Source of the DNA: Candidatus Zixiibacteriota bacterium
GTDB taxonomy: Bacteria > Zixibacteria > MSB-5A5 > GN15 > FEB-12
Direction of reading: 5' to 3'
Assembly: GCA_017999435.1 (NCBI GenBank)
Contig: JAGNLV010000003.1
Coordinates: 124,001 to 188,000, forward strand
Length of the DNA stretch: 64,000 nt
Of this stretch, positions 1-64,000 are shown piece after piece. The position numbers were made by a program, and so were the translations under genes. Within the stretch, counting starts at the first letter, position 1; each line of letters begins with the position of its first letter. A model generated the notes under the pieces. It had not been told where the DNA came from, did no database searches, and worked only from the letters and a program-made list of their open reading frames with translations.

Positions 1-2210
1 CGACCGGACCGGAAGTCGGGTTCGGCCCGCGCTTGAGCGCAAACGGCGTCAGGTTCATGTGAACCGTCCGGTAAAGGCCGGTGCTGTAGCGGTGGCCGCA
101 CGGCGCCCCTTCGAAATCGAAGTTGAAGGAGCCGGAGATGCCCTCATACACACCGAGCGGATGGGCAACGCCCCGCGACCGGTAGTACGACTTGTACAGA
201 TACATGATCTCCGCCCCGTACCGCGCCTGGCACCAGTTGATCTCCGGCAGATAGGGAAGCTTCTTGTTGTAGTAGTACTGGATCCGGTCCGAGGGATCCG
301 GCGTGGAGGTATCCGGGACCAGCGACCCCCACTCGTAGAGATCGTGCACAAGCGCGGAGTCATACTCGATATCGGGCCATTGCGCCGGCTGCAGGCTGTA
401 GGCGCCGATGCAATCCTGAACATCGAATGCGGGCAGAGCCCATGGCGCATTGGGGCGCGGGTCCCGCAGCCGGTTGGCGTGCTGGAACCACCCGGTGTAC
501 AAGCCGCTGTTCACCGCAAAGTACCGCTTGTATGCCATGGCCCACTTGTTGCTGACCTGGTTGAAGATCAACTGCGGGTCGCCTGGGGGCATGTGGCTCT
601 TGTTCCCATCGCCGCCCGCGACCGAGCGGCAAATCGACCAGGCATTCACGCCGGCATCCAGACCCGTGATGACCGGCTTCATGTAGCCCTCTTTCGTGAT
701 CGGCGGCGCCACGATGTGATCGTTGTACAACACCACGACCTTGTACTGCAGCAGCTTCACCAGCGGGATTCCATTGGTGTAGTTGGTGTTGTTGTACGAC
801 CGGCCCTGATAGATGTAGTCGTACTCGTTGAAATTCAAATCCGGGTTCCAGTTCAGGAGCATGTCGCGCCAGAACAGGTAACTGCGCGGACGGCTCGGGT
901 CGGTGGTGTTGTCCGGTAGGTATCCGTCGGCCTTGCGGACCGCGATCGGCTGGGCGGAAGCCGCCATGTCAAATACCAGCACGTCCCGCTCGAACTTCGG
1001 TTCGACCACCGGGAACGCCTTCCAGGCCGGCGTCGGGTCGGGCACCTTGGCGTCGTCGCGGGAGCGGATCCAGAAGAGGAATTGCCGCTCCACCGTCGAG
1101 TCGGTCGGAGTGTGGCGGAACACGTTGTAGAGCGTGTCGCGACCCGCCCACTCGCGCGAATTGGACTGGCTGAGTGCGGGCACCCACGTGTCGAGGCACG
1201 GGCAGGCCGTCTCATCCAGCGAATCCGGCAGACTCTTCAGACACTCCGGATCGCGGTAGCACGAGCTGTCCACCACCTTGTAGTAGACCGGGTTGTTCAC
1301 GAAGTCGGCGTCTTCAAAATCGAAGTAATTCTTGAAGGTCCGTCCGAGGCGAACGTCGATCTCATCCGTACCGACCAGGAACGAATCACAATCGATGACC
1401 GGGTCGGGATTGCCGGACACGAAGGTCGTGTCGCAGACTTTGAAATACTCGCCCTGGCGGTACACGAAACCGTCCACGCTCTGGAACACGGTCTGCACGA
1501 ACTGGGCCTCCATCGCGATCATCTCGTCGTTCGTGTACGGTCCGTAGAGGCGCCACTGGAACTCGAAGCGCGGGGGGTCGCTCGGGTAGTCGACGGAGTC
1601 GTTAGCCATCCAGTCCAGCGCAATGCCGGTCACGATGCCGCCCGGGCGCGGGGCGTTGACGAACGGAATCTTGGTGCTGATGTCGTTGATCCCGGTGTTC
1701 GGCGGATTGTCGTTGCGCGCGAAACGGCGGTAGACGATGTCGGAGCCGAGGCCCTCCATGTCGAACGCCTGGAGGAACACGTACTGGACCACGAACGAGC
1801 GCACCGGGTTGGCGCTGTCGGCCGCCAGCGGGATCTGGTGCGTCGTCTGGGGATCCGAGGCCGCCGGGTCGACGTCCACGTGCGTCCACGCGGCATCTGA
1901 GACCCGTTGGATGTAGTTCTCGGGGCTGTCGAAACCGACTTCCGCCTCGGTCGCGACGTGGTAGCGGTAGTAGTCGATGAGCCCGTCGGCGTCCGACCCA
2001 TACCAGTAGACCACGGGGTTCCGCGAGAAGGTCTGGCCCTCCGGCGGGATGTTGGCGAAGTGGACGATGGGCTTCTGATTCGCGAAGCGCTCACCGTCCA
2101 GCGTATCCGTGCAGCCGCCCACCAGAAGCGCCGCCCCGCCCCCCACTCCGGCCAGCACCAGCGTTGTCAGGAGTGCACGCATCGTTCGATATCTCATAAC
2201 TGTCTTCATC
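1..2210 (-). CDS. Large exported lipoprotein, C-terminus cut by window edge
   Basis: The frame is open from an ATG at 2210 to the left edge, giving at least 736 residues. The N-terminus has a basic start, a hydrophobic stretch and a lipobox ending LVGGC (Cys about residue 33), so it is predicted to be a lipid-anchored envelope protein. The mature part is rich in Asp, Asn, Tyr and Pro and shows no enzyme motif that I recognise. GGGAGG lies about 11 nt before the chosen ATG; internal ATGs at 2197 and 2183 are weaker choices. It starts 17 nt after the PorV/PorQ gene, so it is probably the last gene of a TonB receptor, PorV/PorQ and lipoprotein operon. A surface-exposed accessory lipoprotein of that receptor is a reasonable inference, but the function is unknown. 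Confidence 0.75.
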
Positions 2211-2227
2211 TGCTGCCTTGCCTCCCG

Positions 2228-3202
2228 CTAAAACGCGAAACTCATGGTGAATCGGTGCACTTCGTCCATCACGCCGAAGTCCTGGTAGGCGTAGTCGACG
2301 CGGATTTCGGATTCTTCGCCGAACGGCAGGCGCAGCCCGCCGCCGAACGTGAGCCCGTCCACGTCATAGTTGAACCGCCCGCCGGCCCGCAGGATGAACA
2401 TGTCGCGGATGGTCAGCTCGGCGCCGCTGTTGTACTTCTCGAGGTTGTCCGACGGGTGGCAGCCCTCGGCCGCCACCGACAGCACGTAGTTGTCGGTCTG
2501 CAGCGCATCGATCGTCCCGCCGAACCGGAAGTTGATGGGCAACGGGAAGTCGTCCCGGATCATGTTGAGATCGGGGCCGAAGTTGGTGATGGCCATGGCG
2601 ATCTTGAAATTCCGGAAACCGGTGTTGTACACCGTGCCGACGTCGGCCGCCCACCCGTTGGCCGAGTAGTCGTGAACGAACTCACCGATGTACTTCACGG
2701 TGAAACCGACCGAGAACCGGTCCGTCAGGTAGCGGCCATAGCTCACGGCGAGCGAAAAGTCCTTCCACCAGAACGTCCGCCCGGTGGGGATCGCGTAGTA
2801 GTCGATCTCGTCGATCTCGCCGGAGTTGAGGTGATAGGCGCTGATTCCCAGCACCCCGCCGATCGATTCGAGCGGCAGACCGATGGCCGCGTAGCCGTAG
2901 TTGACGTCGGCGGGCATCCGCACGTACGTCAACTGCCCCTCCGGCCCGTACAGGTAGACCAGGCCGGCGGGGTTGTAGTAGACGGCCGAGACGTCGTTGG
3001 CCAGCGCCGTGAACGCCTCCGCCATCCCCATGGCGCGCGCCGAGACGCCGATCTCAAGGAACTGGGCGCCGGTCGTGCCCACTTTCGCCTGGGCCCGTAC
3101 GTCACCGGGAGAGACCAGCAGCAGGACCGCCGCCAGGACCGCCCCCGAGAGGGCTATCCCCCGGGTCCGGCCAAGCGCGCGTGTATGTTCGTGTCTTAGC
3201 AT
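2228..3202 (-). CDS. PorV/PorQ (UPF0164-type) outer-membrane barrel protein
   Basis: A 324-residue protein with a signal peptide ending near VRAQA. It is followed by the family signature: a GARAxxMGxAFTALA-like block with DVSAVYYNPAGL close behind, then alternating beta strands to a terminal FxMSFAF strand. PorV/PorQ proteins are outer-membrane barrels; PorV is known as a carrier subunit in type IX secretion, but the family is much wider than that system. The start is the ATG at 3202, preceded by AGAGGA. An upstream extension of the frame is rejected because the signal peptide begins here. It lies 44 nt after the TonB receptor gene and 17 nt before the lipoprotein gene on the same strand, consistent with one transcription unit. 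Confidence 0.85.
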   Translation of the reverse strand: MLRHEHTRALGRTRGIALSGAVLAAVLLLVSPGDVRAQAKVGTTGAQFLEIGVSARAMGMAEAFTALANDVSAVYYNPAGLVYLYGPEGQLTYVRMPADVNYGYAAIGLPLESIGGVLGISAYHLNSGEIDEIDYYAIPTGRTFWWKDFSLAVSYGRYLTDRFSVGFTVKYIGEFVHDYSANGWAADVGTVYNTGFRNFKIAMAITNFGPDLNMIRDDFPLPINFRFGGTIDALQTDNYVLSVAAEGCHPSDNLEKYNSGAELTIRDMFILRAGGRFNYDVDGLTFGGGLRLPFGEESEIRVDYAYQDFGVMDEVHRFTMSFAF

Positions 3203-3246
3203 GGCATCCTCTTTATTTGCAGCAACAACTTGCCTCATCCCATGAC

Positions 3247-6200
3247 TTACAGGTTGATCTGAATTCCCATCCGGACCTGCCGGCCGTAGTCCCAGTTGTA
3301 CGGGTTGGCATCGTACTCGGTGCCGCCGCGGATGATCCCGCTCTGGTTCTGGCGGGTGTCCGCGCGGCCCGTGTTCGTATAAATGCCGTCCTCGGCCACG
3401 TTCCGGGTGTCGAAAATATTCTCGATCCACAGAATGTAGCTCAGGTCAACCCCCGCAAACTGGAAGTCCTTGGTGAACCGCACGTCGAAAAGCACCGTCG
3501 AGGGCATGCGGAGCGAATTCCGCTGAATGTCCTCGCCGCCCACAGTCGCCACGTTCGGGTAGGAGCGGTCCGGCGTGAAGGGGCGACCGCTCTCAATGAT
3601 CGACTGGAGATTGAGCGACCAGCCGTTCGGAATCGGCATCCCGAACAGCCGCGGCTTCACCGTGTTGGGCACGGTCACCTGGATGTTCCCCTTGAGCGAG
3701 TGCCGGATGTCGTTGTCCAGCGGCGCCTCGTCGAGCGGCTCGCGCGACAGCTCGAAACTCGTCTGGTAGGTTCGGGAGGCCTCCGACGCCTTGCCGTAGG
3801 CAAAGCCGTAGGTGTAGGCGATCATCCCGTTGACATAACCGCCGCCCCGCTTCTCCAGCTCGACCTCGAACCCGCGGCTGCGGCCGTAGTCCTTGTTCCG
3901 GTACTGCTGGCGGTTGAAGTTGTCGATGACGACGAACGCGCTGTTGATCTTGTCGAACTCGTCTTTGAAGTAGCCGGAGACGTCGATGTTGTAGTACTCG
4001 CTCATGGCGTACTTGACGCCGAACGAGTACTGCACGGTCTTCATGTAGTCGAGGTTGTAGTTGCCGATGACCGCGTCCTGCTGGATCGAGGTCGTGTTGC
4101 GCGCGTACATCGCGTCGAGGTCGGGCATCTGGTAGAAGTGCCCGTAGTTGAAGTGGACCTTCGCCTTGTCCGAGATCGGGTAGGAGAACCCGATGCGCGG
4201 CGAGAGTTTCTGCCGGTCGCCCAGGATGACGCCCGATCCGATGTCGTCGTTCTCGGCCACCGGGATCAGGTCGTCGATGTCCTGGATGAAGAAATCCCAG
4301 CGCAGGCCGAGCGACGCGATCATCGAGCCGTACTCCAGCTTGTCGCGCAGGTAGACAGTACCGGCCCAGGGCTGGTAGCTGTACATGTCGCGGAAGGCGC
4401 CGCGGTCGGGGAACGGCCCGCTGTCGGGACGGCCGTTGTAGCGGACGTACGGCCGTTTGATATCCTGCAGGGTGAAGTCGTAGCGCCACATCCCGATGCC
4501 GCCCTTCAACTCGTGGTTGCCCATCTGGCGGAAGACCTTGACGTCACCCCGGAGTGTGCTGCTCTCGCGGTAGTACCATTCGATGTCGTCGTCGTAGGAT
4601 CCCGGCGCGAGGAAGCTCGAGGTCCCGCCGGCGTCCCATTTGCCGTTGCCGTTGATGTCCGTAAACGGCTCACCGTAGTCGTACTGGAAATTGGGCCCGT
4701 CGTAGATGCCGTTGCCGTTGCGGTCGATATACGGGGTCGGGGGTTCGACGCGCACGGTGTCCCCGTTCGGTCCGAGGATGACGCGCCCGCCGGTGAACTT
4801 GTCGTTCGGACCGTCGCGCCGCCCGTTGTGGTTATAGTCCTGGTTGTCCGGCCCGGTGCTCATCACGAATCCGTCGACGCCCTCTTCGTACACGCCGTTG
4901 TTGTTATTGTCGTAGTAGGGCTCGCCCAGGATCGAGTCGCCGTCGACATACGGTTCGGCCTGGGCGGCGCCGACGTTGCTCACGCGGTAGTTGTCGAGCA
5001 CGCCGTTGCCGTTCTTATCGTGCAGGTAGTCGCCCTGGTCCCACACGCCGTTGCCGTTGAGATCGATGAACGGCTCGCCCTCGAGCGTGTCCGCGAAATT
5101 GTTGTCGTTGAAAGAAAACCCGGTGCCCCAGTACGTGCTGTTCTGCTGGTCGTACAGCTCAAAGACGTCGTAAAACTGGTTCCGGAAATCAACGCCGTAC
5201 TCGCCGCCGTTGTAGCGCGGCCCGGTGAATCCCTCGCCGTAGCTGATCGTGTCGGGGTACAGATTGATGATCGGCTCCGGCGGATCGTACTGGCCGTTGC
5301 CGTTGTCGTCGTCGTAGTACTCCCACTCGTCATCGGCCGGGAAATCGTCGGGGTCAAGACCCTTGCCGGGGTTCTTCGGGTCGCCCGGCTTCTGCTGCTT
5401 GTAGGTCGAGTAGTACGAGAAGACCGCCTCGTACGTCATGTCCTTGGACATCGATCCCGAGATCTCCAGCGAGACCGTGCGCCACTGGTCCTCATACACC
5501 GGCGCCGTGTTGGGCGTGTACCGGTAGGCCCAGCTGAAGAGTGTGAGGCGGCGCAGCGACTCCTTGTAGGAGAGGATGAAGCGGAGGTTCTGCTGCGGCC
5601 GGAACTTCAGGTTCGCCATGTAGTAGTACCGGTTGTTCAGCCGCTCCGGAATCTGGAACCCGAGGAGGTTGAAATCCCCGTATTGCCGGGCCGTGGTCGG
5701 CGAGGTGTAGTCCTCGTACTGGTAGATGCCGTCGTTCTTGTCCATCTCGGCATAGAAGTAGTACGTGAACTCCTGGTCCTCGAGGAAGCGCAGGCCGAGC
5801 GCCGGGAGAATCTTGTTCTTGACGAAGGGATCGGGACCGGAGAGCGCCATGCGCAGGTAGTCATTGTTGCGCGAGTACTTGTTGAGGTCCTTGTTCCCGA
5901 AATCGTCGGTGATGTACTGGAAGTCGAAATTGGTTTTGTCGCGCGAGCCCGTCTGGGTGGTGAGTTTCACGATGCCCGAGAGCGCATCGCCGTACTCCGG
6001 GTCGAACCCGTCTTTGATGACGGTGAACTCCTGGATGGAGCCCGACACGAGCGACATCTGCGCGCCCGAGGCCCCGAGCGGATCGTCCAGCGGCACGCCG
6101 TCGACAATGTACGACACCTCGCCGGCGCGGCCGCCGCGGATGAACACCTCACCCTGGCTATTGGTGACCACGCCCGCCACCTGCGTCAGCAGCTCGTCGA

Positions 6201-6660
6201 CCGTCGTCACCGGCTGCGTGCGGATCTCTTCCTTGGTGATGGTGACCTGGTTGGAGACCTCTTTGATTTCCAGCTTGTCTTTCTGGCCGACGACACGCAC
6301 CGCCTCCACCTCGGTCGCCGTCTGCTCCATCTGAATCGACTGCTCGGTGGTGATGTCGGCCTTGACGGCGACGTCGGTCACCTCGACCGTGCGGTACTCG
6401 ATGTGGCTGATCCGGAGCGTGTAGGTTCCCGGCTCCACCTGGAAGATCGTGTACTTCCCGTCGAGGTCGGTCTGGGCGCCGCGCGAGGTGCCGACAACGA
6501 GGACCGAGGCGCCGATGACGGGCTGCTTGGTCTCCTTGTCCGTGATCGTACCGGCGATCTTGCCCGTGGCGGCACCGAAAGCCTCCCCGCCGAACACGGC
6601 GAGCAGAACGAGTCCTGCGATGGTGCATGTGAGGAGACGCCGCCTGTAACTACGAAACAT
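3247..6660 (-). CDS. TonB-dependent receptor with CarboxypepD-like N-domain and calcium-loop insert
   Basis: A 1137-residue outer-membrane receptor. After the signal peptide (about 1-30) come a carboxypeptidase-regulatory-like domain (about 33-115, starting GKIAGTITDKETKQPVIGA) and a plug domain (about 140-240, with VFIRGGRAGEVSYIVDGVP). A long beta-barrel follows, ending GRQVRMGIQINL. Residues 450-676 hold seven DxNxNGxxD-type loops (about 450, 533, 548, 584, 608, 646, 668) that look like calcium-binding loops in an extracellular region. AGGAGGAAC lies 4 nt before the ATG. TonB receptors import ligands or act as SusC-like partners; no substrate is evident. It heads a run with the PorV/PorQ and lipoprotein genes. 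Confidence 0.9.
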   Translation of the reverse strand: MFRSYRRRLLTCTIAGLVLLAVFGGEAFGAATGKIAGTITDKETKQPVIGASVLVVGTSRGAQTDLDGKYTIFQVEPGTYTLRISHIEYRTVEVTDVAVKADITTEQSIQMEQTATEVEAVRVVGQKDKLEIKEVSNQVTITKEEIRTQPVTTVDELLTQVAGVVTNSQGEVFIRGGRAGEVSYIVDGVPLDDPLGASGAQMSLVSGSIQEFTVIKDGFDPEYGDALSGIVKLTTQTGSRDKTNFDFQYITDDFGNKDLNKYSRNNDYLRMALSGPDPFVKNKILPALGLRFLEDQEFTYYFYAEMDKNDGIYQYEDYTSPTTARQYGDFNLLGFQIPERLNNRYYYMANLKFRPQQNLRFILSYKESLRRLTLFSWAYRYTPNTAPVYEDQWRTVSLEISGSMSKDMTYEAVFSYYSTYKQQKPGDPKNPGKGLDPDDFPADDEWEYYDDDNGNGQYDPPEPIINLYPDTISYGEGFTGPRYNGGEYGVDFRNQFYDVFELYDQQNSTYWGTGFSFNDNNFADTLEGEPFIDLNGNGVWDQGDYLHDKNGNGVLDNYRVSNVGAAQAEPYVDGDSILGEPYYDNNNNGVYEEGVDGFVMSTGPDNQDYNHNGRRDGPNDKFTGGRVILGPNGDTVRVEPPTPYIDRNGNGIYDGPNFQYDYGEPFTDINGNGKWDAGGTSSFLAPGSYDDDIEWYYRESSTLRGDVKVFRQMGNHELKGGIGMWRYDFTLQDIKRPYVRYNGRPDSGPFPDRGAFRDMYSYQPWAGTVYLRDKLEYGSMIASLGLRWDFFIQDIDDLIPVAENDDIGSGVILGDRQKLSPRIGFSYPISDKAKVHFNYGHFYQMPDLDAMYARNTTSIQQDAVIGNYNLDYMKTVQYSFGVKYAMSEYYNIDVSGYFKDEFDKINSAFVVIDNFNRQQYRNKDYGRSRGFEVELEKRGGGYVNGMIAYTYGFAYGKASEASRTYQTSFELSREPLDEAPLDNDIRHSLKGNIQVTVPNTVKPRLFGMPIPNGWSLNLQSIIESGRPFTPDRSYPNVATVGGEDIQRNSLRMPSTVLFDVRFTKDFQFAGVDLSYILWIENIFDTRNVAEDGIYTNTGRADTRQNQSGIIRGGTEYDANPYNWDYGRQVRMGIQINL
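4633..5313 (-). repeat. Seven calcium-loop-like repeats inside the TonB receptor
   Basis: The encoded segment (residues about 450-676 of the receptor) repeats the pattern D-x-[ND]-x-N-G-x-x-D, for example DLNGNGVWD, DKNGNGVLD, DRNGNGIYD and DINGNGKWD. Several copies are introduced by a GEPFxD or GEPYxD linker. The pattern matches EF-hand or thrombospondin-type-3-like calcium loops. This is seen in the translated sequence; calcium binding is inferred. Confidence 0.75.
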
Positions 6661-6875
6661 GAGAGTTCCTCCTCGAGCCTATCAACACTAAATCTTTCTT
6701 ACTACCCAACAGTCTCGGGTCGGCGGGCGGTCGGAAGCGCCGGCGAGTCACAAGGCGATGTGCTGTCGACGTTTGCTGGCCGATACCTGATCGGTGCGGA
6801 CCCGACTCCTCGGCTCTCAAAAACAGCGTGGGCGCCGGCGATCAGGAGCCTTTCAGGACACCCACTTAAGACCGG

Positions 6876-6905
6876 AAATTAGCCTTGGCGCGCCAGGGAA
6901 GTCAA
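6876..6905 (-). promoter_or_regulatory. Possible sigma-70 promoter for the TonB receptor operon
   Basis: Reading the minus strand, TTGACT (6905-6900) is followed after 18 nt by TAATTT (6881-6876). The -35 matches 5 of 6 consensus bases, but the -10 is weak. It would give a leader of about 210 nt before the ATG at 6660. Confidence 0.3.
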
Positions 6906-6940
6906 GCGATTTTTTCCCCGCGCACAGGGCGTCGGTCGCA

Positions 6941-7765
6941 CTAGAGACCGCCCTCAACCGCTTCCTGTTTAATGCAATCGCGCCGCTCCAGAGCTTTTTC
7001 GCGGACCGCCTCCGCCCACCCATCCAGCACCCGCTCCTCGTCCTCCGACAGCACCGCTTCATCGCACGCGACGCCGAGACTGCGCCCGAGGCTCGCGAAG
7101 AAGATTCCGCTCCAGGTATGAAGATGTTGCGCCCAAACAGGATCAGGGGCGACCGTGCGTTCGGGCGGACATACCGGGCCATCGAGCGCCGGATGATAGG
7201 CGACGCCGCCCGGCTTGATCGCGCCGTGCTGCAGAAGTGTATGCCCCATGCGGCGCTGCGCCGACGCCGCCAGCTTGCGGCCGTCGGCCACCACCTCGTG
7301 CCGCGCGGCCGAGGCGAAACAGGGGGCCGTGTGAAAGAAGGCGGGATGACTTCCGCCGCCGACCGAAGATCGCAGATATTGCGACCGGATCCCCAGCTCC
7401 GCCAGAAAAGCGGTGAGCGCCTCGGCGATGGCGGCCGAAGTGCGGGCGACCGATCCCACCAGCGGTCCCGGCGGAAGACCCTCAGCGTTCACCACCACCG
7501 CGTACGTGAGCTCGGTCGGATCATGATAGAGCGCCCGTCCCCCGGTCACCCGGCGAATGAGCGGCGTGCCGCCCAGCGCCTCGTGGACCACCGCGTGGTC
7601 GAGCCGCTGGTTGCAGCCGAACGTGATCGCCCCCGTGCGCCACGTGTAGAGCCGCAGGACGACCATCCCCGGCCGCCGCTGCGCCTGTGCGAACAGCCAT
7701 TCGTCGACCGCCATATTGCGGAAGGGATCGAGGGCCGGGTGGGTATAGCAGAGCGCGCGGATCAT
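6941..7765 (-). CDS. lipM: LipM-like octanoyltransferase / lipoate-protein ligase family
   Basis: A 274-residue BPL/LPL-fold enzyme. RRVTGGRALYHDPTELTYAV (about 71-90) is the family's binding loop. The block PCFASAARHEVVADGRKLA places a Cys at residue 149, where LipM octanoyltransferases keep their catalytic cysteine; LplA ligases lack a Cys there. The likely role is transfer of octanoate from octanoyl-ACP to a lipoyl domain, feeding lipoyl synthase (lipA, 54452-55330). The usual AGSA after GRK is AASA here. The start is the ATG at 7765, only 5 nt after a TATCAT -10 box, so the mRNA may be leaderless. An LplA-type ligase is the alternative. Confidence 0.75.
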   Translation of the reverse strand: MIRALCYTHPALDPFRNMAVDEWLFAQAQRRPGMVVLRLYTWRTGAITFGCNQRLDHAVVHEALGGTPLIRRVTGGRALYHDPTELTYAVVVNAEGLPPGPLVGSVARTSAAIAEALTAFLAELGIRSQYLRSSVGGGSHPAFFHTAPCFASAARHEVVADGRKLAASAQRRMGHTLLQHGAIKPGGVAYHPALDGPVCPPERTVAPDPVWAQHLHTWSGIFFASLGRSLGVACDEAVLSEDEERVLDGWAEAVREKALERRDCIKQEAVEGGL

Positions 7766-7770
7766 GCCGC

Positions 7771-7799
7771 ATGATATGGCGTTGCGACGCGCCAAACAA
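7771..7799 (-). promoter_or_regulatory. Promoter placed for a leaderless lipM transcript
   Basis: On the minus strand, TTGTTT (7799-7794), a 17-nt spacer and TATCAT (7776-7771) end 5 nt before the ATG at 7765. The expected transcription start falls at or next to the start codon, and no Shine-Dalgarno sequence is present. Confidence 0.55.
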
Positions 7800-7856
7800 G
7801 CCCTCGCCGGCGCCCTGGGTCCAAAAGACCCCGCGGCGGGACCGTCGCTCCGACCC

Positions 7857-8597
7857 TCACGGCGATGGGCGGCGCTGCTTCTTGCGGCGCAGGCGAGCCA
7901 TCTCGACTTCGCCAAGCGGCCGCCGGTGTTTCACCGCCAGGCTTTCCCGCCACTCGCGCGCAAAGTCGGACTGGATGGCGAGATTGATGGCCGCCGTCAC
8001 CAGCATCGCGATCACCGCCCCGGTGGTCGCCAGCCCCATGTCCTTGTGTGCATCCCACACATCCCCCTGCGTGCCGAGGTACGCCACCCCCAGGTCTCCG
8101 CCGAACAGCTCGGCCGCCCACCACTCGAACAGCTCGAACAGCATCGACGTCGACATCGTCACGTCCAGCGGCAGGAAGTACGACCAGAAGCCTTTCGCGG
8201 CGGCCACCCGGCAGAAAACTTCCCGGATCGGGTAGGCCAGCAGGAGGCCATAGGAGAAGTGCACGATGCGGTCGAAGTTGTTGCGGTCCCACCCGAGCAG
8301 GGCGTTGAGCCCGGCGCCGAATAGACTCCTGAACCACGCGTCGTACGGCACTTCGGCGTAAGTGTAGTGCGCCCCGATTTCATGGATGCAGAGAAATACG
8401 AAGAGCAGCGTGTAGGAGACGCGGGAGAGAGGGAAACGCCGGTAGGACAACACGAGCACCGGCGCCACGAGGAGGACGAGCACGTTCTCCAAAGCCCAGT
8501 CGTGGCGATCGAGCGGGGCGAATCCCCAGAGCACGACCCAGGCGGCGAAGAGCGCCCCGAGGGTGAAGACATAGCGGGTGTAGGCTCTGGTATTCAG
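7857..8597 (-). CDS. DUF2238 (YjdF-like) integral membrane protein
   Basis: About 246 residues with roughly six hydrophobic segments. It carries the DUF2238 signatures HEIGAHYTYAEVPYD, then FDRIVHFSYGLLLAYPIRE, then STSMLFELFEWWAAELFGG. The protein is predicted to sit in the inner membrane; its function is unknown. No ATG, GTG or TTG lies in frame between the promoter (8661-8690) and the first membrane segment. The best-placed codon is CTG at 8597-8595, 6 nt after GGAGGT, so a CTG start is proposed. A longer frame begins at a TTG (8690), but that codon lies inside the -35 box. The C-terminal tail is basic (RLRRKKQRR). Confidence 0.75.
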   Translation of the reverse strand: MNTRAYTRYVFTLGALFAAWVVLWGFAPLDRHDWALENVLVLLVAPVLVLSYRRFPLSRVSYTLLFVFLCIHEIGAHYTYAEVPYDAWFRSLFGAGLNALLGWDRNNFDRIVHFSYGLLLAYPIREVFCRVAAAKGFWSYFLPLDVTMSTSMLFELFEWWAAELFGGDLGVAYLGTQGDVWDAHKDMGLATTGAVIAMLVTAAINLAIQSDFAREWRESLAVKHRRPLGEVEMARLRRKKQRRPSP

Positions 8598-8660
8598 GCG
8601 GGCACCTCCGTGGATTGCGGTTCTGCGACACGCCGGCAGGCAGCCGGCGCGCCGCCCGCC

Positions 8661-8690
8661 ATAATACCGAACCTGCGCCGCGCGTGTCAA
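8661..8690 (-). promoter_or_regulatory. Strong sigma-70 promoter for the DUF2238 gene
   Basis: TTGACA (8690-8685), an 18-nt spacer and TATTAT (8666-8661) on the minus strand. It lies directly after the terminator of the sigma-54 activator gene. Transcription would start near 8654, about 57 nt before the proposed start codon. Confidence 0.75.
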
Positions 8691-8710
8691 GGTCTGGGTC
8701 GGCGCCCGAC

Positions 8711-8742
8711 AAAAAACCGCCCCACCGGCGACAGTGGGGCGG
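8711..8742 (-). terminator. Rho-independent terminator of the TPR sigma-54 activator gene
   Basis: A perfect 9-bp stem, CCGCCCCAC with GTGGGGCGG and an 8-nt loop, is followed on the minus strand by six T residues. It lies 30 nt past the stop codon at 8773. Confidence 0.85.
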
Positions 8743-8772
8743 CCGTCTCTTGTCTTGCCTCCGGCCCGGACG

Positions 8773-11706
8773 CTAGTTCACGGCGTCCAGGTGCTTCGGA
8801 TCGATATTGTACTGCTTGATCTTCAGCCGCAGCGTCGACTCGGGAATGTTGAGAATCGCCGCCGCATGCTTCTTGATCCCGCCCTTCTCTTTCAGGGCCC
8901 GGATGATGAACTGCTTCTCGTGCTCGGCGAGGTAGTCGTAGAGGGAGTAGGTCTCGGTGAACTCGACATCGGCGCCGGCCTGGAGCGCCGGCAGGGCGCT
9001 CTCGACCTGCTCGGCCACGGCGCGGAGTTTGCCCGACACGATGTCCGGGCCGATCACCCGGCGGTCGCCCGCCAGCAGCGCCAGCCGCTTGATCTCGTTC
9101 TCGAGTTCGCGCACGTTCCCCGGCCAGTCATACGACAGAAGCATCCGCATGACCTCCGGGTCGACCTCCTTGCCCGTCGCATCGAGGAAATGGGTCACGA
9201 GCAGGGGGATGTCCTCGCGCCGTTCGCGCAGCGGCGGGAGGCGGAAACTGAGCGCCGAGAGCCGGTAGTACAGGTCCTGGCGGAACAGCCCGCGGTCCAT
9301 CTGCTCTTTGAGGTCCTTGTTGGAGGCCGAAATGATGCGGACGTCGACCCCGCGCGGGACCGAATCGCCCAGCCGCACAAGCTCCTTGCACTCGAGCACG
9401 CGAAGGATCTTGGCCTGAATCGACAGCGGCATGTCGGCGATCTCGTCCAGGAAAAACGTGCCGCCGTCGGCCTCCTCGAACAGGCCGGGCTTGTCGCGGT
9501 CGGCCCCCGTGAACGCCCCGCGCTTGTAGCCGAAAAGCTCCGACTCCAGCAGCGTCTCCGGGAGCGCCGCGCAGTTGACCGAAATGAACCGCCGCGCCCG
9601 CCGGTTGGAATTGTAGTGAATGGCCCGCGCCACGAGGTCCTTCCCCGTCCCCGTCTCCCCCTCGATCGCCACCGAGATGTTGGAGTTGATCACCTGGCGC
9701 ACCTGGGCCAGCACGTCGAGCATCTTGTGGTTGCGGGTGATGATGTTCGGGAAGGCGGCCTGCTCCATCAACTGGCTCTTGAGCCGGCGGTTGTCCTCCA
9801 GCAGGCGGTTCTTCTCAATCTCCGCCCACCGGAAGGCGATCAGGTCGCTGAAACCGACGGCGAAATTGAGGTCGCTCTGGCTGAACGGGTTCAGGCTGCT
9901 GTCGGAGGTCAGCCGGTCGACGTACAGGAAACTGGTCTGCCCCGCCGACATGCGGAAGGGCACCACGAGAATACTGGCGACCACGGCCGGAATGTCGGCG
10001 AGCAGTTCGTTGATAAACGGGTCGCGCCGGCAGTCGAGATTCAGGGTCGGCCGCGTCCGCGAAATCTCCTCTCCCAGCAGGGCCGAGAAATTCTCCGCAA
10101 ACCGCTTCTTCTGAAACGCCGTCAGCTCCAGCGACGCGTAGACGGTCTCCCCGTCGGCCTCAGGCGCGAAGATCACGGCGCGGTCCCCGCCGGTCTTTTT
10201 CAGCAGGATCGTCAGGATGTCCTCGAGCTGGCTGGACTTCAGGTCGGACAGTTCGGAGGGACCGATGAGGTTGCCGAAAATCTTGAACTCGTTTTCCTGG
10301 GAAATCGAAAGCGCCACCGCCTGCTCCGAGAGCGACTGGAGGAAGTGGTGGACGGCGCGCACCCGGGCATTCTCCTCAAGCTTCAGATAGAGCTTCTCGG
10401 CCCGGTTCAGGCGGCGGAACCCGCCCGAGAGATCTCCCTGCTGGCAAGCGTACACGCCGGTCTTGAACTCGGTCTCGGCGATCCAGTAGTCCAGGCGCAG
10501 GCGCTTGAACAGGCGGCCGGCCTCCTCGAAGGCGGCCCGGATCACCCGCGCGTCTTCATCGCCGACCCGGATGAGAATGTCGGCCTGCACCAGGAGGGTG
10601 CGGGCGAGTTCGTAGGGATCATCGACCTTGCGCACGAGATCGGTGGCCAGGCGGATGTTGTCGACGGCCTCGGCGAAGTCGCCGCGGGCGGCGAACACCT
10701 GGGCAATCACCCGCCGCGCCAGCGCTACTTCGACTTTCTCCCCCAGCGCCATAGCCAGCTCGAGAGCTTTCTGGGCGTGCTTCATGGCGTCGTCGAGGTT
10801 GTCCAGAGCCAGCTCGACATCGGCCAGCCGCCGTCCCGCCTGCGACACCAGGGCGGAATCGGGCGAGAGCAGCAGCCCCGACTGGTAGGCGTTGGTCAGC
10901 AGCGCCTTGGCCTTGAACGTGTCCCCCTTCTCGAACGCCAGCTCGCCGGCGTACTTGAGGGCGATCACTTTCTCGCGTTTGAGCCCGTGCCGTTCGATAA
11001 TGTCGAGCGCCTCTTCGAAGCGCCGGCGCGACGACACAAACTGGCGCTGCACCAGCGCCAGGATCCCCATCGACAGCAGGTTGATCGCCTGCTGGATCTC
11101 GAACCGGTTGTCGATGTTGACCTGCAGGGCTTTCCGGAGGGCCTCGGCCGCCTTGGCCCACTCACCCACGTGCACCAGCAACATCCCGAGGTTCCCCGTC
11201 ACCTGGGCGAGCTTGCGCGGATTGTCGTCGATCATGCCGATCGCTTCTTCGAGCGATTCGATCGCCGCGTGGTAGTCGCAACGGATGTAGGAAATGCGGG
11301 CGGAGGAGTTGAGGGCGTCGACCTGCCCGAGGACGTCCTCGGCCCGCCGATAGGCGGCCAGCGCGTCCCGCGCCCGGGCGTCGGCATTCTTCAGGTCGCC
11401 GACCGCCACGTACGCCTTCGACAAAATCAGCTGGACCTTGCCGTAGCGGCGGTTGAGCGGGAAGCCGGCCAAAAGCCGGGCCGACGCCAGCCCCTGCTCG
11501 ATCGCCTTGCGGTAATTCCCCTCGTAGTACGAGCCGTCGGCCGCCAGCGACAGGTACAGCCCGTACTCCGGCGGGCTTTCGACGAAAGCCGCCTCGGTGA
11601 GCAGCGACAGATCGTGGAGCGCCGCCGAGTACTTGCGCTGGCGGAACTGCTCCTCGATCGCCAGCAGGCGATTATCGAAGGAGATCTCTGGTGAGGATTG
11701 CTTCAT
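8773..11706 (-). CDS. Sigma-54 activator with N-terminal TPR and GAF domains
   Basis: A 977-residue enhancer-binding protein. Residues about 20-460 form helical TPR-type repeats and about 480-630 resemble a GAF sensor domain. Residues 655-880 are the AAA+ domain: Walker A GETGTGKD (about 683), the sigma-54 contact motif GAFTGA (about 730) and Walker B GGTFFLDE (about 748). The C-terminus (about 935-977) is a Fis-type helix-turn-helix, with KKHAAAILNIPESTLRLKIK. There is no receiver domain, so activity is probably set by protein or ligand binding to the TPR/GAF part rather than phosphorylation. Transcription ends at the terminator at 8711-8742. No strong ribosome-binding site was seen before the ATG at 11706. 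Target genes are unknown. Confidence 0.92.
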   Translation of the reverse strand: MKQSSPEISFDNRLLAIEEQFRQRKYSAALHDLSLLTEAAFVESPPEYGLYLSLAADGSYYEGNYRKAIEQGLASARLLAGFPLNRRYGKVQLILSKAYVAVGDLKNADARARDALAAYRRAEDVLGQVDALNSSARISYIRCDYHAAIESLEEAIGMIDDNPRKLAQVTGNLGMLLVHVGEWAKAAEALRKALQVNIDNRFEIQQAINLLSMGILALVQRQFVSSRRRFEEALDIIERHGLKREKVIALKYAGELAFEKGDTFKAKALLTNAYQSGLLLSPDSALVSQAGRRLADVELALDNLDDAMKHAQKALELAMALGEKVEVALARRVIAQVFAARGDFAEAVDNIRLATDLVRKVDDPYELARTLLVQADILIRVGDEDARVIRAAFEEAGRLFKRLRLDYWIAETEFKTGVYACQQGDLSGGFRRLNRAEKLYLKLEENARVRAVHHFLQSLSEQAVALSISQENEFKIFGNLIGPSELSDLKSSQLEDILTILLKKTGGDRAVIFAPEADGETVYASLELTAFQKKRFAENFSALLGEEISRTRPTLNLDCRRDPFINELLADIPAVVASILVVPFRMSAGQTSFLYVDRLTSDSSLNPFSQSDLNFAVGFSDLIAFRWAEIEKNRLLEDNRRLKSQLMEQAAFPNIITRNHKMLDVLAQVRQVINSNISVAIEGETGTGKDLVARAIHYNSNRRARRFISVNCAALPETLLESELFGYKRGAFTGADRDKPGLFEEADGGTFFLDEIADMPLSIQAKILRVLECKELVRLGDSVPRGVDVRIISASNKDLKEQMDRGLFRQDLYYRLSALSFRLPPLRERREDIPLLVTHFLDATGKEVDPEVMRMLLSYDWPGNVRELENEIKRLALLAGDRRVIGPDIVSGKLRAVAEQVESALPALQAGADVEFTETYSLYDYLAEHEKQFIIRALKEKGGIKKHAAAILNIPESTLRLKIKQYNIDPKHLDAVN

Positions 11707-11782
11707 CAGTCCGAATCTCGCTAATTCGTGTCTGCGTTGCGCCGCCCCGCTGCCCGCAGCAGCGACGCGGCGAGCCTTGCGG

Positions 11783-12130
11783 CTAGCGGCCGCGGAAAGC
11801 CGCCGGGAGCGCCGCGTTCTGCCTCGGAGTCGTCGCCGGCTTCACGATCCAATGATCGAAAGCGTAGTTGAACGACACCCGCAGGATGAAGCCGGTGAAC
11901 CAATCTCCTCCGACGACACTGGCCGCCCGCGTCGGCGCCGTCACACCGTCGTCTCCCGACGGGTCGCCCGGCTGGGGATGGCCAATTGTGCTCGTCGGGA
12001 GCGTCTTGTTGCCGCCGGTAGCGTTGTCGACGTCAAACGGGCCCTCGGCCCGCACGAATTGTACGCCGCACATACAACCGAGCGCGATCAGCAGGACCAG
12101 CAAACCGGCTGTTGAACGTGAACTCATCAT
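11783..12130 (-). CDS. Small exported protein, function unknown
   Basis: 115 residues starting MMSSRSTAGLLVLLIALGC. The N-terminal segment is hydrophobic and ends near VRA, consistent with a signal peptide; a Cys in LIALGC could alternatively be a lipobox. The mature part is polar, with no recognised domain. The start at 12130 is set by ACGGAGG 7 nt upstream; a longer frame would run into the leader hairpin. It has its own promoter (12239-12267) and leader, and ends 76 nt before the sigma-54 activator gene, which may be read through from it. Confidence 0.6.
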   Translation of the reverse strand: MMSSRSTAGLLVLLIALGCMCGVQFVRAEGPFDVDNATGGNKTLPTSTIGHPQPGDPSGDDGVTAPTRAASVVGGDWFTGFILRVSFNYAFDHWIVKPATTPRQNAALPAAFRGR

Positions 12131-12153
12131 CGCACTGCCTCCGTGAATCTCAG

Positions 12154-12184
12154 CTCCTGTCGAGCGCGTAAATTGCGACAGGAG
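12154..12184 (-). other. Perfect 9-bp inverted repeat in the 5' leader
   Basis: CTCCTGTCG and CGACAGGAG are separated by 13 nt. In the minus-strand transcript this forms a hairpin about 25 nt before the start codon at 12130. One arm contains ACAGGAG, which resembles a Shine-Dalgarno sequence, so the hairpin could affect translation. No T-run follows, so it is not a normal terminator. Confidence 0.55.
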
Positions 12185-12238
12185 AAAATATTTCCGACCT
12201 CTATCGTGCGGTCTTAAAGCGCACAATTTGCCACCAGC

Positions 12239-12267
12239 ATATTAAGATTCGCCTACCATATTGTCAA
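12239..12267 (-). promoter_or_regulatory. Strong sigma-70 promoter overlapped by a dyad
   Basis: TTGACA (12267-12262), a 17-nt spacer and TAATAT (12244-12239) on the minus strand. A perfect 7-bp dyad, CATATTG/CAATATG (12257-12275), straddles the -35 box and is a candidate repressor operator. Transcription would start about 100 nt before the ATG at 12130. Confidence 0.7.
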
Positions 12268-12275
12268 GCAATATG

Positions 12276-13418
12276 TTAAAAAGCGCAGTTCCTGCGTCTC
12301 GAGGCGGTCAGGAACCGCGCCAAGGACGACTGCCCGGCGACCACCGCCCCCTGCGCACAGACAGCCCGGCAGTGCCAACACCCCACGCAAAGACGCGCCT
12401 CCACAGCCGGGAGGCTTTCGCCGGTGCACTGCCGTAACGCCTTGGTAGGACAGCTCTTCACACATTCGCCGCACCCGTCGCAGAGCGCACCGTCAAGCTC
12501 GGGTCGGGTCCAGAGCAACGGCTCCGTGAACCCGCCGAACCATCGCATCACACGTTGTCTCACCAAGCGGGGATTACCTGTTTCCGGAACCGCCGGCGGC
12601 ACCGACGCAGTTCCCACAATCTCTATCCCCTCCCTCCAGCCGACCCCCAGGCCCGAATCGGCCGCCGGTCCGATGTGCGGCCACGCCTCCTCTTCGGCCC
12701 CTGTCCGTTGCGCCACCGCTGCATCTACCGCCACCCCGTCGGTCGAGACCAGGATTCCCCAGACCGGGGCATCCTTCGGCTCGAGGTCGAATTGGAGGAT
12801 GGTGAGGCCGGGTTGGAGAACGGCGCAGAGATCGGCCAGCACCCGCCCGTACCCGCCGTCCGCGCCGGAACGGACGAGGTGGCGGATCTTCTGAAATCCC
12901 GGCAGCACGCCGAGAAGGTTGGTCAGGGCCCCGGCCGCCCCGAACCAGGGGTGCGGGCGCAGCCGCGCGAGGTTTACCACCAGGTCGGCCTCGACCAGCA
13001 CCTCGGGCACGAAGTAGACGGTGTCCTGCACCGCCGCCACCCGTGTCGTCGCCGCCTCCAAATCCACCAGCGTGAAACCCTCCGCGCCAGCCGGGGCCAG
13101 CAATCCGGCCTCGGCCCAGCGCCGCCGAACCGGAGTGCCGTCGACAAACGGCGAATCCCCGACGAGCACGCTTGCGCCGGTCTCGGTAAACACCCGCGCG
13201 ACCGCGGCCACGAGCTGCGGATCGCTCCAGGCGCGCTCGGTTGTCGGCGAAGGATCCCCCAGGTCGGGCTTGAGGAATACGCGGGCTCCGGGCTGGACGA
13301 GGTCGGAGACGGCCAGGCCGATGAGGTCGAGGGTCCGGCGGAGCGCCCCGCCGGCCGCTGCCGTTTCATCGGCGGGAATCGCCGCCGCACCAATCACCGA
13401 CCGGAGGTCAATTATCAT
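12276..13418 (-). CDS. DUF362 protein with C-terminal 2[4Fe-4S] ferredoxin domain
   Basis: 380 residues. The N-terminal 270 residues follow the DUF362 pattern (VFLKPDLGDPSPTT, a PFVDGTPVRRRW block, LRPHPWFGAAGALTNLLGVL). The C-terminus has two ferredoxin clusters, CDGCGECVKSCPTKAL and CVGCWHCRAVCAQGAV, expected to hold two [4Fe-4S] centres. DUF362-ferredoxin proteins are presumed redox enzymes or electron carriers, but the reaction is not established. The ATG at 13418 has no Shine-Dalgarno sequence, but TACCAT ends 7 nt upstream, compatible with a leaderless start. It lies 59 nt after the GT9 gene and may also be reached by read-through. Confidence 0.85.
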   Translation of the reverse strand: MIIDLRSVIGAAAIPADETAAAGGALRRTLDLIGLAVSDLVQPGARVFLKPDLGDPSPTTERAWSDPQLVAAVARVFTETGASVLVGDSPFVDGTPVRRRWAEAGLLAPAGAEGFTLVDLEAATTRVAAVQDTVYFVPEVLVEADLVVNLARLRPHPWFGAAGALTNLLGVLPGFQKIRHLVRSGADGGYGRVLADLCAVLQPGLTILQFDLEPKDAPVWGILVSTDGVAVDAAVAQRTGAEEEAWPHIGPAADSGLGVGWREGIEIVGTASVPPAVPETGNPRLVRQRVMRWFGGFTEPLLWTRPELDGALCDGCGECVKSCPTKALRQCTGESLPAVEARLCVGCWHCRAVCAQGAVVAGQSSLARFLTASRRRNCAF

Positions 13419-13477
13419 ACCGACTATGGTACGAGCGATCCATCGCCGCAGTTAGGGGCGTTTTGACGGATCGGCGG

Positions 13478-14521
13478 CTAGGCCGCGTTTTCGAGCAGGT
13501 CGCCGGCGGCCGCGGCCACCAAATCGACCGACAGACCCGTCATGCACTGCATCCGCTCTGCCCCCTTCAGCGGGCACTTGTTTCGTTCGCAGGAGATACA
13601 CGGCAGGTGCTCTAGATAGAGGAGTTTCTTGCGGGCGGCCAGAGGCGTGGTGGCTTTCGGGTCGTCGGCGCCGGACAGCACCACGACCGGCGCGCCGACG
13701 GCGGCGGCGAGGTGGGCCGGGCCGGAATCGTTGCCCACGAACAGCTTGGCCCGCGACAGGACAGCCGCCGCCTCCCGAATCGTGGTCTTTCCCGCCAGGT
13801 TGATCACTTCCTTGGTGGAGGTCGCCGCGGCAATGTCGTCCCCCTCCGTCCGGTCGTCGGGCGAACCCACCAGCACCACCCGAAGCCCATGCCGGCTGAT
13901 CAGGCGCTTGAGGAGCTCGATGTACCGCTCGGCGCCCCAGCGGCGCGATTCGGCCACCGCCCGGAAGGCCACCGCGACGTAGGGATCGTCGGCGCCCAGG
14001 CCGAACCCGCCGAGCAGTTCGATCCCGCTCGCCACATCGGCGTCGCTCAGAAACAGCTTGGGCTTCACAAACGGCAGCTCCTTGCCCGCGCCGCGGCGGA
14101 GCAGGTCAAAATACAGCTCGCTGCGGTGTTTGGAATTGAGCGGCGCCGGCAGCGCCAGCGGCCGGGTCAGCAGGAGCCGCCGCCCGTCGGCAATGTACCC
14201 GATCCGCTCCTTGACGCCGCCCAGCTTGAACCCCGCCGCAGCCCCGAACGAGGGCGGCAGGATGTAGCCCAGGTCGAAGGCGTGGGGAGAGACCAGATCC
14301 TTCACCTTCATCACCGCCATCAGACCGTGGACATGCTCGGGCGGGAGCTCAAGGATGCCGTCGATATCGGGGTTCGGCCGGTAGAGGGCCGCCAGGTGGC
14401 GCGGCGCCACGAGGGTGACGCCGGCTCCCGGGTAGGCTTCTCTCGTCTGACTGATCATGGGCAGAGCCATGATGCAGTCGCCGAGGTGGTTGGGCGTGCG
14501 GATGACGATCTTCTCGGCCAT
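13478..14521 (-). CDS. Glycosyltransferase family 9 (heptosyltransferase-like)
   Basis: 347 residues. The N-terminal domain begins KIVIRTPNHLGDCIMALPMI, the ADP-heptose:LPS heptosyltransferase (WaaF/WaaC) signature. The C-terminal domain carries VVLVGSPDD, INLAGKTTIREAAAVLSRAK and FVGNDSGPAHLAAAVGAP, the sugar-nucleotide-binding part of GT9 enzymes. A Cys-containing tail (CISCERNKCPLKGAERMQCM) is also typical of WaaF. The expected role is addition of a heptose or similar sugar to the lipopolysaccharide core at the cytoplasmic face. Its ATG overlaps the TolC stop codon by a few bases, so translation is probably coupled. Donor and acceptor cannot be read from sequence. Confidence 0.85.
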   Translation of the reverse strand: MAEKIVIRTPNHLGDCIMALPMISQTREAYPGAGVTLVAPRHLAALYRPNPDIDGILELPPEHVHGLMAVMKVKDLVSPHAFDLGYILPPSFGAAAGFKLGGVKERIGYIADGRRLLLTRPLALPAPLNSKHRSELYFDLLRRGAGKELPFVKPKLFLSDADVASGIELLGGFGLGADDPYVAVAFRAVAESRRWGAERYIELLKRLISRHGLRVVLVGSPDDRTEGDDIAAATSTKEVINLAGKTTIREAAAVLSRAKLFVGNDSGPAHLAAAVGAPVVVLSGADDPKATTPLAARKKLLYLEHLPCISCERNKCPLKGAERMQCMTGLSVDLVAAAAGDLLENAA

Positions 14522-16014
14522 CAGCCCGTAAACTTGCCTTCCAGCGTGTACCTGTCAACGAGATATTTCTGCAGTTCCTCGAGATACTTCTTGCGCGCAT
14601 CAAGATGCGCCACGTTGCTCTCGATGTATTCCACCTCGGAGATCTCGCCGTTCTCAAAACGCATCCTGGCGATCCCGAGTCGCTCGGCGGTCAGGTCGAC
14701 CTGCTTCTGCAGGATCGACAGCTTTCGGTGGGAGACGTCGAGGCCCTCAGTGAGGTTGCGGATGTCCGCCCGAACGATTTTCCGCTGGCGCTCGAGCTCG
14801 ATCTTGGCTTTCTGCGCCTCAAGCTCAGAGGCGCGCGATTCGGCCGATCCCGAGCCGCCGTCCCAGAGCGGGTACGAGAACTCCAGCTTGACCTCCCAGG
14901 TATCGAGATTGAGGGTGCTGGTCTCCGTCTGGGGCAAGCCGTCGTACGTGGTTTCGATGTCCCCGGCGTCCTTCTCGTAGCTCGCCGTCAGCGTCCCCCG
15001 AATGCCGCTGGAGGCGTTCGAGTAGTCGGCGGCCCGCTTCGCCTTGGCGTAGTCAAACTCGGCCCGCTGAATCGGGACCGACCGGTCCGCGGCCGCCAGC
15101 AGCCGCTCCTGTTCCTCCGGGGTCAGCGGCGCCTCGACCGGCGGCGCCGCCAGTTCGAGGTCCTGGTACTCCTCCATGTCGAGCAGCACCGCCAGCGTCT
15201 GCATCTGTTTGGCGAGATTGCTCTCGACGTCGTACACCGCCAGCTCGGCATCGAGCCGCGCCGACGAGGTCTCGAGCCACTGCTCCTCAGAGAGAATCCC
15301 GTCCTGAAGTTTCACGGAGTCGATGTCCGCCTTGAGCCGGGCCGAGCGGAGTTTCTCCTCGGCGATCTGTTTGTCGATCTGCAGTTGGAGCGCCCCGATG
15401 TAGGCCTGGGCCACCTCCTGCTTCAGCGTCGCCGTTTCCTCCTGCCGGCCCAGGCGCGCGAGCGACAACTCATCCTTGCGGTTGTTGAGCGTGAATTTCG
15501 CTTCGGACGGCTGCAGGAGCGGCTGCTGGAGGGCAAAGGAGAACCGGCCGGTGCGCTCGGATTCGTTGGCGGTGAAAACCCCCTCGCCCGTTTCCAGCCG
15601 GAGGGTCTGGGGAAAATGGCGTTCGTTCCCCTGCAGGTAGGCCCGGATATCAAGCGACCCGCCGGTGATCAGGTTCTGGTTCAGTCCGATAAACGTGTTC
15701 ATGTCGAGCGACTTCCGCAGCCCCACCTGCTTGGTGCCCCCGAACCCATCGGGGTAGGTGTACTGCTCCGCCGACGAGTACCCCGGGAGCGTCCCGTTGA
15801 GGGAGATCTCGGGGAGGAGGAAGTTCACTTTCTCGGCCTGGTACTTCCTCTCCGCCACCTCGAGATTGCCGCGGATGATTTCGACGCGGCTGGAGCGCCG
15901 CAGCGCGATCTCCATGGCCGCGTCATAGGTCAGTTCGCGCGCCGGCGTCGCGGCGGCCATCAGCCCGGCCGCGGCCAGGCCCAGTGCGGCGTTGCGCATT
16001 CCGTATCTGCTCAT
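14521..16014 (-). CDS. TolC-family outer-membrane efflux protein
   Basis: 497 residues. A signal peptide (about 1-25) precedes two OEP-type halves rich in long amphipathic helices, for example ALRRSSRVEIIRGNLEVAE and the final VEYIESNVAHLDARKKYLEE. TolC-type proteins form trimeric channels across the outer membrane and periplasm, joined to HlyD-type adaptors. The gene is third in an adaptor, permease, channel order (18657, 17380, 16014) on the minus strand, so it should be the exit duct of that transporter. GAGGAGA lies upstream of the ATG at 16014. Confidence 0.88.
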   Translation of the reverse strand: MSRYGMRNAALGLAAAGLMAAATPARELTYDAAMEIALRRSSRVEIIRGNLEVAERKYQAEKVNFLLPEISLNGTLPGYSSAEQYTYPDGFGGTKQVGLRKSLDMNTFIGLNQNLITGGSLDIRAYLQGNERHFPQTLRLETGEGVFTANESERTGRFSFALQQPLLQPSEAKFTLNNRKDELSLARLGRQEETATLKQEVAQAYIGALQLQIDKQIAEEKLRSARLKADIDSVKLQDGILSEEQWLETSSARLDAELAVYDVESNLAKQMQTLAVLLDMEEYQDLELAAPPVEAPLTPEEQERLLAAADRSVPIQRAEFDYAKAKRAADYSNASSGIRGTLTASYEKDAGDIETTYDGLPQTETSTLNLDTWEVKLEFSYPLWDGGSGSAESRASELEAQKAKIELERQRKIVRADIRNLTEGLDVSHRKLSILQKQVDLTAERLGIARMRFENGEISEVEYIESNVAHLDARKKYLEELQKYLVDRYTLEGKFTG

Positions 16015-16069
16015 ATCTGCATCCTGTCTCCTCTGTGGCTGCCGATTGCCGTCCGCCCTCCCCCGGCGG

Positions 16070-17380
16070 CTATTCGTACCGAAGCGATTCGATCACGTCG
16101 AGCTTAGCTGCTTTGCCCGCCGGGTAGAGGCCGAAGATGACGCCGACCGCGGTGGAGACGCCCACCGCGAGCACGATCGCGTAGGGGGAGACGATCGTGG
16201 GCCAGTCGGCGTAGAACGAGATGGCGCGGGAGAGCATCAGCCCGAGCGCCACTCCGACCACGCACCCGACGAGGCAGATCGCCACGGCCTCGATGAGGAA
16301 CTGGCGCATGATGTCGCGGCGGGTCGCCCCCACCGCCCGGCGGACGCCGATCTCGCGCGTCCGCTCGAGCACAGTCGCGAGCATGATGTTCATGATCCCG
16401 ATGCCGCCGACCAGCAGCGAAATGCCCGCGATCGCGCCCATCACGATGTTGAATATCCGCTGCGTCTTCTCGGTCTGGCGCAGGAGCGACTCGGGCACCA
16501 CGATCTCGTAGTCCTGGACACCGAAGTGGCGGCGTTCGATGATCCGCTCCACGAGCTTGGTCGCCGCCTCGATGTACTTGAGGTCGGCAACGGTGACGGT
16601 GAGCTGGTCGATCTCGGCCGTCTGGTACCACTGGTACTCGGAGGTGGAAGTGATCATCATGCGCCCGCCGCCGCCCTGGATCTCGGTGCCGCCCTCGAGC
16701 TCGCGCGGGAGCTTCTTGACCGCCGTGGAGAACGGGATGTACACGTCCTCGTTGAGGTTTTTCAGTTCGAATCCCTCCACCTTCCCCCGCCCGATGTATT
16801 TGTCGGCCATCACCCCGACCACGGTGAAATTCAAATCGCCGATCCTCACCGACTGCCCGATCGGGTCCTCGAACGCGAACAGCGCCCGCTTGGCTTTCGC
16901 GCCGAGCACGCATACCTGCGCGAACTCCGCCTGGTCAAGGTCGATGATGAACCGCCCCGTCTGCACCTCGACCGACGACGACTTCACGTAGTCGGGGACC
17001 GTGGAGACCACCCGCACCGAGGCCTCCGCCGACCCGTGGTAGATCGTGGCGATCGGCTCAAACCGCTGCGGGACGATGTTGGCGACGAGGGCTTTGAACT
17101 CGGCGATGTTACGGCCGTCCTCGAGCGTCAGCCCGCGCGACCGCGTGAGACCGATATCGGAGGACAGCCCCTGCTCGGGGACTTTGGCGTTGATGATGAT
17201 GTTGTTGATCCCGAGGATCGAGATCTGCTGCAGCGCCTCCTGCTTGGCCCCTTCGCCGATCGAGAGCATGGAGATGACCGCGCCGACGCCGAAAATGACG
17301 CCGAGCATGGTGAGGAAAGTCCGCAGCTTGTGGGCGGCCAGCGAGTCGAAGGAGATCTGGAAGATGCGGTGGAAGTTCAT
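16070..17380 (-). CDS. MacB/FtsX-type ABC transporter permease (no fused ATPase)
   Basis: 436 residues. One membrane helix lies near the N-terminus (HKLRTFLTMLGVIFGVGAV), then a MacB-like periplasmic core domain (about 50-290). Three C-terminal helices include the typical GGIGIMNIMLATVLERTREI block and GLYPAGKAAKLDVIESLRYE. It lacks an ATP-binding domain, which in MacB is fused at the N-terminus, so it needs a separate ATPase that is not next to it. It overlaps the HlyD gene by 4 nt (ATGA), and the TolC gene follows after 55 nt. The likely function is export of a small molecule, peptide or lipoprotein from the periplasm. Confidence 0.88.
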   Translation of the reverse strand: MNFHRIFQISFDSLAAHKLRTFLTMLGVIFGVGAVISMLSIGEGAKQEALQQISILGINNIIINAKVPEQGLSSDIGLTRSRGLTLEDGRNIAEFKALVANIVPQRFEPIATIYHGSAEASVRVVSTVPDYVKSSSVEVQTGRFIIDLDQAEFAQVCVLGAKAKRALFAFEDPIGQSVRIGDLNFTVVGVMADKYIGRGKVEGFELKNLNEDVYIPFSTAVKKLPRELEGGTEIQGGGGRMMITSTSEYQWYQTAEIDQLTVTVADLKYIEAATKLVERIIERRHFGVQDYEIVVPESLLRQTEKTQRIFNIVMGAIAGISLLVGGIGIMNIMLATVLERTREIGVRRAVGATRRDIMRQFLIEAVAICLVGCVVGVALGLMLSRAISFYADWPTIVSPYAIVLAVGVSTAVGVIFGLYPAGKAAKLDVIESLRYE

Positions 17381-18657
17381 GATCCGCCGCGCCTCCCGCC
17401 GCCCGTCCGGCGCCCTTCGCCCCCGGCCGGCGGGGCCGATGGCGCGGCAGTGCGGTCGCGGTTGAGCTCCGGCTCGGTCGCCCGGTCTCCGGGCAGTCCC
17501 TGCTCCTGAACGGTCGGGTCGACCAGGCAGATCTCCTCGCCCCCCCGCAGGCCGTCGCGCACTTCGATGAACATGTCGTTGCGGCGGCCCACCGCCACCG
17601 GCCGCTTCTTCTTGTCCTTGAGGAACACCACCGTCGTGTCATCCCGCTCAAACACCGCCTCCAGCGGCACCGAGACGACGTCCTGAAGCCTATCGACCAC
17701 GATTTTGCAGGCGGCCGACATCCCCGGTTTCAGCCGCGGGTCTTCCTGGGTGATGTCCACCTCGATATCGAACACGTTGATTTTGGAGTTCTGCTCCTTC
17801 TTCCGCGCCAGGGTCGATTTTTGCGCCACCCGCCCCTGGAACTGCACCTCCGGGAACGCATCGAGCGTCACGACCACTTCCTGCCCGGTGTCGACCTTGT
17901 TCGCATCTACCTCCGAGACCGTGGTTTCGACCATCATGTCGCTGAGGTCGGGAAGGTTGACCAGCCCCTGGCCCGGCCAGGGAGCGTCTCCCTCCTGCAC
18001 CTTGCCCATCGAGCTGCCTTTCCAGATCTCCAGGTAGACGACCAGTCCGGGGATGGGCGCGGCCACCGTCATCTGGTCCAGTTCGCGCTGCGCCTGGTTG
18101 ACCTTCTCCTGGGCGCGCTGCACCTCGAGTTCCGCCTTCTGCACGTCCGACCGGAGTTGTTCGAGCTTGGCCTGGAAATTGAGCTCGGCCAGATCGAGCT
18201 CCATCTTGGCCTCTTCGGCGATGAGCGGGGCCTCGTGCTTCTTCTCCAGGTGGTTGCGGCGGGCCTTCTCCAGATCGAGGGTGAGCTGCTTTTCCTGGAT
18301 CGTGTACTCCTTGTTTGCCCGCTCGAGCGCCGTCTGGGCGATCTTCAGGCTCGACTGGTTCTCCTGGAGGTCCGCCAGCTGCTGCGTGGCGTCGAACCGG
18401 ATCACCGGATCCCCCTCTTTCACGGTCGATCCCTCGGGCGCGAGCCAGGTGATGGTGAGGCTGCGAATGCGCGGCGAGGAGAGGGTCATCGCCCGTTTCG
18501 CATTGACCGTCCCGTTCTCGTTGAGCGAGATGACCATGTCGCCGCGCCGGGCGGTCGCCGTCGGGATGTCCACCGCAGGGGTGAAGATCGCGTTGACCGC
18601 CAGATAGCCCCCGAGCACGAGGGCGAGGATGATACCGATGTAAATGTACTTCTTCAC
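17377..18657 (-). CDS. HlyD-family periplasmic adaptor (efflux membrane fusion protein)
   Basis: 426 residues, starting at GTG (18657) with GAGG upstream. An N-terminal membrane anchor (KYIYIGIILALVLGGYLAVN) is followed by a lipoyl/barrel-sandwich half. A long coiled coil spans about 90-210 (rich in QKAELEVQRAQEKVNQAQREL). The second half ends in beta-barrel and membrane-proximal domains (LKPGMSAACKIVVDRL, PLEAVFERDDTTVVFLKD). The Gly/Arg-rich tail after residue 395 is unusual. The protein links the permease (16070-17380) to TolC (14521-16014), and its stop overlaps the permease start. Confidence 0.88.
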   Translation of the reverse strand: MKKYIYIGIILALVLGGYLAVNAIFTPAVDIPTATARRGDMVISLNENGTVNAKRAMTLSSPRIRSLTITWLAPEGSTVKEGDPVIRFDATQQLADLQENQSSLKIAQTALERANKEYTIQEKQLTLDLEKARRNHLEKKHEAPLIAEEAKMELDLAELNFQAKLEQLRSDVQKAELEVQRAQEKVNQAQRELDQMTVAAPIPGLVVYLEIWKGSSMGKVQEGDAPWPGQGLVNLPDLSDMMVETTVSEVDANKVDTGQEVVVTLDAFPEVQFQGRVAQKSTLARKKEQNSKINVFDIEVDITQEDPRLKPGMSAACKIVVDRLQDVVSVPLEAVFERDDTTVVFLKDKKKRPVAVGRRNDMFIEVRDGLRGGEEICLVDPTVQEQGLPGDRATEPELNRDRTAAPSAPPAGGEGRRTGGGRRGGS

Positions 18658-18735
18658 GCCGACCTCTATGTTAGTCGCTTGCTTGTCATCATCCCCCGGC
18701 GCCCTGCGGCGCCGGGCATGCCGCTTATCCGGTTT

Positions 18736-19656
18736 CTACTGCATATGCTCCCGAAAGGTTGCCGCCTTTTCCTCCCCCTCGGCCGCTTTCCACCGCCGGT
18801 GCGTCCACATCCACTGGTCCGGGTACTTGCGAATCTCCGCCTCGTAGAACCGGTGGAGCCGGAGCGTCATCTCGTCCGCATCTTTCTCCTCGTCGCCGCC
18901 GCCGGGCGGGTAGATCGGTTCGCCGGCGGTGATGACGTGGCGGTCATAGCTCTCCCGCCGCATCATGTAGGGCAACAGCGGGGCCCCGGCTTTGAGAGCG
19001 AACAGCGCCGGCCCGCGCGAGGCGGTCGCCGGGCGGCCGAAAAAAGAGATGCGCAGCCCGGTGTGGCTGTGCTGGTCGCCGGCGATCCCCACTACCTTGT
19101 TTTCGCGGAGCGCCCGCAGCACACCGCGCGCCGCCACCCCCGTCTCGATCGTCGTGATCCCCAGCGTCTGCCGGAACCGGTTGAACAGTGCGTGGATCTT
19201 CGGGTTGTGCTGCACCCCCACCAAGAGCACCGTCGGGTGCCCCATCAGCGCCGGCCAGTTCCCTAAGAGCTCCCAGTTGCCGTAGTGGGCGGTGATGAAG
19301 ACGCACCCGCGCCCCTTCGCCCGCGCCTGTTCGATGTGAGCCAGACCGTCGCCGACGATAATCGCCCGCGCCCCGTCCGGCCCGAGTCGCTCGAACCGGG
19401 AGACTTCAATAAACGACCGCGCCATATTCTCAAAGACACGCTTAACGGTCGCGCGGATTAATGGCTCGGCCATCCGGGGCCCCAGCGCCTGCCGCAGATT
19501 TTCCCGGGCGATCTCCCGGCGCGTCGTCCAAACCGCATGGACGGTATCGCCGAGCGTGACCGCAAACCGGTCGGCCGCCGCCGGCGACAGCCGCTGTGCA
19601 AGCCCGGTCCCGGCGGCCGCCAGCAGATATTCGAACTCGTAGCTCAGCTTTTCCAT
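18736..19656 (-). CDS. LpxL/HtrB-like lysophospholipid acyltransferase
   Basis: 306 residues. The HX4E catalytic motif appears as ITAHYGNWELLG. Further blocks typical of lipid A late acyltransferases follow (LLVGVQHNPKIHALFNRFR, VVGIAGDQ, then FFGRPATASRGPALFALKAGAPLLPYM). The expected role is acylation of a lipid A precursor at the inner membrane. The substrate could also be another lysolipid, because the family is broad. Its start lies 13 nt inside the end of the upstream gluzincin gene, so the two are translationally coupled. The HlyD gene follows after 78 nt. Confidence 0.85.
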   Translation of the reverse strand: MEKLSYEFEYLLAAAGTGLAQRLSPAAADRFAVTLGDTVHAVWTTRREIARENLRQALGPRMAEPLIRATVKRVFENMARSFIEVSRFERLGPDGARAIIVGDGLAHIEQARAKGRGCVFITAHYGNWELLGNWPALMGHPTVLLVGVQHNPKIHALFNRFRQTLGITTIETGVAARGVLRALRENKVVGIAGDQHSHTGLRISFFGRPATASRGPALFALKAGAPLLPYMMRRESYDRHVITAGEPIYPPGGGDEEKDADEMTLRLHRFYEAEIRKYPDQWMWTHRRWKAAEGEEKAATFREHMQ

Positions 19657-20651
19657 GGCTCGTCGTCATCGACCTCCTCGGGATTGTCCGGATCGCCGTA
19701 GTCGAAATCGGTCGACTGCAGCCGCTCCTCCCGCTCCCACTTCCGGTAGTAGCTCCGGCGCTTGCGGTACTTCAGGAAGGCCGCAACCACGACGATGACC
19801 GCCAGGGCAAACCACAGCCACATCATGTCGGCCAGCAGGGTGACGAGGTTGAAGCGGCCGCTCCAGTACCTGCGGAACTCCTCCTCGAACCCGGCGTAGT
19901 CCGATCCGGTCGCCCGCATGAGGGCCGCGTCATACGAGGCCCCCTCGCGTACCGCGTCGAGGAACACGTTGACCGCCGCCACCCCGTAGGCGTCGAAGAA
20001 ATAGTTGACCGCCACGAGCGACTGGGCGTAGGCAACGTGGGCCTTGTCCTCGTTGAAGCGGTTCATCAATTCGATCTCGGCCAGCGGGAGATACTGCCCG
20101 AACACGGCCGCTTTGCTCATCGCCACGTTGTCCAGCCACGACCACTCGGTCGACACCCGCTGGGCGAGCCCCTCGTCAAACCAGCGCGGCGCCTCGTGGA
20201 ACCCCGTCCGCTGCGCCATGACGAGGTGGGCATATTCGTGCGTGAGCAACTGCGCGAGCGGTTTGCCGAGATTGAACTTGTCCGGCGATTTCACCGCGAT
20301 CCGCCCTTTGGACGGGTACGCCACCGCCGCCCCCCAGTCCGGGATACGCCCCCGCACGAGACCCTGGAACTTGTCGGCATTATCGACCAGATAGACATCC
20401 GCCCTGTAGGTCAAGGTATCGCGCACCAGCCCGAACAGCTGTCGCCGGGCCCGCTCCAGGGCCGTATCGGCCAGGTCGATGTAGTGCGGCTGATCGAAGT
20501 AGTAGGTGAAGTGCGCCCGTTCCACCGGCGCAGCGACCGACCCCGCCGCCTGCGCGCAAGCGCCCCCGCCGGGTGCGAGAATCCCGGCCAGCAGAGCAAA
20601 CCACAGGGCGGCCGGAAATCGGCACGCGGCGTATCCGCAGTGACATTTCAT
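19644..20651 (-). CDS. Membrane-anchored gluzincin (peptidase MA-like)
   Basis: 335 residues with a signal sequence. HEYAH (138-142) followed by WFDEGLAQ (Glu about 160) is the HExxH...E zinc site of gluzincin peptidases of the peptidase-MA type. A C-terminal membrane helix (MWLWFALAVIVVVAAFLKY) and a charged cytoplasmic tail anchor it, with the catalytic domain in the periplasm. The start is the ATG at 20651; an upstream TTG extension would lie inside the promoter. TATACT ends 7 nt before the ATG, so the mRNA is probably leaderless. It may head the transcription unit that continues into the acyltransferase and HlyD genes. The protein target is unknown. Confidence 0.82.
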   Translation of the reverse strand: MKCHCGYAACRFPAALWFALLAGILAPGGGACAQAAGSVAAPVERAHFTYYFDQPHYIDLADTALERARRQLFGLVRDTLTYRADVYLVDNADKFQGLVRGRIPDWGAAVAYPSKGRIAVKSPDKFNLGKPLAQLLTHEYAHLVMAQRTGFHEAPRWFDEGLAQRVSTEWSWLDNVAMSKAAVFGQYLPLAEIELMNRFNEDKAHVAYAQSLVAVNYFFDAYGVAAVNVFLDAVREGASYDAALMRATGSDYAGFEEEFRRYWSGRFNLVTLLADMMWLWFALAVIVVVAAFLKYRKRRSYYRKWEREERLQSTDFDYGDPDNPEEVDDDEPWKS

Positions 20652-20658
20652 CGGGCCA

Positions 20659-20687
20659 AGTATAGGCAAACGGGCGGGTGAGGGCAA
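20659..20687 (-). promoter_or_regulatory. Promoter placed for a leaderless gluzincin transcript
   Basis: On the minus strand, TTGCCC (20687-20682), a 17-nt spacer and TATACT (20664-20659) end 7 nt before the ATG at 20651. There is no Shine-Dalgarno sequence. Confidence 0.6.
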
Positions 20688-20723
20688 GTGGCGCGGAAAG
20701 CGCCGCCGGCGCCGTCTATCCGA

Positions 20724-20752
20724 TTGACAGGGCGGCGTCCGGACGCTATCTT
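20724..20752 (+). promoter_or_regulatory. Strong sigma-70 promoter for the Cys-rich exported protein
   Basis: TTGACA (20724-20729), a 17-nt spacer and TATCTT (20747-20752). It gives a leader of about 45 nt to the ATG at 20805. It is divergent from the gluzincin promoter 37 nt away. Confidence 0.75.
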
Positions 20753-20804
20753 TTGACTATAGTGCATTCGGTAAGGGACCGCCGTCATGACAAGGGGATG
20801 TCGT

Positions 20805-21806
20805 ATGAAGTGCCTATTGCCTCGCCTCATCGCGGCCGCGGTCGCGCTCATGCTCGCCGCGCCCGGCGGCGCCGGCGCCATCACCGCCGACCACGCCAGT
20901 GTGGCCCCGTTTGGCGAAATCCCGGCTACCGTCATCCAGCAGGTGCGCAGCCAGTACCGGATTTTCTACGGCCACACATCGCACGGGAGCCAGATCGTCA
21001 CCGGAATGCAGATGATCCGGTCCGAAGACACCCTCTATCGGTTCAACGAAGGCGCGGGGACACTCGCTATCACCGAGCTCTGGACTGATCTGGGAGGCAC
21101 CGGCGACCTGGCCTGGGCCGAGGCGACCCGCAGCCATCTCAATGAACCGGGCAATGCGACGAATGTGGTCGTGTGGTCGTGGTGCGGGGGCGTGTCGACC
21201 AACACGCCGGAGGGAATCGACCTCTACCTGAGTGAGATGTCCGCGCTGGAAAGCGAGTACCCGGGCGTCACCTTCGTCTATATGACGGGGCATCTCGACG
21301 GCACCGGCCCGACCGGCAACCTCTATCTCCGCAACGATCAGATTCGAAGCTACTGCACGCTGCACGACAAAGCGCTGTTCGACTTTGCCGACATCGAGAG
21401 CTACGACCCGGAGGGCGCGTACTATCCCGAGGGCTCCGACGACTGCGCATGGTGCGCCGCCTGGTGCACCGTCAACCCCTGCCCGCCGTGCGACGGCTGC
21501 GCCCACTCGCACTGCTACAACTGCTACCGGAAGGGCAAGGCGTTCTGGTGGCTGCTGGCGCGCCTCGCCGGGTGGCAGGACGAGCCGTGCTGCACCCTGC
21601 GCGGCGATTTCACCAGCGACGGTTTCATTAAGGTAAGCGATCTCACGGCGCTCAGCACCTACCTGTTCCGCGGGGGGCCGCCCCCGGCCTGCCCGGCCCA
21701 CGGCGACGCCACCGGAGACGGTGTTATCAGAGTGGCTGACCTGACCATGCTCATCGCGTATCTCTTCCGCTCCGGCCCGCCGCCCTCGGCCTGCCTGCCC
21801 GAGTGA
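20805..21806 (+). CDS. Exported Cys-rich protein with C-terminal dockerin-like repeats
   Basis: 333 residues. A signal peptide (about 1-25) is followed by a conserved-looking domain with FYGHTSHGSQIVTGMQ, NVVVWSWCGG, VTFVYMTGHLDG and a cysteine-dense stretch (about 205-240, with CAWCAAWC and CAHSHCYNCYRKGKAFWW). The GH[TQ]SxGS block resembles the start of SGNH-hydrolase-like domains, so an esterase-like fold is possible but unproven. The last 68 residues are two dockerin-type calcium repeats, each ending in YLFRGGPPP- or YLFRSGPPP-like sequence plus a Cys. The start is the ATG at 20805 with AGGGGA upstream, preferred over the ATG at 20787. Four other exported proteins in the window are large and secreted; three of them share this tail. 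Confidence 0.8.
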   Translation: MKCLLPRLIAAAVALMLAAPGGAGAITADHASVAPFGEIPATVIQQVRSQYRIFYGHTSHGSQIVTGMQMIRSEDTLYRFNEGAGTLAITELWTDLGGTGDLAWAEATRSHLNEPGNATNVVVWSWCGGVSTNTPEGIDLYLSEMSALESEYPGVTFVYMTGHLDGTGPTGNLYLRNDQIRSYCTLHDKALFDFADIESYDPEGAYYPEGSDDCAWCAAWCTVNPCPPCDGCAHSHCYNCYRKGKAFWWLLARLAGWQDEPCCTLRGDFTSDGFIKVSDLTALSTYLFRGGPPPACPAHGDATGDGVIRVADLTMLIAYLFRSGPPPSACLPE

Positions 21807-21969
21807 GTGTCGTTTCGACGGCGGGTGGCTTTCGACTGCTTCCCCATCCGTGGGCGGCGCCGACGGCAAAAGGCGCGGGGCGGGGCCGATTCTCTTGAAC
21901 CCCTTGGCTTTCAACAGACGCCGCAGACGCGAGCTGTCATCCCTGGTCGGCCGGCGCGGCGCATGGCAG

Positions 21970-21998
21970 TTGACTTCCACCCGCGATTTTCGTACCCT
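21970..21998 (+). promoter_or_regulatory. Sigma-70 promoter for the ferritin-like gene
   Basis: TTGACT (21970-21975), a 17-nt spacer and TACCCT (21993-21998). Transcription would begin near 22005, about 38 nt before the ATG at 22043. Confidence 0.55.
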
Positions 21999-22042
21999 CC
22001 GGCAGAATTGACCGGGCCTGAAACCCAAAGGAGATGCCAGCG

Positions 22043-22546
22043 ATGCAGGTGACGGACATTTTTGAATACGCCATGAAGATGGAAACCGACGGCCGCGATT
22101 TTTACCTTCGCCAGGCCGCCAAGGCCGACCAGAAGCAGTTCAAGCAGATCTGGGAGCAGCTCGCCGACGACGAGCTCAAACATTTCCACATTTTTAAGGC
22201 GCTTCGCGACGGCCAGGCGGCGGAGTACAAAGAGGGGAGCGCAACGCCGATTCTCGCCACCGCGCGCAACGTGTTCGAGGACCTGAAAGCCGCGGGCCGC
22301 GATTTCACCTTCGCCGGAGACGTCGAGAAAGCCTGGGTCGAAGCCCGCGAGGTGGAGCGGCGGAGCGAGGAGTTCTACCGCGACAAAGCCACGCAGGTCG
22401 AGACCGAGGGCAAGCGCACGATCCTCAACCGGATCGCCGATGAAGAGCACAAGCATTTCGTAACCCTCGACAACGTCATCCACTTCCTCCGCCGCCCGAA
22501 AGAGTGGCTCGAGGACGCCGAGTGGCGTCACTCCGACGAGTACTAG
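22043..22546 (+). CDS. Ferritin-like / rubrerythrin-family diiron protein
   Basis: 167 residues forming a four-helix bundle. Helix 1 has YAMKMETDGRDFYLR and helix 2 has DDELKHFHIFKAL. Two more helices carry EVERRSEEFYRDKA and DEEHKHFVTLDNVIHFL. The Glu and ExxH pairs are the expected diiron ligands. There is no C-terminal rubredoxin domain (no CxxC), so it is a short erythrin-type protein. The likely role is in oxidative stress or iron handling in the cytoplasm. The start is the ATG at 22043, 9 nt after AAAGGAG; the ATG at 22034 overlaps that site. A strong terminator follows at 22574. Confidence 0.85.
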   Translation: MQVTDIFEYAMKMETDGRDFYLRQAAKADQKQFKQIWEQLADDELKHFHIFKALRDGQAAEYKEGSATPILATARNVFEDLKAAGRDFTFAGDVEKAWVEAREVERRSEEFYRDKATQVETEGKRTILNRIADEEHKHFVTLDNVIHFLRRPKEWLEDAEWRHSDEY

Positions 22547-22573
22547 ACTCGTTCCGGTCAACCGATCATTTGG

Positions 22574-22600
22574 CGGGGCGCCTGTAGGGCGCCCCGTTTT
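22574..22600 (+). terminator. Rho-independent terminator after the ferritin-like gene
   Basis: A 9-bp perfect GC stem (22574-22582 with 22588-22596), a 5-nt loop and TTTT. It lies 28 nt after the stop codon. Confidence 0.85.
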
Positions 22601-22708
22601 GTCCCCAAGCTCCCGCCCATACCGGCCGATAATGGTGACAGGCGGCGGCGTCCGAAGGGCGGCCGCCGGTGCCAACAGCCGTCTTTGCGCAGCGTACGTA
22701 TTTTTGGT

Positions 22709-24364
22709 ATGGGCCGACACACAACCACCTATCGGGCCTGGTATGCCGCCGTTCTCGGGGCGTACTGCCTCTACGCGGCGATCTATATCGCCCGCACGAG
22801 TTTCGTCATCGACGGCACGCGCTATTTCACGCTGCTCGACGATGCCATGATCTCGATGCGCTACGCCGAAAACCTCATCCGGGGGTACGGCCCGGTGTTC
22901 AACGCCGGCGCGGCGCCGGTCGAGGGGTACACCAATCCGCTGTGGATGCTCTACATGGCGCTGGTGCACCTGCTGCCGGTGGGCGCAGCCAAGATCTCTC
23001 TTGTCATCCAGATCTCCGGCCTCTTTTTGGGGCTGGCGACGCTGGTCGCGGTGAAGCGGCTGGCCGAGGCGCTGCGTCCGCACCATCCCCTGGTCCCGCT
23101 CGCCGCCGTCGCCCTGACCGCATTCTATCTGCCCCTCAACACCTACAACCTGCAGGGAATGGAGGTGGGCCTGCTGGCGTTCGGGGTCACGCTCGCGATG
23201 TGGCTGGCGGCGCGGGCCCTGCAGGGGGGCGGCGCTCTCTGGCCGCTCTTCGCGCTGCTCGGCGGGTTGACGCTCGTGCGCATTGACGCAGCCATTCCCG
23301 CGGCCGTCCTCACCGCCGGCGTGTTTTGGGCGCTCCCGGCGCGCCGGGGAGAGGTGGTGCGGTGGAGCGCGCTCTGCGTCGGCGGCCTGCTCGCCGCGCA
23401 GACGGCGCTGCGCTACTGGTACTACGGCGACCTCCTCCCGAATACGTACTATCTGAAAATGACCGGCTACCCGGCCCGGTTGCGGATCGCGCACGGGTGG
23501 GAGGTGCTGGTCGGGTTCCTCAACCGGCAATACTGGCTGCCGTTTGCGGCGCCCCTGCTGGCCGTGCGGTGGCTGCGCCACCGCGCCTATCTTCTGCTGC
23601 TCGCCGTTATCCTCGCCCAGGCGGCCTACAGCGTCTATGTCGGCGGCGATGTCTGGGACTGGTGGGGCGGCGCGAACCGGTTCATCAGCATAGCCATGCC
23701 GCTCCTCTTCGTCGCCCTGAGCCTGGCCCTCGCGACGGTCGCGGCGCGCCTGCGGCCCGAGCGGAAAGGCAACGGCGGGTCGCTCAGCAGGCCGGCGCGG
23801 AGACTGTTTGTCGCGGCCGCCGCCGTCTGTCTGGTGCTGCTCAACATGCTCCGCGGTCCCGCCTCCCTGTCCGAGTGGGCGCTGACCAGCCGCCCCCTGC
23901 ACTGGACGGACAACGCCAACATGGTGCGCCGGGCGAATCTGGTCAGAGAGCTGACGAGCGAAAACGCCACCATCGCCGTGACCTGGGCCGGAGCGATCCC
24001 GTACTTCTCCGGCCGCCCGACCGTTGACCTCCTCGGGAAGACCGACCGCCGGCTGGCGCACGGCTCGGCCGCCGAACGTCCCCCGTTTCGCCGCTGGGGC
24101 GAGTTTCTCCCCGGCCACATGAAGTGGGACTATGCCTACTCGATCGGCGTTCTGCAGCCCGATGTCATCGTGCAATTGTGGGGTTCAGCAACCGCGGCCG
24201 CGCCCTGGCTGCGCGATCAGTACGACGTCGTGCCGCTCGGACCGTTCGTCTTCTCCTTCCGCAGAGAGGCCCCGACGGTGCACTGGCAGCGGCTGGCCGA
24301 ACTCAGCGGCCGGACGTTCTCCGATGGCCGCGGCAGCATCCCCCCGTCCCCCTCCGACCTGTAG
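22709..24364 (+). CDS. Polytopic GT-C-type glycosyltransferase
   Basis: 551 residues with about ten hydrophobic segments. The N-terminal loop has TLLDDAMISMRYAENLIRG, then NAGAAPVEGYTNPLWML. This Asp-Asp plus VEGYTNPLW pattern is found in GT-C enzymes related to arabinofuranosyl- and mannosyltransferases that use polyprenyl-phosphate sugars. A periplasmic C-terminal part follows from about residue 400. The expected location is the inner membrane, with the active site facing outward. The start is the ATG at 22709; no clear ribosome-binding site is visible. It converges on rluB with 64 nt between stop codons. The acceptor is unknown. Confidence 0.78.
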   Translation: MGRHTTTYRAWYAAVLGAYCLYAAIYIARTSFVIDGTRYFTLLDDAMISMRYAENLIRGYGPVFNAGAAPVEGYTNPLWMLYMALVHLLPVGAAKISLVIQISGLFLGLATLVAVKRLAEALRPHHPLVPLAAVALTAFYLPLNTYNLQGMEVGLLAFGVTLAMWLAARALQGGGALWPLFALLGGLTLVRIDAAIPAAVLTAGVFWALPARRGEVVRWSALCVGGLLAAQTALRYWYYGDLLPNTYYLKMTGYPARLRIAHGWEVLVGFLNRQYWLPFAAPLLAVRWLRHRAYLLLLAVILAQAAYSVYVGGDVWDWWGGANRFISIAMPLLFVALSLALATVAARLRPERKGNGGSLSRPARRLFVAAAAVCLVLLNMLRGPASLSEWALTSRPLHWTDNANMVRRANLVRELTSENATIAVTWAGAIPYFSGRPTVDLLGKTDRRLAHGSAAERPPFRRWGEFLPGHMKWDYAYSIGVLQPDVIVQLWGSATAAAPWLRDQYDVVPLGPFVFSFRREAPTVHWQRLAELSGRTFSDGRGSIPPSPSDL

Positions 24365-24428
24365 AACCGGCCGCACGGGCGGTCTGCCGCCCGGCGGGCG
24401 GGACGGACCATCGGGAGTATCGGGGGGG

Positions 24429-25151
24429 CTATTTCAGGCCGACCAGGCTTTTGAGGCGCTCGATCTCCGCGGCCGTGAGGTGCCGCCATCTGCCGCGCGC
24501 CAACCCCTTGGCCGTGATCCCGGCAAACTCCACGCGCTCGAGGTAGACGACCGGGTGCCCGACCGCGGCGCATAACTGCTTGACCTCCCGTTTGCGTCCC
24601 TCGGTGAGCGTCAGGCGGACGCGGGTGGTGCGGCGCGCATATTCCAGCACCGTGACCGCGGCCCGGCCGATGGCCCCGTCCTCGAGCGCGACCCCACGCG
24701 CGATCCCCTCGCTGTCGACGCGCTGGAATTTCCCCTCCACTTTCGCCTCGTACACTTTCGGCACGTCGTATTTCGGGTGGGTGAGCCGGTAGGCGAGATC
24801 CCCGTCGTTGGTGAGCAGGAGCACGCCCTCGACGTCGAAATCGAGCCGCCCCACCGGATAGACCCGGCAGGGAACACCCTTGAGGAAGCGGGCGACTGTG
24901 CGGCGGCGGAACGGGTCGCGCAGCGTGGTCATCACCTCGGCGGGTTTGTTCAGAACGATGTAGACCTGCTGCTCGACAGGGGCGACGACCTCGCCGTCGA
25001 CCCGCACCTCATCGGTCGCCTCCTCGATGACGGCTCCGACCTCGGTGAGCGGCCGGCCGTTGACGGCGACGCGGCCCTCCTTGATGAGCGCCTCGGCGCC
25101 CCGCCGCGAGGTGACCCCGCATTGCGAGAGGTATTTGTTGATCCTGATCAC
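24429..25151 (-). CDS. rluB: rRNA pseudouridine synthase, RluB/RsuA family
   Basis: 240 residues. An N-terminal S4 domain (VIRINKYLSQCGVTSRRGAE) is followed by the synthase domain. That domain has YIVLNKPAEVMTT, VGRLDFDVEGVLLLTNDGDL (catalytic Asp in GRLDFDVEG) and GRKREVKQL. It converts specific uridines in ribosomal RNA to pseudouridine. The start is GTG at 25151 with GGAGG 9 nt upstream; a 63-residue upstream extension overlaps scpB and is low-complexity, so it was rejected. It lies 31 nt after scpB as the last gene of the trpS-scpA-scpB-rluB run, a common bacterial arrangement. Confidence 0.9.
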   Translation of the reverse strand: MIRINKYLSQCGVTSRRGAEALIKEGRVAVNGRPLTEVGAVIEEATDEVRVDGEVVAPVEQQVYIVLNKPAEVMTTLRDPFRRRTVARFLKGVPCRVYPVGRLDFDVEGVLLLTNDGDLAYRLTHPKYDVPKVYEAKVEGKFQRVDSEGIARGVALEDGAIGRAAVTVLEYARRTTRVRLTLTEGRKREVKQLCAAVGHPVVYLERVEFAGITAKGLARGRWRHLTAAEIERLKSLVGLK

Positions 25152-25182
25152 TGATGCAGCCCTCCGGCGGCCGCCCGGGTTG

Positions 25183-26001
25183 TCAGGGATGCCGGCCCGC
25201 GTCGCTGTCGGACTCATCCTGCTCGGCGGCCTCTTCGAGCGCGGTGTCGCCGAGCTCGTCTTCGGCGTCGGCATCGTCCGCCCCGGGAGGCTCCGCGCCG
25301 AGGTTGTCCGGCGCGCCGGGCGGGGGCGCCGGCCGGTCATCGTCCTGCGGGTCGGCCTCCCGCGTCTGCGGGTCGAAGGTGCCGTCGGCCACGTTGAGTT
25401 TCCGCGCCATTGCCACGTCGAGCACCGAGGTCTCGAAACTGAGCTGGTCGCCGTTGTCCGGTTCGGCGGCCCGGATCAATTCCTCGATTTCTTTCATCTT
25501 AGGCAGATCGTCAAGGCCGGCCAGCCCGAAGAATTTGAGGAATTCGTCGGTGGTGCCGTACTGGAGCGGTTTCCCGACGGTGGCGGCGCGACCGCGAATC
25601 GCGACCATGTTTTTTTCCAGCAGGTTCTGCAGCACGCCGTCGGAGGCGACGCCGCGGATGTGTTCGATCTCGGCTTTGGTGACCGGCTGGCGGTAGGCGA
25701 CGATCGCGAGGGTTTCGAGGGCGGCGCGGGTGAGGCGCATTTTGCGGCGGCGCGTGAACATCTCTTCGACGTAGCCGGTGAATTCGGGGAGGATGTAGAA
25801 CTGGAAGCCGCCGGCGATTTCGCGGATCCGGAAGGAGGCCCCGGCCTGGAAGTAGCGGTCGTTGAGTGCGGCGACCGCCCGGCCGACCTGCGCCGGCGTC
25901 AGGTCTTCGAGCTGCTCGGCGATTTTGCGGGCCGGCAGCGGTTCGGGAGAGGCCAGGATCAGCGCTTCGACCACCGCGGCGTTAAAGACGTCCTCGCTCA
26001 T
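25183..26001 (-). CDS. scpB: Segregation and condensation protein B
   Basis: 272 residues. Two winged-helix domains fill about 1-185, with typical ScpB blocks VVEALILASPEPL, LTRAALETLAIVAYRQPVTK and EIEHIRGVASDGVLQNLLEK. The last 80 or so residues are an acidic Asp/Glu/Pro tail, longer than in most ScpB proteins. ScpB works with ScpA and SMC in chromosome compaction and segregation. The gene starts 6 nt after the scpA stop codon. Confidence 0.92.
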   Translation of the reverse strand: MSEDVFNAAVVEALILASPEPLPARKIAEQLEDLTPAQVGRAVAALNDRYFQAGASFRIREIAGGFQFYILPEFTGYVEEMFTRRRKMRLTRAALETLAIVAYRQPVTKAEIEHIRGVASDGVLQNLLEKNMVAIRGRAATVGKPLQYGTTDEFLKFFGLAGLDDLPKMKEIEELIRAAEPDNGDQLSFETSVLDVAMARKLNVADGTFDPQTREADPQDDDRPAPPPGAPDNLGAEPPGADDADAEDELGDTALEEAAEQDESDSDAGRHP

Positions 26002-26007
26002 AGGTCG

Positions 26008-26805
26008 CTATCCCGCCGCCTGCACCTCGAGCCGGCTGAAGTCGACGATGTCGATCTCCCGCTGCGGCGCATCGAACTGCTCGCCCCGGTACACGCGGAG
26101 CTCGCGGAACGGTTCCGACTGGTCGATGGCGATCCGGCGCGTGCGCACGAGCTCGAGGAGGGCGATGAAGGTGACGACGGCGACGATGCGGCGGGGCAGA
26201 TCGGCGAACAACTCGCGGAACGCCACCGCCTCGCGCCCGCGCAGGATGCGCATGACGTGGCCGATGCGGTCCTCGATCGACACCTCGAAAGTGTCGACCC
26301 GGTGGACCTGTTCATCGGAGCGGTTAGCGAGCACCTCCCGGAAGGCCGTGAGGAGGTCGAAGAGGGTGGTGCCCGGGGAGAGATCCACCTTGAGGTCCGG
26401 CCGCCCGACCGGCAGCTCGGGGACGAAGTAGCGCTCCTCCATGATCGCTTTCTCGCGGAGGATTTCGCTCGCCTCGCGGTACTTCTTGTACTCGAGGAGG
26501 GCCATGATCAGTTCTTCGCGCGGGTCGTCCTCCTCGGCCTGGTCCGGGTCACGCGGGAGCAGGAGGCGGACCTTGATGTGAATGAGGGTCGCCGCCATGA
26601 CCACGAACTCGCCCGCCACCTCGAGATTGAGCTCCTTCATCAGCTCCATGTACTTCAGGTACTGCTGGGTGATGCGGGCGATCGGGATATCGTAGATGTC
26701 GACCTCTTCCTTTTTGATCAGGTAGAGCAGCAGGTCGAGCGGACCGTTGAAGACGGGGAGGTCGACGCGGTAGTTTTCGGCGGGTGCGGCAAATGGTGCG
26801 TTCAT
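26008..26805 (-). CDS. scpA: Segregation and condensation protein A
   Basis: 265 residues. The N-terminus contains the ScpA signature FNGPLDLLLYLIKKEEVDIYDIP and a helical region with MAATLIHIKVRLLLP. The C-terminus is the winged helix that contacts SMC. It is the kleisin subunit of the SMC-ScpAB condensin. It starts 3 nt after the trpS stop codon and 6 nt before scpB, so the three are co-transcribed. The length is normal for the family. Confidence 0.93.
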   Translation of the reverse strand: MNAPFAAPAENYRVDLPVFNGPLDLLLYLIKKEEVDIYDIPIARITQQYLKYMELMKELNLEVAGEFVVMAATLIHIKVRLLLPRDPDQAEEDDPREELIMALLEYKKYREASEILREKAIMEERYFVPELPVGRPDLKVDLSPGTTLFDLLTAFREVLANRSDEQVHRVDTFEVSIEDRIGHVMRILRGREAVAFRELFADLPRRIVAVVTFIALLELVRTRRIAIDQSEPFRELRVYRGEQFDAPQREIDIVDFSRLEVQAAG

Positions 26806-26808
26806 GCC

Positions 26809-27960
26809 TCAGCCTTGTTTTCGGTAGTTCAATTTCATGGCGGTATGGATCTTCTCCATGACCTCGGCGGCCCGCTCGCGGGCGCGCCGCGCGCCGTCGG
26901 CCAGGACATCCCACACGTCGCCGGGGCGCCGCAGCAGTTCCTGGCGGCGGGCGCGGATCGGCCGCAGGGCGGCATTCAGATTATCGGCCAGCCGCTTCTT
27001 GCACTCGACACAGCCCAGCGCCCCGCTCCGGCAGGGCGCGGCCACCGACTCCTCGGCCCCCGGCGTGTAGATGCGGTGGAGCAGGTAGATCGGGCACTGC
27101 TCCGGCCGTCCCGGATCGCCCAGGCGGATTTTCTGCGAGTCCGTGTAGAATGTCCGAAGCCGCTTGGCCGTCTCTTCTTCCGTGAAATCCAGCGGGATGT
27201 GGTTGTCGTACGACTTCGACATCTTCCGATTGTCCGAACCGAGGATGAGCGGAATCTCGCGATACAGCCCCTCCGGCTCGTTCAGCGTCGGACCGTAGTA
27301 GTGGTTGAACCGCTTGGCCAGATCGTTCGCCAGCCAGACGTGCTTGGCCTGGTCCTTGCCGACAGGGACCTTGTGCGCGTTGTAGACGCAGATGTCGGCC
27401 GCCTGCAGCACCGGATAGCCGAGGAAACCGTAGGAATCAAGGTGCTCCGCTTTCTCCTGGTAAGTCGGCAGGCGCATCAGAGTCGGCACCGAGATGAGCA
27501 TCGAGAACAGCAGATGGAGTTCGGCGTGCTCTTTGACTTCCGACTGAATGAAGATGGCGCACTTTTCCGGGTCGAGGCCGGAGGCGAGGTAATCGACCGC
27601 CATCATGAAGATGTTGTCGCGCAGCACTTCCGGGTGTTCCCAGACGGCAGTAAGGGCGTGCCAGTCGACGATGCAGCAGTACATGGTGTACTGGTCCTGC
27701 AGCTCGATCCAGTTGCGCAGCGCCCCCTCGAGGTTGCCGATGTGGAGCGAGCCGGTCGGCTGCATCCCCGACAGGATGACTTCCTTCTCCGCGCCCGGTT
27801 TGGCCTTCTTAGCGGGCCTGGGCTTGGTCACCGGTTCCTTTTCGGCGTGCACCGTCTCCCGGACTGCCTGGTCCGACTCCGGCGACACCGCTTTGCGGGT
27901 CGTGTCCGACTTGTTCTTGGAGGCCGGGCGGGTCGTGGTTTTGCTTTTCACGTTCACCAT
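26809..27960 (-). CDS. trpS: Tryptophanyl-tRNA synthetase with basic N-terminal extension
   Basis: 383 residues. The class I signature HIGH appears in PTGSLHIGNLEGALRNW and KMSKS in SDNRKMSKSYDN. It charges tRNA-Trp with tryptophan. Residues 1-60 are a Lys/Thr/Pro/Glu-rich extension not present in typical TrpRS; the conserved domain begins at KEVILSGMQPTG. The C-terminal half has CRSGALGCVECKKRLADNL, a Cys cluster found in part of the family. The ATG at 27960 has no Shine-Dalgarno sequence; TATAAC lies about 20 nt upstream and might be the -10. Downstream ATGs are too far in, so the extension is probably translated. Confidence 0.92.
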   Translation of the reverse strand: MVNVKSKTTTRPASKNKSDTTRKAVSPESDQAVRETVHAEKEPVTKPRPAKKAKPGAEKEVILSGMQPTGSLHIGNLEGALRNWIELQDQYTMYCCIVDWHALTAVWEHPEVLRDNIFMMAVDYLASGLDPEKCAIFIQSEVKEHAELHLLFSMLISVPTLMRLPTYQEKAEHLDSYGFLGYPVLQAADICVYNAHKVPVGKDQAKHVWLANDLAKRFNHYYGPTLNEPEGLYREIPLILGSDNRKMSKSYDNHIPLDFTEEETAKRLRTFYTDSQKIRLGDPGRPEQCPIYLLHRIYTPGAEESVAAPCRSGALGCVECKKRLADNLNAALRPIRARRQELLRRPGDVWDVLADGARRARERAAEVMEKIHTAMKLNYRKQG

Positions 27961-28136
27961 GTTAATAACCGACGCACGGACGTTATACGCCGGTGCCGGA
28001 GCTTACGCGCGGGCCGAGGGGAAATCAAATAAAACTTTGGCTAAATTCTGTCGCGGGATAACCGATCGGTCCGCAACATCTTACGACGGAGGAAAAACCG
28101 GTTTCGCCGTTGCCGCGGCCGGGGTATCTTCCGTCC

Positions 28137-29240
28137 ATGTCGAGCGCCCCGACCACCCGCCACGTCGTGCACTTTCGCCCGGCGACTGCCCTGGCTGATC
28201 TGCCCGAGGAGGGGACCGCGCTGGTCGTAACCTCCCCCCCATACCCCATGATCGAGATGTGGGACAACAGCTTCGGCGATCAGGACGAGAGGATTGGGGA
28301 TGCTCTCCGGCAGGAACAAGGGGAGGCGGCCTTTGCCCTCATGCACCAACTGCTGGACCGCGTCTGGGGGGAAGTCGCCCGCGTGCTCGCGCCGGGGGGA
28401 ATCGCGTGCGTCAATATCGGCGATGCCGCCCGCAGTATCGGGTCCGGGTTCCGCCTCTTTCCCAACCATGCCCGGGTGATCGATGCCTTCCTCCGGCTCG
28501 GGCTGCACAACCTCCCCAACATTATCTGGCGCAAGCCGACCAATGCACCGAACAAATTCATGGGCTCGGGGATGCTCCCGCCGGGAGCCTACGTGACGCT
28601 CGAGCACGAGTACATCCTCATATTCCGCAAGGGGGACAAGCGGGTGTTCCGCAGTCCTGACGAGCAGAGACGGCGGGCGGAGAGCGCCATTTTCTGGGAG
28701 GAGCGCAACCGGTGGTATTCCGACGTCTGGTCGGATCTCACCGGGGCGCCGCAGAAACTGGCCTCGGCGGCGCGCTCGCGCAGCGGCGCCTTTCCGTTCG
28801 AACTCGCCTGGCGGCTGGTCAACATGTTCTCGATCAAGGGGGATGTCGTGCTCGACCCGTTCGTCGGGACCGGGACAACCCTCCTGGCCGCCGCGGCGAA
28901 CGAACGCCACAGCATCGGCTACGAAATCGAGTTCGGTCTGCGCCCGGCGCTGCTGCGCCAGCTCGGGGAAACGCCGGGGGTCTCGCGACAGGTGTTGAGA
29001 GAACGGATCGAGCGCCACCTGGCCCTGGTCGGCCGGCGGACGGCCGAGGGCAAGCCCCCGACGTTCACAGTGAGCCGCCACGGGTGGCCGTGCGTGAGCC
29101 GCCAGGAGACGGGGATGGTGCTCCGGCCGGCGGCGAGCGTGCGGCAGTTCAGCGAGGAGACGACCGCGCTCTCCGTGCAGTGGGAGGTAAGCTACGGCGA
29201 GATCGGACCGGGGGAGCAGGTGGAGATGCCGCTCGCCTAG
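28137..29240 (+). CDS. Solitary site-specific DNA methyltransferase (SPPY type)
   Basis: 367 residues. The catalytic motif IV TSPPYP is near residue 35 and the AdoMet-binding motif I DPFVGTGTTLLAA comes later (about 240). This order is the beta-type arrangement. SPPY is most common in N4-cytosine methyltransferases, though N6-adenine enzymes also occur. No restriction endonuclease or specificity gene is adjacent; the nearby HNH gene is 4 kb away and opposite in strand. It is best described as an orphan methyltransferase with an unknown target site. The start is the ATG at 28137; TATCTT ends 6 nt before it, so the message may be leaderless. Confidence 0.85.
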   Translation: MSSAPTTRHVVHFRPATALADLPEEGTALVVTSPPYPMIEMWDNSFGDQDERIGDALRQEQGEAAFALMHQLLDRVWGEVARVLAPGGIACVNIGDAARSIGSGFRLFPNHARVIDAFLRLGLHNLPNIIWRKPTNAPNKFMGSGMLPPGAYVTLEHEYILIFRKGDKRVFRSPDEQRRRAESAIFWEERNRWYSDVWSDLTGAPQKLASAARSRSGAFPFELAWRLVNMFSIKGDVVLDPFVGTGTTLLAAAANERHSIGYEIEFGLRPALLRQLGETPGVSRQVLRERIERHLALVGRRTAEGKPPTFTVSRHGWPCVSRQETGMVLRPAASVRQFSEETTALSVQWEVSYGEIGPGEQVEMPLA

Positions 29241-29324
29241 GCCGACGGCGCGGCGTCGGGCGCCTCGACCGACGGGCGGCCCGCCACTTTGCGTGAGCGG
29301 GCCGATATCACCGGCGGATGGTCC

Positions 29325-30629
29325 CTACCTATCCTGCTCCGATGTGCGGTCGCCGGTGTCAGCGCAAGCCGCACACTCTTCTTCGTCGGTGTCGTCGGCA
29401 GGCGTCTTTCCCGCGCGCTTTTCGCCGCGCACGCGCATGCGGATGAGTTTGCCGAGACGTTCGACGCCCAGTTCGATCTGCTCTTCGGTCGGGTAGGAGT
29501 AGTTGAGCCGCATCTCGTTGCGGCCGGAGCCGTCGGTGTAGAACGCTGTGCCGACCACGTAGGCGACTTTCAGGTTGATCGCATCGTGGATCATTTCCAT
29601 GGTGTCCATGTGATTCGGCATGCGCAGCCAGAGGAACATGCCGCCGGTCGGTTTGGACCACCAGAGCCCGGGGATTTTGGGCATCTCGCGCTCCATCGCC
29701 GCCAGCATCACGTCGGCCTTGCGGGCGTAGAGATCGCGGCAGCGCTCAACCTGTCGCTCGATCGCCCCGTCTTCGAACAAGTAGCCGGTGATGATCGAGA
29801 CATAGGCCGAGGTGCACAGGTCGGCGCCCTGTTTGACCATGATGAGCTTGTCGAGCACGTCGGGCGGAGCGACAATCCAGCCGAGGCGGAATCCCGGCGT
29901 GTAAATCTTCGACAGCGTCTTCATGAGGATCACCCGCCGCTCGGTATCCAGGGAGTACATCGACGGGATCAGCTCGCCGGAGAACCGGAGTTCGCGGTAG
30001 GGGCTGTCTTCGATAATCGGCAGATCGTAACGCGAGGCAATCGCGAGCACCTCGTGGCGGCGTTCCAGCGAGAGGTTGATTCCGGAGGGGTTCTGGAAGT
30101 CGGGGATGACGTAGATGAATTTGGGCGGGCGGCCGCCATCGACCAGCTCCCGGATCTTGGCGTCAAGTTTCTCCGGGATGATTCCGTCGTCATCCATGTC
30201 GACTCCCTGGAAGTCGGCGTCGAGGGCCCGCCAGGCCTGGATCGAGCCCACATAGGTGGGCCGTTCGATAAGGACCGGGTCGCCCGGGTCGATGAAGATT
30301 CGGCCGAGCAGGTCGAGCGCCTGCTGTGAGGACGAGACAACCAACATGTCCTCGGGGCGGGCGATTTCGTCGTGGCGCTGCATGTACGCCGCGAGCTGCT
30401 CCTTGAGGAACGGTTCCCCTTCCGTCGGACTGTACTGGAGTGCGAGATCGCCGCGTTCCCGGATAGCCCGCTTGGATGCCGCTTCGACCGCCTCCCGGGG
30501 AAACACCACCGGGTCGGGCAGGCCGCCGCCGAACGAGATCGTTCCGGGGGTCCGCGTGAGTTTCAGAAGTTCGCGGATCTCGCTGCGACGCAGTCGCGTC
30601 GTCATCGTGGAAAATCGCATTTTCGCCAT
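29325..30629 (-). CDS. PLP-dependent aminotransferase (2-aminoadipate/MocR-like class I)
   Basis: 434 residues of the fold-type I aminotransferase family. Blocks include SFGGGLPDPVVFP, the PLP-lysine site LMKTLSKIYTPGFRLGW, the Asn/Pro site VIPDFQNPSGINLS and the C-terminal NEMRLNYSYPTEEQIELG. The sequence type matches 2-aminoadipate or valine/leucine aminotransferases that lack the MocR DNA-binding domain. The last 30 residues are an acidic extension. The start is the ATG at 30629 with GAGG upstream. It converges on the methyltransferase gene. The exact amino-group donor and acceptor cannot be assigned. Confidence 0.88.
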   Translation of the reverse strand: MAKMRFSTMTTRLRRSEIRELLKLTRTPGTISFGGGLPDPVVFPREAVEAASKRAIRERGDLALQYSPTEGEPFLKEQLAAYMQRHDEIARPEDMLVVSSSQQALDLLGRIFIDPGDPVLIERPTYVGSIQAWRALDADFQGVDMDDDGIIPEKLDAKIRELVDGGRPPKFIYVIPDFQNPSGINLSLERRHEVLAIASRYDLPIIEDSPYRELRFSGELIPSMYSLDTERRVILMKTLSKIYTPGFRLGWIVAPPDVLDKLIMVKQGADLCTSAYVSIITGYLFEDGAIERQVERCRDLYARKADVMLAAMEREMPKIPGLWWSKPTGGMFLWLRMPNHMDTMEMIHDAINLKVAYVVGTAFYTDGSGRNEMRLNYSYPTEEQIELGVERLGKLIRMRVRGEKRAGKTPADDTDEEECAACADTGDRTSEQDR

Positions 30630-30679
30630 ATTGGACCTCACCTACATTCGTCAGTAACGAGAAGCCATAGTTCCGCCGT

Positions 30680-30709
30680 AAGATAACGAATTTCGCGGAA
30701 GAGTGTTAC
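30680..30709 (-). promoter_or_regulatory. Possible promoter of the aminotransferase gene
   Basis: On the minus strand, GTAACA (30709-30704), an 18-nt spacer and TATCTT (30685-30680). It would give a leader of about 44 nt to the ATG at 30629. A TTGACA further up (30734-30729) has no good -10 partner. Confidence 0.35.
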
Positions 30710-30765
30710 GAAAATCGACCGGCGAAGGTGTCAAACGAGGACAATTTTGGTGACGATCGATGCGG

Positions 30766-30802
30766 AAATGTTAAGAGGCAACGAGGCAGTCTGTTAACAT
30801 TT
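30766..30802. repeat. Inverted repeat upstream of the aminotransferase promoter
   Basis: AAATGTTAA (30766-30774) and TTAACATTT (30794-30802) form a perfect 9-bp dyad separated by 19 nt. No T-run follows on either strand, so it looks more like a protein-binding site than a terminator. Confidence 0.45.
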
Positions 30803-30923
30803 TCCGGAGAGCCGCCCTGGGCTCGTGCGTGGATTCAATGCGTGTAATGTGTGCGACTGCGTTTCCGAGGAGCCCTGCTGTCTCGCCGGCTTCGTGGGGA
30901 AGTCGCGTTCGGCCGCCGCGGCG

Positions 30924-31676
30924 TCACACTGTGTGTGCCGACCACGAGGTTTGCGCGGCGGCGATGAATTGCTCCGCCTGGCGCACCGACTCGGCCAGTC
31001 GGGCGCAAAGATCTTGGCGGTCCCGGGTCATTGTCACTGTCGAAGGGAGCGCCGGCAGTGCGGAACGGCGGCGGGCCGACCGGTCGAGGTCGGCGTGGAA
31101 GGAAAAGGCGAGCAGGTCGCGATCGCCGGCGAGGCCGAAACCGACCGGGGCGCCTTTCAGCAGGTCCGCCCAGTGGCGCAGCGCGAATGATTCGAACGCG
31201 GCCGGGGTCTCCGCGAAGGCAAGGAACTGCTCGGCGAGATCGGGCCGGGAAGCGAACGCCACCGGCTGCAGGTCTCCCCCCATCAGCTTCGTGACCAGCC
31301 CCACCACCCAGGTGCCGAGTCTGCCGTTTATCGGCGGACGGCGCATCAGGCGGAAGCGGGGAAGGGCCAGGTCGGGAACCCGTCCGATGAGCACTCCCGC
31401 GGCAGAAGTGTCGCCGTGCGGCAGGAAAGTGTACATCTCCCCCGCGCCGGAGGTGCGGCGCAGGACGGTGCCGATCGGGGCTTTCTTGCCGCCGCCGCTG
31501 ATCAGCGGCACAAAACGCGCCACGAGGGTTTGGTCGGGGTCCTTCCATTCGAAGAAGCCGATCTGCTGGAGGCGCGCGATCCGGGCGCGCCGCTGCGCGC
31601 GCGCCGCCCGGATGACGGCGACAAAGACGACGGCAAAGCCGCCGAAGACGAGAAGGGCGATCAGGCTCTCCGGCAT
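30924..31676 (-). CDS. Membrane-anchored protein, function unknown
   Basis: 250 residues. An N-terminal hydrophobic helix (ESLIALLVFGGFAVVFVAVI) is followed by a basic stretch and a soluble domain with no recognised family. The order suggests a single-pass inner-membrane protein with a cytoplasmic domain. The start is the ATG at 31676, 4 nt after GAGGT. It lies 58 nt after the DUF4328 gene on the same strand, so the two are probably co-transcribed. Confidence 0.65.
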   Translation of the reverse strand: MPESLIALLVFGGFAVVFVAVIRAARAQRRARIARLQQIGFFEWKDPDQTLVARFVPLISGGGKKAPIGTVLRRTSGAGEMYTFLPHGDTSAAGVLIGRVPDLALPRFRLMRRPPINGRLGTWVVGLVTKLMGGDLQPVAFASRPDLAEQFLAFAETPAAFESFALRHWADLLKGAPVGFGLAGDRDLLAFSFHADLDRSARRRSALPALPSTVTMTRDRQDLCARLAESVRQAEQFIAAAQTSWSAHTV

Positions 31677-31734
31677 AGAGACCTCACTGCCGATAAGAGT
31701 TCGGATCCGACGGGCCCGGCCCCGGTTCCACAGG

Positions 31735-32610
31735 TCAGCGCGGCCAGGCCGACGGAGGCAGCGGGGCCGGCTGCTGGCTGAAAGCGCGGTGCTGGCGGCG
31801 GTCGATGTCGCGGACCACCATGATGGCGAGTACGCCCGCCAAAATGAACAGCACGGTGGCGCCGATGTCCAGCAGGTTGCCGCGGACATACTGCTCCGCG
31901 GTCGGCTGGTTGTTGCCGCCCAGTCCGTAGAACGCCCCCGACAAAAACCCGGAGAGGTTGGTGGCGAACGAGGCCGCCAGCCAGGTCAGCCACCAGGCGC
32001 CGACGATCCACGAGGATTCTCTCGACTGGGCGGTGCTCACGACGAACCCGGCCGGGGCCGGCGTCGGACCGGCTCCCCAGGGCGCTCCGCCAGCCGGCGG
32101 CCGCTCGCTCCGCACGAAGATCTCTTTGGTCACCTCGAACGGCTTCACCAGGTTGGCTATCGGGATGAACCACCAGCCGACCGCCCACCCGGCGGTCGCT
32201 TTCAGGCCGGCGACCTTATTCACTTCGAGCACCCGGTAGGCGCGGTGGATCCACATGAGAAAGAGGACGACCGTGGTGACGGTCGCGGCGATCAGGAACA
32301 GGGCGTTGCCGAAAGTCACGAGCCCCCAGGCGCCGAATTCCCCCTCCGCAATGCCGCCGTCCCAGATCGCCATGCCGTAGCGCTGGACCAGGCTGTTCTC
32401 CCAGAGCAGGAGCGGGATCGAGATCAGGTGGAACAGGAGAGTGACGCCGAGGGCGTAGACGGTCGCGACGGCTCGCCCGCGGGCCGAGAGCGGCTGGGCG
32501 TAGCCGGGCGGCGGCGGGGCGGCGTAGGTGTGGCAGCTCCCGGCCGCGTCGCCGTATCCGGCGGTGTAGGCCTGGGTCGGGTAAGGGGGGGGGCCTTGCG
32601 GGTGCGTCAT
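31735..32610 (-). CDS. DUF4328 membrane protein
   Basis: 291 residues. A Pro/Tyr/Gly-rich N-terminus (about 1-45) precedes about five membrane helices. The DUF4328 core includes LFLMWIHRAYRVLE and GWAVGWWFIPIANLVKPFE, with a loop rich in Gly and Pro after it. The role of the family is unknown; it is an inner-membrane protein. It lies upstream of the single-pass membrane protein at 30924-31676 and likely shares its transcript. Confidence 0.8.
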   Translation of the reverse strand: MTHPQGPPPYPTQAYTAGYGDAAGSCHTYAAPPPPGYAQPLSARGRAVATVYALGVTLLFHLISIPLLLWENSLVQRYGMAIWDGGIAEGEFGAWGLVTFGNALFLIAATVTTVVLFLMWIHRAYRVLEVNKVAGLKATAGWAVGWWFIPIANLVKPFEVTKEIFVRSERPPAGGAPWGAGPTPAPAGFVVSTAQSRESSWIVGAWWLTWLAASFATNLSGFLSGAFYGLGGNNQPTAEQYVRGNLLDIGATVLFILAGVLAIMVVRDIDRRQHRAFSQQPAPLPPSAWPR

Positions 32611-32721
32611 ACCTCTATCCTCAATCGTGAAAAGGAATGCTGTTTTCCCGAATTATCGGACGGTCGGCGCGGCGATTTTGGCGGGGTCCGGGCGAATGTG
32701 CAGAAAGAGGGCAGCGGGGAG

Positions 32722-33216
32722 CTAGGAGAGATGAAGAACCTTCTGGATCCGCGGACGGCCGTAGTCGGCCGCTCCCGTAAACACCGTGAGATTCGGAAGC
32801 ACCTCCGCCTTCCCGCCGCCGTGAGTGTGCCCGCAGAGCACGGTCGCGAACCGGGAGGGGTTGGCCCGCAGGTGCGCCTCCAGAACCTCGCCGACAACTT
32901 GCGAAGAGAAGTGCGGCAGATGATCGCCATCCGCGATGCGTCCGGCGTACCGGCAGGCCTCGCGGAAAGGCGGCACATGGGTCAACACGAGCAGACGAGA
33001 GTACCGGGCGAGGGCTCCCGGCAGAACCTCGGACAGGTGCGCGGCCGCCTCCGCGAGCTCGGCGAGGTGCCCCTCGACGGTATCCGCCTCCCCGATGTCG
33101 CCCGTGACCACCACGCCGTCGGCGCAGCTCTCCCCAATCCGGCGGAAGAACCGCCGTCGGCCGTCGGTATCAAGGAAGTCGAGATGGATGTCGGTGAGCC
33201 AGAGAAGATCAGGCAC
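32722..33216 (-). pseudogene. Metallophosphoesterase lacking its central GNHD region
   Basis: 164 residues from GTG at 33216. The N-terminus has the metal motifs LLWLTDIHLDFLD (DxH) and VVVTGDIGEA (GD). The C-terminus has LVLTHVPPF and TVLCGHTHGGG. The part between, which in calcineurin-like phosphoesterases holds GNH[DE] and about 90-100 more residues, is absent: the sequence runs from HLAELA straight into EAAAHLSEVLPGALARY. The frame stays open. Because Asn and His ligands of the dinuclear metal site are missing, it is probably inactive. This could be a real in-frame deletion or an assembly collapse. Confidence 0.7.
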
Positions 33217-33243
33217 TGCGCCACCTCTGCCCTGCCGGTCCCC

Positions 33244-33789
33244 CTACGTTGTGTATGTCGTTCCGTTGTTGTAGTCGAGGAACAGGTAAGGCCGCCACTG
33301 GTCGGCGACCCCGTAGTTGCGCTGGATGAACGTGATGTAACTCGGGCGGGTCGGTCTTCGCAGCAGCCCCATCCCGGCTTGCTCCGGCGTCCGATTGCCT
33401 TTCAGGTTGTTGCACCGCTCACAGGCGCACACAAGGTTGGACCAGGAGTCGCTGCCCCCCTCGGTCCGGGGAATGACGTGGTCGACCGTCATCGGCCCCT
33501 TGTTGGCGCCGCAGTACTGGCACCGGCCGTCGTCGCGGAGAATGATGTTTTTCCGCGTGAGCATGATCCGTTTGAGGGGGACTTTGCGGAAGTTCCAGAG
33601 GCGAACCACGCTGGGCAGGGAGTAGGAGGTCCGCACGGTGCGCAGCTTGAGACCGTCGGCCGACTCGATCATCTCGGCTTTACCCTCGATGACCAGGACG
33701 ATCGCCCGCTTGGCCGAACACACCGAGAGCGGTTCGTAGTTCTGGTTCAAAAGCAGAACGCGCCGGTTGACTAGCGATGATGTCTGCAT
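33244..33789 (-). CDS. HNH endonuclease domain protein
   Basis: 181 residues. The N-terminal half (VLLLNQNYEPLSVCSAKRAI) and the HNH half (CQYCGANKGPMTVDHVIPR, then NLVCACERCNNLKGNRTP) match the common small bacterial HNH proteins. Two CxxC pairs bind structural zinc, and the DH plus Asn form the nuclease site. The family is presumed to cut DNA, but its usual role is unknown. The start is the ATG at 33789, 5 nt after AAAGGAG; a longer frame upstream is rejected. The promoter at 33981-34009 gives an unusually long leader of about 185 nt. Confidence 0.88.
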   Translation of the reverse strand: MQTSSLVNRRVLLLNQNYEPLSVCSAKRAIVLVIEGKAEMIESADGLKLRTVRTSYSLPSVVRLWNFRKVPLKRIMLTRKNIILRDDGRCQYCGANKGPMTVDHVIPRTEGGSDSWSNLVCACERCNNLKGNRTPEQAGMGLLRRPTRPSYITFIQRNYGVADQWRPYLFLDYNNGTTYTT

Positions 33790-33980
33790 CTGTCTCCTTT
33801 TACGCTCGAACGACCCGGACGGATCCGGCGGCGGAGTGGGTCGGCGGTGCCGGGCGGTCGTCGGCGCACCGGAGCGCGCTCCCCCGCAGGCCGCCGGAAC
33901 GGGAACTCCGGCATCCCCCCGCGCGCCTGTCACGAGCCGCCGTCGCCCCCGCGGGTACCTCGAGGCATGACATCGGGGAG

Positions 33981-34009
33981 AATGTATGGGCTGATCGGAC
34001 TTTGGTCAA
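33981..34009 (-). promoter_or_regulatory. Sigma-70 promoter for the HNH gene
   Basis: TTGACC (34009-34004), a 17-nt spacer and TACATT (33986-33981) on the minus strand. The transcript would begin near 33975. The intervening GC-rich stretch to 33790 shows no convincing coding frame. Confidence 0.65.
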
Positions 34010-34047
34010 CAGGTTTTTGGGGGCGGGGCGCGGCCGAACAGGGCGGG

Positions 34048-35508
34048 TCAACGTATGAGACGCACGCGAGCGGCGAACGAGAAGCCACTCCACAGACCGC
34101 CGCCGGCGGATTCGGAGACGGACCCGTCGGCCGGGCCGGGGGCGCCCGATCCGGCCGACGCTCCGCCGGCGCGCCTGATAGAGAGGGGGAGCCACTGAGA
34201 GACGTCGAGATCGAGCGCAACCGCGCCGAGGCGCACCGTCTGCAGCAGGCGAACCCTCAGCAGATCGGCGCGCACAAGGTCCCAGCGGCCGGTGCGGAGG
34301 TCGTCGATGCCGAGCCCCAGCACCGGGCGCCAGGTCACCCACTCGACCCTCGGCTCGGCGCGCAGCCAGTCGAGCGCGCCCCGAAGGGAGACGCACCCGC
34401 GCGAGACCAGCGGGCTCTCGAGGGCCAGATGTTTCCAGTCGATCGCGCCCGAGGCGACGATGTGCCGCCGCTCGCCCAGGAGCCGGTAGAGCCCCTCGAG
34501 GAAGGGGCGCAGTTTGACGCTCCCCTGGACGGCCCCGTCGCCTCTCCCCCACTCCCAACTCAGACGGCGATCGCCCCGTTGCAGGCTCAGGACGTGCTGA
34601 TGCAGATCGCCGCGGACGATGCCGAAGTAAGCCCAGGGAACGCCGCCGTCGTACCCCTGGAGGCGAGCATCGAGGCGGAGGCTCCGGTAGGTGTAGGCGG
34701 CGAGCCAACCCCGGGCGAGGCGCCAGTCGGCGCCGAGCGCGCCGTCATGGAGCGAACCCTCGAGGCAGGCCCGGTAGAGACCGTCGGGCTCACCGTCGAA
34801 TGCCGGCGTGGCGGGCGCGAAGTCAAGGTCGCGGACAACCGAGCGCAGACGCAGGTGCGGCAGAGGGGCGATCTCCGCTTCGGCCTGCGCGAGCCGAGCG
34901 GGGCTCCACCAGTGCACCCGGCCGCCCGCGCGGGCCCGCGCTCCGGAGTCGTCATACTCGTAGAACAGGTCGATCGGTCCGGGATCGGGCGTCACCCGCC
35001 CCCAGGCGAGGCCGAGCCGGATCGACTCCAGCGGCGAAAAGGAGACGTCGAGACGGCAGTCGGGGTCGCCGGTTGAGCGAAAGCGGCAGGGGAGCTCGAC
35101 CGCGAGGCGCCGCCGCCAGAAGCGAGCCGCCAGCGCCACGTCGGTGCTCGGTCGGGGCGGTCCGACGCGGCCGAGAAAGCGGTCGGCCGCTCCGGGCGCC
35201 GCGGCCGGCCATTGGCCGGAGTAGTCGCCGAAGCGCAGCTCGCCCGTCGGAACAGTGTGGCCGAGGCGCAGTTGCCAGCCGGCGCCGAAACGGTCCGCCG
35301 AGACCGCGGCCTCCATGCGCGAGCGGCCGACCGACCATTGCTCGCCGGGAGAGTCGCGGAAGAGCACCATGGTCTGGTAGCCCGAGGACGAGCCGTCCAG
35401 GCGCACCGCGGCGGCGGGCGGACCCGCCAGGAGGCTCAAGAGGAGCGCCGCCAGGGCGCTCCTCTTCGGCACGCAGCGCCGGGCATCACTATCGCCACAT
35501 GAGGCCAT
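34048..35508 (-). CDS. Predicted outer-membrane beta-barrel protein
   Basis: 486 residues. A signal peptide (about 15-34, SALAALLLSLLAGPPAAAV) precedes alternating hydrophobic/polar strands rich in Trp, Tyr, Arg and Gly. The C-terminus ends in a strand finishing with FSFAARVRLIR. These features fit an outer-membrane barrel with no recognised family. The opposite strand also has long open frames here because of the high GC content, but only the minus frame has a signal peptide. It begins 15 nt after the lipoprotein gene (35524-37245), so the two are likely one operon and may form one complex. Confidence 0.6.
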   Translation of the reverse strand: MASCGDSDARRCVPKRSALAALLLSLLAGPPAAAVRLDGSSSGYQTMVLFRDSPGEQWSVGRSRMEAAVSADRFGAGWQLRLGHTVPTGELRFGDYSGQWPAAAPGAADRFLGRVGPPRPSTDVALAARFWRRRLAVELPCRFRSTGDPDCRLDVSFSPLESIRLGLAWGRVTPDPGPIDLFYEYDDSGARARAGGRVHWWSPARLAQAEAEIAPLPHLRLRSVVRDLDFAPATPAFDGEPDGLYRACLEGSLHDGALGADWRLARGWLAAYTYRSLRLDARLQGYDGGVPWAYFGIVRGDLHQHVLSLQRGDRRLSWEWGRGDGAVQGSVKLRPFLEGLYRLLGERRHIVASGAIDWKHLALESPLVSRGCVSLRGALDWLRAEPRVEWVTWRPVLGLGIDDLRTGRWDLVRADLLRVRLLQTVRLGAVALDLDVSQWLPLSIRRAGGASAGSGAPGPADGSVSESAGGGLWSGFSFAARVRLIR

Positions 35509-35523
35509 CAGAGGTCAATCCCC

Positions 35524-37245
35524 TCAGAAGTCGAACCCCAGGGTGTCGCACTGGGAGGGATACCACGGAAAGCCGAGGTCGACGGACCAGATTTCCTTCA
35601 GTCGGTCCGAGGTCATGCCCGGCAGCAGACCGTTCATGGTCGGGTTGGGGAAGGTCCACGAACCGAAGTCGGCGGCTGCCCAGTCGTAGCACGCGAGTAT
35701 TTGATCGGGAGAGTCCCAGTACCTTTCATAACGGTTCTGCGCATTGAGGGAGAAGTAGCACGTCAGGTTGGTATCGCCCGGACCGCACCAGTTTTCCACG
35801 TCGTCCCACCCGAACACGGTCTGGTGAGACTGCGGCCACTCGGCGAGGAAACGGTAGAACTCATCGGTATCACCGTCGGGCAGGTGGTAGCCGAAGTAGG
35901 CGGCGTCATTGGGCGCAGTTATGCCGTGGAGAGCGCCCAGCGCCGTCCAGTAGCGCGCACGGCTGAAATGCGCGGCGGCGTGGGCCTTGTACAGGTCGTT
36001 CAGGGGATCGACAGTGACCGTGTACAGAGGCACGAAGAGTTTGTAGTTGGTGATCGGATTGTCAAAGAACTCGGCGATGTCGACATCGAGGAGCAGCGTG
36101 TCCTCGACCCAGTAACAGGAATCGTGGTCTACGACCCAGACACACTCCCACTCGCGGTTGAAGGTCACCTGCAGCGGGCGCGGGCCGGTGAAGTAGTCGA
36201 GCACGGAATCGGCGACGTTCTCGGCGTCCTGCAGATCGTCGCGGTCTTCCTCGTACACTTCGATGAAATCGTAGGGCTGGTAGGTGTCGATCTCGGCGCG
36301 GAGGTAGCCGATCGCGGTCTTGAGGGCGTTGACGGCATCGAGGACGCACTGCTTGGCGTTGCCCATGTGCTGCGTGCCGACGCCGCCGGACTTGAGGCTG
36401 AGGAACTCCGAAGTGCGGGCCAGGGCTTCTTCAACGCCGGCCGTCGTATAGGCCGAAAGGGAAAGGTTGCGGGCGAAAAAGACCTCCAGCCCCGCCTCCG
36501 CAGCGTAGGTCATGGCGATAAAGAGCTGGATGTCGGACCGGTCGAGAAGGACGGGCTCGGCGCCTTCGTTGCCCTGCATGGCCGGCGTGATCTCGAACGT
36601 GTAGTCGGGATCGGCGACCAGGTCGAGCAGGCGGGTGCGCGCGCTCCGGATTTTCGGCAGGAGCGACTCTTCGAGCCGATCCTGCAGAGCGGTGAGGTCG
36701 GGATCGACCGCCGCCAGCCGCAGCGCCGCGCGATCGAGCTCGAGCGGCGAGGGGATCAGGCCGGTGAAGCGCCCCGCTTTGAGGGGAATAGCATCGGTGA
36801 GAATGTCGCCGCCGAAACCGACCGCGGGGGCGAGGCTGTTCGGGCGCATCGGATTGAACGTCAGCGTGTCGTACGCGTGCTTGAATTTCTCCACCAGGCT
36901 GTTGAAGTCGGCGTCGGTCATGAACATGAGGACGCCCGTGAATGCCGCGCCCATCTTGGCGTCCGCGCAGTTGGGATCGGCCGCCAGGGCCTGCTGGTAG
37001 AGGCCGTGGGGAATGCTGAAGTCGACGTCGTGCGGGCGAAAAGTCGAGTCGCCGTGATTGATGATGCTGTCGATGTCGCCCTGCATGAGGGCGGCCAGGG
37101 CGGCGTTTGCCTGGGCGGTGAGAGTCGTGCAGTCGCCCTCGACGGGGGGACCGTCGGTCCCCGAATCGCTGCACGCGAAAATCAGCGCCAGTGCCGCCAC
37201 GGGGGCAAGCACCGCCAAGCGACGGATGCGGCCGGTGGTGAACAT
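35524..37245 (-). CDS. Exported lipoprotein, function unknown
   Basis: 573 residues. The N-terminus (RRLAVLAPVAALALIFACSD) is a lipoprotein signal with a lipobox Cys at about residue 25. The region about 40-110 (ALMQGDIDSIINHGDS, ALAADPNCADAKMGAAFT) resembles a helical TPR-like repeat. The rest is rich in Asp, Tyr and Trp with no recognised domain. It precedes the predicted barrel by 15 nt. No clear promoter was seen upstream; a TTGACA at 37329-37324 has no -10 partner. Confidence 0.72.
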   Translation of the reverse strand: MFTTGRIRRLAVLAPVAALALIFACSDSGTDGPPVEGDCTTLTAQANAALAALMQGDIDSIINHGDSTFRPHDVDFSIPHGLYQQALAADPNCADAKMGAAFTGVLMFMTDADFNSLVEKFKHAYDTLTFNPMRPNSLAPAVGFGGDILTDAIPLKAGRFTGLIPSPLELDRAALRLAAVDPDLTALQDRLEESLLPKIRSARTRLLDLVADPDYTFEITPAMQGNEGAEPVLLDRSDIQLFIAMTYAAEAGLEVFFARNLSLSAYTTAGVEEALARTSEFLSLKSGGVGTQHMGNAKQCVLDAVNALKTAIGYLRAEIDTYQPYDFIEVYEEDRDDLQDAENVADSVLDYFTGPRPLQVTFNREWECVWVVDHDSCYWVEDTLLLDVDIAEFFDNPITNYKLFVPLYTVTVDPLNDLYKAHAAAHFSRARYWTALGALHGITAPNDAAYFGYHLPDGDTDEFYRFLAEWPQSHQTVFGWDDVENWCGPGDTNLTCYFSLNAQNRYERYWDSPDQILACYDWAAADFGSWTFPNPTMNGLLPGMTSDRLKEIWSVDLGFPWYPSQCDTLGFDF

Positions 37246-37732
37246 GAGACCTCCTGAGTCTGTGGATGTGCGGCAGGTTGTCGAGCAGACACCAAGTCAC
37301 CCTGCGCGACCCCCTGAAACATCTGTCAATTTACCGCCGGCAGGCGGGTTCGCCAAGCGGAATCTTCGCACCGGCCGCCAACGCGGACAACCGGGATCGG
37401 AACGGCAAGGACGCAGGATGTTGAACGCAGCGCCGCCGCAGGATGACGCGCCGGCTGTTGGCGAGGCTGCCGGGGAGCAGCTTCCCTTGGGAGCATTCGA
37501 CCGCGCGTATGTACGATGGCTCCGTCCGTGACGACCACCTGCTCGACTGTGTTTGCACAGGGACTCCGAACGGCAATCTGGGGACACCGAAGGTTCACGA
37601 CGTTCGGCGTCCGCGACCTCTCCCCTTTCGCACCGGCGGTGCACGGCGTCTGCTTCGGCGCGACGACTCCGCCGCCGGCCAGCGGCGGCCGGTCGGCGCA
37701 TACCTACGGTCTGCAATTGGCGCAGTCAGCAC
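37246..37732. other. Non-coding interval of about 490 nt
   Basis: This lies between the lipoprotein start codon and the terminator of the NtrC-type gene. Open frames on either strand are Arg/Pro-rich with no initiation signals. I see no RNA gene, repeat or strong promoter in it. Confidence 0.5.
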
Positions 37733-37760
37733 AAAGGCCCCGCCGGAGGGCGGGGCCTTT
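37733..37760 (-). terminator. Terminator after the NtrC-type regulator gene
   Basis: A perfect 12-bp stem (AAAGGCCCCGCC with GGCGGGGCCTTT, 4-nt loop) lies 31 nt past the stop codon at 37792. The T residues are part of the stem, giving a short U-tract. Confidence 0.75.
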
Positions 37761-37791
37761 CGCATTTTACTGGAGCGACCGGCGGACGCGC

Positions 37792-39165
37792 CTATTCGTT
37801 CAGGGCGCTCTCGATGTCGTACTTCTTGATCTTGTCGAACAGAGTGGTGTAGTCGATCTTGAGGATGCGGGCGGCCTTGCGTTTATTGCCGCGCGTGTCT
37901 TTAAGGACGCGGAGGATGACGCTGCGCTCGGCCTGCATCTGGGCCAGGGCGCCGATCTCCTTGAGCCCCGCGCCGTCGCGCAACTGGATTTCGCTCGTGC
38001 GGCGGAGGCGGATAGCCAGGTGGTCGGGCGTGATTTTCTTGCCCTCGGCGAGAATGACCGCGCGTTCGATCGTGTTTTCCAGTTCGCGGACGTTCCCCGG
38101 CCAGTGGTATTTCTGGAGCAGCTCCAGGGCCGGACGGGTGAGCGATTTCACCGGCTTGCGCATCTCGGTGCAGTATTTCGCGATGAAGAAATCGGCCAGC
38201 AGCGGCAGATCGTCGAGACGCTCGCGGAGCGGCGGGATGGTGAGCGGAAAAACCGAGAGCCGGTAGTAGAGATCCTCGCGGAACCGCTTTGCGCGGATGA
38301 GTTCGGTGAGATCCATGTTGGTGGCGGCGATCACGCGAACGTCGACCTCGATCGGTTTGGTTCCGCCGAGGCGTTCGAAATTGCGCTGCTGGAGGACGCG
38401 CAGGAGTTTCGCCTGGAGGGCGATGTCCATGTCGCCGATTTCGTCGAGGAAGATCGTCCCGGTATTGGCAATCTCGAATTTCCCCATTTTCCGGGCGTGG
38501 GCGCCGGTGAAGGCCCCCTTCTCGGAACCGAACAGCTCATTCTCGAGCAGTTCGCGCGGAATGGCGGCGCAGTTGATGGTGATGTAGGGGCCGTTGGCGC
38601 GCGACGAGAGGCCGTGAATGGCGCGGGCGAAAAGCTCCTTGCCCGTGCCCGACTCCCCCTGGAGCAGCACCGAGGCGTCCGACCCGGCGACCTTCTGCAC
38701 CAGGGCGCAGACCTCGGCCATCTGGTGGTTCTTTCCGATGATGTTGGCGAATTCCTTGCCGCTCATCGCCTCCTCCCGCAGCAGCGTGTTTTCGGCCATG
38801 AGGCGGCGGTTCTCCAGAGCGCGGTTGATCAGCACGCACAGGTGCTCGGTGTCGAAGGGTTTGGTGATGAAGTCGTAGGCGCCGGCTTTCATCGCCGCCA
38901 CCGCGTCCTCGATCGTCCCGTAGGCGGTCATGACGATGACGGCGGTTTCGCTGTCCACTTCCTTCACCGTGGTGAGCACCTCGAGGCCGCTGATGTCCGG
39001 CATTTTCAGGTCGGTGAGGACGAGATCGTAGGACTTGTTGCGGACCAGGTCGATCGCGCTCCTGCCGTCCAGGGCCGCGTCGACCCGGTGGCCCTCTTCG
39101 CTGAGCGTTTCCGCGAGCATGTTGCGCATCGAGTCCTTGTCGTCGACCACGAGAATATTGGGCAT
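37792..39165 (-). CDS. NtrC-family sigma-54 response regulator
   Basis: 457 residues. A receiver domain (1-120) has the acidic pocket at 8-9, the phospho-acceptor Asp52 (VLTDLKMPD) and Lys102. The AAA+ domain has Walker A GESGTGKE (170-177), GAFTGA (217-222) and Walker B GTIFLDE (236-242). A Fis-type helix-turn-helix is at the end (RGNKRKAARILKIDYTTLFD). It activates sigma-54 promoters after phosphorylation, but no histidine kinase gene is adjacent. It is divergent from the barrel gene at 39461. I looked for a sigma-54 site nearby and found no good GG-N10-GC match. Confidence 0.93.
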   Translation of the reverse strand: MPNILVVDDKDSMRNMLAETLSEEGHRVDAALDGRSAIDLVRNKSYDLVLTDLKMPDISGLEVLTTVKEVDSETAVIVMTAYGTIEDAVAAMKAGAYDFITKPFDTEHLCVLINRALENRRLMAENTLLREEAMSGKEFANIIGKNHQMAEVCALVQKVAGSDASVLLQGESGTGKELFARAIHGLSSRANGPYITINCAAIPRELLENELFGSEKGAFTGAHARKMGKFEIANTGTIFLDEIGDMDIALQAKLLRVLQQRNFERLGGTKPIEVDVRVIAATNMDLTELIRAKRFREDLYYRLSVFPLTIPPLRERLDDLPLLADFFIAKYCTEMRKPVKSLTRPALELLQKYHWPGNVRELENTIERAVILAEGKKITPDHLAIRLRRTSEIQLRDGAGLKEIGALAQMQAERSVILRVLKDTRGNKRKAARILKIDYTTLFDKIKKYDIESALNE

Positions 39166-39339
39166 CGGCTGGCTCCCTGTCTGGTTCGGAATCTGCTATC
39201 GAGGGATATATCGGAAGAATCCTATAGTTTTGGAGGGGGCAGGAGGAATTTGCCGGGCGCGGGCGGCGGGGTGTGCAAGGGTTGGGCAGGGAAGGTCCGA
39301 AGAGCCGCCGGGCACCGCCCCCGAACCGCGACGCCCCCC

Positions 39340-39368
39340 TTGCGCCCGGCGCGCTTGCGCCGTATCTT
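39340..39368 (+). promoter_or_regulatory. Possible promoter for the tandem barrel genes
   Basis: TTGCGC (39340-39345), a 17-nt spacer and TATCTT (39363-39368). It gives a leader of about 85 nt to the ATG at 39461. Confidence 0.4.
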
Positions 39369-39460
39369 GATCGGCAGTACCACGCCGCGCTTCTCTCCCT
39401 GCAAGCGGACTGACGAGAACCCGGCAATCGCGAACGAGATTGACGGAAAGGAGATCCTCC

Positions 39461-39994
39461 ATGATGACGGCCCGCCTTATCTTCCTGTGTTTTGGCCCGG
39501 CGCTGATGCTCCTTGCGCCCGCCGGGGCGGCAGCTCCGACGGGGCCATCGGGAACGACCGCGCTCGGCTGGGGACCCCATGTCGGCCTGACGGTTGACCC
39601 GGATCAGATTCACCTGGGTGTGCACTTGCAGGTCGGCCCGCCGCAACCGGGAGTGCGGTTCCGCCCCGCATTCGACCTCGGGTTCGGGGACAACGTCACC
39701 GCGATAGCGCTCAATTTCGACGCGGTGTGTCTCCTTCGGACCCGCGATCCGCGCCTGATGCCGTATCTCGGGGCGGGAATCGGGGCCAACTATTACGATT
39801 TCGATCGGGGCGTTTCGGCGCGCCGGCGCGATGACCGCGACGAGGGCGACGGCTCCGACGTCGAGCCGGGAGTCAACCTGCTGGGCGGGCTCGACTGGCG
39901 GCTGCGCGGCGGCGCACACTTTTTCGGGGAGGCCAGGATCGGCCTGGTCGACGCCCCGGATTTGAAGCTGACGATCGGGTGGACATTCTTCTAA
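39461..39994 (+). CDS. Small outer-membrane-beta-barrel-like exported protein (copy 1)
   Basis: 177 residues. A signal peptide (about 1-28) is followed by GWGPHVGLTVDPDQIHLGVH, DLGFGDNVTAIALNFDAV, PYLGAGIGANYYDFD and a terminal strand LKLTIGWTFF. Alternating strands and a terminal aromatic suggest an eight-strand barrel of the OmpA/OmpW size class. It is paralogous to the next gene over the whole mature length. AAGGAG lies upstream of the ATG pair at 39461/39464. The paralog follows after 59 nt. Confidence 0.75.
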   Translation: MMTARLIFLCFGPALMLLAPAGAAAPTGPSGTTALGWGPHVGLTVDPDQIHLGVHLQVGPPQPGVRFRPAFDLGFGDNVTAIALNFDAVCLLRTRDPRLMPYLGAGIGANYYDFDRGVSARRRDDRDEGDGSDVEPGVNLLGGLDWRLRGGAHFFGEARIGLVDAPDLKLTIGWTFF

Positions 39995-40053
39995 CGGCAG
40001 CCGGCGAAATGCCGATACTAGTCCCCAGCAATCCTTCACGGAGGAGAATCACG

Positions 40054-40560
40054 ATGAAGAACGCTTTGTGCGGCAGCCTGGCGATCCTGTTGCTGGCGGC
40101 GCTGGCCGTCCCGGGTGCGCTGGCCCAGGAATCATACAATCAGCCCGGTTTTCGCGGCTGGGGCCCACGCCTGGGCGCCACGGTCGACCCCGACCAGGTC
40201 CATTTCGGCCTCCACGTCGACGTGGGCAATTTCGCCGAGCACATCCGCTTCGAGCCGAATTTCGAACTCGGCTTCGGCGACAACGTGACTCTGGCGGCGA
40301 TCAATTTCGACGCCCTCTACCGGTTTGCGTCGAATTGGGACGTCTGGTCGCCCTATCTCGGCGGCGGTCTCGGCGTCAACATTTACAGCTTCGATATCGA
40401 AGGAGTCGGGAATCATTCGGAGACGGAGCTGGGCGTGAACCTGATCGGCGGCATCGAGCGCGGTCTGGCCAGCGGCGACCGGTTTTTCATTGTGGGGAAG
40501 ATCGGCCTGGCCGACGCCCCGGATTTCAAGGTCACCGTGGGCTGGACATTCCTCAACTGA
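40054..40560 (+). CDS. Small outer-membrane-beta-barrel-like exported protein (copy 2)
   Basis: 168 residues. The signal peptide (KNALCGSLAILLLAALAV) ends near ALAQ. The mature part repeats the copy 1 pattern: GWGPRLGATVDPDQVHFGLH, ELGFGDNVTLAAINFDALY, PYLGGGLGVNIYSFDI and FKVTVGWTFLN. Compared with copy 1 it lacks the acidic/basic insert (RRRDDRDEGDGSD). The start is the ATG at 40054, 8 nt after GGAGGAG. The pair looks like a tandem duplication with divergence; no specific role can be given. Confidence 0.78.
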   Translation: MKNALCGSLAILLLAALAVPGALAQESYNQPGFRGWGPRLGATVDPDQVHFGLHVDVGNFAEHIRFEPNFELGFGDNVTLAAINFDALYRFASNWDVWSPYLGGGLGVNIYSFDIEGVGNHSETELGVNLIGGIERGLASGDRFFIVGKIGLADAPDFKVTVGWTFLN

Positions 40561-40585
40561 GCCGCATTCCCATCCGGAAAAAGTG

Positions 40586-40613
40586 AACGGCGGACCCCGA
40601 CGGGTCCGCCGTT
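40586..40613. terminator. Shared terminator between convergent genes
   Basis: A 12-bp perfect stem (40586-40597 with 40602-40613, loop CGAC) lies 25 nt after the plus-strand stop and 22 nt past the minus-strand stop at 40636. The minus strand reads CACTTTTT after the stem. It probably serves both directions. Confidence 0.7.
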
Positions 40614-40635
40614 GTCCATGGCGCTGGCGCACATC

Positions 40636-42600
40636 TTACTGCGCGGCCGGGGCCGGCGCCGAATTCTCCAACTCCGCGTCATTGGCCCGATCGACCGACC
40701 GCTCGCTCCCCAGGCCGAAGCCCTCGGGGAAGCGGTAGGAACCCCGTTCGTACGGCGGCTTCTCGACCTCCACCTGGATGCGGTGAGCCTCCGCGTACGG
40801 GTCTTTCCGGATGCCGGTCACCTGCCAGGAGACTTTCACGTTCGGCTTGTCGGTCCGAATCGTGAAACGGCCGCCGGAAATCTCGCTGGCAACCATGGCC
40901 TGGGCGAACTGGCCGATGACCGTGAGCTGGTAGCGAAAGTCCTTGTTGAGGGACTCGAAGTAGTCGGGGAGCGCCACCGCGGCATCGCCCTGGGCATCGG
41001 TGGTCACGTTGCCGTTGTAGACGTTCATCATGTCGGGGGATTCGACGAAGGAGTGCTGGAGGTACTTGTTGTCCGGGTCGAGGGGGTGGTCGATTCGGAA
41101 GGCGCCGGCATCTTTGGAGAGCGTTCCTATAACATCGACGTTGCCGCTGAACAGCCCTGCGTAATTGACGATGTCGCCCGCGTTGGCCCGTGCGTAGATG
41201 CCGTACGTCTGGTCGCCGCCGTAGGCGTAGGTGCGCACGCCGTAACTGGTACCCACAGTGTTGGAGGAATCACCCGCCGTGACCTGAATTCCGCTGCGCG
41301 TACCGGAGCTGGCGTCGTTGACGCCAACCCGGGAATAGTAGCCCCAGATGTTCCCGATTCCCTCGTTGCGCAGGTGGACATCGATACCGTGGGTCACGTT
41401 CGAAGTGGAGTATTTCCGGCTTACCTGCAGCGGGTATGTCCACTGCGGCGTGATGGAATCGGTCCCGATCAAAACGGAGTAACTGCCGACCGCCATCGTG
41501 CTGTCATAGAAATACGTCGCGGCCCGAAAGGTCTTGTTCCCCGTGATGGCCTGGTCCGTCGCAAGATCACAGGCCGTTCCGGCGATCTTGGACGGGGCGA
41601 TGGCGGCCGCCGCGTTGATATCGGCGTTGACGATCGCCCCGTCCTGGATTTCATCGCTGCGGACCGCTCCGGTGGCGAGGTCATCGTGGAGCAGGGAGTT
41701 GTTTGTTACTTCGGCCGTACTGACCGAGCTGCTCGCCAGGTCGGTGGCGGTAAGGGAGTTGTCGGCCACCTCGCTGGTGCCGACGGCGCCGGCGGCGATC
41801 TCCGCGGTACCCACCGCATCGGCCGCCAACTGGGGGGCCGGATAGGTTCCGGTCAGGTCGCCGCCCGCGGCATCCCCATCCTTCACCGCCTGGTCATAGC
41901 GCACGGCGTCCGATGACGTGGTCCCCGCCTCCAGACTGTGGATCTGGTGCTTTCCGAGGTCGAGATCCCCGGTCATCATTCGGCCGCCGTCGGCGCGCAG
42001 GTACTGCGGGTGGTCATCATCGGCGAGCCCGGCCAGGCTCCCGTGGTCGACGGCCGATACAGGCGCGGAAAAGGCGTACGCGGCCGTGTCGGCATACCCA
42101 GCACTGTCCGCTTGAACCGCGGCGCCGGCACGGTTGGCTTCGTCAGCATGGGCAGCTTCACCGGCATAGCTCGCCTCGTCGGCGTATGCGGCTGTATCGG
42201 CAAGGGTGGCGCGGAAGGCGAAAGCCGATGAAGTCATCTTGATGCGCGGGGATCCCTCGGCCTCCGCCCCGACCGTGATCCCGATCCAGAGCCCGCTGTC
42301 GGCCAACAACCCCGGCCCGAGCGGCGGCATCGGCGTTTCTCCGAGATTGAGCGAAAACAGCCCGCCCGCCGTCTCCACCGTCAGCGGACCGGAGTTCCAG
42401 ACTTCGTGGGAGGGGAGGGTGGAGGCGGGGTCGTTCCAGATGATGATGCGGATGCTCTTCGGGCCGTCGGGCAGCGGCGCCCCGGCGTCGTCGAGCAGCC
42501 GGCCCTGGAAGGAAATCACGCGGGGGGCGTCGGCCATCGTCGCGGCCGCCAGCAGAACCGCGACCGCCGACAGCACCGGCAGGATCGTGCGAAAAGACAT
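40636..42600 (-). CDS. Exported tail-fibre-like repeat protein
   Basis: 654 residues. After the signal peptide (about 1-24) comes a beta domain (PRVISFQGRLLDDAGAPLPD). Residues 130-180 repeat ADxAxYADEA-type pentapeptides and about 255-345 repeat A[IV]xxxE[IV]xxxxL-type blocks as in phage tail fibres. The C-terminal domain (about 500-640) starts DPDNKYLQHSFVESPDMMNV and is shared by a class of secreted proteins in uncultured bacteria. It is likely a trimeric surface or extracellular fibre; no phage genes are near. The start is the ATG at 42600, 7 nt after AGGAGGAGG. The promoter is at 42697. Confidence 0.75.
   Translation of the reverse strand: MSFRTILPVLSAVAVLLAAATMADAPRVISFQGRLLDDAGAPLPDGPKSIRIIIWNDPASTLPSHEVWNSGPLTVETAGGLFSLNLGETPMPPLGPGLLADSGLWIGITVGAEAEGSPRIKMTSSAFAFRATLADTAAYADEASYAGEAAHADEANRAGAAVQADSAGYADTAAYAFSAPVSAVDHGSLAGLADDDHPQYLRADGGRMMTGDLDLGKHQIHSLEAGTTSSDAVRYDQAVKDGDAAGGDLTGTYPAPQLAADAVGTAEIAAGAVGTSEVADNSLTATDLASSSVSTAEVTNNSLLHDDLATGAVRSDEIQDGAIVNADINAAAAIAPSKIAGTACDLATDQAITGNKTFRAATYFYDSTMAVGSYSVLIGTDSITPQWTYPLQVSRKYSTSNVTHGIDVHLRNEGIGNIWGYYSRVGVNDASSGTRSGIQVTAGDSSNTVGTSYGVRTYAYGGDQTYGIYARANAGDIVNYAGLFSGNVDVIGTLSKDAGAFRIDHPLDPDNKYLQHSFVESPDMMNVYNGNVTTDAQGDAAVALPDYFESLNKDFRYQLTVIGQFAQAMVASEISGGRFTIRTDKPNVKVSWQVTGIRKDPYAEAHRIQVEVEKPPYERGSYRFPEGFGLGSERSVDRANDAELENSAPAPAAQ
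41566..42213 (-). repeat. Protein-level repeats of the tail-fibre-like protein
   Basis: The DNA encodes short degenerate repeats (ADTAAYADEA-like, then VGTAEI, VGTSEV and VSTAEV blocks). The nucleotide copies have diverged, so this is protein architecture, not a CRISPR or satellite. Confidence 0.6.
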
Positions 42601-42696
42601 GAAGACCTCCTCCTGATAGCTATACACTACAGCTCTGGTTTCCTGCATCGGACGAAGCGCGGCGGGCGGGTTGCGGGAGAACCCGCCGCCAAGAGA

Positions 42697-42724
42697 AAGA
42701 TAGTCTCCTTACAGAGGCTGTCAA
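42697..42724 (-). promoter_or_regulatory. Sigma-70 promoter for the tail-fibre-like gene
   Basis: TTGACA (42724-42719), a 16-nt spacer and TATCTT (42702-42697) on the minus strand. The leader of about 90 nt contains a hairpin (GGCGGGTT with AACCCGCC, near 42663-42690). Confidence 0.65.
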
Positions 42725-42778
42725 TGGCGATAATCGACCGATTGGTCCGCGGCCTTAACGGCCGTCCGGGCGCGGCGC

Positions 42779-43441
42779 TCAGGGTTTGCAGCGACGGCAT
42801 GGCGAGAGTCCCTCGGCCAGGGCGTCGCGGCGGGTCGCAAAAGTGCGGGCCCGGCCGGACGTGAATTCGGCGGTCGAGGGGCAGCCGGGACGATGGAAGC
42901 GGTAGGAGGTTCGGCCGGCGACATAGTAGGGCTCCGCGGCCCGCGGGAGCGCGAACAGCCCCGCCCGGCGGTCGAGCGCGGCTCGCTGGGCGGCGATGAT
43001 CCGGTCGGTCTCGGGGCGCCCGGTGTCGGTGTCCCGGAACAGGTAGACGTAAGCGAGGCCGCTGTCGACAAGCACCCGGTTCACCAGCAGGGTATCGTCG
43101 ACGTACACGTACGCCAGGAGGCGGCCGTAGGTGTCGCGCCGGCGGCCGGAAGAAACGATGCGGGCTTCTTTGCCGAGAGCGACTTGCGCGAGCAGCGCGG
43201 CCGCCTCGTCGTGGAGCGGCTCCCCGTCTTCGGGCGTGTCGATTGCCAGCAGGCGGACCGTCTCGCCGTTGCCGAGCACCATGGTGTCGCCGTCGATTAT
43301 CTTCACCACCGTGGTGAGGGGGACCGGCGCCGGGTCGCGGCCGATGTCCGAGCGGCGGACTATCAGGACCGCCGCGATCAGGACCAAAAGGAGCGCCAGC
43401 CGTCCGGCCAGCCGGGCTTTATGCTTCCGTTTCCTCGCCAC
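42779..43441 (-). CDS. Thermonuclease-family protein with C-terminal Cys/His motif
   Basis: 220 residues. An N-terminal membrane helix (LAGRLALLLVLIAAVLIV) is followed by a staphylococcal-nuclease-like domain (about 40-165: VVKIIDGDTMVLGNGETVRL, AIDTPE, RRDTYGRLLAYVYVDD). The C-terminus has the Cys/His motif HRPGCPS ... ATRRDALAEGLSPCRRCKP, seen in other nuclease fusions and like the Ada metal-binding type. The enzyme is expected to degrade DNA or RNA outside the cytoplasm. It overlaps the 3' end of sbcC by 23 nt, so translation is likely coupled. Confidence 0.85.
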   Translation of the reverse strand: MARKRKHKARLAGRLALLLVLIAAVLIVRRSDIGRDPAPVPLTTVVKIIDGDTMVLGNGETVRLLAIDTPEDGEPLHDEAAALLAQVALGKEARIVSSGRRRDTYGRLLAYVYVDDTLLVNRVLVDSGLAYVYLFRDTDTGRPETDRIIAAQRAALDRRAGLFALPRAAEPYYVAGRTSYRFHRPGCPSTAEFTSGRARTFATRRDALAEGLSPCRRCKP

Positions 43442-45833
43442 GCACCGTCACCTTCGACCACCCCAGCCCGGTGGGCGCAACCTCGATCAGGCACTCGACG
43501 CGGTCCCGGATATCGCCCACGTGGGTGATGAGGAATATCTGGGGAAAACGGTGAGTGAGGTTGGTGAGCGCCTGTACGATCAGCTCCTTGCGCCCGTCGT
43601 CCTGCGACCCGAACACCTCGTCGAGGATAATGAAGGAGCGGTCGATGCCGGCTGACTGGAGCAGCGCCTCCGAGATCGCCAGGCGGAGGCAGAGGTTGGC
43701 CAGATCCTTTTCGCCGCCGGAGAAGCGGTCGATGCCGTAAAACTGCCCGTCGTCGAGCACCTGCAGGTTGTACTTCTCATCGAGCTCGACCATCGAGTAG
43801 CGCCCGTCGGTCATCTCGGCCAGCAGGCGGCCGGAGATATCGGAGAGGGTCGGGCGGATGCGGGAGATGAGGAGTTCGCGGAATTCGGCGAACAGCCCGG
43901 CCAGTTTCTCGCCGTAGTACTGGCGGGCGCGCGACTGGTCTAGCTGGGCGCGGGCGGCCTCCAGGCGGGCCAGTTGCTCCCTCTTGCCGTCGAGCTCCCG
44001 GCCGGTCAGTTCGAATTCCTTGACCGCCCCGACGGCCGCCTCGCGGGCCGTTTCGAACCGCGCCTGCGCCGCCTCGAACCGTTCCCGGCAGGCGGCGAAT
44101 GTCTCCTCGGCGTAGCCGAGGCCGTCGCGCCGCTGCAGGAGGGTATCGGCCTCGGCCTGGGCCTGGACGAGCGCCGCGTCGGTGCGGGCGCGGGCGGCGG
44201 TGACCGCCTCCCGCCGCGCCAGTTGCCCCTCGAGGCGGTGGAGTTGTCGGTGCTCGGCTTCGAGCGCCGCGACCGCTTGCTGCGCCTGGGCAAACCGGTC
44301 CTCGTCGAACACCACCTCGCCGATTTCGGCGATCTTGACCCGGGCCGCCTCTCCCCTCCGCCCGAGCTCGGCCAGACGCGCCGAGAGCGCTTCGCGCTCC
44401 CGGGCGGCGGCTTCCCGCCTGATCACGAGTTCCCGCCGGGCCAGCGAGCGAGCCTCCAGCGCCTCGGCCTGCTGTTTGAGCTGCGTGCCGCGGGCGGCGG
44501 CGGAGGCGAGCTCCCGGCCGAGCCCGGCAAAGGCGGCGGTCAACTGCTCGAGCTCCTCGGCCAGGTGCCGGCGGATCGCCGGGAGATCATCGCCAAACGG
44601 CCGGAGGCACCGGTCGCAGACGGAATCGGGGCCGAGGCTGGCGATCGACCGCATCTGCGCCGCCAGTTTCTCTTTCTGGACCTCGATTGACTTCTGTTCG
44701 GCCAGCAGGCGGCCGTACTCCTGCCGGGCGGCGTCGAGGTCGGCTTTGCCGGCCTCGGCGGCGGCGGTGATCGATGCGGGAATGGCCGCGAGGTCGGATT
44801 CCAGCCCGGCCAGCGCGCGGGCCGATTCCTCGACCGCCCGCGCGGTCTGGTCGAGTTCCGCCTGAAGTTCGGTTCTCTGCCGCTCCATCTGGTCGAGCAG
44901 TTGGCGGCGGGCGCGGGCCTCGGACAGGACTTCGAGTTCCCGCCGGGCCGGCTCAAGAGCGGCTATACGGGCCCGGACTTCGGCCGCGGCCGAGTCCGCC
45001 TGGGCCAACTGAACGGTGTCGGCCTCGAGTTCTTTGAGGCGGACCGCCAGCGCGGCGGCGGTCTTGCGGGCGGCCTCGAGCCCCGCCCCGAGTTCGCTCC
45101 AGGCGGCCCGGGTCTCCTGGGCTTTGATATACTCGGCGCGGGCCGCGGCAAACGCCTCCTCGGCCGCTTTCCTCTCGGCCGCAGCAGCGGACTGGAGCCC
45201 TTCCAGTTCGGATCGGCGGGCCGTCAACTGGGCGATCGCCGTAGTGAGGCTCTCTCCGTCGGCCACCTGGCGGGCCAGGAGCTCGGTTTGCCCGCCCGCG
45301 ATTTTCACATCTTCCTTGACCCGGACAATCGCCCGCTCGAGCCGGTCGATTCCCAGCATCCCGGCCAGATGGTCTTTCCTCCGAGCCGGCTGCAGGACGG
45401 AGAGGGCGTTGAGCTCCTGCTGGCGGGCGAGAAACGAGGTCAGAAAACCCCGCCAGTCCAGACCAAGCAGCTCCCCCACGTATTTCCGGGTCTCGTTGAC
45501 GCCGACCGACTCCGAGGATTCCCCCCGGTAGAGCTCGACTTCCGGCCGCTCCGATTTCCCGACGAGGCGGCGGATTACACGGTACTTTTCGTCATTAATA
45601 AGGAATTCGAGGGATACTTCGCACAAGTCTTCGGGACGAGCGAAAGCCGCCTTGATCTCTTCCCGCCTGGAGCGGGCCGCCTGGTTGCCGTAGAGGGCCC
45701 AGGCGATCGCCTCGACCAGGGAGGACTTGCCGGCGCCGTTGCCGCCGGTGATGCCGATCACTTCGTCCGCGAAAGTCAGGTCGACCGATTTCAGGACCCG
45801 GAAATTTCGGATTTTAAGTGAACTCAGGCGCAT
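43419..45833 (-). CDS. sbcC: SbcC/Rad50-type DNA repair ATPase
   Basis: 804 residues. Walker A GNGAGKS (31-37) follows the typical N-terminus MRLSSLKIRNFRVLKSVDL. Long coiled coils flank a zinc-hook Cys pair (CDRC, 406-409). The C-terminus has the ABC signature SGGEKDLANLCLRLAIS and Walker B FIILDEVFGS. It normally pairs with the SbcD/Mre11 nuclease to process double-strand ends; no sbcD is adjacent in this window. The start is the ATG at 45833, with TTGACT upstream at 45868. A membrane-anchored thermonuclease gene overlaps its end. Confidence 0.9.
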   Translation of the reverse strand: MRLSSLKIRNFRVLKSVDLTFADEVIGITGGNGAGKSSLVEAIAWALYGNQAARSRREEIKAAFARPEDLCEVSLEFLINDEKYRVIRRLVGKSERPEVELYRGESSESVGVNETRKYVGELLGLDWRGFLTSFLARQQELNALSVLQPARRKDHLAGMLGIDRLERAIVRVKEDVKIAGGQTELLARQVADGESLTTAIAQLTARRSELEGLQSAAAAERKAAEEAFAAARAEYIKAQETRAAWSELGAGLEAARKTAAALAVRLKELEADTVQLAQADSAAAEVRARIAALEPARRELEVLSEARARRQLLDQMERQRTELQAELDQTARAVEESARALAGLESDLAAIPASITAAAEAGKADLDAARQEYGRLLAEQKSIEVQKEKLAAQMRSIASLGPDSVCDRCLRPFGDDLPAIRRHLAEELEQLTAAFAGLGRELASAAARGTQLKQQAEALEARSLARRELVIRREAAAREREALSARLAELGRRGEAARVKIAEIGEVVFDEDRFAQAQQAVAALEAEHRQLHRLEGQLARREAVTAARARTDAALVQAQAEADTLLQRRDGLGYAEETFAACRERFEAAQARFETAREAAVGAVKEFELTGRELDGKREQLARLEAARAQLDQSRARQYYGEKLAGLFAEFRELLISRIRPTLSDISGRLLAEMTDGRYSMVELDEKYNLQVLDDGQFYGIDRFSGGEKDLANLCLRLAISEALLQSAGIDRSFIILDEVFGSQDDGRKELIVQALTNLTHRFPQIFLITHVGDIRDRVECLIEVAPTGLGWSKVTVRGEETEA

Positions 45834-45839
45834 GGCGAG

Positions 45840-45868
45840 AAAGAAGACGGCGGGCGGGGTCAAGTCAA
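45840..45868 (-). promoter_or_regulatory. Possible leaderless promoter for sbcC
   Basis: On the minus strand, TTGACT (45868-45863), a 17-nt spacer and TTCTTT (45845-45840) end 6 nt before the ATG at 45833. The -35 is good and the -10 is weak. Confidence 0.35.
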
Positions 45869-46018
45869 GTTGTTAGTCGGGGGGCGGGGCGGGGGGACGC
45901 TGAAAGTGACATGGCAATCGACGGGGGGTCGGGGGACATCTGGCGGGAGATACCACAAAAAGTATCCCGTTTCTTCCCGGCTGTGCAGTTTTTGGGCTCC
46001 CGGAGCGGGTTTTAGGCC

Positions 46019-46046
46019 TTGACAAAACGGGAGGATTTCGTATTTT
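46019..46046 (+). promoter_or_regulatory. Promoter for the 1675-residue exported protein
   Basis: TTGACA (46019-46024), a 16-nt spacer and TATTTT (46041-46046). It gives a leader of roughly 570 nt before the ATG at 46622. Confidence 0.65.
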
Positions 46047-46459
46047 GGCATCGAGCGTGTGTCACGCCCGGTGGTGAGTTCGAGAGCCACACTATGAATT
46101 CGTCGCTTGGCAAACCGCGCGAAACCTCTTTACCGGATTTGCAGTAGTTAACGCACCTCGGGCCTACTTCGGTGGTCCCGTCATGCTTGTTTGGGTGGTT
46201 CTGTTCTTTTCGGGCGGAGCTTCCCGGACAGCTGTTTACGACACTACTGCGGGCCAGCGTCCAATCGTCTTCTCACTATTTCCTTTACCTTGACATCTCC
46301 ACGAGGCGGCGGGCAACCGTTGTTGACGTGGCAGGGCAACAGGAGGTGACATACTGATACACAGACCAGATTAGTTCGCGAGCCCAGAAGCATAAGTTCT
46401 TTTTAACACAACTCCACCGGAGCCCCAAGCTCCGACTCCAAGAGATAGGAAGGAAGAAG
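46047..46459 (+). other. AT-richer 5' leader with an isolated Shine-Dalgarno sequence
   Basis: The interval is clearly lower in GC than its neighbours. It contains AGGAGGTGA (46342-46350), a perfect ribosome-binding sequence without a usable start codon after it. Very short frames are at 46094 (17 codons) and 46183. Base-paired stretches are possible, but no known RNA family was recognised. It may be a regulatory leader or a decayed gene. The part between sbcC and the promoter (45870-46018) shows nothing. Confidence 0.45.
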
Positions 46460-46621
46460 ATGATGCTGAGTGTCAAAGATTTGTTCCCGAGTTTCCCTAG
46501 ACCAACCGGCGGGAACATGGCGGAATGCCTCATGGCTGCCGATACTAGAATCGGTATGCTCGGCAAGCCGTCAGTCTTTGGCAAACAAATCATCCAGTTT
46601 CCTTGCTTAAGGAGGAAATAA
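46460..46621 (+). CDS. Possible 53-residue leader peptide
   Basis: ATGATG at 46460 follows AGGAAGGAAG. The frame runs 53 codons and ends TAA at 46619-46621, directly against the ATG of the large gene. The terminal codons AGG-AGG-AAA form the ribosome-binding sequence of the large gene. The peptide (starts MMLSVKDLFPSFPRPTGG) has no known relative and its codon use differs from the neighbourhood. It could couple translation of the next gene or be a chance frame. Confidence 0.3.
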   Translation: MMLSVKDLFPSFPRPTGGNMAECLMAADTRIGMLGKPSVFGKQIIQFPCLRRK

Positions 46622-49600
46622 ATGTTAAAAAGACTGTTCATAGCAGTATTCGTCTTGGGTCTGGTCGTAGGCCTTAGCGGTACAGCACTTTCTGACGTAG
46701 CCAAGCCGTCGTCTGCTCTGAATCCGGTCGAGAAGATCGTGCCCAACCATCCGCGTTTGGATGATGTCACGACGGCCGGGCCGGCGCATTCGGCGTTCAA
46801 GAAACCGGCAGAAGCTCTCGAGCAGCATCTCCTGCCGCCCGGTCTGCAGGTTCCGGCTCTCAAGCTGGATTACTTCTGCGACGTCCAGGATTACACGAGC
46901 GGTTCGCCCGCTTACTTCTGGACGATTCCGGATGCGTACGGGGACGACCTGTTCAACATGCGCTTCACGGCCGACGCCGGGTATGACTGTACTCTGAAGG
47001 TGGCCTGGCTTCTTATGTACGCCGACGCACAGGTTGGGTCGCCGACACTGAGAGTCTACCTCTGGGACGACGATGGTTTTGGCTTTCCAGGAAACAAACT
47101 CGACTCGGTGGATATTGCGACTCCGCCGGCCGGCGGCAGCGGTCTGTACTGGCTCTCAGCGGACTTCTCCGCTGCGGACTGGGTGTTCTCCGATGGTGTG
47201 AACTATCACCTCGGGTTCACGCAGCTCGATCAGGCCGGTTCGGTCGTCGCCGTCATTTCGGACGCTGCTGATGGTCCGTTTGCCGGTGAAGAACGCGCCA
47301 GCGAGTACTACGGGACTTCCTGGGGGACGATGTTAGGCGACTGGGGCCTCGACGTTTCGTTCTTTATCCAAGCGGAACGTTGTTGCGCCGAAATACCCTT
47401 TACCGATTGCTATTCACAAGCTTACATTGAGAACGTCGCGTACTTCTGGCGCGCGCCGCACCCGGTCTACGGGGACGAGCAGTACGCTGAGAAGTTCGAC
47501 GTGGGCGGGCCGGAGACCCTTACCTCGATCGACATCGCCATCTATGGTGGCGGCGCGACCTGGGGCTCGGTCACCGATCCCGTTGGTAACAATGACATTT
47601 ACATCCGCGTCTACGACGACAACGCCGGCTTTCCCGGCGATCTGCTGACGACGGTGACTCTGCCGGCCGGCACCTATGCCTTGTACCCGGCTCTGCAGAA
47701 TGTCCCGATGCCGGCCAACTTCGTACTGACCAACGACTTCCACGTGTCCTTCGGGACCAACGGCGTCTTTGCCACGAGCTGGGAGTCCTGCTTGTCGTCT
47801 GATGGTACGGATGGAAGCGGGCGGTCTTCGTCCTACTTCGATGGAGGAACCGGGTACGAATGGTTCTCGTTCCTCGATGGCTGGGGTATGGACGCCCAGT
47901 TCTACTGGGTTGCGAACCTCTGCAAGGACGAGTACTCCGACTGCTCGATCAACTACTGCTACAACGGCACTGCGTACTACTGGCAGCTGCCGGATCGCTA
48001 CGGCGATTACGGAGAGGCGCAGAAGTTCTCCTCGGTTGGCGAGGAGTGCCGGGTCGATGCAGTGACGATCGCCTGGTACTGGAACCGCGCGCAGTACAGC
48101 TGGCCGCGCTACACGACTCCGTCTTACATCAAGGTGTGGGCGGATGCGGGCGGCGCGCCGGGCGCTGAACTCGGCTCCCTCACCGTCAACCCGGCCGATT
48201 ACGGCATCGCCACCCCGACTCCGACGGCTTCAGTCACGCACTGGGCCACGTATGACATGGGCGGCATCACCGTCGTCGGCGACTACTGGGTGGGCGTGAT
48301 TTCGGATGCTGCGGACACACTGACCGGTATTTCCGTGCTGTCCGACGCCGGCGGCGGCGGCTGCATGGAAGGCTATGCGGAGTACTGGGGCGACTGGGGC
48401 CTCATGTATGTTGACTGGGGCTTCGGCGCCGGGTACGAAGACCTGGCGATGGTCATTGAGTCCGAGCATTGCTGCATTCCGTACAGCGAGCGTACCTGCA
48501 CCACGCCGACCGACTGGTTTACGCGCGGCTACGGGTACAATCGCTCGAACGCCTCGTTTGTTCAGATGTCGGATGCCTGGTGCGATCTGACATTGAATTG
48601 GGCCTACCCCGCGGCCACCCCGGTTGGCTTTGCCGGCCCGGTGGTGTACGATGGTAAGGTGGTCTGTTCGTTCCTGAACAACTACAAGGTGTTCGATCTG
48701 ATCTCGGGCGCCCTTCTGACGACGATCACGCCGCAGGCGGGTCCGTTCGCTCCCGGCGACATTCGGTGCACGCCGACGGTAACCACGATTGCCGGTTACC
48801 CGGATCCCGTGCTCTTCGTGACCGGCGGGACGAACGACGAGGTCCTGGCTTACAACTTCAACACCTACGCCTTGCTCTGGTCGCGCCATATCGGCAACAT
48901 GGGTCCCACCGGCGTGTTCGGCGACACGCGCTTCGGCGTGTTTGTCGTGCTGAACCAGGGCGGGACGGACGTTGTGTACTGGACGACCGACGGCGGCCGT
49001 CTGGTAGCGGCCGACGCGTTGACCGGCGCGCTGTATGGGGGCTGGGCGGTGAACCCGTTCAACCCGGGCAAGCCGTGTCACAGCTCGCTGGCGACCAACG
49101 GCAGCTTGCTGTTCTTCGGAACGCAGGCGTCGGGCGTCGAGGGCGACGTGTACGCGATCGACGCGGCCACCGGCGCCATGGTGTGGCAGTTGTCGGCAGC
49201 GGGTGGCCTGCAGGCCGCGACGGTGTATGCTTCGACCGGCGGCTACGCCGGGACCGAAGGTTTCACCGGCGGCATCGCCTTTGATCCGCAGCGCAACCTG
49301 CTGTATTTTGCCTCTCGTGCGTACTCCGGTGACTTCCCGACAGACGGTGTGTTCTATCGCGTGGCGGCGGGCACCGGTATGCTGGCCGGCCCGGCTCTGG
49401 CGGCCACGCAGACCGTGTACTCGGGCCCGACGGTGGACGCCAACCGCGTCTACGTTGCCGGTAACTCCCGCTACGTGGCGGCGCCGTTCGGCGGCCAGAT
49501 CTACGCGGTCGACAAAGCGACCGGCGTGCGCGTCTGGGCGGCCAACGCCGGCCCGTGGGGGTACATCATCAGCCCGCCGGCTCCGACGACCGCTTCTCTG

Positions 49601-51649
49601 GACGGCTGCTACAACAGCGCCGTGCTGAGCTGCGAGCCGACCGGGGTGGCGGACCTGCTGTTTGCTTTCGGGTCGTTTGGCGGCTACTACGTGTATAACG
49701 CCGAGACCGGCGACAACCTGTACTACAACCGCGTGTCGGTCGGGACCAACCCGGTCGCGCAGCGCGGATTCGGCGGCGCGTTGCAGGTCGACGACGACGG
49801 GGCCTCTCACCTCCTCTTTGCGGACAACTCCGGCAGACTGTACGACCTGACCAAGCAGGGCGACCGTCCGCGCCTGGAGATCCAGCACTACGACATGAAG
49901 GTGCCGTGTCCGTTCGGTACCGACCCGAACTACCTGCTGACGATCCCGGATGTGTACACGAACACCGGTTGCGCCGACCTCCACTTCACGAACGTGATCG
50001 TGGATGAGATCTCGGTGGCCAACCAGTGGATTCCCGATATCGTGGCGCAGTATGTGCCGGACGACGTCATGATGAAGGCTGCCGGCATCGCCGATCGCCT
50101 GACCGATTTCCAGTTCTCGGGCAAGTTCCTGCGTGAAGCGGACGCGACCGAGGACGTGGTGATCGCGAGCGACGATCTGGAACGCCGCACGAACTACGCG
50201 GCGGCCGGCGTCCCGGCCTGGTTTAACTCGATGCTGCATCCGGCCATCGGCGATGTCCTCATCGCCGGCGACACGATGGATCTGCAGTTCTACGTGAACC
50301 AGGCAATGATCCTCCGCGGCGCGCAGGACTTCTACCTGCAAGTCGATTCGGATGATCCGGAGTTCTTCCTGAACGACGTCAACAAGCTGCCGGAGCAGCA
50401 CGTTGTGGTCGTGGGCGGGTGCTTGACCGATACGACGACGCTGATTTTCGGCGTCGGCGGCGCGAACGAGCGTCTGGTCAGCAACACCGGCCGCCTGGCG
50501 ACGGGCGACTGGGGCGACGGCCCGGCCGGCTACAATGGTATCACCATCGACGGTGACGTGAGCAGCTACTTCCAGGGCTCGTTTGCCTTCATGGGCAGCA
50601 AGTACCAGGTGGCGGCGAACACCGACGACTGGGGCGGCGGCGGCACGGCCATGGTGTCGATGCAGGGCGACCCGAACTGGTGCGACGACGACTGCAAGCC
50701 GGCGCTTCAGACGGGTGTGACCCTCGGCTACATCACCGGCGACGGTGGTCTGACGTACGACCCGATCCTGGGCAACCGCGTGTGCTACACCATCCTCGAC
50801 TCCGTGCAGAATTTCGATGCCGGCACGGGCTGGGATTGGACGTGGTACGACGCGCCGTTCGACAATGCCCTGACCATGGGTCTGTACGCGAACTGCCGCG
50901 CGGTGGGTGCGCTCGACGTACCGGAGTTGGCCAACATGACCATCGACGTGATGGAAATCACGGAGCGCAATGGCAATGCGGTCGACGGCTGGTACCTGTC
51001 GCACTTCTTCGATTGCGACAACGGTTCGGATACGATCCAGTACAACGGCACGTACTCCGTGGCCTGGACGCTGGACGGCGGCGCCGCGCAAGCGATCGGG
51101 AACGTGAAGATCCCGTTCGGCTGCGGTTACACGCCGATCGTCAACATCTGGGGCACCTACGGGGTGAGCGGCTCCCACGGCTTCTGGGATTGGACCCAGT
51201 ACTGGGATACGGCGTACTGGTACTGCACTCAGGGCTACGGCGCCAAGACTGAGGCGACCGGCATGCACGGCGGCGACGAAGAAGCGCACGTGACCCTGGA
51301 TCAGCACAACTTCGCTCCGAACGAAACCTATACGGTGGGTATTGCCACGTTCGAGTTGTTCGGTCTGACCAATTCGTTGGATGCGAACAATCCGGACATC
51401 ATTGCGCTGGCGAAGATCGCCAACCAGTGGGCCGGTTTTGGCCGCGGCGACGTGAACAACGACGGCGCGATCAACCTGGCGGACATTATCTACCTGGCCG
51501 GCACGGTCAACGGCGGTCCTGGGGCGATTCCGTTCCAGCACCTGGCCGATGTCAATGCGGACGGCAACATCGACGTGGTCGATGTCGACTTCCTCATCGA
51601 CTACTACTTCAACTGCGGGCCGTGCCCGACCGGCGACTGGATCTTCTAA
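46622..51649 (+). CDS. Giant exported multi-domain protein: triple repeat, beta-propeller, dockerin
   Basis: 1675 residues. A signal peptide (about 1-24) is followed by three tandem domains of about 175 residues (84-253, 262-435, 440-618). Each has Y[FY]W..P..YGD near its start, a [IV]xVxxDxxGxPG-type block and a closing Cys pair. Residues about 645-1080 are PQQ-like propeller blades (VYAIDAATGAMVWQL, IYAVDKATGVRVWAA). The C-terminus has two dockerin-type loops (GDVNNDGAINLADIIYL and DVNADGNIDVVDVDFLIDYYF). A strong promoter, long leader and strong terminator suggest high expression. It may be a major surface protein; the function is unknown. AAGGAGGAAATA precedes the ATG. Confidence 0.85.
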   Translation: MLKRLFIAVFVLGLVVGLSGTALSDVAKPSSALNPVEKIVPNHPRLDDVTTAGPAHSAFKKPAEALEQHLLPPGLQVPALKLDYFCDVQDYTSGSPAYFWTIPDAYGDDLFNMRFTADAGYDCTLKVAWLLMYADAQVGSPTLRVYLWDDDGFGFPGNKLDSVDIATPPAGGSGLYWLSADFSAADWVFSDGVNYHLGFTQLDQAGSVVAVISDAADGPFAGEERASEYYGTSWGTMLGDWGLDVSFFIQAERCCAEIPFTDCYSQAYIENVAYFWRAPHPVYGDEQYAEKFDVGGPETLTSIDIAIYGGGATWGSVTDPVGNNDIYIRVYDDNAGFPGDLLTTVTLPAGTYALYPALQNVPMPANFVLTNDFHVSFGTNGVFATSWESCLSSDGTDGSGRSSSYFDGGTGYEWFSFLDGWGMDAQFYWVANLCKDEYSDCSINYCYNGTAYYWQLPDRYGDYGEAQKFSSVGEECRVDAVTIAWYWNRAQYSWPRYTTPSYIKVWADAGGAPGAELGSLTVNPADYGIATPTPTASVTHWATYDMGGITVVGDYWVGVISDAADTLTGISVLSDAGGGGCMEGYAEYWGDWGLMYVDWGFGAGYEDLAMVIESEHCCIPYSERTCTTPTDWFTRGYGYNRSNASFVQMSDAWCDLTLNWAYPAATPVGFAGPVVYDGKVVCSFLNNYKVFDLISGALLTTITPQAGPFAPGDIRCTPTVTTIAGYPDPVLFVTGGTNDEVLAYNFNTYALLWSRHIGNMGPTGVFGDTRFGVFVVLNQGGTDVVYWTTDGGRLVAADALTGALYGGWAVNPFNPGKPCHSSLATNGSLLFFGTQASGVEGDVYAIDAATGAMVWQLSAAGGLQAATVYASTGGYAGTEGFTGGIAFDPQRNLLYFASRAYSGDFPTDGVFYRVAAGTGMLAGPALAATQTVYSGPTVDANRVYVAGNSRYVAAPFGGQIYAVDKATGVRVWAANAGPWGYIISPPAPTTASLDGCYNSAVLSCEPTGVADLLFAFGSFGGYYVYNAETGDNLYYNRVSVGTNPVAQRGFGGALQVDDDGASHLLFADNSGRLYDLTKQGDRPRLEIQHYDMKVPCPFGTDPNYLLTIPDVYTNTGCADLHFTNVIVDEISVANQWIPDIVAQYVPDDVMMKAAGIADRLTDFQFSGKFLREADATEDVVIASDDLERRTNYAAAGVPAWFNSMLHPAIGDVLIAGDTMDLQFYVNQAMILRGAQDFYLQVDSDDPEFFLNDVNKLPEQHVVVVGGCLTDTTTLIFGVGGANERLVSNTGRLATGDWGDGPAGYNGITIDGDVSSYFQGSFAFMGSKYQVAANTDDWGGGGTAMVSMQGDPNWCDDDCKPALQTGVTLGYITGDGGLTYDPILGNRVCYTILDSVQNFDAGTGWDWTWYDAPFDNALTMGLYANCRAVGALDVPELANMTIDVMEITERNGNAVDGWYLSHFFDCDNGSDTIQYNGTYSVAWTLDGGAAQAIGNVKIPFGCGYTPIVNIWGTYGVSGSHGFWDWTQYWDTAYWYCTQGYGAKTEATGMHGGDEEAHVTLDQHNFAPNETYTVGIATFELFGLTNSLDANNPDIIALAKIANQWAGFGRGDVNNDGAINLADIIYLAGTVNGGPGAIPFQHLADVNADGNIDVVDVDFLIDYYFNCGPCPTGDWIF

Positions 51650-51674
51650 GATTCAGAGAGCCGAAGTTCTTCAT

Positions 51675-51709
51675 GGAAGCGGGGCCGTTCGGCCTCGCTT
51701 CCTTTTTTT
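51675..51709 (+). terminator. Strong Rho-independent terminator of the giant gene
   Basis: A 12-bp stem with one G-U pair (51675-51686 with 51691-51702, loop GTTC) followed by seven T residues, 26 nt after the stop codon. Confidence 0.92.
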
Positions 51710-51733
51710 GTTCCGGGCCGCCGCCGGCAGGGG

Positions 51734-51739
51734 TATAAT
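51734..51739 (+). promoter_or_regulatory. Perfect TATAAT box for a leaderless M50 protease message
   Basis: TATAAT ends 7 nt before the ATG at 51747, so transcription should begin at the start codon. The -35 is poor (TTGTTC, 20-nt spacer). No Shine-Dalgarno sequence is present. Confidence 0.55.
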
Positions 51740-51746
51740 ACGGCGT

Positions 51747-52841
51747 ATGGACCCGCGCGACTTCGACAGCGAGACCGAGGCGATCTCCCCCCTGCTGCGC
51801 GATCTCTACGAGATCAACGCCGTCTACCGTCAGGGGGAGGAACTGGCCTTCAGCCTGTCATGGCGCTACGCGCCGGTCAAGTCGAGGAAGCTGCTCGAGG
51901 ACCGCCTGCGCACGGCGGGGTACCGCTACCGGCTGGCGGAGGGCGACCAGTTGACGCTAGTGGTCGATCCGCGGCGGCGGCTCCGCATCCCCCCGCTCAA
52001 CATCATTCTCTTCGCCGCAACTGTGCTCTCGGTCTACCTGCTGCCGGTGCTCCTGGCCAACGCGGGGGCGCCCCACCTGTGGGCGGCGACGCTGGCCGAC
52101 CTGCGGCGGGGGGCGGGGCTCCAGTTCACCGCGGCCCTCATGTCGATCCTGCTCGTCCACGAGATGGGGCACTTCATCGCGAGCCGCCGCCGGCACATCG
52201 TCACATCCTGGCCGTATTTTCTCCCGGCCCCCAATCTCCTGGGGACATTCGGCGCCGTGATCAAGTCGAAGTCGCCGTTCTACAACCGCCGCGACCTGGT
52301 GGAAGTCGGCGCGGCCGGCCCGATCGCGGGCTGGGTGGTGGCCCTCGGGTGGCTGATCTTCGGGCTGACGCAGTCGCGCTGGATCCCGGCCGGCCTGGTG
52401 GTGCCGGGGGAGTGGGCTTTCGGGCTGGAGGGGGAGTCGCTCTTGATGCGGGCGGCGGTGCAGGCGCTGGTCGGGGCGCCGGCCCCGGAGCACTTTCTCA
52501 AACTCTCGGAGGGGGCGTTCGCGGGCTGGGTGGGGCTGTTGGTGACGGCGATGAATCTCCTGCCGATCGGGCAGTTCGACGGCGGGCACGTCCTCTACGG
52601 GTTGTTCCGGCGGGCGCAGCACGTCCTGGGCATGATCGGCCTGGCGGCGCTGCTCGTGCTCGGCTACTTCTCCCCCTTCTGGTGGCTCTTCGGCGCGTTC
52701 GGACTGCTCTTCGGCGTGAAACACCCGCCGACGCTCGACGACGACCGGCCGCTGAGCCCGACCGCGCGGCGCATGGGCATCGCCGCCATCGTCATCATGG
52801 CGCTGTCGTTTACGCCGATGCCGTTTCCTTCTCCCTTTTAG
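51747..52841 (+). CDS. Site-2-protease-family (M50) membrane metalloprotease
   Basis: 364 residues. An N-terminal soluble region (1-75) precedes several membrane helices. LVHEMGHFIASRR (His138, Glu139, His142) is the HExxH zinc site. NLLPIGQFDGGHVLYG supplies the third metal ligand, Asp, as in M50 intramembrane proteases. GAAGPIAGWVVALG lies between them. The layout fits plant/bacterial EGY-like M50 proteases. The substrate is unknown. Its 3' end overlaps the HD-GYP gene on the other strand by 32 nt. Confidence 0.87.
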   Translation: MDPRDFDSETEAISPLLRDLYEINAVYRQGEELAFSLSWRYAPVKSRKLLEDRLRTAGYRYRLAEGDQLTLVVDPRRRLRIPPLNIILFAATVLSVYLLPVLLANAGAPHLWAATLADLRRGAGLQFTAALMSILLVHEMGHFIASRRRHIVTSWPYFLPAPNLLGTFGAVIKSKSPFYNRRDLVEVGAAGPIAGWVVALGWLIFGLTQSRWIPAGLVVPGEWAFGLEGESLLMRAAVQALVGAPAPEHFLKLSEGAFAGWVGLLVTAMNLLPIGQFDGGHVLYGLFRRAQHVLGMIGLAALLVLGYFSPFWWLFGAFGLLFGVKHPPTLDDDRPLSPTARRMGIAAIVIMALSFTPMPFPSPF

Positions 52842-54336
52842 CGCGCGCCTCGTCGATGAGGCAGGAGACGTCTTCGCTGCGCCCGTACATCCGGCGGAAG
52901 TCGATCTGGCCCTCCCGCAGAATTTCCAGGAAAACGTCGACGATCTCGGGGTCGAACTGGCGGCCGCGGTAGGTGAGGAGTTCGCGGACGGCGACGGCGA
53001 GGGAGTTGCCGTTGCGGTAGGGACGGTCCGAGAGGATGGCGTCGAAGGTGTCGGCGACGGCGAGGAGGCGGCCCTCGACGGGGATCTCTTCGCCCCGGAG
53101 CCCCTTGGGATAGCCGGTGCCGTCGTACCACTCGTGGTGGGCCTTGATGTACGGGACGGCGGGTTTGAAGAGCTCGATGCCGCGGATGATGCGCAGGCCG
53201 ACTTCGGGGTGGCTGCGCATCTGGGTCCGCTCCTCCTCGGTCAGGGCGGTGGGTTTGTTGAGGATGCGGTCGGGCACGCCGATCTTGCCGATGTCGTGGA
53301 GGGTGCAGCCCATGTGGAGATCGAAGATGCGCGATTCGCTCCAGCCGAGGCGGCGGGCGATCATCTCGGCCAGCCGGGAGACGCGGTCGGTGTGCCCGGC
53401 GGTGTACTTGTCGCGGGCCTCGATGGCGTTGGCCAGGCCGCGGATCGCCTCGAGGTAGGAGCGCCGCAGGTCGCGGTAGAGCTTGTCGTTGGCGATGGCG
53501 GCCGCCGCCGAGTTGGTGAGAATGGCGAGGACGTCAAGCTGCCCGGGGGTGACGCGCCCGAACTTCGACACCACCAGCAGGGTGATCACGCCGTGGAAAC
53601 GCTGGCGGACCATGATCGGCTGGAGGATGGAGAGGCGCACCTCCCGCCCGGCTTTGGACTGCGTCCGGCGGGCCTCGATGACCGGCTCGGCCCGTCCGGC
53701 GGAGGAGAACTTCTCCAGCACCGTGGGATCCAGCGCGAGCGGCTCAAGGAGCGGGTCATCGACGACACAGAGCTTACGCAGCAGGTCGCCCGAACTGGGG
53801 TCGACTTCGATAATGCCGGCGGCGACGGCGCCGAGCTCCTTCTTGCACGACTCGATCACGAGGCGCAGGTAGCGTTCGATGTCAATGTGCGCCTTGTGGG
53901 CGTTGGCCACTTTCAGAAACTCGACCTGGCCGCGGAGCCGGACGTTCTCGCGGGCGAGACGCTGGTGCTCCAGGGCGCGCTCGATCGTCGATTTGAGCAG
54001 TTCGAGCTTGAAGGGCTTGACGAGAAAATCATAGGCGCCGCGGCGCAGCACGGAGATGGCGGTCTGGACGGTCGGGTGGGCGGTCATCAGGATCACCACG
54101 GCGTCGGGGTGGCGCGTGAGAGTCGCTTCGAGCACCTGCGTGCCCGAATGGTCCCCCATCACCAGATCGGTCAGGACCAGATCGACCGGGTGATCGTCGA
54201 TGTGGGCAAGCGCCGCGAGCGGATCGGAGAACGCCGCGACCTGGAATTCCGGAGCCGCCAGGGCCTCCTCGATGATGTTGCAGATGTACTGCTCGTCGTC
54301 GATCACCACAATGTGGGTCGTCGGTCTCTCAGCCAT
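52810..54336 (-). CDS. Response regulator with GAF and HD-GYP domains
   Basis: 508 residues. A receiver domain has Asp57 (VLTDLVMGDHSG) and Lys107 (VKPF). A GAF-like middle (about 150-290) is followed by an HD-GYP domain with LHDIGKIGVPDRIL, then HHEWYDGTGYPKGLRGEEIP. HD-GYP proteins hydrolyse cyclic di-GMP, so it likely lowers that messenger when phosphorylated. No partner kinase or GGDEF cyclase is adjacent. Its 3' end overlaps the M50 protease gene; the last residues encoded in the overlap are past the HD-GYP core. The start is the ATG at 54336. Confidence 0.92.
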   Translation of the reverse strand: MAERPTTHIVVIDDEQYICNIIEEALAAPEFQVAAFSDPLAALAHIDDHPVDLVLTDLVMGDHSGTQVLEATLTRHPDAVVILMTAHPTVQTAISVLRRGAYDFLVKPFKLELLKSTIERALEHQRLARENVRLRGQVEFLKVANAHKAHIDIERYLRLVIESCKKELGAVAAGIIEVDPSSGDLLRKLCVVDDPLLEPLALDPTVLEKFSSAGRAEPVIEARRTQSKAGREVRLSILQPIMVRQRFHGVITLLVVSKFGRVTPGQLDVLAILTNSAAAAIANDKLYRDLRRSYLEAIRGLANAIEARDKYTAGHTDRVSRLAEMIARRLGWSESRIFDLHMGCTLHDIGKIGVPDRILNKPTALTEEERTQMRSHPEVGLRIIRGIELFKPAVPYIKAHHEWYDGTGYPKGLRGEEIPVEGRLLAVADTFDAILSDRPYRNGNSLAVAVRELLTYRGRQFDPEIVDVFLEILREGQIDFRRMYGRSEDVSCLIDEARAKREKETASA

Positions 54337-54451
54337 GGATGCCCTCTTTACAGTTTCAGCGGATCTTCTCCTCTGTTATCGGACAACGGGGCAAAAGGCA
54401 CAGCCGCCCGCCGACAATGTTTTATTTTTGCGCTGAGCAAGCGGAGGACAG

Positions 54452-55330
54452 TCACCGACAGAATTCGTCAGCTCGATAGGAGGAGCGGACCAGCGGGGCA
54501 GCCGCCACCAGCGGGATCCCCGCCGCCTCAGCCTCCTGCCGCAGTTCGGCGAATTCGCCGGGCGGAAGGTACCGGACGACCGGGTGGTGGGCCGCCGACG
54601 GAGCGAGGTACTGGCCAATCGTCAGCAGGCGCACGCCGGCGCCGGCGAGATCGTGGAAGACCGTCCGAAGTTCCTCGCGGGTCTCCCCCAGCCCGACCAT
54701 GAGGCCCGACTTGACAGCAATAGGGGAGCGGCGCCCCACTTCGGCCAGCAGCGCCAGCGATCGCGCGTAGTCCGCGCCGGGGCGCACTGCCGGGTAGAGC
54801 CGGGGCACGGTCTCGACGTTATGATTGAAGACGTCGGGGCGGGCGGCGATGATGATGTCGACCGCGCCGGCAACGCCCCGGAAATCGGGCGTGAGGATTT
54901 CCACCGCCGCCGCGGGGAGCCGCGCGCGGAGCGCCGCGACCACATCGGCGAAATGACCGGCGCCGCCGTCGGGAAGGTCGTCGCGCGTGACCGAGGTGAC
55001 GACCACGTGGCGGAGCTGCAGGTCGGCCGCCGCGGCGGCGACGCGGGCCGGCTCGGTGGGATCGAGAGGGCGCGGGCGCCCCGGCTCGATGTCGCAGAAG
55101 CGGCAGTTGCGCGTGCAGGTGGGCCCCATGATGAGGAAGGTGGCGGTGCCGCGGTTAAAACACTCGCCGCGGTTGGGGCAATTCGCGGCATGACAGACCG
55201 TGTTGAGCCCATAGTGGCGCAGGAGCCGGGAGACGTTTTCGTAACCCATTCCGGAGAAGGCGGTTACGCGGAGCCAGGCGGGCTTGCGCGGACCGCCTCC
55301 GGGGGGGCGGGAGGGTGGGGAGTCTGCCAT
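54452..55330 (-). CDS. lipA: Lipoyl synthase
   Basis: 292 residues of the radical-SAM lipoyl synthase family. The auxiliary cluster motif is CHAANCPNRGEC and the radical-SAM motif is CTRNCRFCD. RSSYRADE near the C-terminus provides the conserved Ser ligand. It inserts two sulfurs into protein-bound octanoyl groups. LipM-like octanoyltransferase (6941-7765) would supply the substrate, but the genes are 47 kb apart. The start is the ATG at 55330; an upstream extension overlaps the promoter. Residues 1-20 are Pro/Gly-rich and poorly conserved. Confidence 0.93.
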   Translation of the reverse strand: MADSPPSRPPGGGPRKPAWLRVTAFSGMGYENVSRLLRHYGLNTVCHAANCPNRGECFNRGTATFLIMGPTCTRNCRFCDIEPGRPRPLDPTEPARVAAAAADLQLRHVVVTSVTRDDLPDGGAGHFADVVAALRARLPAAAVEILTPDFRGVAGAVDIIIAARPDVFNHNVETVPRLYPAVRPGADYARSLALLAEVGRRSPIAVKSGLMVGLGETREELRTVFHDLAGAGVRLLTIGQYLAPSAAHHPVVRYLPPGEFAELRQEAEAAGIPLVAAAPLVRSSYRADEFCR

Positions 55331-55362
55331 AGGTTTCGCCGCAATCAGTTCTTTACCAATCA

Positions 55363-55391
55363 AGTATACCGAAATTTGCACGATAATTCAA
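55363..55391 (-). promoter_or_regulatory. Sigma-70 promoter for lipA
   Basis: TTGAAT (55391-55386), a 17-nt spacer and TATACT (55368-55363) on the minus strand. It would give a leader of about 26 nt to the ATG at 55330. Confidence 0.65.
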
Positions 55392-55424
55392 GTAGACGTG
55401 TGCAAACACCGCAAAGGAGAGCCT

Positions 55425-57515
55425 ATGCGTCGTCTGCTTGTGGTTGTCGGGTGTCTGCTCCTTCCGGTTCTGGCCAGCAGTCCGCGCGCCGAACGCGGCC
55501 AGGCCCGACTGGTGCCGGTTCCCGACGGCGCTGCCCGCGCCGAACTCCGTCCCGTCCCCAGTCTGGCCACCGCAGATACCTGCATCGTTCGCCACGACGC
55601 CGGCATTTACTATAAGATCGACGGCTGGGTCACCGGCAACGAGTTGTACAAGGGGTACTGCGACCCGGCGCTCACCTGCCCCAACCCCTACCCGTTTATC
55701 GTGACCGAAATCAATATGCCGATGTATTTCACCGGGACGCCGACTTTCGGCGTGTCCGTGGATGTTGAGCTGGCGGACAACTCGGATCCGTCCTGCCCGA
55801 TGCCGGGACCGCTGGTGGCGATTTCGTCGGAGTACACGCTGCAGGTTCCGGCCGAGGGTCTCTACGACATCTGGATACCGCTGGACACGCCGGTGACGGT
55901 AACCGGGCCGTTCTTTGCCGGGTTCTTCCTCAGCACGCCGTTCGCGGAGGCCGACGGCGCGGCGGTGGTGATCGACACGATCCCGGAGCTGTGCGTCTCG
56001 TACAACATCTGGGACACCGCGGTGGGCTTCATCGATCTGGGCGACAACGAAATCTGGAATTTCCCGGGCCGCCTCGTGTTGTACGCGGCCGGCGTGCCGA
56101 TCGGGACGGCCAATCCGCCGGACGTGCGGCTCCTCAGCCCGAGACCATCCGACACCCTGTTCGGCCCGACCGAGATCTGGATCCAGGAGAAGGGCGGTTC
56201 GCCCATTCTCGATTATGCGGTGTTCGAGTACCGTCCCGCCGGCGGCGGAGCCTACGTCGAGATCGGTCGGGATTTTGACCCCACCGCGGCCTTCCGCGAC
56301 GGGGCCTCGGCCACGGCGGCCAGCGCCGCCGGATTGTCGTACGCGTTCAATTTCGGCGCGCTCACCGAGGGGATGTGGACGCTGCGCGCGACGGTCTACG
56401 ACACCCTCGGCCGCTTCGACCGCGACAGCGTCACGGTCTACCTTGAACCGACGCCGCCGGTGCCGACGGTGATCTCGCATGAGGACGGCGGGAGTTTCTG
56501 CACGCCCCTGACGTTCAACCTCGTCTGCTCGGATGAGGACGTCGACTACACCCAGGGGTTCCGACGCGGGGCGCTCGATGAGTACTCGGCCGGCGTCATT
56601 GTCGCCGGCCCGCCCGCGCGCGGTCCGCACTGGAATGCCCCTTACGCGGCGGCCGCGGCCATCGAGCTGTGGTACGACCGGGGGACGACGCGGCCGATGA
56701 CCGAGAACAACCTCAAGTTGTCGCTGGACACCCTGGCGGCCCGCCTGGCCTACTGGATGGAAACCACGGTCAACACCGGCACCTGGGACGAGGGGTTTCT
56801 CGCCGGGCTCAATGAATACCTGCACGTCAAGGGGGACGACCTCTACACCGCCTATCGGCGCCGCCCCAACTATTTCCAGATCCGCGACTGGGCGGAGAAC
56901 TGGGAGCGGTCGGTGCTGCTGGGACTGGCCGGCACACCGGGGCAGTGGGTGGTGGTTGACGGGTTCTCGGGATGGCTCCAGGTGGATGGAACCTATCTGG
57001 TCAGGATCATGGACCCGCTCACCGGGACGGCGGCGCCGGTGAGCCTTCGTCACAACATGGGGACCGCGGAGGTGTTTGTCGGCGGCGCGTGGCGCCCGGT
57101 GGATCTCATGGTATCGGTGGCGACCAAGGCTTGGAATCCGACCCGCTACGCCATCGGCGCCGATCTCAACGGCAGCAACGGCTGGTCGATCTCCTGGACG
57201 CCCTCGGGTCTCACCGAAGACGACCTCTATTTCTTCGACCTGGCAGCGCGCGACGGCCACAACATGCGGGGCGTCACGACCCTGTTACTGCAGTACAACT
57301 GCGCCGGGAACTACGCCAAGGGAGACTACAACAACGACGGGGCGACGGATATCATTGACGCCGACTACCTCCTCCGCTTCGTAGTGAGCGGCGGTTCGGC
57401 GCCGATTGGGGGGGCCGGGCGCGGGGACGCCAATTGCGATGGCTACGTGAATTTCGCCGACGTGGTGTTCTTCATGAATTACCTGTTCGGGGGCGCGAGC
57501 GAACCGTGCTATTGA
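55425..57515 (+). CDS. Exported protein with degenerate C39-like domain and dockerin repeats
   Basis: 696 residues. A signal peptide (about 1-22) leads to beta-rich domains (about 40-230) and an Ig-like region (about 230-345). Residues about 400-580 resemble a papain-like C39 domain: NAPYAAAAAIELWYDRG sits where Cys-Ala-Pro-(Thr) is usual, and GQWVVVDGF ... YLVRIMDP sits where GH..VV.G ... DP is usual. The catalytic Cys and His thus seem replaced by Tyr/Ala and Gln, so it may be an inactive relative; this is an inference. Two dockerin-type loops (GDYNNDGATDIIDADYLL, GDANCDGYVNFADVVFFMNY) close the protein. AAAGGAGA precedes the ATG. Confidence 0.75.
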   Translation: MRRLLVVVGCLLLPVLASSPRAERGQARLVPVPDGAARAELRPVPSLATADTCIVRHDAGIYYKIDGWVTGNELYKGYCDPALTCPNPYPFIVTEINMPMYFTGTPTFGVSVDVELADNSDPSCPMPGPLVAISSEYTLQVPAEGLYDIWIPLDTPVTVTGPFFAGFFLSTPFAEADGAAVVIDTIPELCVSYNIWDTAVGFIDLGDNEIWNFPGRLVLYAAGVPIGTANPPDVRLLSPRPSDTLFGPTEIWIQEKGGSPILDYAVFEYRPAGGGAYVEIGRDFDPTAAFRDGASATAASAAGLSYAFNFGALTEGMWTLRATVYDTLGRFDRDSVTVYLEPTPPVPTVISHEDGGSFCTPLTFNLVCSDEDVDYTQGFRRGALDEYSAGVIVAGPPARGPHWNAPYAAAAAIELWYDRGTTRPMTENNLKLSLDTLAARLAYWMETTVNTGTWDEGFLAGLNEYLHVKGDDLYTAYRRRPNYFQIRDWAENWERSVLLGLAGTPGQWVVVDGFSGWLQVDGTYLVRIMDPLTGTAAPVSLRHNMGTAEVFVGGAWRPVDLMVSVATKAWNPTRYAIGADLNGSNGWSISWTPSGLTEDDLYFFDLAARDGHNMRGVTTLLLQYNCAGNYAKGDYNNDGATDIIDADYLLRFVVSGGSAPIGGAGRGDANCDGYVNFADVVFFMNYLFGGASEPCY

Positions 57516-57544
57516 CGGTCCGCCGGTCATCGATCCGTGCGCAG

Positions 57545-57574
57545 AGGGTCAGGGCGACGAGCCCTGGCCCTTTT
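57545..57574 (+). terminator. Rho-independent terminator of the C39-like gene
   Basis: An 11-bp stem with one G-U pair (57545-57555 with 57561-57571, loop GACGA) followed by T residues. It lies 30 nt after the stop codon at 57515. Confidence 0.75.
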
Positions 57575-57611
57575 GTGCGGTCGGAACGGCAGCCGCCGGC
57601 GCGGCGCACCC

Positions 57612-59987
57612 TCAGGGACAGGCGGCCGGCGGCGGACCGCCGCGGAACAGGTAGTTAATCAGCGTGGTCAGATCGGCCACGTTCAATATCCCGCTCCCAT
57701 CAATATTGGCTTCCTCGTCGCACGCCGGCGCGGGACCGCCGCGGAACAGAAACGCCACGAGCGCGGTCAGGTCGGACACCCCGACCTCGTCCTCCGCATC
57801 GCCGTCGACGTTGCCACGCAGGCCGAGGCAGCAGCCGGTCGACACAATCGCGACATCGTCAACATACCACCCCTCATACGTGAGCGCCCCGTCCGAGGCA
57901 AACCGAAACATCACCTGGGCGACTCCGGCATAGGCGCTCAGATCGAACACCGCCTCCGACCATTCCGCGTCGCCGGAGTAACACGGCGTCCCGCCGGGAA
58001 GGGCGTTGGCGGGGTTGTCGACGATCGTGTCCGGGTACCCCCCCTCGGGGAAGACCTGCTGCCAGGAGCCGCCGGCGACCGAGATCATGACGATGGCGCC
58101 GTCCCAGGCATCGGTGGGCGACTCGATGTTGCGCCAGTGCCAGAAACTCAGCACCGCGTTCGGGGGCAGGAGGAAGGGCGGACTCGTCAGCGCCGCATCC
58201 AGGGCGTTGTCGTAATAGTTGCCGCCCGTCCCGCCGACTTTCCAGCTCGTCGCGCCGGAGTGCTTCCGGTAGGTCTCGCGGTGCCACTGGTCGCCGAAGA
58301 ACTGTGTGTGGGGCCGGTGCCACCACCGGTTGTCATCGACCTCGAAATCGGACGCCAGTCCGGCGCTGTTGCCGATGAAGATGCGGATCGAGTCGGAGGC
58401 CGTGTGGCCGCCCTCGGCCGCCATGGTGACGTGCAGGACAGCCACGTGCGGGTCGGGGCAGCCGGCATCGACAGCGAGTTTGAGCGGCGTCTGGGTGAAT
58501 CCCGTCTCGCCCCAGGCAAGCGTGTCGCCGAGGCTCGCCGATGCCGCCTCGATCGCGATATACGGGTCGTCGGTGGAAAGAGTGACGGCCGGATTGACCG
58601 CATCCCAGCCGTTGTTGACCACCTGGATGTTCAGGTCCACGGCCTCGCCCGGGTTGGGACGCCCGTTGCCGTCGCCGCCCGCCTCGATGATCTCCTCGCC
58701 GACTTTCTGAAGCACCGGCTGGGTCTGCGGAAAGATGTGGGTGATCATGTACTCCTCGCTGGCCGGGCAGATGTCCCCCTCGATCCAGCCGCAGTACAGG
58801 CTGTCGAACACGTACCAGGCGTTGAAGGCATCCGCCCAGCCGTAGTTCATGTGGTACTCATAGCGGCCCGGGATCTGCTCGCGGTAGCCGTCGAGGACGA
58901 TCGAATGCAGGTTGATGCGGTACTGGACGACCCGCCCGCTGTCGATCTCGTTCTTCACCAGGTCGAACCATTCGTGGAGACTGTAGGCGCTGCGGTCGAC
59001 GCGCCGGACATCGGGGCTGAACTTGAAATACTGCGGGTAGATGAGCACGGCCTGCCCGGTGTAGGCCGCCGAACCGCAGGAGGAGTAGTCCATGTCAAAG
59101 GCGACGCCGACCTCGTAGCAGAGTTCGGCCACGGCGTCTTCCTGGGCCGGGGTGCAGCCGAGGCTGCAGCTGTCGACGATGTTCGCCCAGTCGTAGGAAT
59201 CGGAATAGGAGGCGGTGAGGTAGCCGCCGCCGTAATTGCCGCCGCAATACTGGTCGCCGTCCCAGTAGTATGTGTGGGATCCAACGCCGCTCGGCGGCCA
59301 CTGCCAGTAGGCGATCACCTGCGAGGCCGCGGTGGCCACGCAGCCGACCACAGAGGTGCCGTACTGGCCCTGCGGGCAGAATTTGTTGTAGGGATACCCC
59401 TGGTCCCAGCTGGTGGTGCACAGGGGCCCGCCGTCGCGGGTCGCCCGGGCCGCCTGAGCCGCCAGGTCGGCCCCGAATTCGCCAGCCGGAAGGGTGAGGC
59501 GGGTCCACTCGGCTTTCTGGCCGCGCCCGAACAGGGCGGGGCCCTCGGGCGGCTGCGCCGCCTCGAGGCTGCCGAACATCTCCGCATAGAGGCGCGTGCG
59601 GTTCGCCAGTTGTTCGGTGATCATGGCGAGAAATCCGCCCGACTGCGAGTCATCGAGGTTGTACCGGTCGGAATACGCTTTCACCGGCGTCATCTCTTTG
59701 AGCGCCGCGACCAGCACGAAACCGCGCGGGCTGATGTCGTAGTACCGGGCCAGCAGGGTGTCGCCGACCGCGAGCTCGTGGGCGCCGAGCACGGTCGGCG
59801 CCGCCGCGCCGGCCCACGCGCCCCGGGTGAAAACCACTTGGGTCAGCCAGTTTTCGCACGCGCGCGACATCTCCGACGACGAGGCGCGTTCGGCGCGCAC
59901 GGTCGGGGCGGTTGTGGCAAGGAGCGAGGTGGCGGCGAGAAGAACCAGGCGGTGAGAAAAACGAGCGGCGCGGTAAGAGAGCTTCAT
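57612..59987 (-). CDS. Peptidase C10 (streptopain-family) with dockerin C-terminus
   Basis: 791 residues. A signal peptide (about 1-32) and propeptide-like region precede the catalytic domain. Cys216 lies in GCVATAASQVIAYWQWP and His361 in INLHSIVLDGYRE, followed by YEYHMNYGW; these match the C10 family. Then comes a CARDB-like beta domain (about 425-530). A MAM/immune-inhibitor-like domain follows (about 540-715, ending GWYVDDVAI). Two dockerin loops end the protein, the last with NYLFRGGPPPAACP. It is expected to be a secreted cysteine protease. It converges on the degenerate C39-like gene. The ATG at 59993 is an equally possible start. Confidence 0.88.
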   Translation of the reverse strand: MKLSYRAARFSHRLVLLAATSLLATTAPTVRAERASSSEMSRACENWLTQVVFTRGAWAGAAAPTVLGAHELAVGDTLLARYYDISPRGFVLVAALKEMTPVKAYSDRYNLDDSQSGGFLAMITEQLANRTRLYAEMFGSLEAAQPPEGPALFGRGQKAEWTRLTLPAGEFGADLAAQAARATRDGGPLCTTSWDQGYPYNKFCPQGQYGTSVVGCVATAASQVIAYWQWPPSGVGSHTYYWDGDQYCGGNYGGGYLTASYSDSYDWANIVDSCSLGCTPAQEDAVAELCYEVGVAFDMDYSSCGSAAYTGQAVLIYPQYFKFSPDVRRVDRSAYSLHEWFDLVKNEIDSGRVVQYRINLHSIVLDGYREQIPGRYEYHMNYGWADAFNAWYVFDSLYCGWIEGDICPASEEYMITHIFPQTQPVLQKVGEEIIEAGGDGNGRPNPGEAVDLNIQVVNNGWDAVNPAVTLSTDDPYIAIEAASASLGDTLAWGETGFTQTPLKLAVDAGCPDPHVAVLHVTMAAEGGHTASDSIRIFIGNSAGLASDFEVDDNRWWHRPHTQFFGDQWHRETYRKHSGATSWKVGGTGGNYYDNALDAALTSPPFLLPPNAVLSFWHWRNIESPTDAWDGAIVMISVAGGSWQQVFPEGGYPDTIVDNPANALPGGTPCYSGDAEWSEAVFDLSAYAGVAQVMFRFASDGALTYEGWYVDDVAIVSTGCCLGLRGNVDGDAEDEVGVSDLTALVAFLFRGGPAPACDEEANIDGSGILNVADLTTLINYLFRGGPPPAACP

Positions 59988-60203
59988 GTCCATACCCCAC
60001 GAAATCGAGTTATCAGCGGCGGCCCGCCGAGTGTCATATACCGCAAGATAGCAGGTTTTGGGGAAAATGGAGGAAAAACATGACGAACCGAGAGTCGCGG
60101 GAAGAGCCAACTGCGGGCCGAGGCCCGGTGACACTGACCACGCAAACCACACTGCCTGGAGGGAGGTGACGTGTCAAATCAAGTGTCGTTGACAATTAGA
60201 AAG

Positions 60204-60294
60204 CGGAGAGACAGGGATTCGAACCCTGGATAGAGCCATTAAGCCCTATAACGGATTAGCAATCCGCCGCCTTCAGCCTCTCGGCCATCTCTCC
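60204..60294 (-). tRNA. tRNA-Ser(GCU)
   Basis: Reading the minus strand, the 7-bp acceptor GGAGAGA pairs with TCTCTCC. The D arm is GCC...GGC, the anticodon loop TTGCTAA carries GCT (60260-60258), and the T arm is CAGGG/CCCTG around TTCGAAT. A long variable arm identifies a class II serine tRNA reading AGC and AGU. The discriminator base is G and CCA is not encoded. Confidence 0.95.
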
Positions 60295-60321
60295 GTTCAG
60301 GATTGCGGATTCGTACATAGG

Positions 60322-60350
60322 AATATATCGGCGCCCCGCCCCCCGATCAA
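60322..60350 (-). promoter_or_regulatory. Promoter of tRNA-Ser
   Basis: TTGATC (60350-60345), a 17-nt spacer and TATATT (60327-60322) on the minus strand, about 20 nt before the mature tRNA 5' end. Confidence 0.7.
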
Positions 60351-60490
60351 GCCATTTTTTCTGCCGCCCCGGCACTCCCCGCCACACACTGGCCAGTCGG
60401 CGCCCGGCCCTCCGCTGGGAACCTGTCGTACGGTCACGCCTTCGGGACGCCACCGGAGATCGGTTCCGCCATTGCCGGTCGGCTCTGCAA

Positions 60491-61771
60491 TCACGGGTCA
60501 GTCCTGGGATCGGGCGTGGCGGGATCCGGCGCATTTGCCGAAGCCGCCCATTGGGCCAGGCTCGCGGGCGCGTGGCGCGAGAGCCGGGCGCACAGGGCGG
60601 GCGTTTCGATCAGTTCGAGCAGCCGGTCGGCGAGGCCGGCGAAATTGTTCGGCGCCACGAGCAGCCCGTTACGGCCATCGCAGATCACTCTCGGGATCTC
60701 CCCGACCGCGGTGCTGACGACGCACCGCCCGCAGGCCAGCGCTTCCAGCAGCGAAGTCGGGAGGGCGTCGATGGTGGCGTTGTTGAGATAGATATCGGCG
60801 GCGGCCATGCGGCGGGCGACCTCGGCATGGTCGACCCGGCCGGTGAAGGTCACGCCGTAGATGCGCTCGCGGCGGACAAACTCCTCCAGCCACGGGCGCA
60901 ACGGACCATCCCCCACGATCGTCAGCTCGGCCCGCGGGTATTTCTGTTTGACCAGGTGGAACGCCTTCAGCGCGCCGGTCAGACCGTTTCCGGGCGCCAG
61001 CCGTCGGGTCATGATGATGTGCGGCTGCACGGCGGTGACCTGTTTGGCAGGGAACAACTCGGCATCGACCGTATCCGCCCGCACCGCGGCGGTCAGCCCG
61101 TAGCGGGAGAACACCTCCGCCAGATACGCGCACGACACGACCACCCGATCGCTCAGCCGCAGGAAGGGGATAATCGCCCGCGCGTAGTCGTCCAGCTCGG
61201 TTTCCGCCTTGTTGCTGCGGTAGAGAACGGTGGTCCGGACGCCGAAGAATTTCGCCAGCAGTAGCACGGGGGCGACCTGGTCGACGAACGAGAGATCGGA
61301 GTGGTAAGTGACGGTCAGCGAGGCGAAGCGGGGGAGCGACCGGACCAGGAGGCGCAGTCCCAGGAAGTAGTCGCGGAGCCAGCGGAAGACGGTGGTGCGG
61401 GCGGCAAAAGCCGGGAGCGCCATCGACAGCGAACTGTCCCGGCCCGCCCGCAGAGTCGCCGGTTGGGGCTGGGGGCGGCGGTCCGCGGGGGCGGCCGCCG
61501 CGAGGTGCGGGGGCGCGGTCGGCGGGCGGGCTATCGCCGCGGCCGGGCGGCCGACTATGTATCCTTGCGTCATCGCCATCGCTGCTGCTGCCTCCGCTGA
61601 GATAAGGACCGGGACCGCGGGGGAGCCGGCCCGGTATTTCTTGTACGCGCGGGGGGGCACGAAGTTCACCCGGGGGCCCCGGGGGCCGCGCCAGGGCGAG
61701 GGCGCCCGAAACAATTCGCCGGCCCTCCCGTATTGCCTGACGTAGAAGTTGAACAGCGACGCAAATCTCAC
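60491..61771 (-). CDS. Glycosyltransferase family 4 (GT-B)
   Basis: About 426 residues. The C-terminal nucleotide-sugar domain is clear: AELTIVGDGPLRPWLEEFVR, GVTFTGRVDHAEVARRMAAADIYLNN and DALPTSLLEALACGRCVVST, with the GT4 Glu of EAL. The N-terminal domain (VTYHSDLSFVDQVAPVLLLAK) is less typical. The start is uncertain: GTG at 61771 is chosen; TTG at 61792 would overlap the start codon of the divergent HlyD gene. No ribosome-binding site was seen. It probably adds a sugar to an envelope or exopolysaccharide acceptor. Confidence 0.8.
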   Translation of the reverse strand: MRFASLFNFYVRQYGRAGELFRAPSPWRGPRGPRVNFVPPRAYKKYRAGSPAVPVLISAEAAAAMAMTQGYIVGRPAAAIARPPTAPPHLAAAAPADRRPQPQPATLRAGRDSSLSMALPAFAARTTVFRWLRDYFLGLRLLVRSLPRFASLTVTYHSDLSFVDQVAPVLLLAKFFGVRTTVLYRSNKAETELDDYARAIIPFLRLSDRVVVSCAYLAEVFSRYGLTAAVRADTVDAELFPAKQVTAVQPHIIMTRRLAPGNGLTGALKAFHLVKQKYPRAELTIVGDGPLRPWLEEFVRRERIYGVTFTGRVDHAEVARRMAAADIYLNNATIDALPTSLLEALACGRCVVSTAVGEIPRVICDGRNGLLVAPNNFAGLADRLLELIETPALCARLSRHAPASLAQWAASANAPDPATPDPRTDP

Positions 61772-61791
61772 GTTACAGGGAGTCAGGCCCA

Positions 61792-62886
61792 ATGGTCAAG
61801 AAGGTCTTCCTCATCACCTTCATCGTCGTCATCGTCGGAGGGGTTCTGTTTTTCGCCATCGACGGCTCGGCCAAGAAGGAGGAGGGGCTGAAAACGGTGC
61901 CGGTGGAGCGGGGGGACATTATTGACAAGGCCCTGGCGGTAGGGCGGATCGTGCCGGAGAAAGAAATCGCGGTCAAGTCCAAGATCTCCGGCATCGTCAA
62001 ACGCCGCTACGTCGACGTCGGCGAAACCGTGGCGGTCGGCGACCCGCTCTTTGACATCGCCCCCGACCCGACGCCGCTGGAGTTCGCGGAGTCCAAGCGC
62101 CAGGTCGAGCTCGCGCAGGTGACGTTCGACAACGCCAAACGGGAATTCGACCGCACGCAGTCGCTCAAGGACAAACAGCTCATCTCCAACCAGGAGTTCG
62201 ACAAAGCGCGAGCCGCGTACGAGGAGGCGGAACTTCGGCTCAAACTGGCCGAGGAGCGCCTCTCCCTCATCCAGTCGGGGCGGACCACGGTCGCCGACCT
62301 GCAGGTCGACAACACGATCAAGGCCCCCATTTCGGGGACCGTGCTCTCCATTCTCGTCGAGGAGGGCGATCCGGTCGTTCCGCTCACTTCCTACCAGGCC
62401 GGCACCGAGCTGATGACGATCGCCCGCATGGACAACCTCGTGTTCAAGGGGGACGTCGACGAAATCGACGTCGGCAAGCTGCACGAAGACATGGGGGCGG
62501 AAATCGAGGTCGGGGCCCTGCCCAACAGCAAAGTCACCGGCCGCCTCACGAAGATCTCCCCCAAGGCCTCGCAGAAAGAGGGGTCGACGCTGTTCGAGGT
62601 GGAAATCGCTCTGGGCGAAGTGAGCGACACCTTCCTCCGCGCCGGGTACAGCGCCAACGCGGACATCATCATTACGAAGAAGGAGGGGATACTGACGGTG
62701 CCGGAGCGGCTGGTCAAAACAGAGGACTCCGTCTCGACCGTCGAGGTTCAGGATACTCTCGGTGTGGTGACGAAGCGTGAGGTCAAGACGGGCTTATCGG
62801 ACGGGATCAAGATCGAGATCACCGACGGCCTTGAGGAGGGCGAGCTGCTGGTGGAGCGGCCGCCGCGCGAGATCACCGGCGACTGA
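61792..62886 (+). CDS. HlyD-family periplasmic adaptor (second set)
   Basis: 364 residues. An N-terminal membrane anchor (KVFLITFIVVIVGGVLFFA) is followed by a lipoyl-like half, a coiled coil (about 90-165) and a beta-barrel half. The sandwich motifs are IAVKSKISGIVKRRYVDVGE and IKAPISGTVLSILVEEGDPV. A membrane-proximal domain follows, with ITKKEGILTVPERLV. AGGGAG lies before the ATG. It is 17 nt upstream of the permease gene, so the two form an export unit analogous to 16070-18657 but with little sequence similarity to that adaptor. Confidence 0.88.
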   Translation: MVKKVFLITFIVVIVGGVLFFAIDGSAKKEEGLKTVPVERGDIIDKALAVGRIVPEKEIAVKSKISGIVKRRYVDVGETVAVGDPLFDIAPDPTPLEFAESKRQVELAQVTFDNAKREFDRTQSLKDKQLISNQEFDKARAAYEEAELRLKLAEERLSLIQSGRTTVADLQVDNTIKAPISGTVLSILVEEGDPVVPLTSYQAGTELMTIARMDNLVFKGDVDEIDVGKLHEDMGAEIEVGALPNSKVTGRLTKISPKASQKEGSTLFEVEIALGEVSDTFLRAGYSANADIIITKKEGILTVPERLVKTEDSVSTVEVQDTLGVVTKREVKTGLSDGIKIEITDGLEEGELLVERPPREITGD

Positions 62887-62903
62887 GGCGGACGGAGGAT
62901 GTG

Positions 62904-64000
62904 ATGGTCCCGCTGCAGGTATTCCGCCAGTTCATGAACGACGTGCGCCGCCAGAAGCTGCGGAGCGCCCTGACCATGTTCGGCATCTTCTGGGGGACCT
63001 GCGCGATCGTCCTGCTGTTCGCTTTCGGCCAGGGCATCGGCGAGGCGCAGATCAAGTCGCAGCGCGGGCTCGGCGAAGACATCGCCATCTTCTGGCCGGG
63101 AATCACCTCGAAGGAGTACCGAGGGCTGCCGCGCGGGCGCCGTATCCGCCCGACCGAGGACGACGTGCTCCTGATCAAGCAGAAAGCGCAGGCGGTCCAG
63201 CGCATTTCGCCGGAGTACTCGCGCTGGAACGCGCCGATGAAGTACGGCCGCAACGAGACCGTCCGCAACATCGTGGGCGTCTGGCCGGAATTCGGCGAGA
63301 TGCGCAACCTGATCGCCGACGTCGGCTCGCGGTTCCTCAACGGGTCCGACATGGCCGAGCGGCGGCGCGTGGTGTTCCTCGGCAACCGGCTCAAGACCGA
63401 CCTGTTCGGCGACCAGGACGCGGTCGGCCGCGTGGTCCTCATCAACAACGTGCCGTTCACGGTCGTCGGCGTGATGAAGTCGAAGAAGCAGGACAGCTCG
63501 TACAACGGGCGCGACGACAGCAAGGCTTTTATCCCGGCCTCGACCTTTCGCGCGATGTTCTCGATCCGCTACCTGAACGATTTCGTCGTCCAGTCGTACC
63601 CCGACCGGACGATGAAAGAGGCCCGGGAGGAGATTTACGGAATCCTGGGGGCGCGCTACCGGTTCGATCCCAGCGACACCGAGGCGCTCATGGTGTGGGA
63701 CACGACCGAGGGGATGGCGTTTCTCAAGACGTTTTTCCTCGCCTTCCAGGCGTTTCTGGTCGGGATCGGCGCGGCCACGCTCATCACCGGCGGGATCGGC
63801 GTCTCAAACATCATGAACGTCGTGCTCGAAGAGCGGACGAAGGAGATTGGGATCAAGATGGCGCTGGGGGCGCGCAAGAGCCTGATTGTGTCGCAGTTCG
63901 TGATGGAGACGCTGCTCATCACCGGGTTCGGCGGCCTGTGCGGGTTCCTCTTCGCCGCCGCCATCATCGCCGCCGTGCCCATGTTCCAGGTTGCAGACTA
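62904..64000 (+). CDS. MacB/FtsX-type ABC permease, cut by window edge
   Basis: The first 365 residues are present. An N-terminal helix (RRQKLRSALTMFGIFWGTCAIVLLFAF) precedes a MacB-like periplasmic domain. The first C-terminal helices include GGIGVSNIMNVVLEERTKEIGIKMALGA. As in the other set, no ATPase domain is fused at the N-terminus. The start is the ATG at 62904 with GGAGG 5 nt upstream; GTG at 62901 is also possible. It forms a pair with the HlyD gene just before it. The ATPase gene may lie beyond the edge. Confidence 0.87.
   Translation, partial: MVPLQVFRQFMNDVRRQKLRSALTMFGIFWGTCAIVLLFAFGQGIGEAQIKSQRGLGEDIAIFWPGITSKEYRGLPRGRRIRPTEDDVLLIKQKAQAVQRISPEYSRWNAPMKYGRNETVRNIVGVWPEFGEMRNLIADVGSRFLNGSDMAERRRVVFLGNRLKTDLFGDQDAVGRVVLINNVPFTVVGVMKSKKQDSSYNGRDDSKAFIPASTFRAMFSIRYLNDFVVQSYPDRTMKEAREEIYGILGARYRFDPSDTEALMVWDTTEGMAFLKTFFLAFQAFLVGIGAATLITGGIGVSNIMNVVLEERTKEIGIKMALGARKSLIVSQFVMETLLITGFGGLCGFLFAAAIIAAVPMFQVAD

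What the first reader, a model, noticed from the sequence alone, without database searches (positions are those of the whole stretch)
46019..46621. Long AT-richer leader with isolated Shine-Dalgarno and abutting 53-codon frame
About 570 nt separate the promoter from the giant exported-protein gene. The leader is clearly less GC-rich than the rest, holds a perfect AGGAGGTGA with no gene after it, and ends in a 53-codon frame whose last codons supply the ribosome-binding sequence of the next gene. It could be an mRNA-stabilising leader, an undescribed regulatory RNA or a decayed gene.
Basis: partly seen in the sequence, partly recalled or inferred. Interest (0 to 1): 0.6.

Follow-up and report, generated by a model that had tools for sequence, protein, structure and literature searches.

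The report
Structured mRNA leader with coupling frame
In one order of the bacterial phylum Zixiibacteriota, the messenger of a giant exported protein starts with a conserved, folded leader RNA that hides the protein's ribosome-binding site, and a short frame runs through the fold to the protein's start codon and is kept free of stop codons while the peptide it spells is free to change, which suggests that the act of translating it switches the big gene on.

Summary
The ~570-nt leader occurs once per genome in 49 of 80 genomes of one Zixiibacteriota order; the core model found no match in the rest of the phylum's held genomes. It matches no Rfam family. Two parts show strong covariation: a hairpin at the predicted 5' end and a ~150-nt multibranched core ending at the gene. 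In most relatives the gene's Shine-Dalgarno (SD) is predicted to pair with an anti-SD 165-210 nt upstream.

The 53-codon frame is not a decayed gene. The stretch it spans has an open frame up to the giant gene's start in 39 of 54 leaders, against 11-12 in antisense or upstream controls and 10.6 expected by shuffling. It usually stops on or overlaps the start codon, in whichever frame. Substitutions fall equally on the three codon positions (48/54/52; main gene 89/104/175), so the peptide is not what is kept.

Best reading: a translational-coupling leader. A ribosome on the short frame melts the structure and delivers translation to the giant gene. The isolated AGGAGGTGA is conserved (GGAGG in 47 of 52 leaders, 3.6 expected) with no start codon after it; a standby or alternative-pairing role is plausible but unproven. 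No experiment was possible.

The parts
45997..46009 (.). inverted repeat just upstream of the -35, in the place where relatives carry GGAAA-N-TTTCC (possible operator)
   Evidence: sequence; conserved position in relatives
46019..46046 (+). sigma-70-type promoter TTGACA-16-TATTTT
   Evidence: conserved at -534 to -657 in most relatives
46054..46114 (+). 5'-terminal element AGCGTGTG plus hairpin (stem 46073-46080 / 46097-46104) with conserved loop CGAGAGCCACA, at the predicted transcript start
   Evidence: all 12 pairs show changes on both sides; slid controls much lower
46341..46349 (+). isolated Shine-Dalgarno AGGAGGTGA (SD1), no start codon after it
   Evidence: GGAGG in 47 of 52 leaders, 3.6 expected; no conserved frame follows
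46418..46434 (+). small hairpin CGGAGC-CCCAA-GCTCCG
   Evidence: predicted fold; GGAGY/RCTCC variants visible
46436..46439 (+). anti-SD CTCC, predicted to pair with GGAG 46611-46614 of the gene's SD
   Evidence: probability 0.98 in the window; CTCCTTA/TAAGGAG in several f4 leaders
46450..46603 (+). covarying multibranched core (model R1), loop motif TTCCCTAGAC at 46493-46502
   Evidence: 45 pairs, 31 with changes on both sides; match here 108.9 bits
46460..46621 (+). leader ORF, 53 codons plus TAA; frame kept open, peptide not selected; start codon lies inside the helix
46608..46616 (+). SD of the giant gene, TAAGGAGGA, inside the end of the leader ORF
46622..51649 (+). giant exported protein, 1675 aa: signal peptide, PQQ-type propeller match, C-terminal dockerin type I

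Best explanation
The leader is a cis-acting, structured translational-coupling device. SHOWN BY COMPARISON: conserved covarying RNA structure; an open short frame kept from a conserved start position to the main start codon in most relatives, in any reading frame and without peptide selection. PREDICTED: the main SD is buried by pairing with an anti-SD 165-210 nt upstream, and the short frame's own AGGAA and start codon lie in the same long helix. INFERRED: without ribosomes on the short frame the giant gene is silent or weakly translated; when the short frame is translated, the ribosome opens the core and ends on the main start codon, so the same or the next ribosome starts the giant protein. 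INFERRED, less sure: the isolated AGGAGGTGA about 110 nt upstream of the short frame collects 30S subunits (standby) or competes for the anti-SD, and the 5' hairpin assists ribosome loading or protects the 5' end. Whether a signal controls the switch is unknown.
For: Covariation: core 83% of cells paired against 75% shuffled and 33-52% slid; 31 pairs with changes on both sides against 17.8. 5' hairpin 79% against 69% and 33-45%; all 12 pairs with changes on both sides against 7.2. One copy per genome in 49/80 genomes of the order, none listed outside it. SD-anti-SD pairing recurs in separate folds; mean paired probability of the SD 0.95. Open frame: rule-based test 39/54 leaders against 12/54 antisense, 11/52 upstream, 10.6 shuffled; by genus 24.5 of 37 against 7.2. 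From the conserved start: 35/43 open in frame 0 against 0 and 2 in the other frames. The stop lies at -3, -2, -7, +4, +5 or +8 of the main ATG, or the frame is fused. Several broken frames show a stop overlapping a new start. No peptide selection: 48/54/52 against 89/104/175. The leader persists before a different exported protein in G007, G032 and G004, again with a long open frame, three-position substitutions 66/66/71 and an ATGA junction. Known precedents: the M. [quoted passage not shown] RNA-unfolding and re-initiation coupling (PMC12548453).
Against: About a quarter of leaders lack a clean frame (for example G003/G031/G075, G005, G013, G068, family f2), so the frame is not indispensable everywhere. 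The start codons were partly chosen by eye (removes this but gives a smaller excess). The leader ORF's own SD is weak (AGGAA) and its start is itself paired. SD:anti-SD bases hardly vary, so that helix is predicted rather than proven by covariation. No transcript, ribosome-profiling or reporter data.
Confidence: 0.7

Rival explanations
1. A riboswitch or other sensor: the conserved loops (CGAGAGCCA, TTCCCTAGACA) bind a ligand, protein or RNA that sets whether the SD is free; the short frame only assists.
For: Near-invariant loop sequences that neither pairing nor coding explains; possible 1-2-3-4 order of CU-rich stretch, SD1, anti-SD, SD2.
Against: Attached to one gene per genome, not to a pathway; no known aptamer; does not explain the kept open frame.
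Confidence: 0.25
2. An mRNA-stabilising leader like cry3A/STAB-SD: 30S bound at the isolated SD and the 5' hairpin block decay; the open frame keeps ribosomes on the leader and shields it from Rho or nucleases.
For: Conserved isolated SD and a covarying hairpin at the predicted 5' end; in cry3A a STAB-SD stabilises the mRNA (PMC4113751 listed; details from my own knowledge).
Against: SD1 is predicted to be paired in most leaders and lies about 290 nt from the predicted 5' end; does not explain the covarying core or why the stop sits on the main start.
Confidence: 0.2
3. The short frame encodes a functional small protein.
For: Open in most relatives; similar residues (MNSLTK, FPRH) in one family.
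Against: Equal substitutions at the three codon positions; the same conserved nucleotides are read as FPRH, SLD or PWT in different genera.
Confidence: 0.05
4. A decayed gene or featureless AT-rich spacer.
For: Lower GC.
Against: Covariation, conserved promoter, conserved motifs, one copy per genome, kept frame.
Confidence: 0.02

Closest known systems
M. tuberculosis ppe2 leader uORF (PMC11260477)
   Same: Short frame in a structured leader, stop overlapping the main start, main gene translation dependent on the short frame
   Different: There a B12 riboswitch and AUGA overlap and a main gene without SD; here no known aptamer, a buried but strong SD, variable junctions (TAAATG, ATGTTAA, ATGCTTAA, +8, fused)
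tisB standby leader of E. coli (PMC7708055)
   Same: Buried RBS, ribosome platform about 100 nt upstream, structure near the 5' end
   Different: tisB standby is a single-stranded region with a pseudoknot; here the platform is an SD-like sequence that folding predicts paired, and standby is not shown
cry3A STAB-SD leader
   Same: Long leader with an SD that has no gene
   Different: No covarying core or coupling frame is known there (own knowledge); half-life untested here
Translational coupling of neighbouring genes (review PMC12548453)
   Same: RNA unfolding and re-initiation at touching stop/start codons
   Different: Upstream partner here encodes no selected peptide and is conserved together with a dedicated RNA fold

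Membership tests
Translationally coupled leader ORF (uORF) | Short frame ends at or overlaps the main start codon | tested here: met
   -7 to +8 or fused in about 36 leaders; -3 in the window
Translationally coupled leader ORF (uORF) | Frame conserved beyond chance | tested here: met
Translationally coupled leader ORF (uORF) | Main RBS repressed by structure that the short frame spans | tested here: inconclusive
   predicted in most relatives; core covaries, SD helix itself nearly invariant
Translationally coupled leader ORF (uORF) | Main gene expression depends on translation of the short frame | not testable with these tools
   needs reporter mutants
Peptide-sensing leader (attenuator or arrest peptide) | Selected peptide sequence or regulatory codons | tested here: not met
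   codon positions 48/54/52, reading frame through the motif changes between genera
Known Rfam RNA family or riboswitch | Match to a covariance model | tested here: not met
   no match in the leader at gathering score; one chance-level hit (E 0.14)
Riboswitch (new class) | Ligand-dependent structural change | not testable with these tools
   no ligand known
STAB-SD mRNA-stabilising leader | Isolated SD-like sequence without a gene | tested here: met
STAB-SD mRNA-stabilising leader | Longer half-life caused by the SD, at a processed 5' end | not testable with these tools
   needs RNA decay and 5'-end data
Ribosome standby leader | Accessible ribosome platform upstream of a buried RBS | tested here: inconclusive
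   SD1 conserved but predicted mostly paired, mean 0.84

The most novel reading that the evidence does not exclude
A new class of cis-regulatory RNA, specific to an order of Zixiibacteriota, in which a conserved fold senses some cellular signal and is operated through a leader frame that is kept open but carries no peptide message, so that ribosome passage itself is the moving part.
Probability: 0.25. Interest if true: 0.82.

Novelty: new variant of a known kind. Interest (0 to 1): 0.66.

Why it matters
It adds a structured RNA family absent from Rfam in a phylum for which the paper searches made here found no work on structured RNAs, and a clean comparative case of an open frame kept for the act of translation rather than for its product. 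Reading frame, junction and downstream gene all change while the open frame and the fold persist. That gives a natural series of variants for testing unfolding against re-initiation models of coupling, and a warning that small conserved frames need not encode proteins.

Tried and rejected
(1) My first reading, that the frame is not conserved because indels break it relative to the main ATG (notes), was wrong: reading each leader from its own start position showed the frame open in most. (2) A second copy of the element in the genome: the hit at C2:409416 (L002, L101) shares promoter letters only and lacks the motifs. (3) Gene loss behind a retained leader in G007/G032/G004: rejected; another exported protein follows after an extended open frame. 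(4) A frame starting at the isolated SD: none conserved. (5) 16S 3' end of this genome could not be checked: no 16S match in the assembly. (6) Rfam below-threshold search gave only a chance hit. (7) mafft-qinsi was not usable. (8) The first genome-contig scan found nothing; the second gave organism names.

Full report
What was checked. The promoter (46019-46046), the low-GC leader, the isolated AGGAGGTGA (46341-46349) and the 53-codon frame (46460-46621) touching the ATG at 46622 are all present. The gene behind encodes a 1675-aa exported protein with a PQQ-type propeller match and a C-terminal dockerin. Most named relatives are Candidatus Zixiibacteriota / GN15.

Conservation. DNA search of 60 relatives found the last part of the leader and the gene start in many, and the protein in 51 of 61 genomes. 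Aligned leaders share, in order: the promoter; AGCGTGTG followed by a hairpin with loop CGAGAGCCACA; a CCTCTTT-like stretch; the isolated GGAGG; CAGAAGC; a small GGAGY/RCTCC hairpin; CTCC...AGGAA; TTCCCTAGACA; a TGCC/GGCA arm; and TAAGGAGGAA-ATG. Paralogues of the gene with short leaders lack the core motif.

Structure. A model of the core (R1, 148 positions, 45 pairs, built from 18 leaders) shows strong covariation against shuffled and slid controls. It finds exactly one copy per genome in 49 of 80 genomes of the order; among 132 genomes of the phylum, all 47 matches at the stricter cut-off are in the order. The 5' hairpin covaries in 31 leaders. Folding each leader on its own recovers the same architecture in most. 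In most, the gene's SD pairs with CTCC 165-210 nt upstream, and the short frame's AGGAA and start codon sit in the same long helix. The SD helix varies little, so it is a prediction repeated across relatives, not a covariation proof. No Rfam family matches.

The short frame. Translating each leader from the conserved start position (ATG, GTG or TTG, a few bases after AGGAA) gives a frame of 50-57 codons in the window's family and about 70 in family f4, running through the whole core. Its stop falls at -3 (TAAATG), +4 (ATGTTAA), +5 (ATGCTTAA, ATGTTTAA, ATGTTTAG), +8, or rarely -2 or -7, and in G016, G007 and G032 it is fused to the next frame. From this start 35 of 43 leaders are open, against 0 and 2 in the two other frames; some starts there were chosen by eye. 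A test that needs no start codon gives 39 of 54 leaders with an open frame, against 12 of 54 antisense, 11 of 52 in an upstream window and 10.6 by dinucleotide shuffling; weighted by genus 24.5 of 37 against 7.2. Several exceptions (G009, G039, G056, G060) have a stop overlapping a new start codon that carries on to the main start. Between close relatives, substitutions in the frame are 48/54/52 by codon position, while the main gene gives 89/104/175. The same conserved nucleotides are read in different frames in different genera. So the open frame, not the peptide, is what is kept.

Gene swap. In G007, G032 and G004 the leader stands before a different exported protein (GEVED and dockerin domains in G007) after a further open frame of about 165 codons that ends in an ATGA junction. 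In these three, substitutions are again even over codon positions (66/66/71 for G007/G032). G020 keeps the leader and the start of such a frame, but the stretch fetched is too short to see the rest.

Mechanism. The simplest account is translational coupling by a leader frame: the ribosome on the short frame melts the fold that hides the SD and hands over at the main start codon. Both known coupling models, unfolding and re-initiation, fit the touching stop/start (PMC12548453). The nearest worked example is the ppe2 uORF of M. tuberculosis (PMC11260477). The isolated SD is under selection (47 of 52 leaders, 3.6 expected) and has no frame after it. It may be a standby platform, as in tisB (PMC7708055), a competitor for the anti-SD, or a stabiliser; the data do not choose, and folding predicts it to be paired. 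What signal, if any, sets the switch is unknown.

Limits. Everything is comparative or predicted. Counts of leaders are not independent; genus weighting only partly corrects this. The covariation controls do not model a tree. The transcript start is inferred from the promoter and motif spacing. The order-wide and phylum-wide searches used stricter filters that can lose weak matches, so absence outside the order is absence at that sensitivity.

Noticed in passing
45990-46018 and the same place in relatives: A palindrome GGAAA-N2-4-TTTCC sits just upstream of the -35 in most relatives; the window has a different inverted repeat there (CTCCCGGAG). Probably a transcription-factor site.
   Followed up: partly
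46622-46666: The first ~15 codons of the giant gene are conserved at nucleotide level including third positions (ATGTTAAAAAGACTG.TAATCGC.GTATTC), and CGACTAAC persists where the gene was swapped; the RNA element may extend into the coding region.
   Followed up: no
L132 (G007), L135 (G032), L133 (G004), L100 (G020): The leader stands before a different exported protein (GEVED/dockerin where seen) with an extra ~165-codon open frame whose peptide is not conserved; in G020 only the start of that frame was fetched.
   Followed up: partly
G019, G036, G002, G040, G048, G052: Paralogues of the giant protein with short leaders that lack the element.
   Followed up: no
window genome G000: No 16S rRNA match in the assembly.
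   Followed up: no
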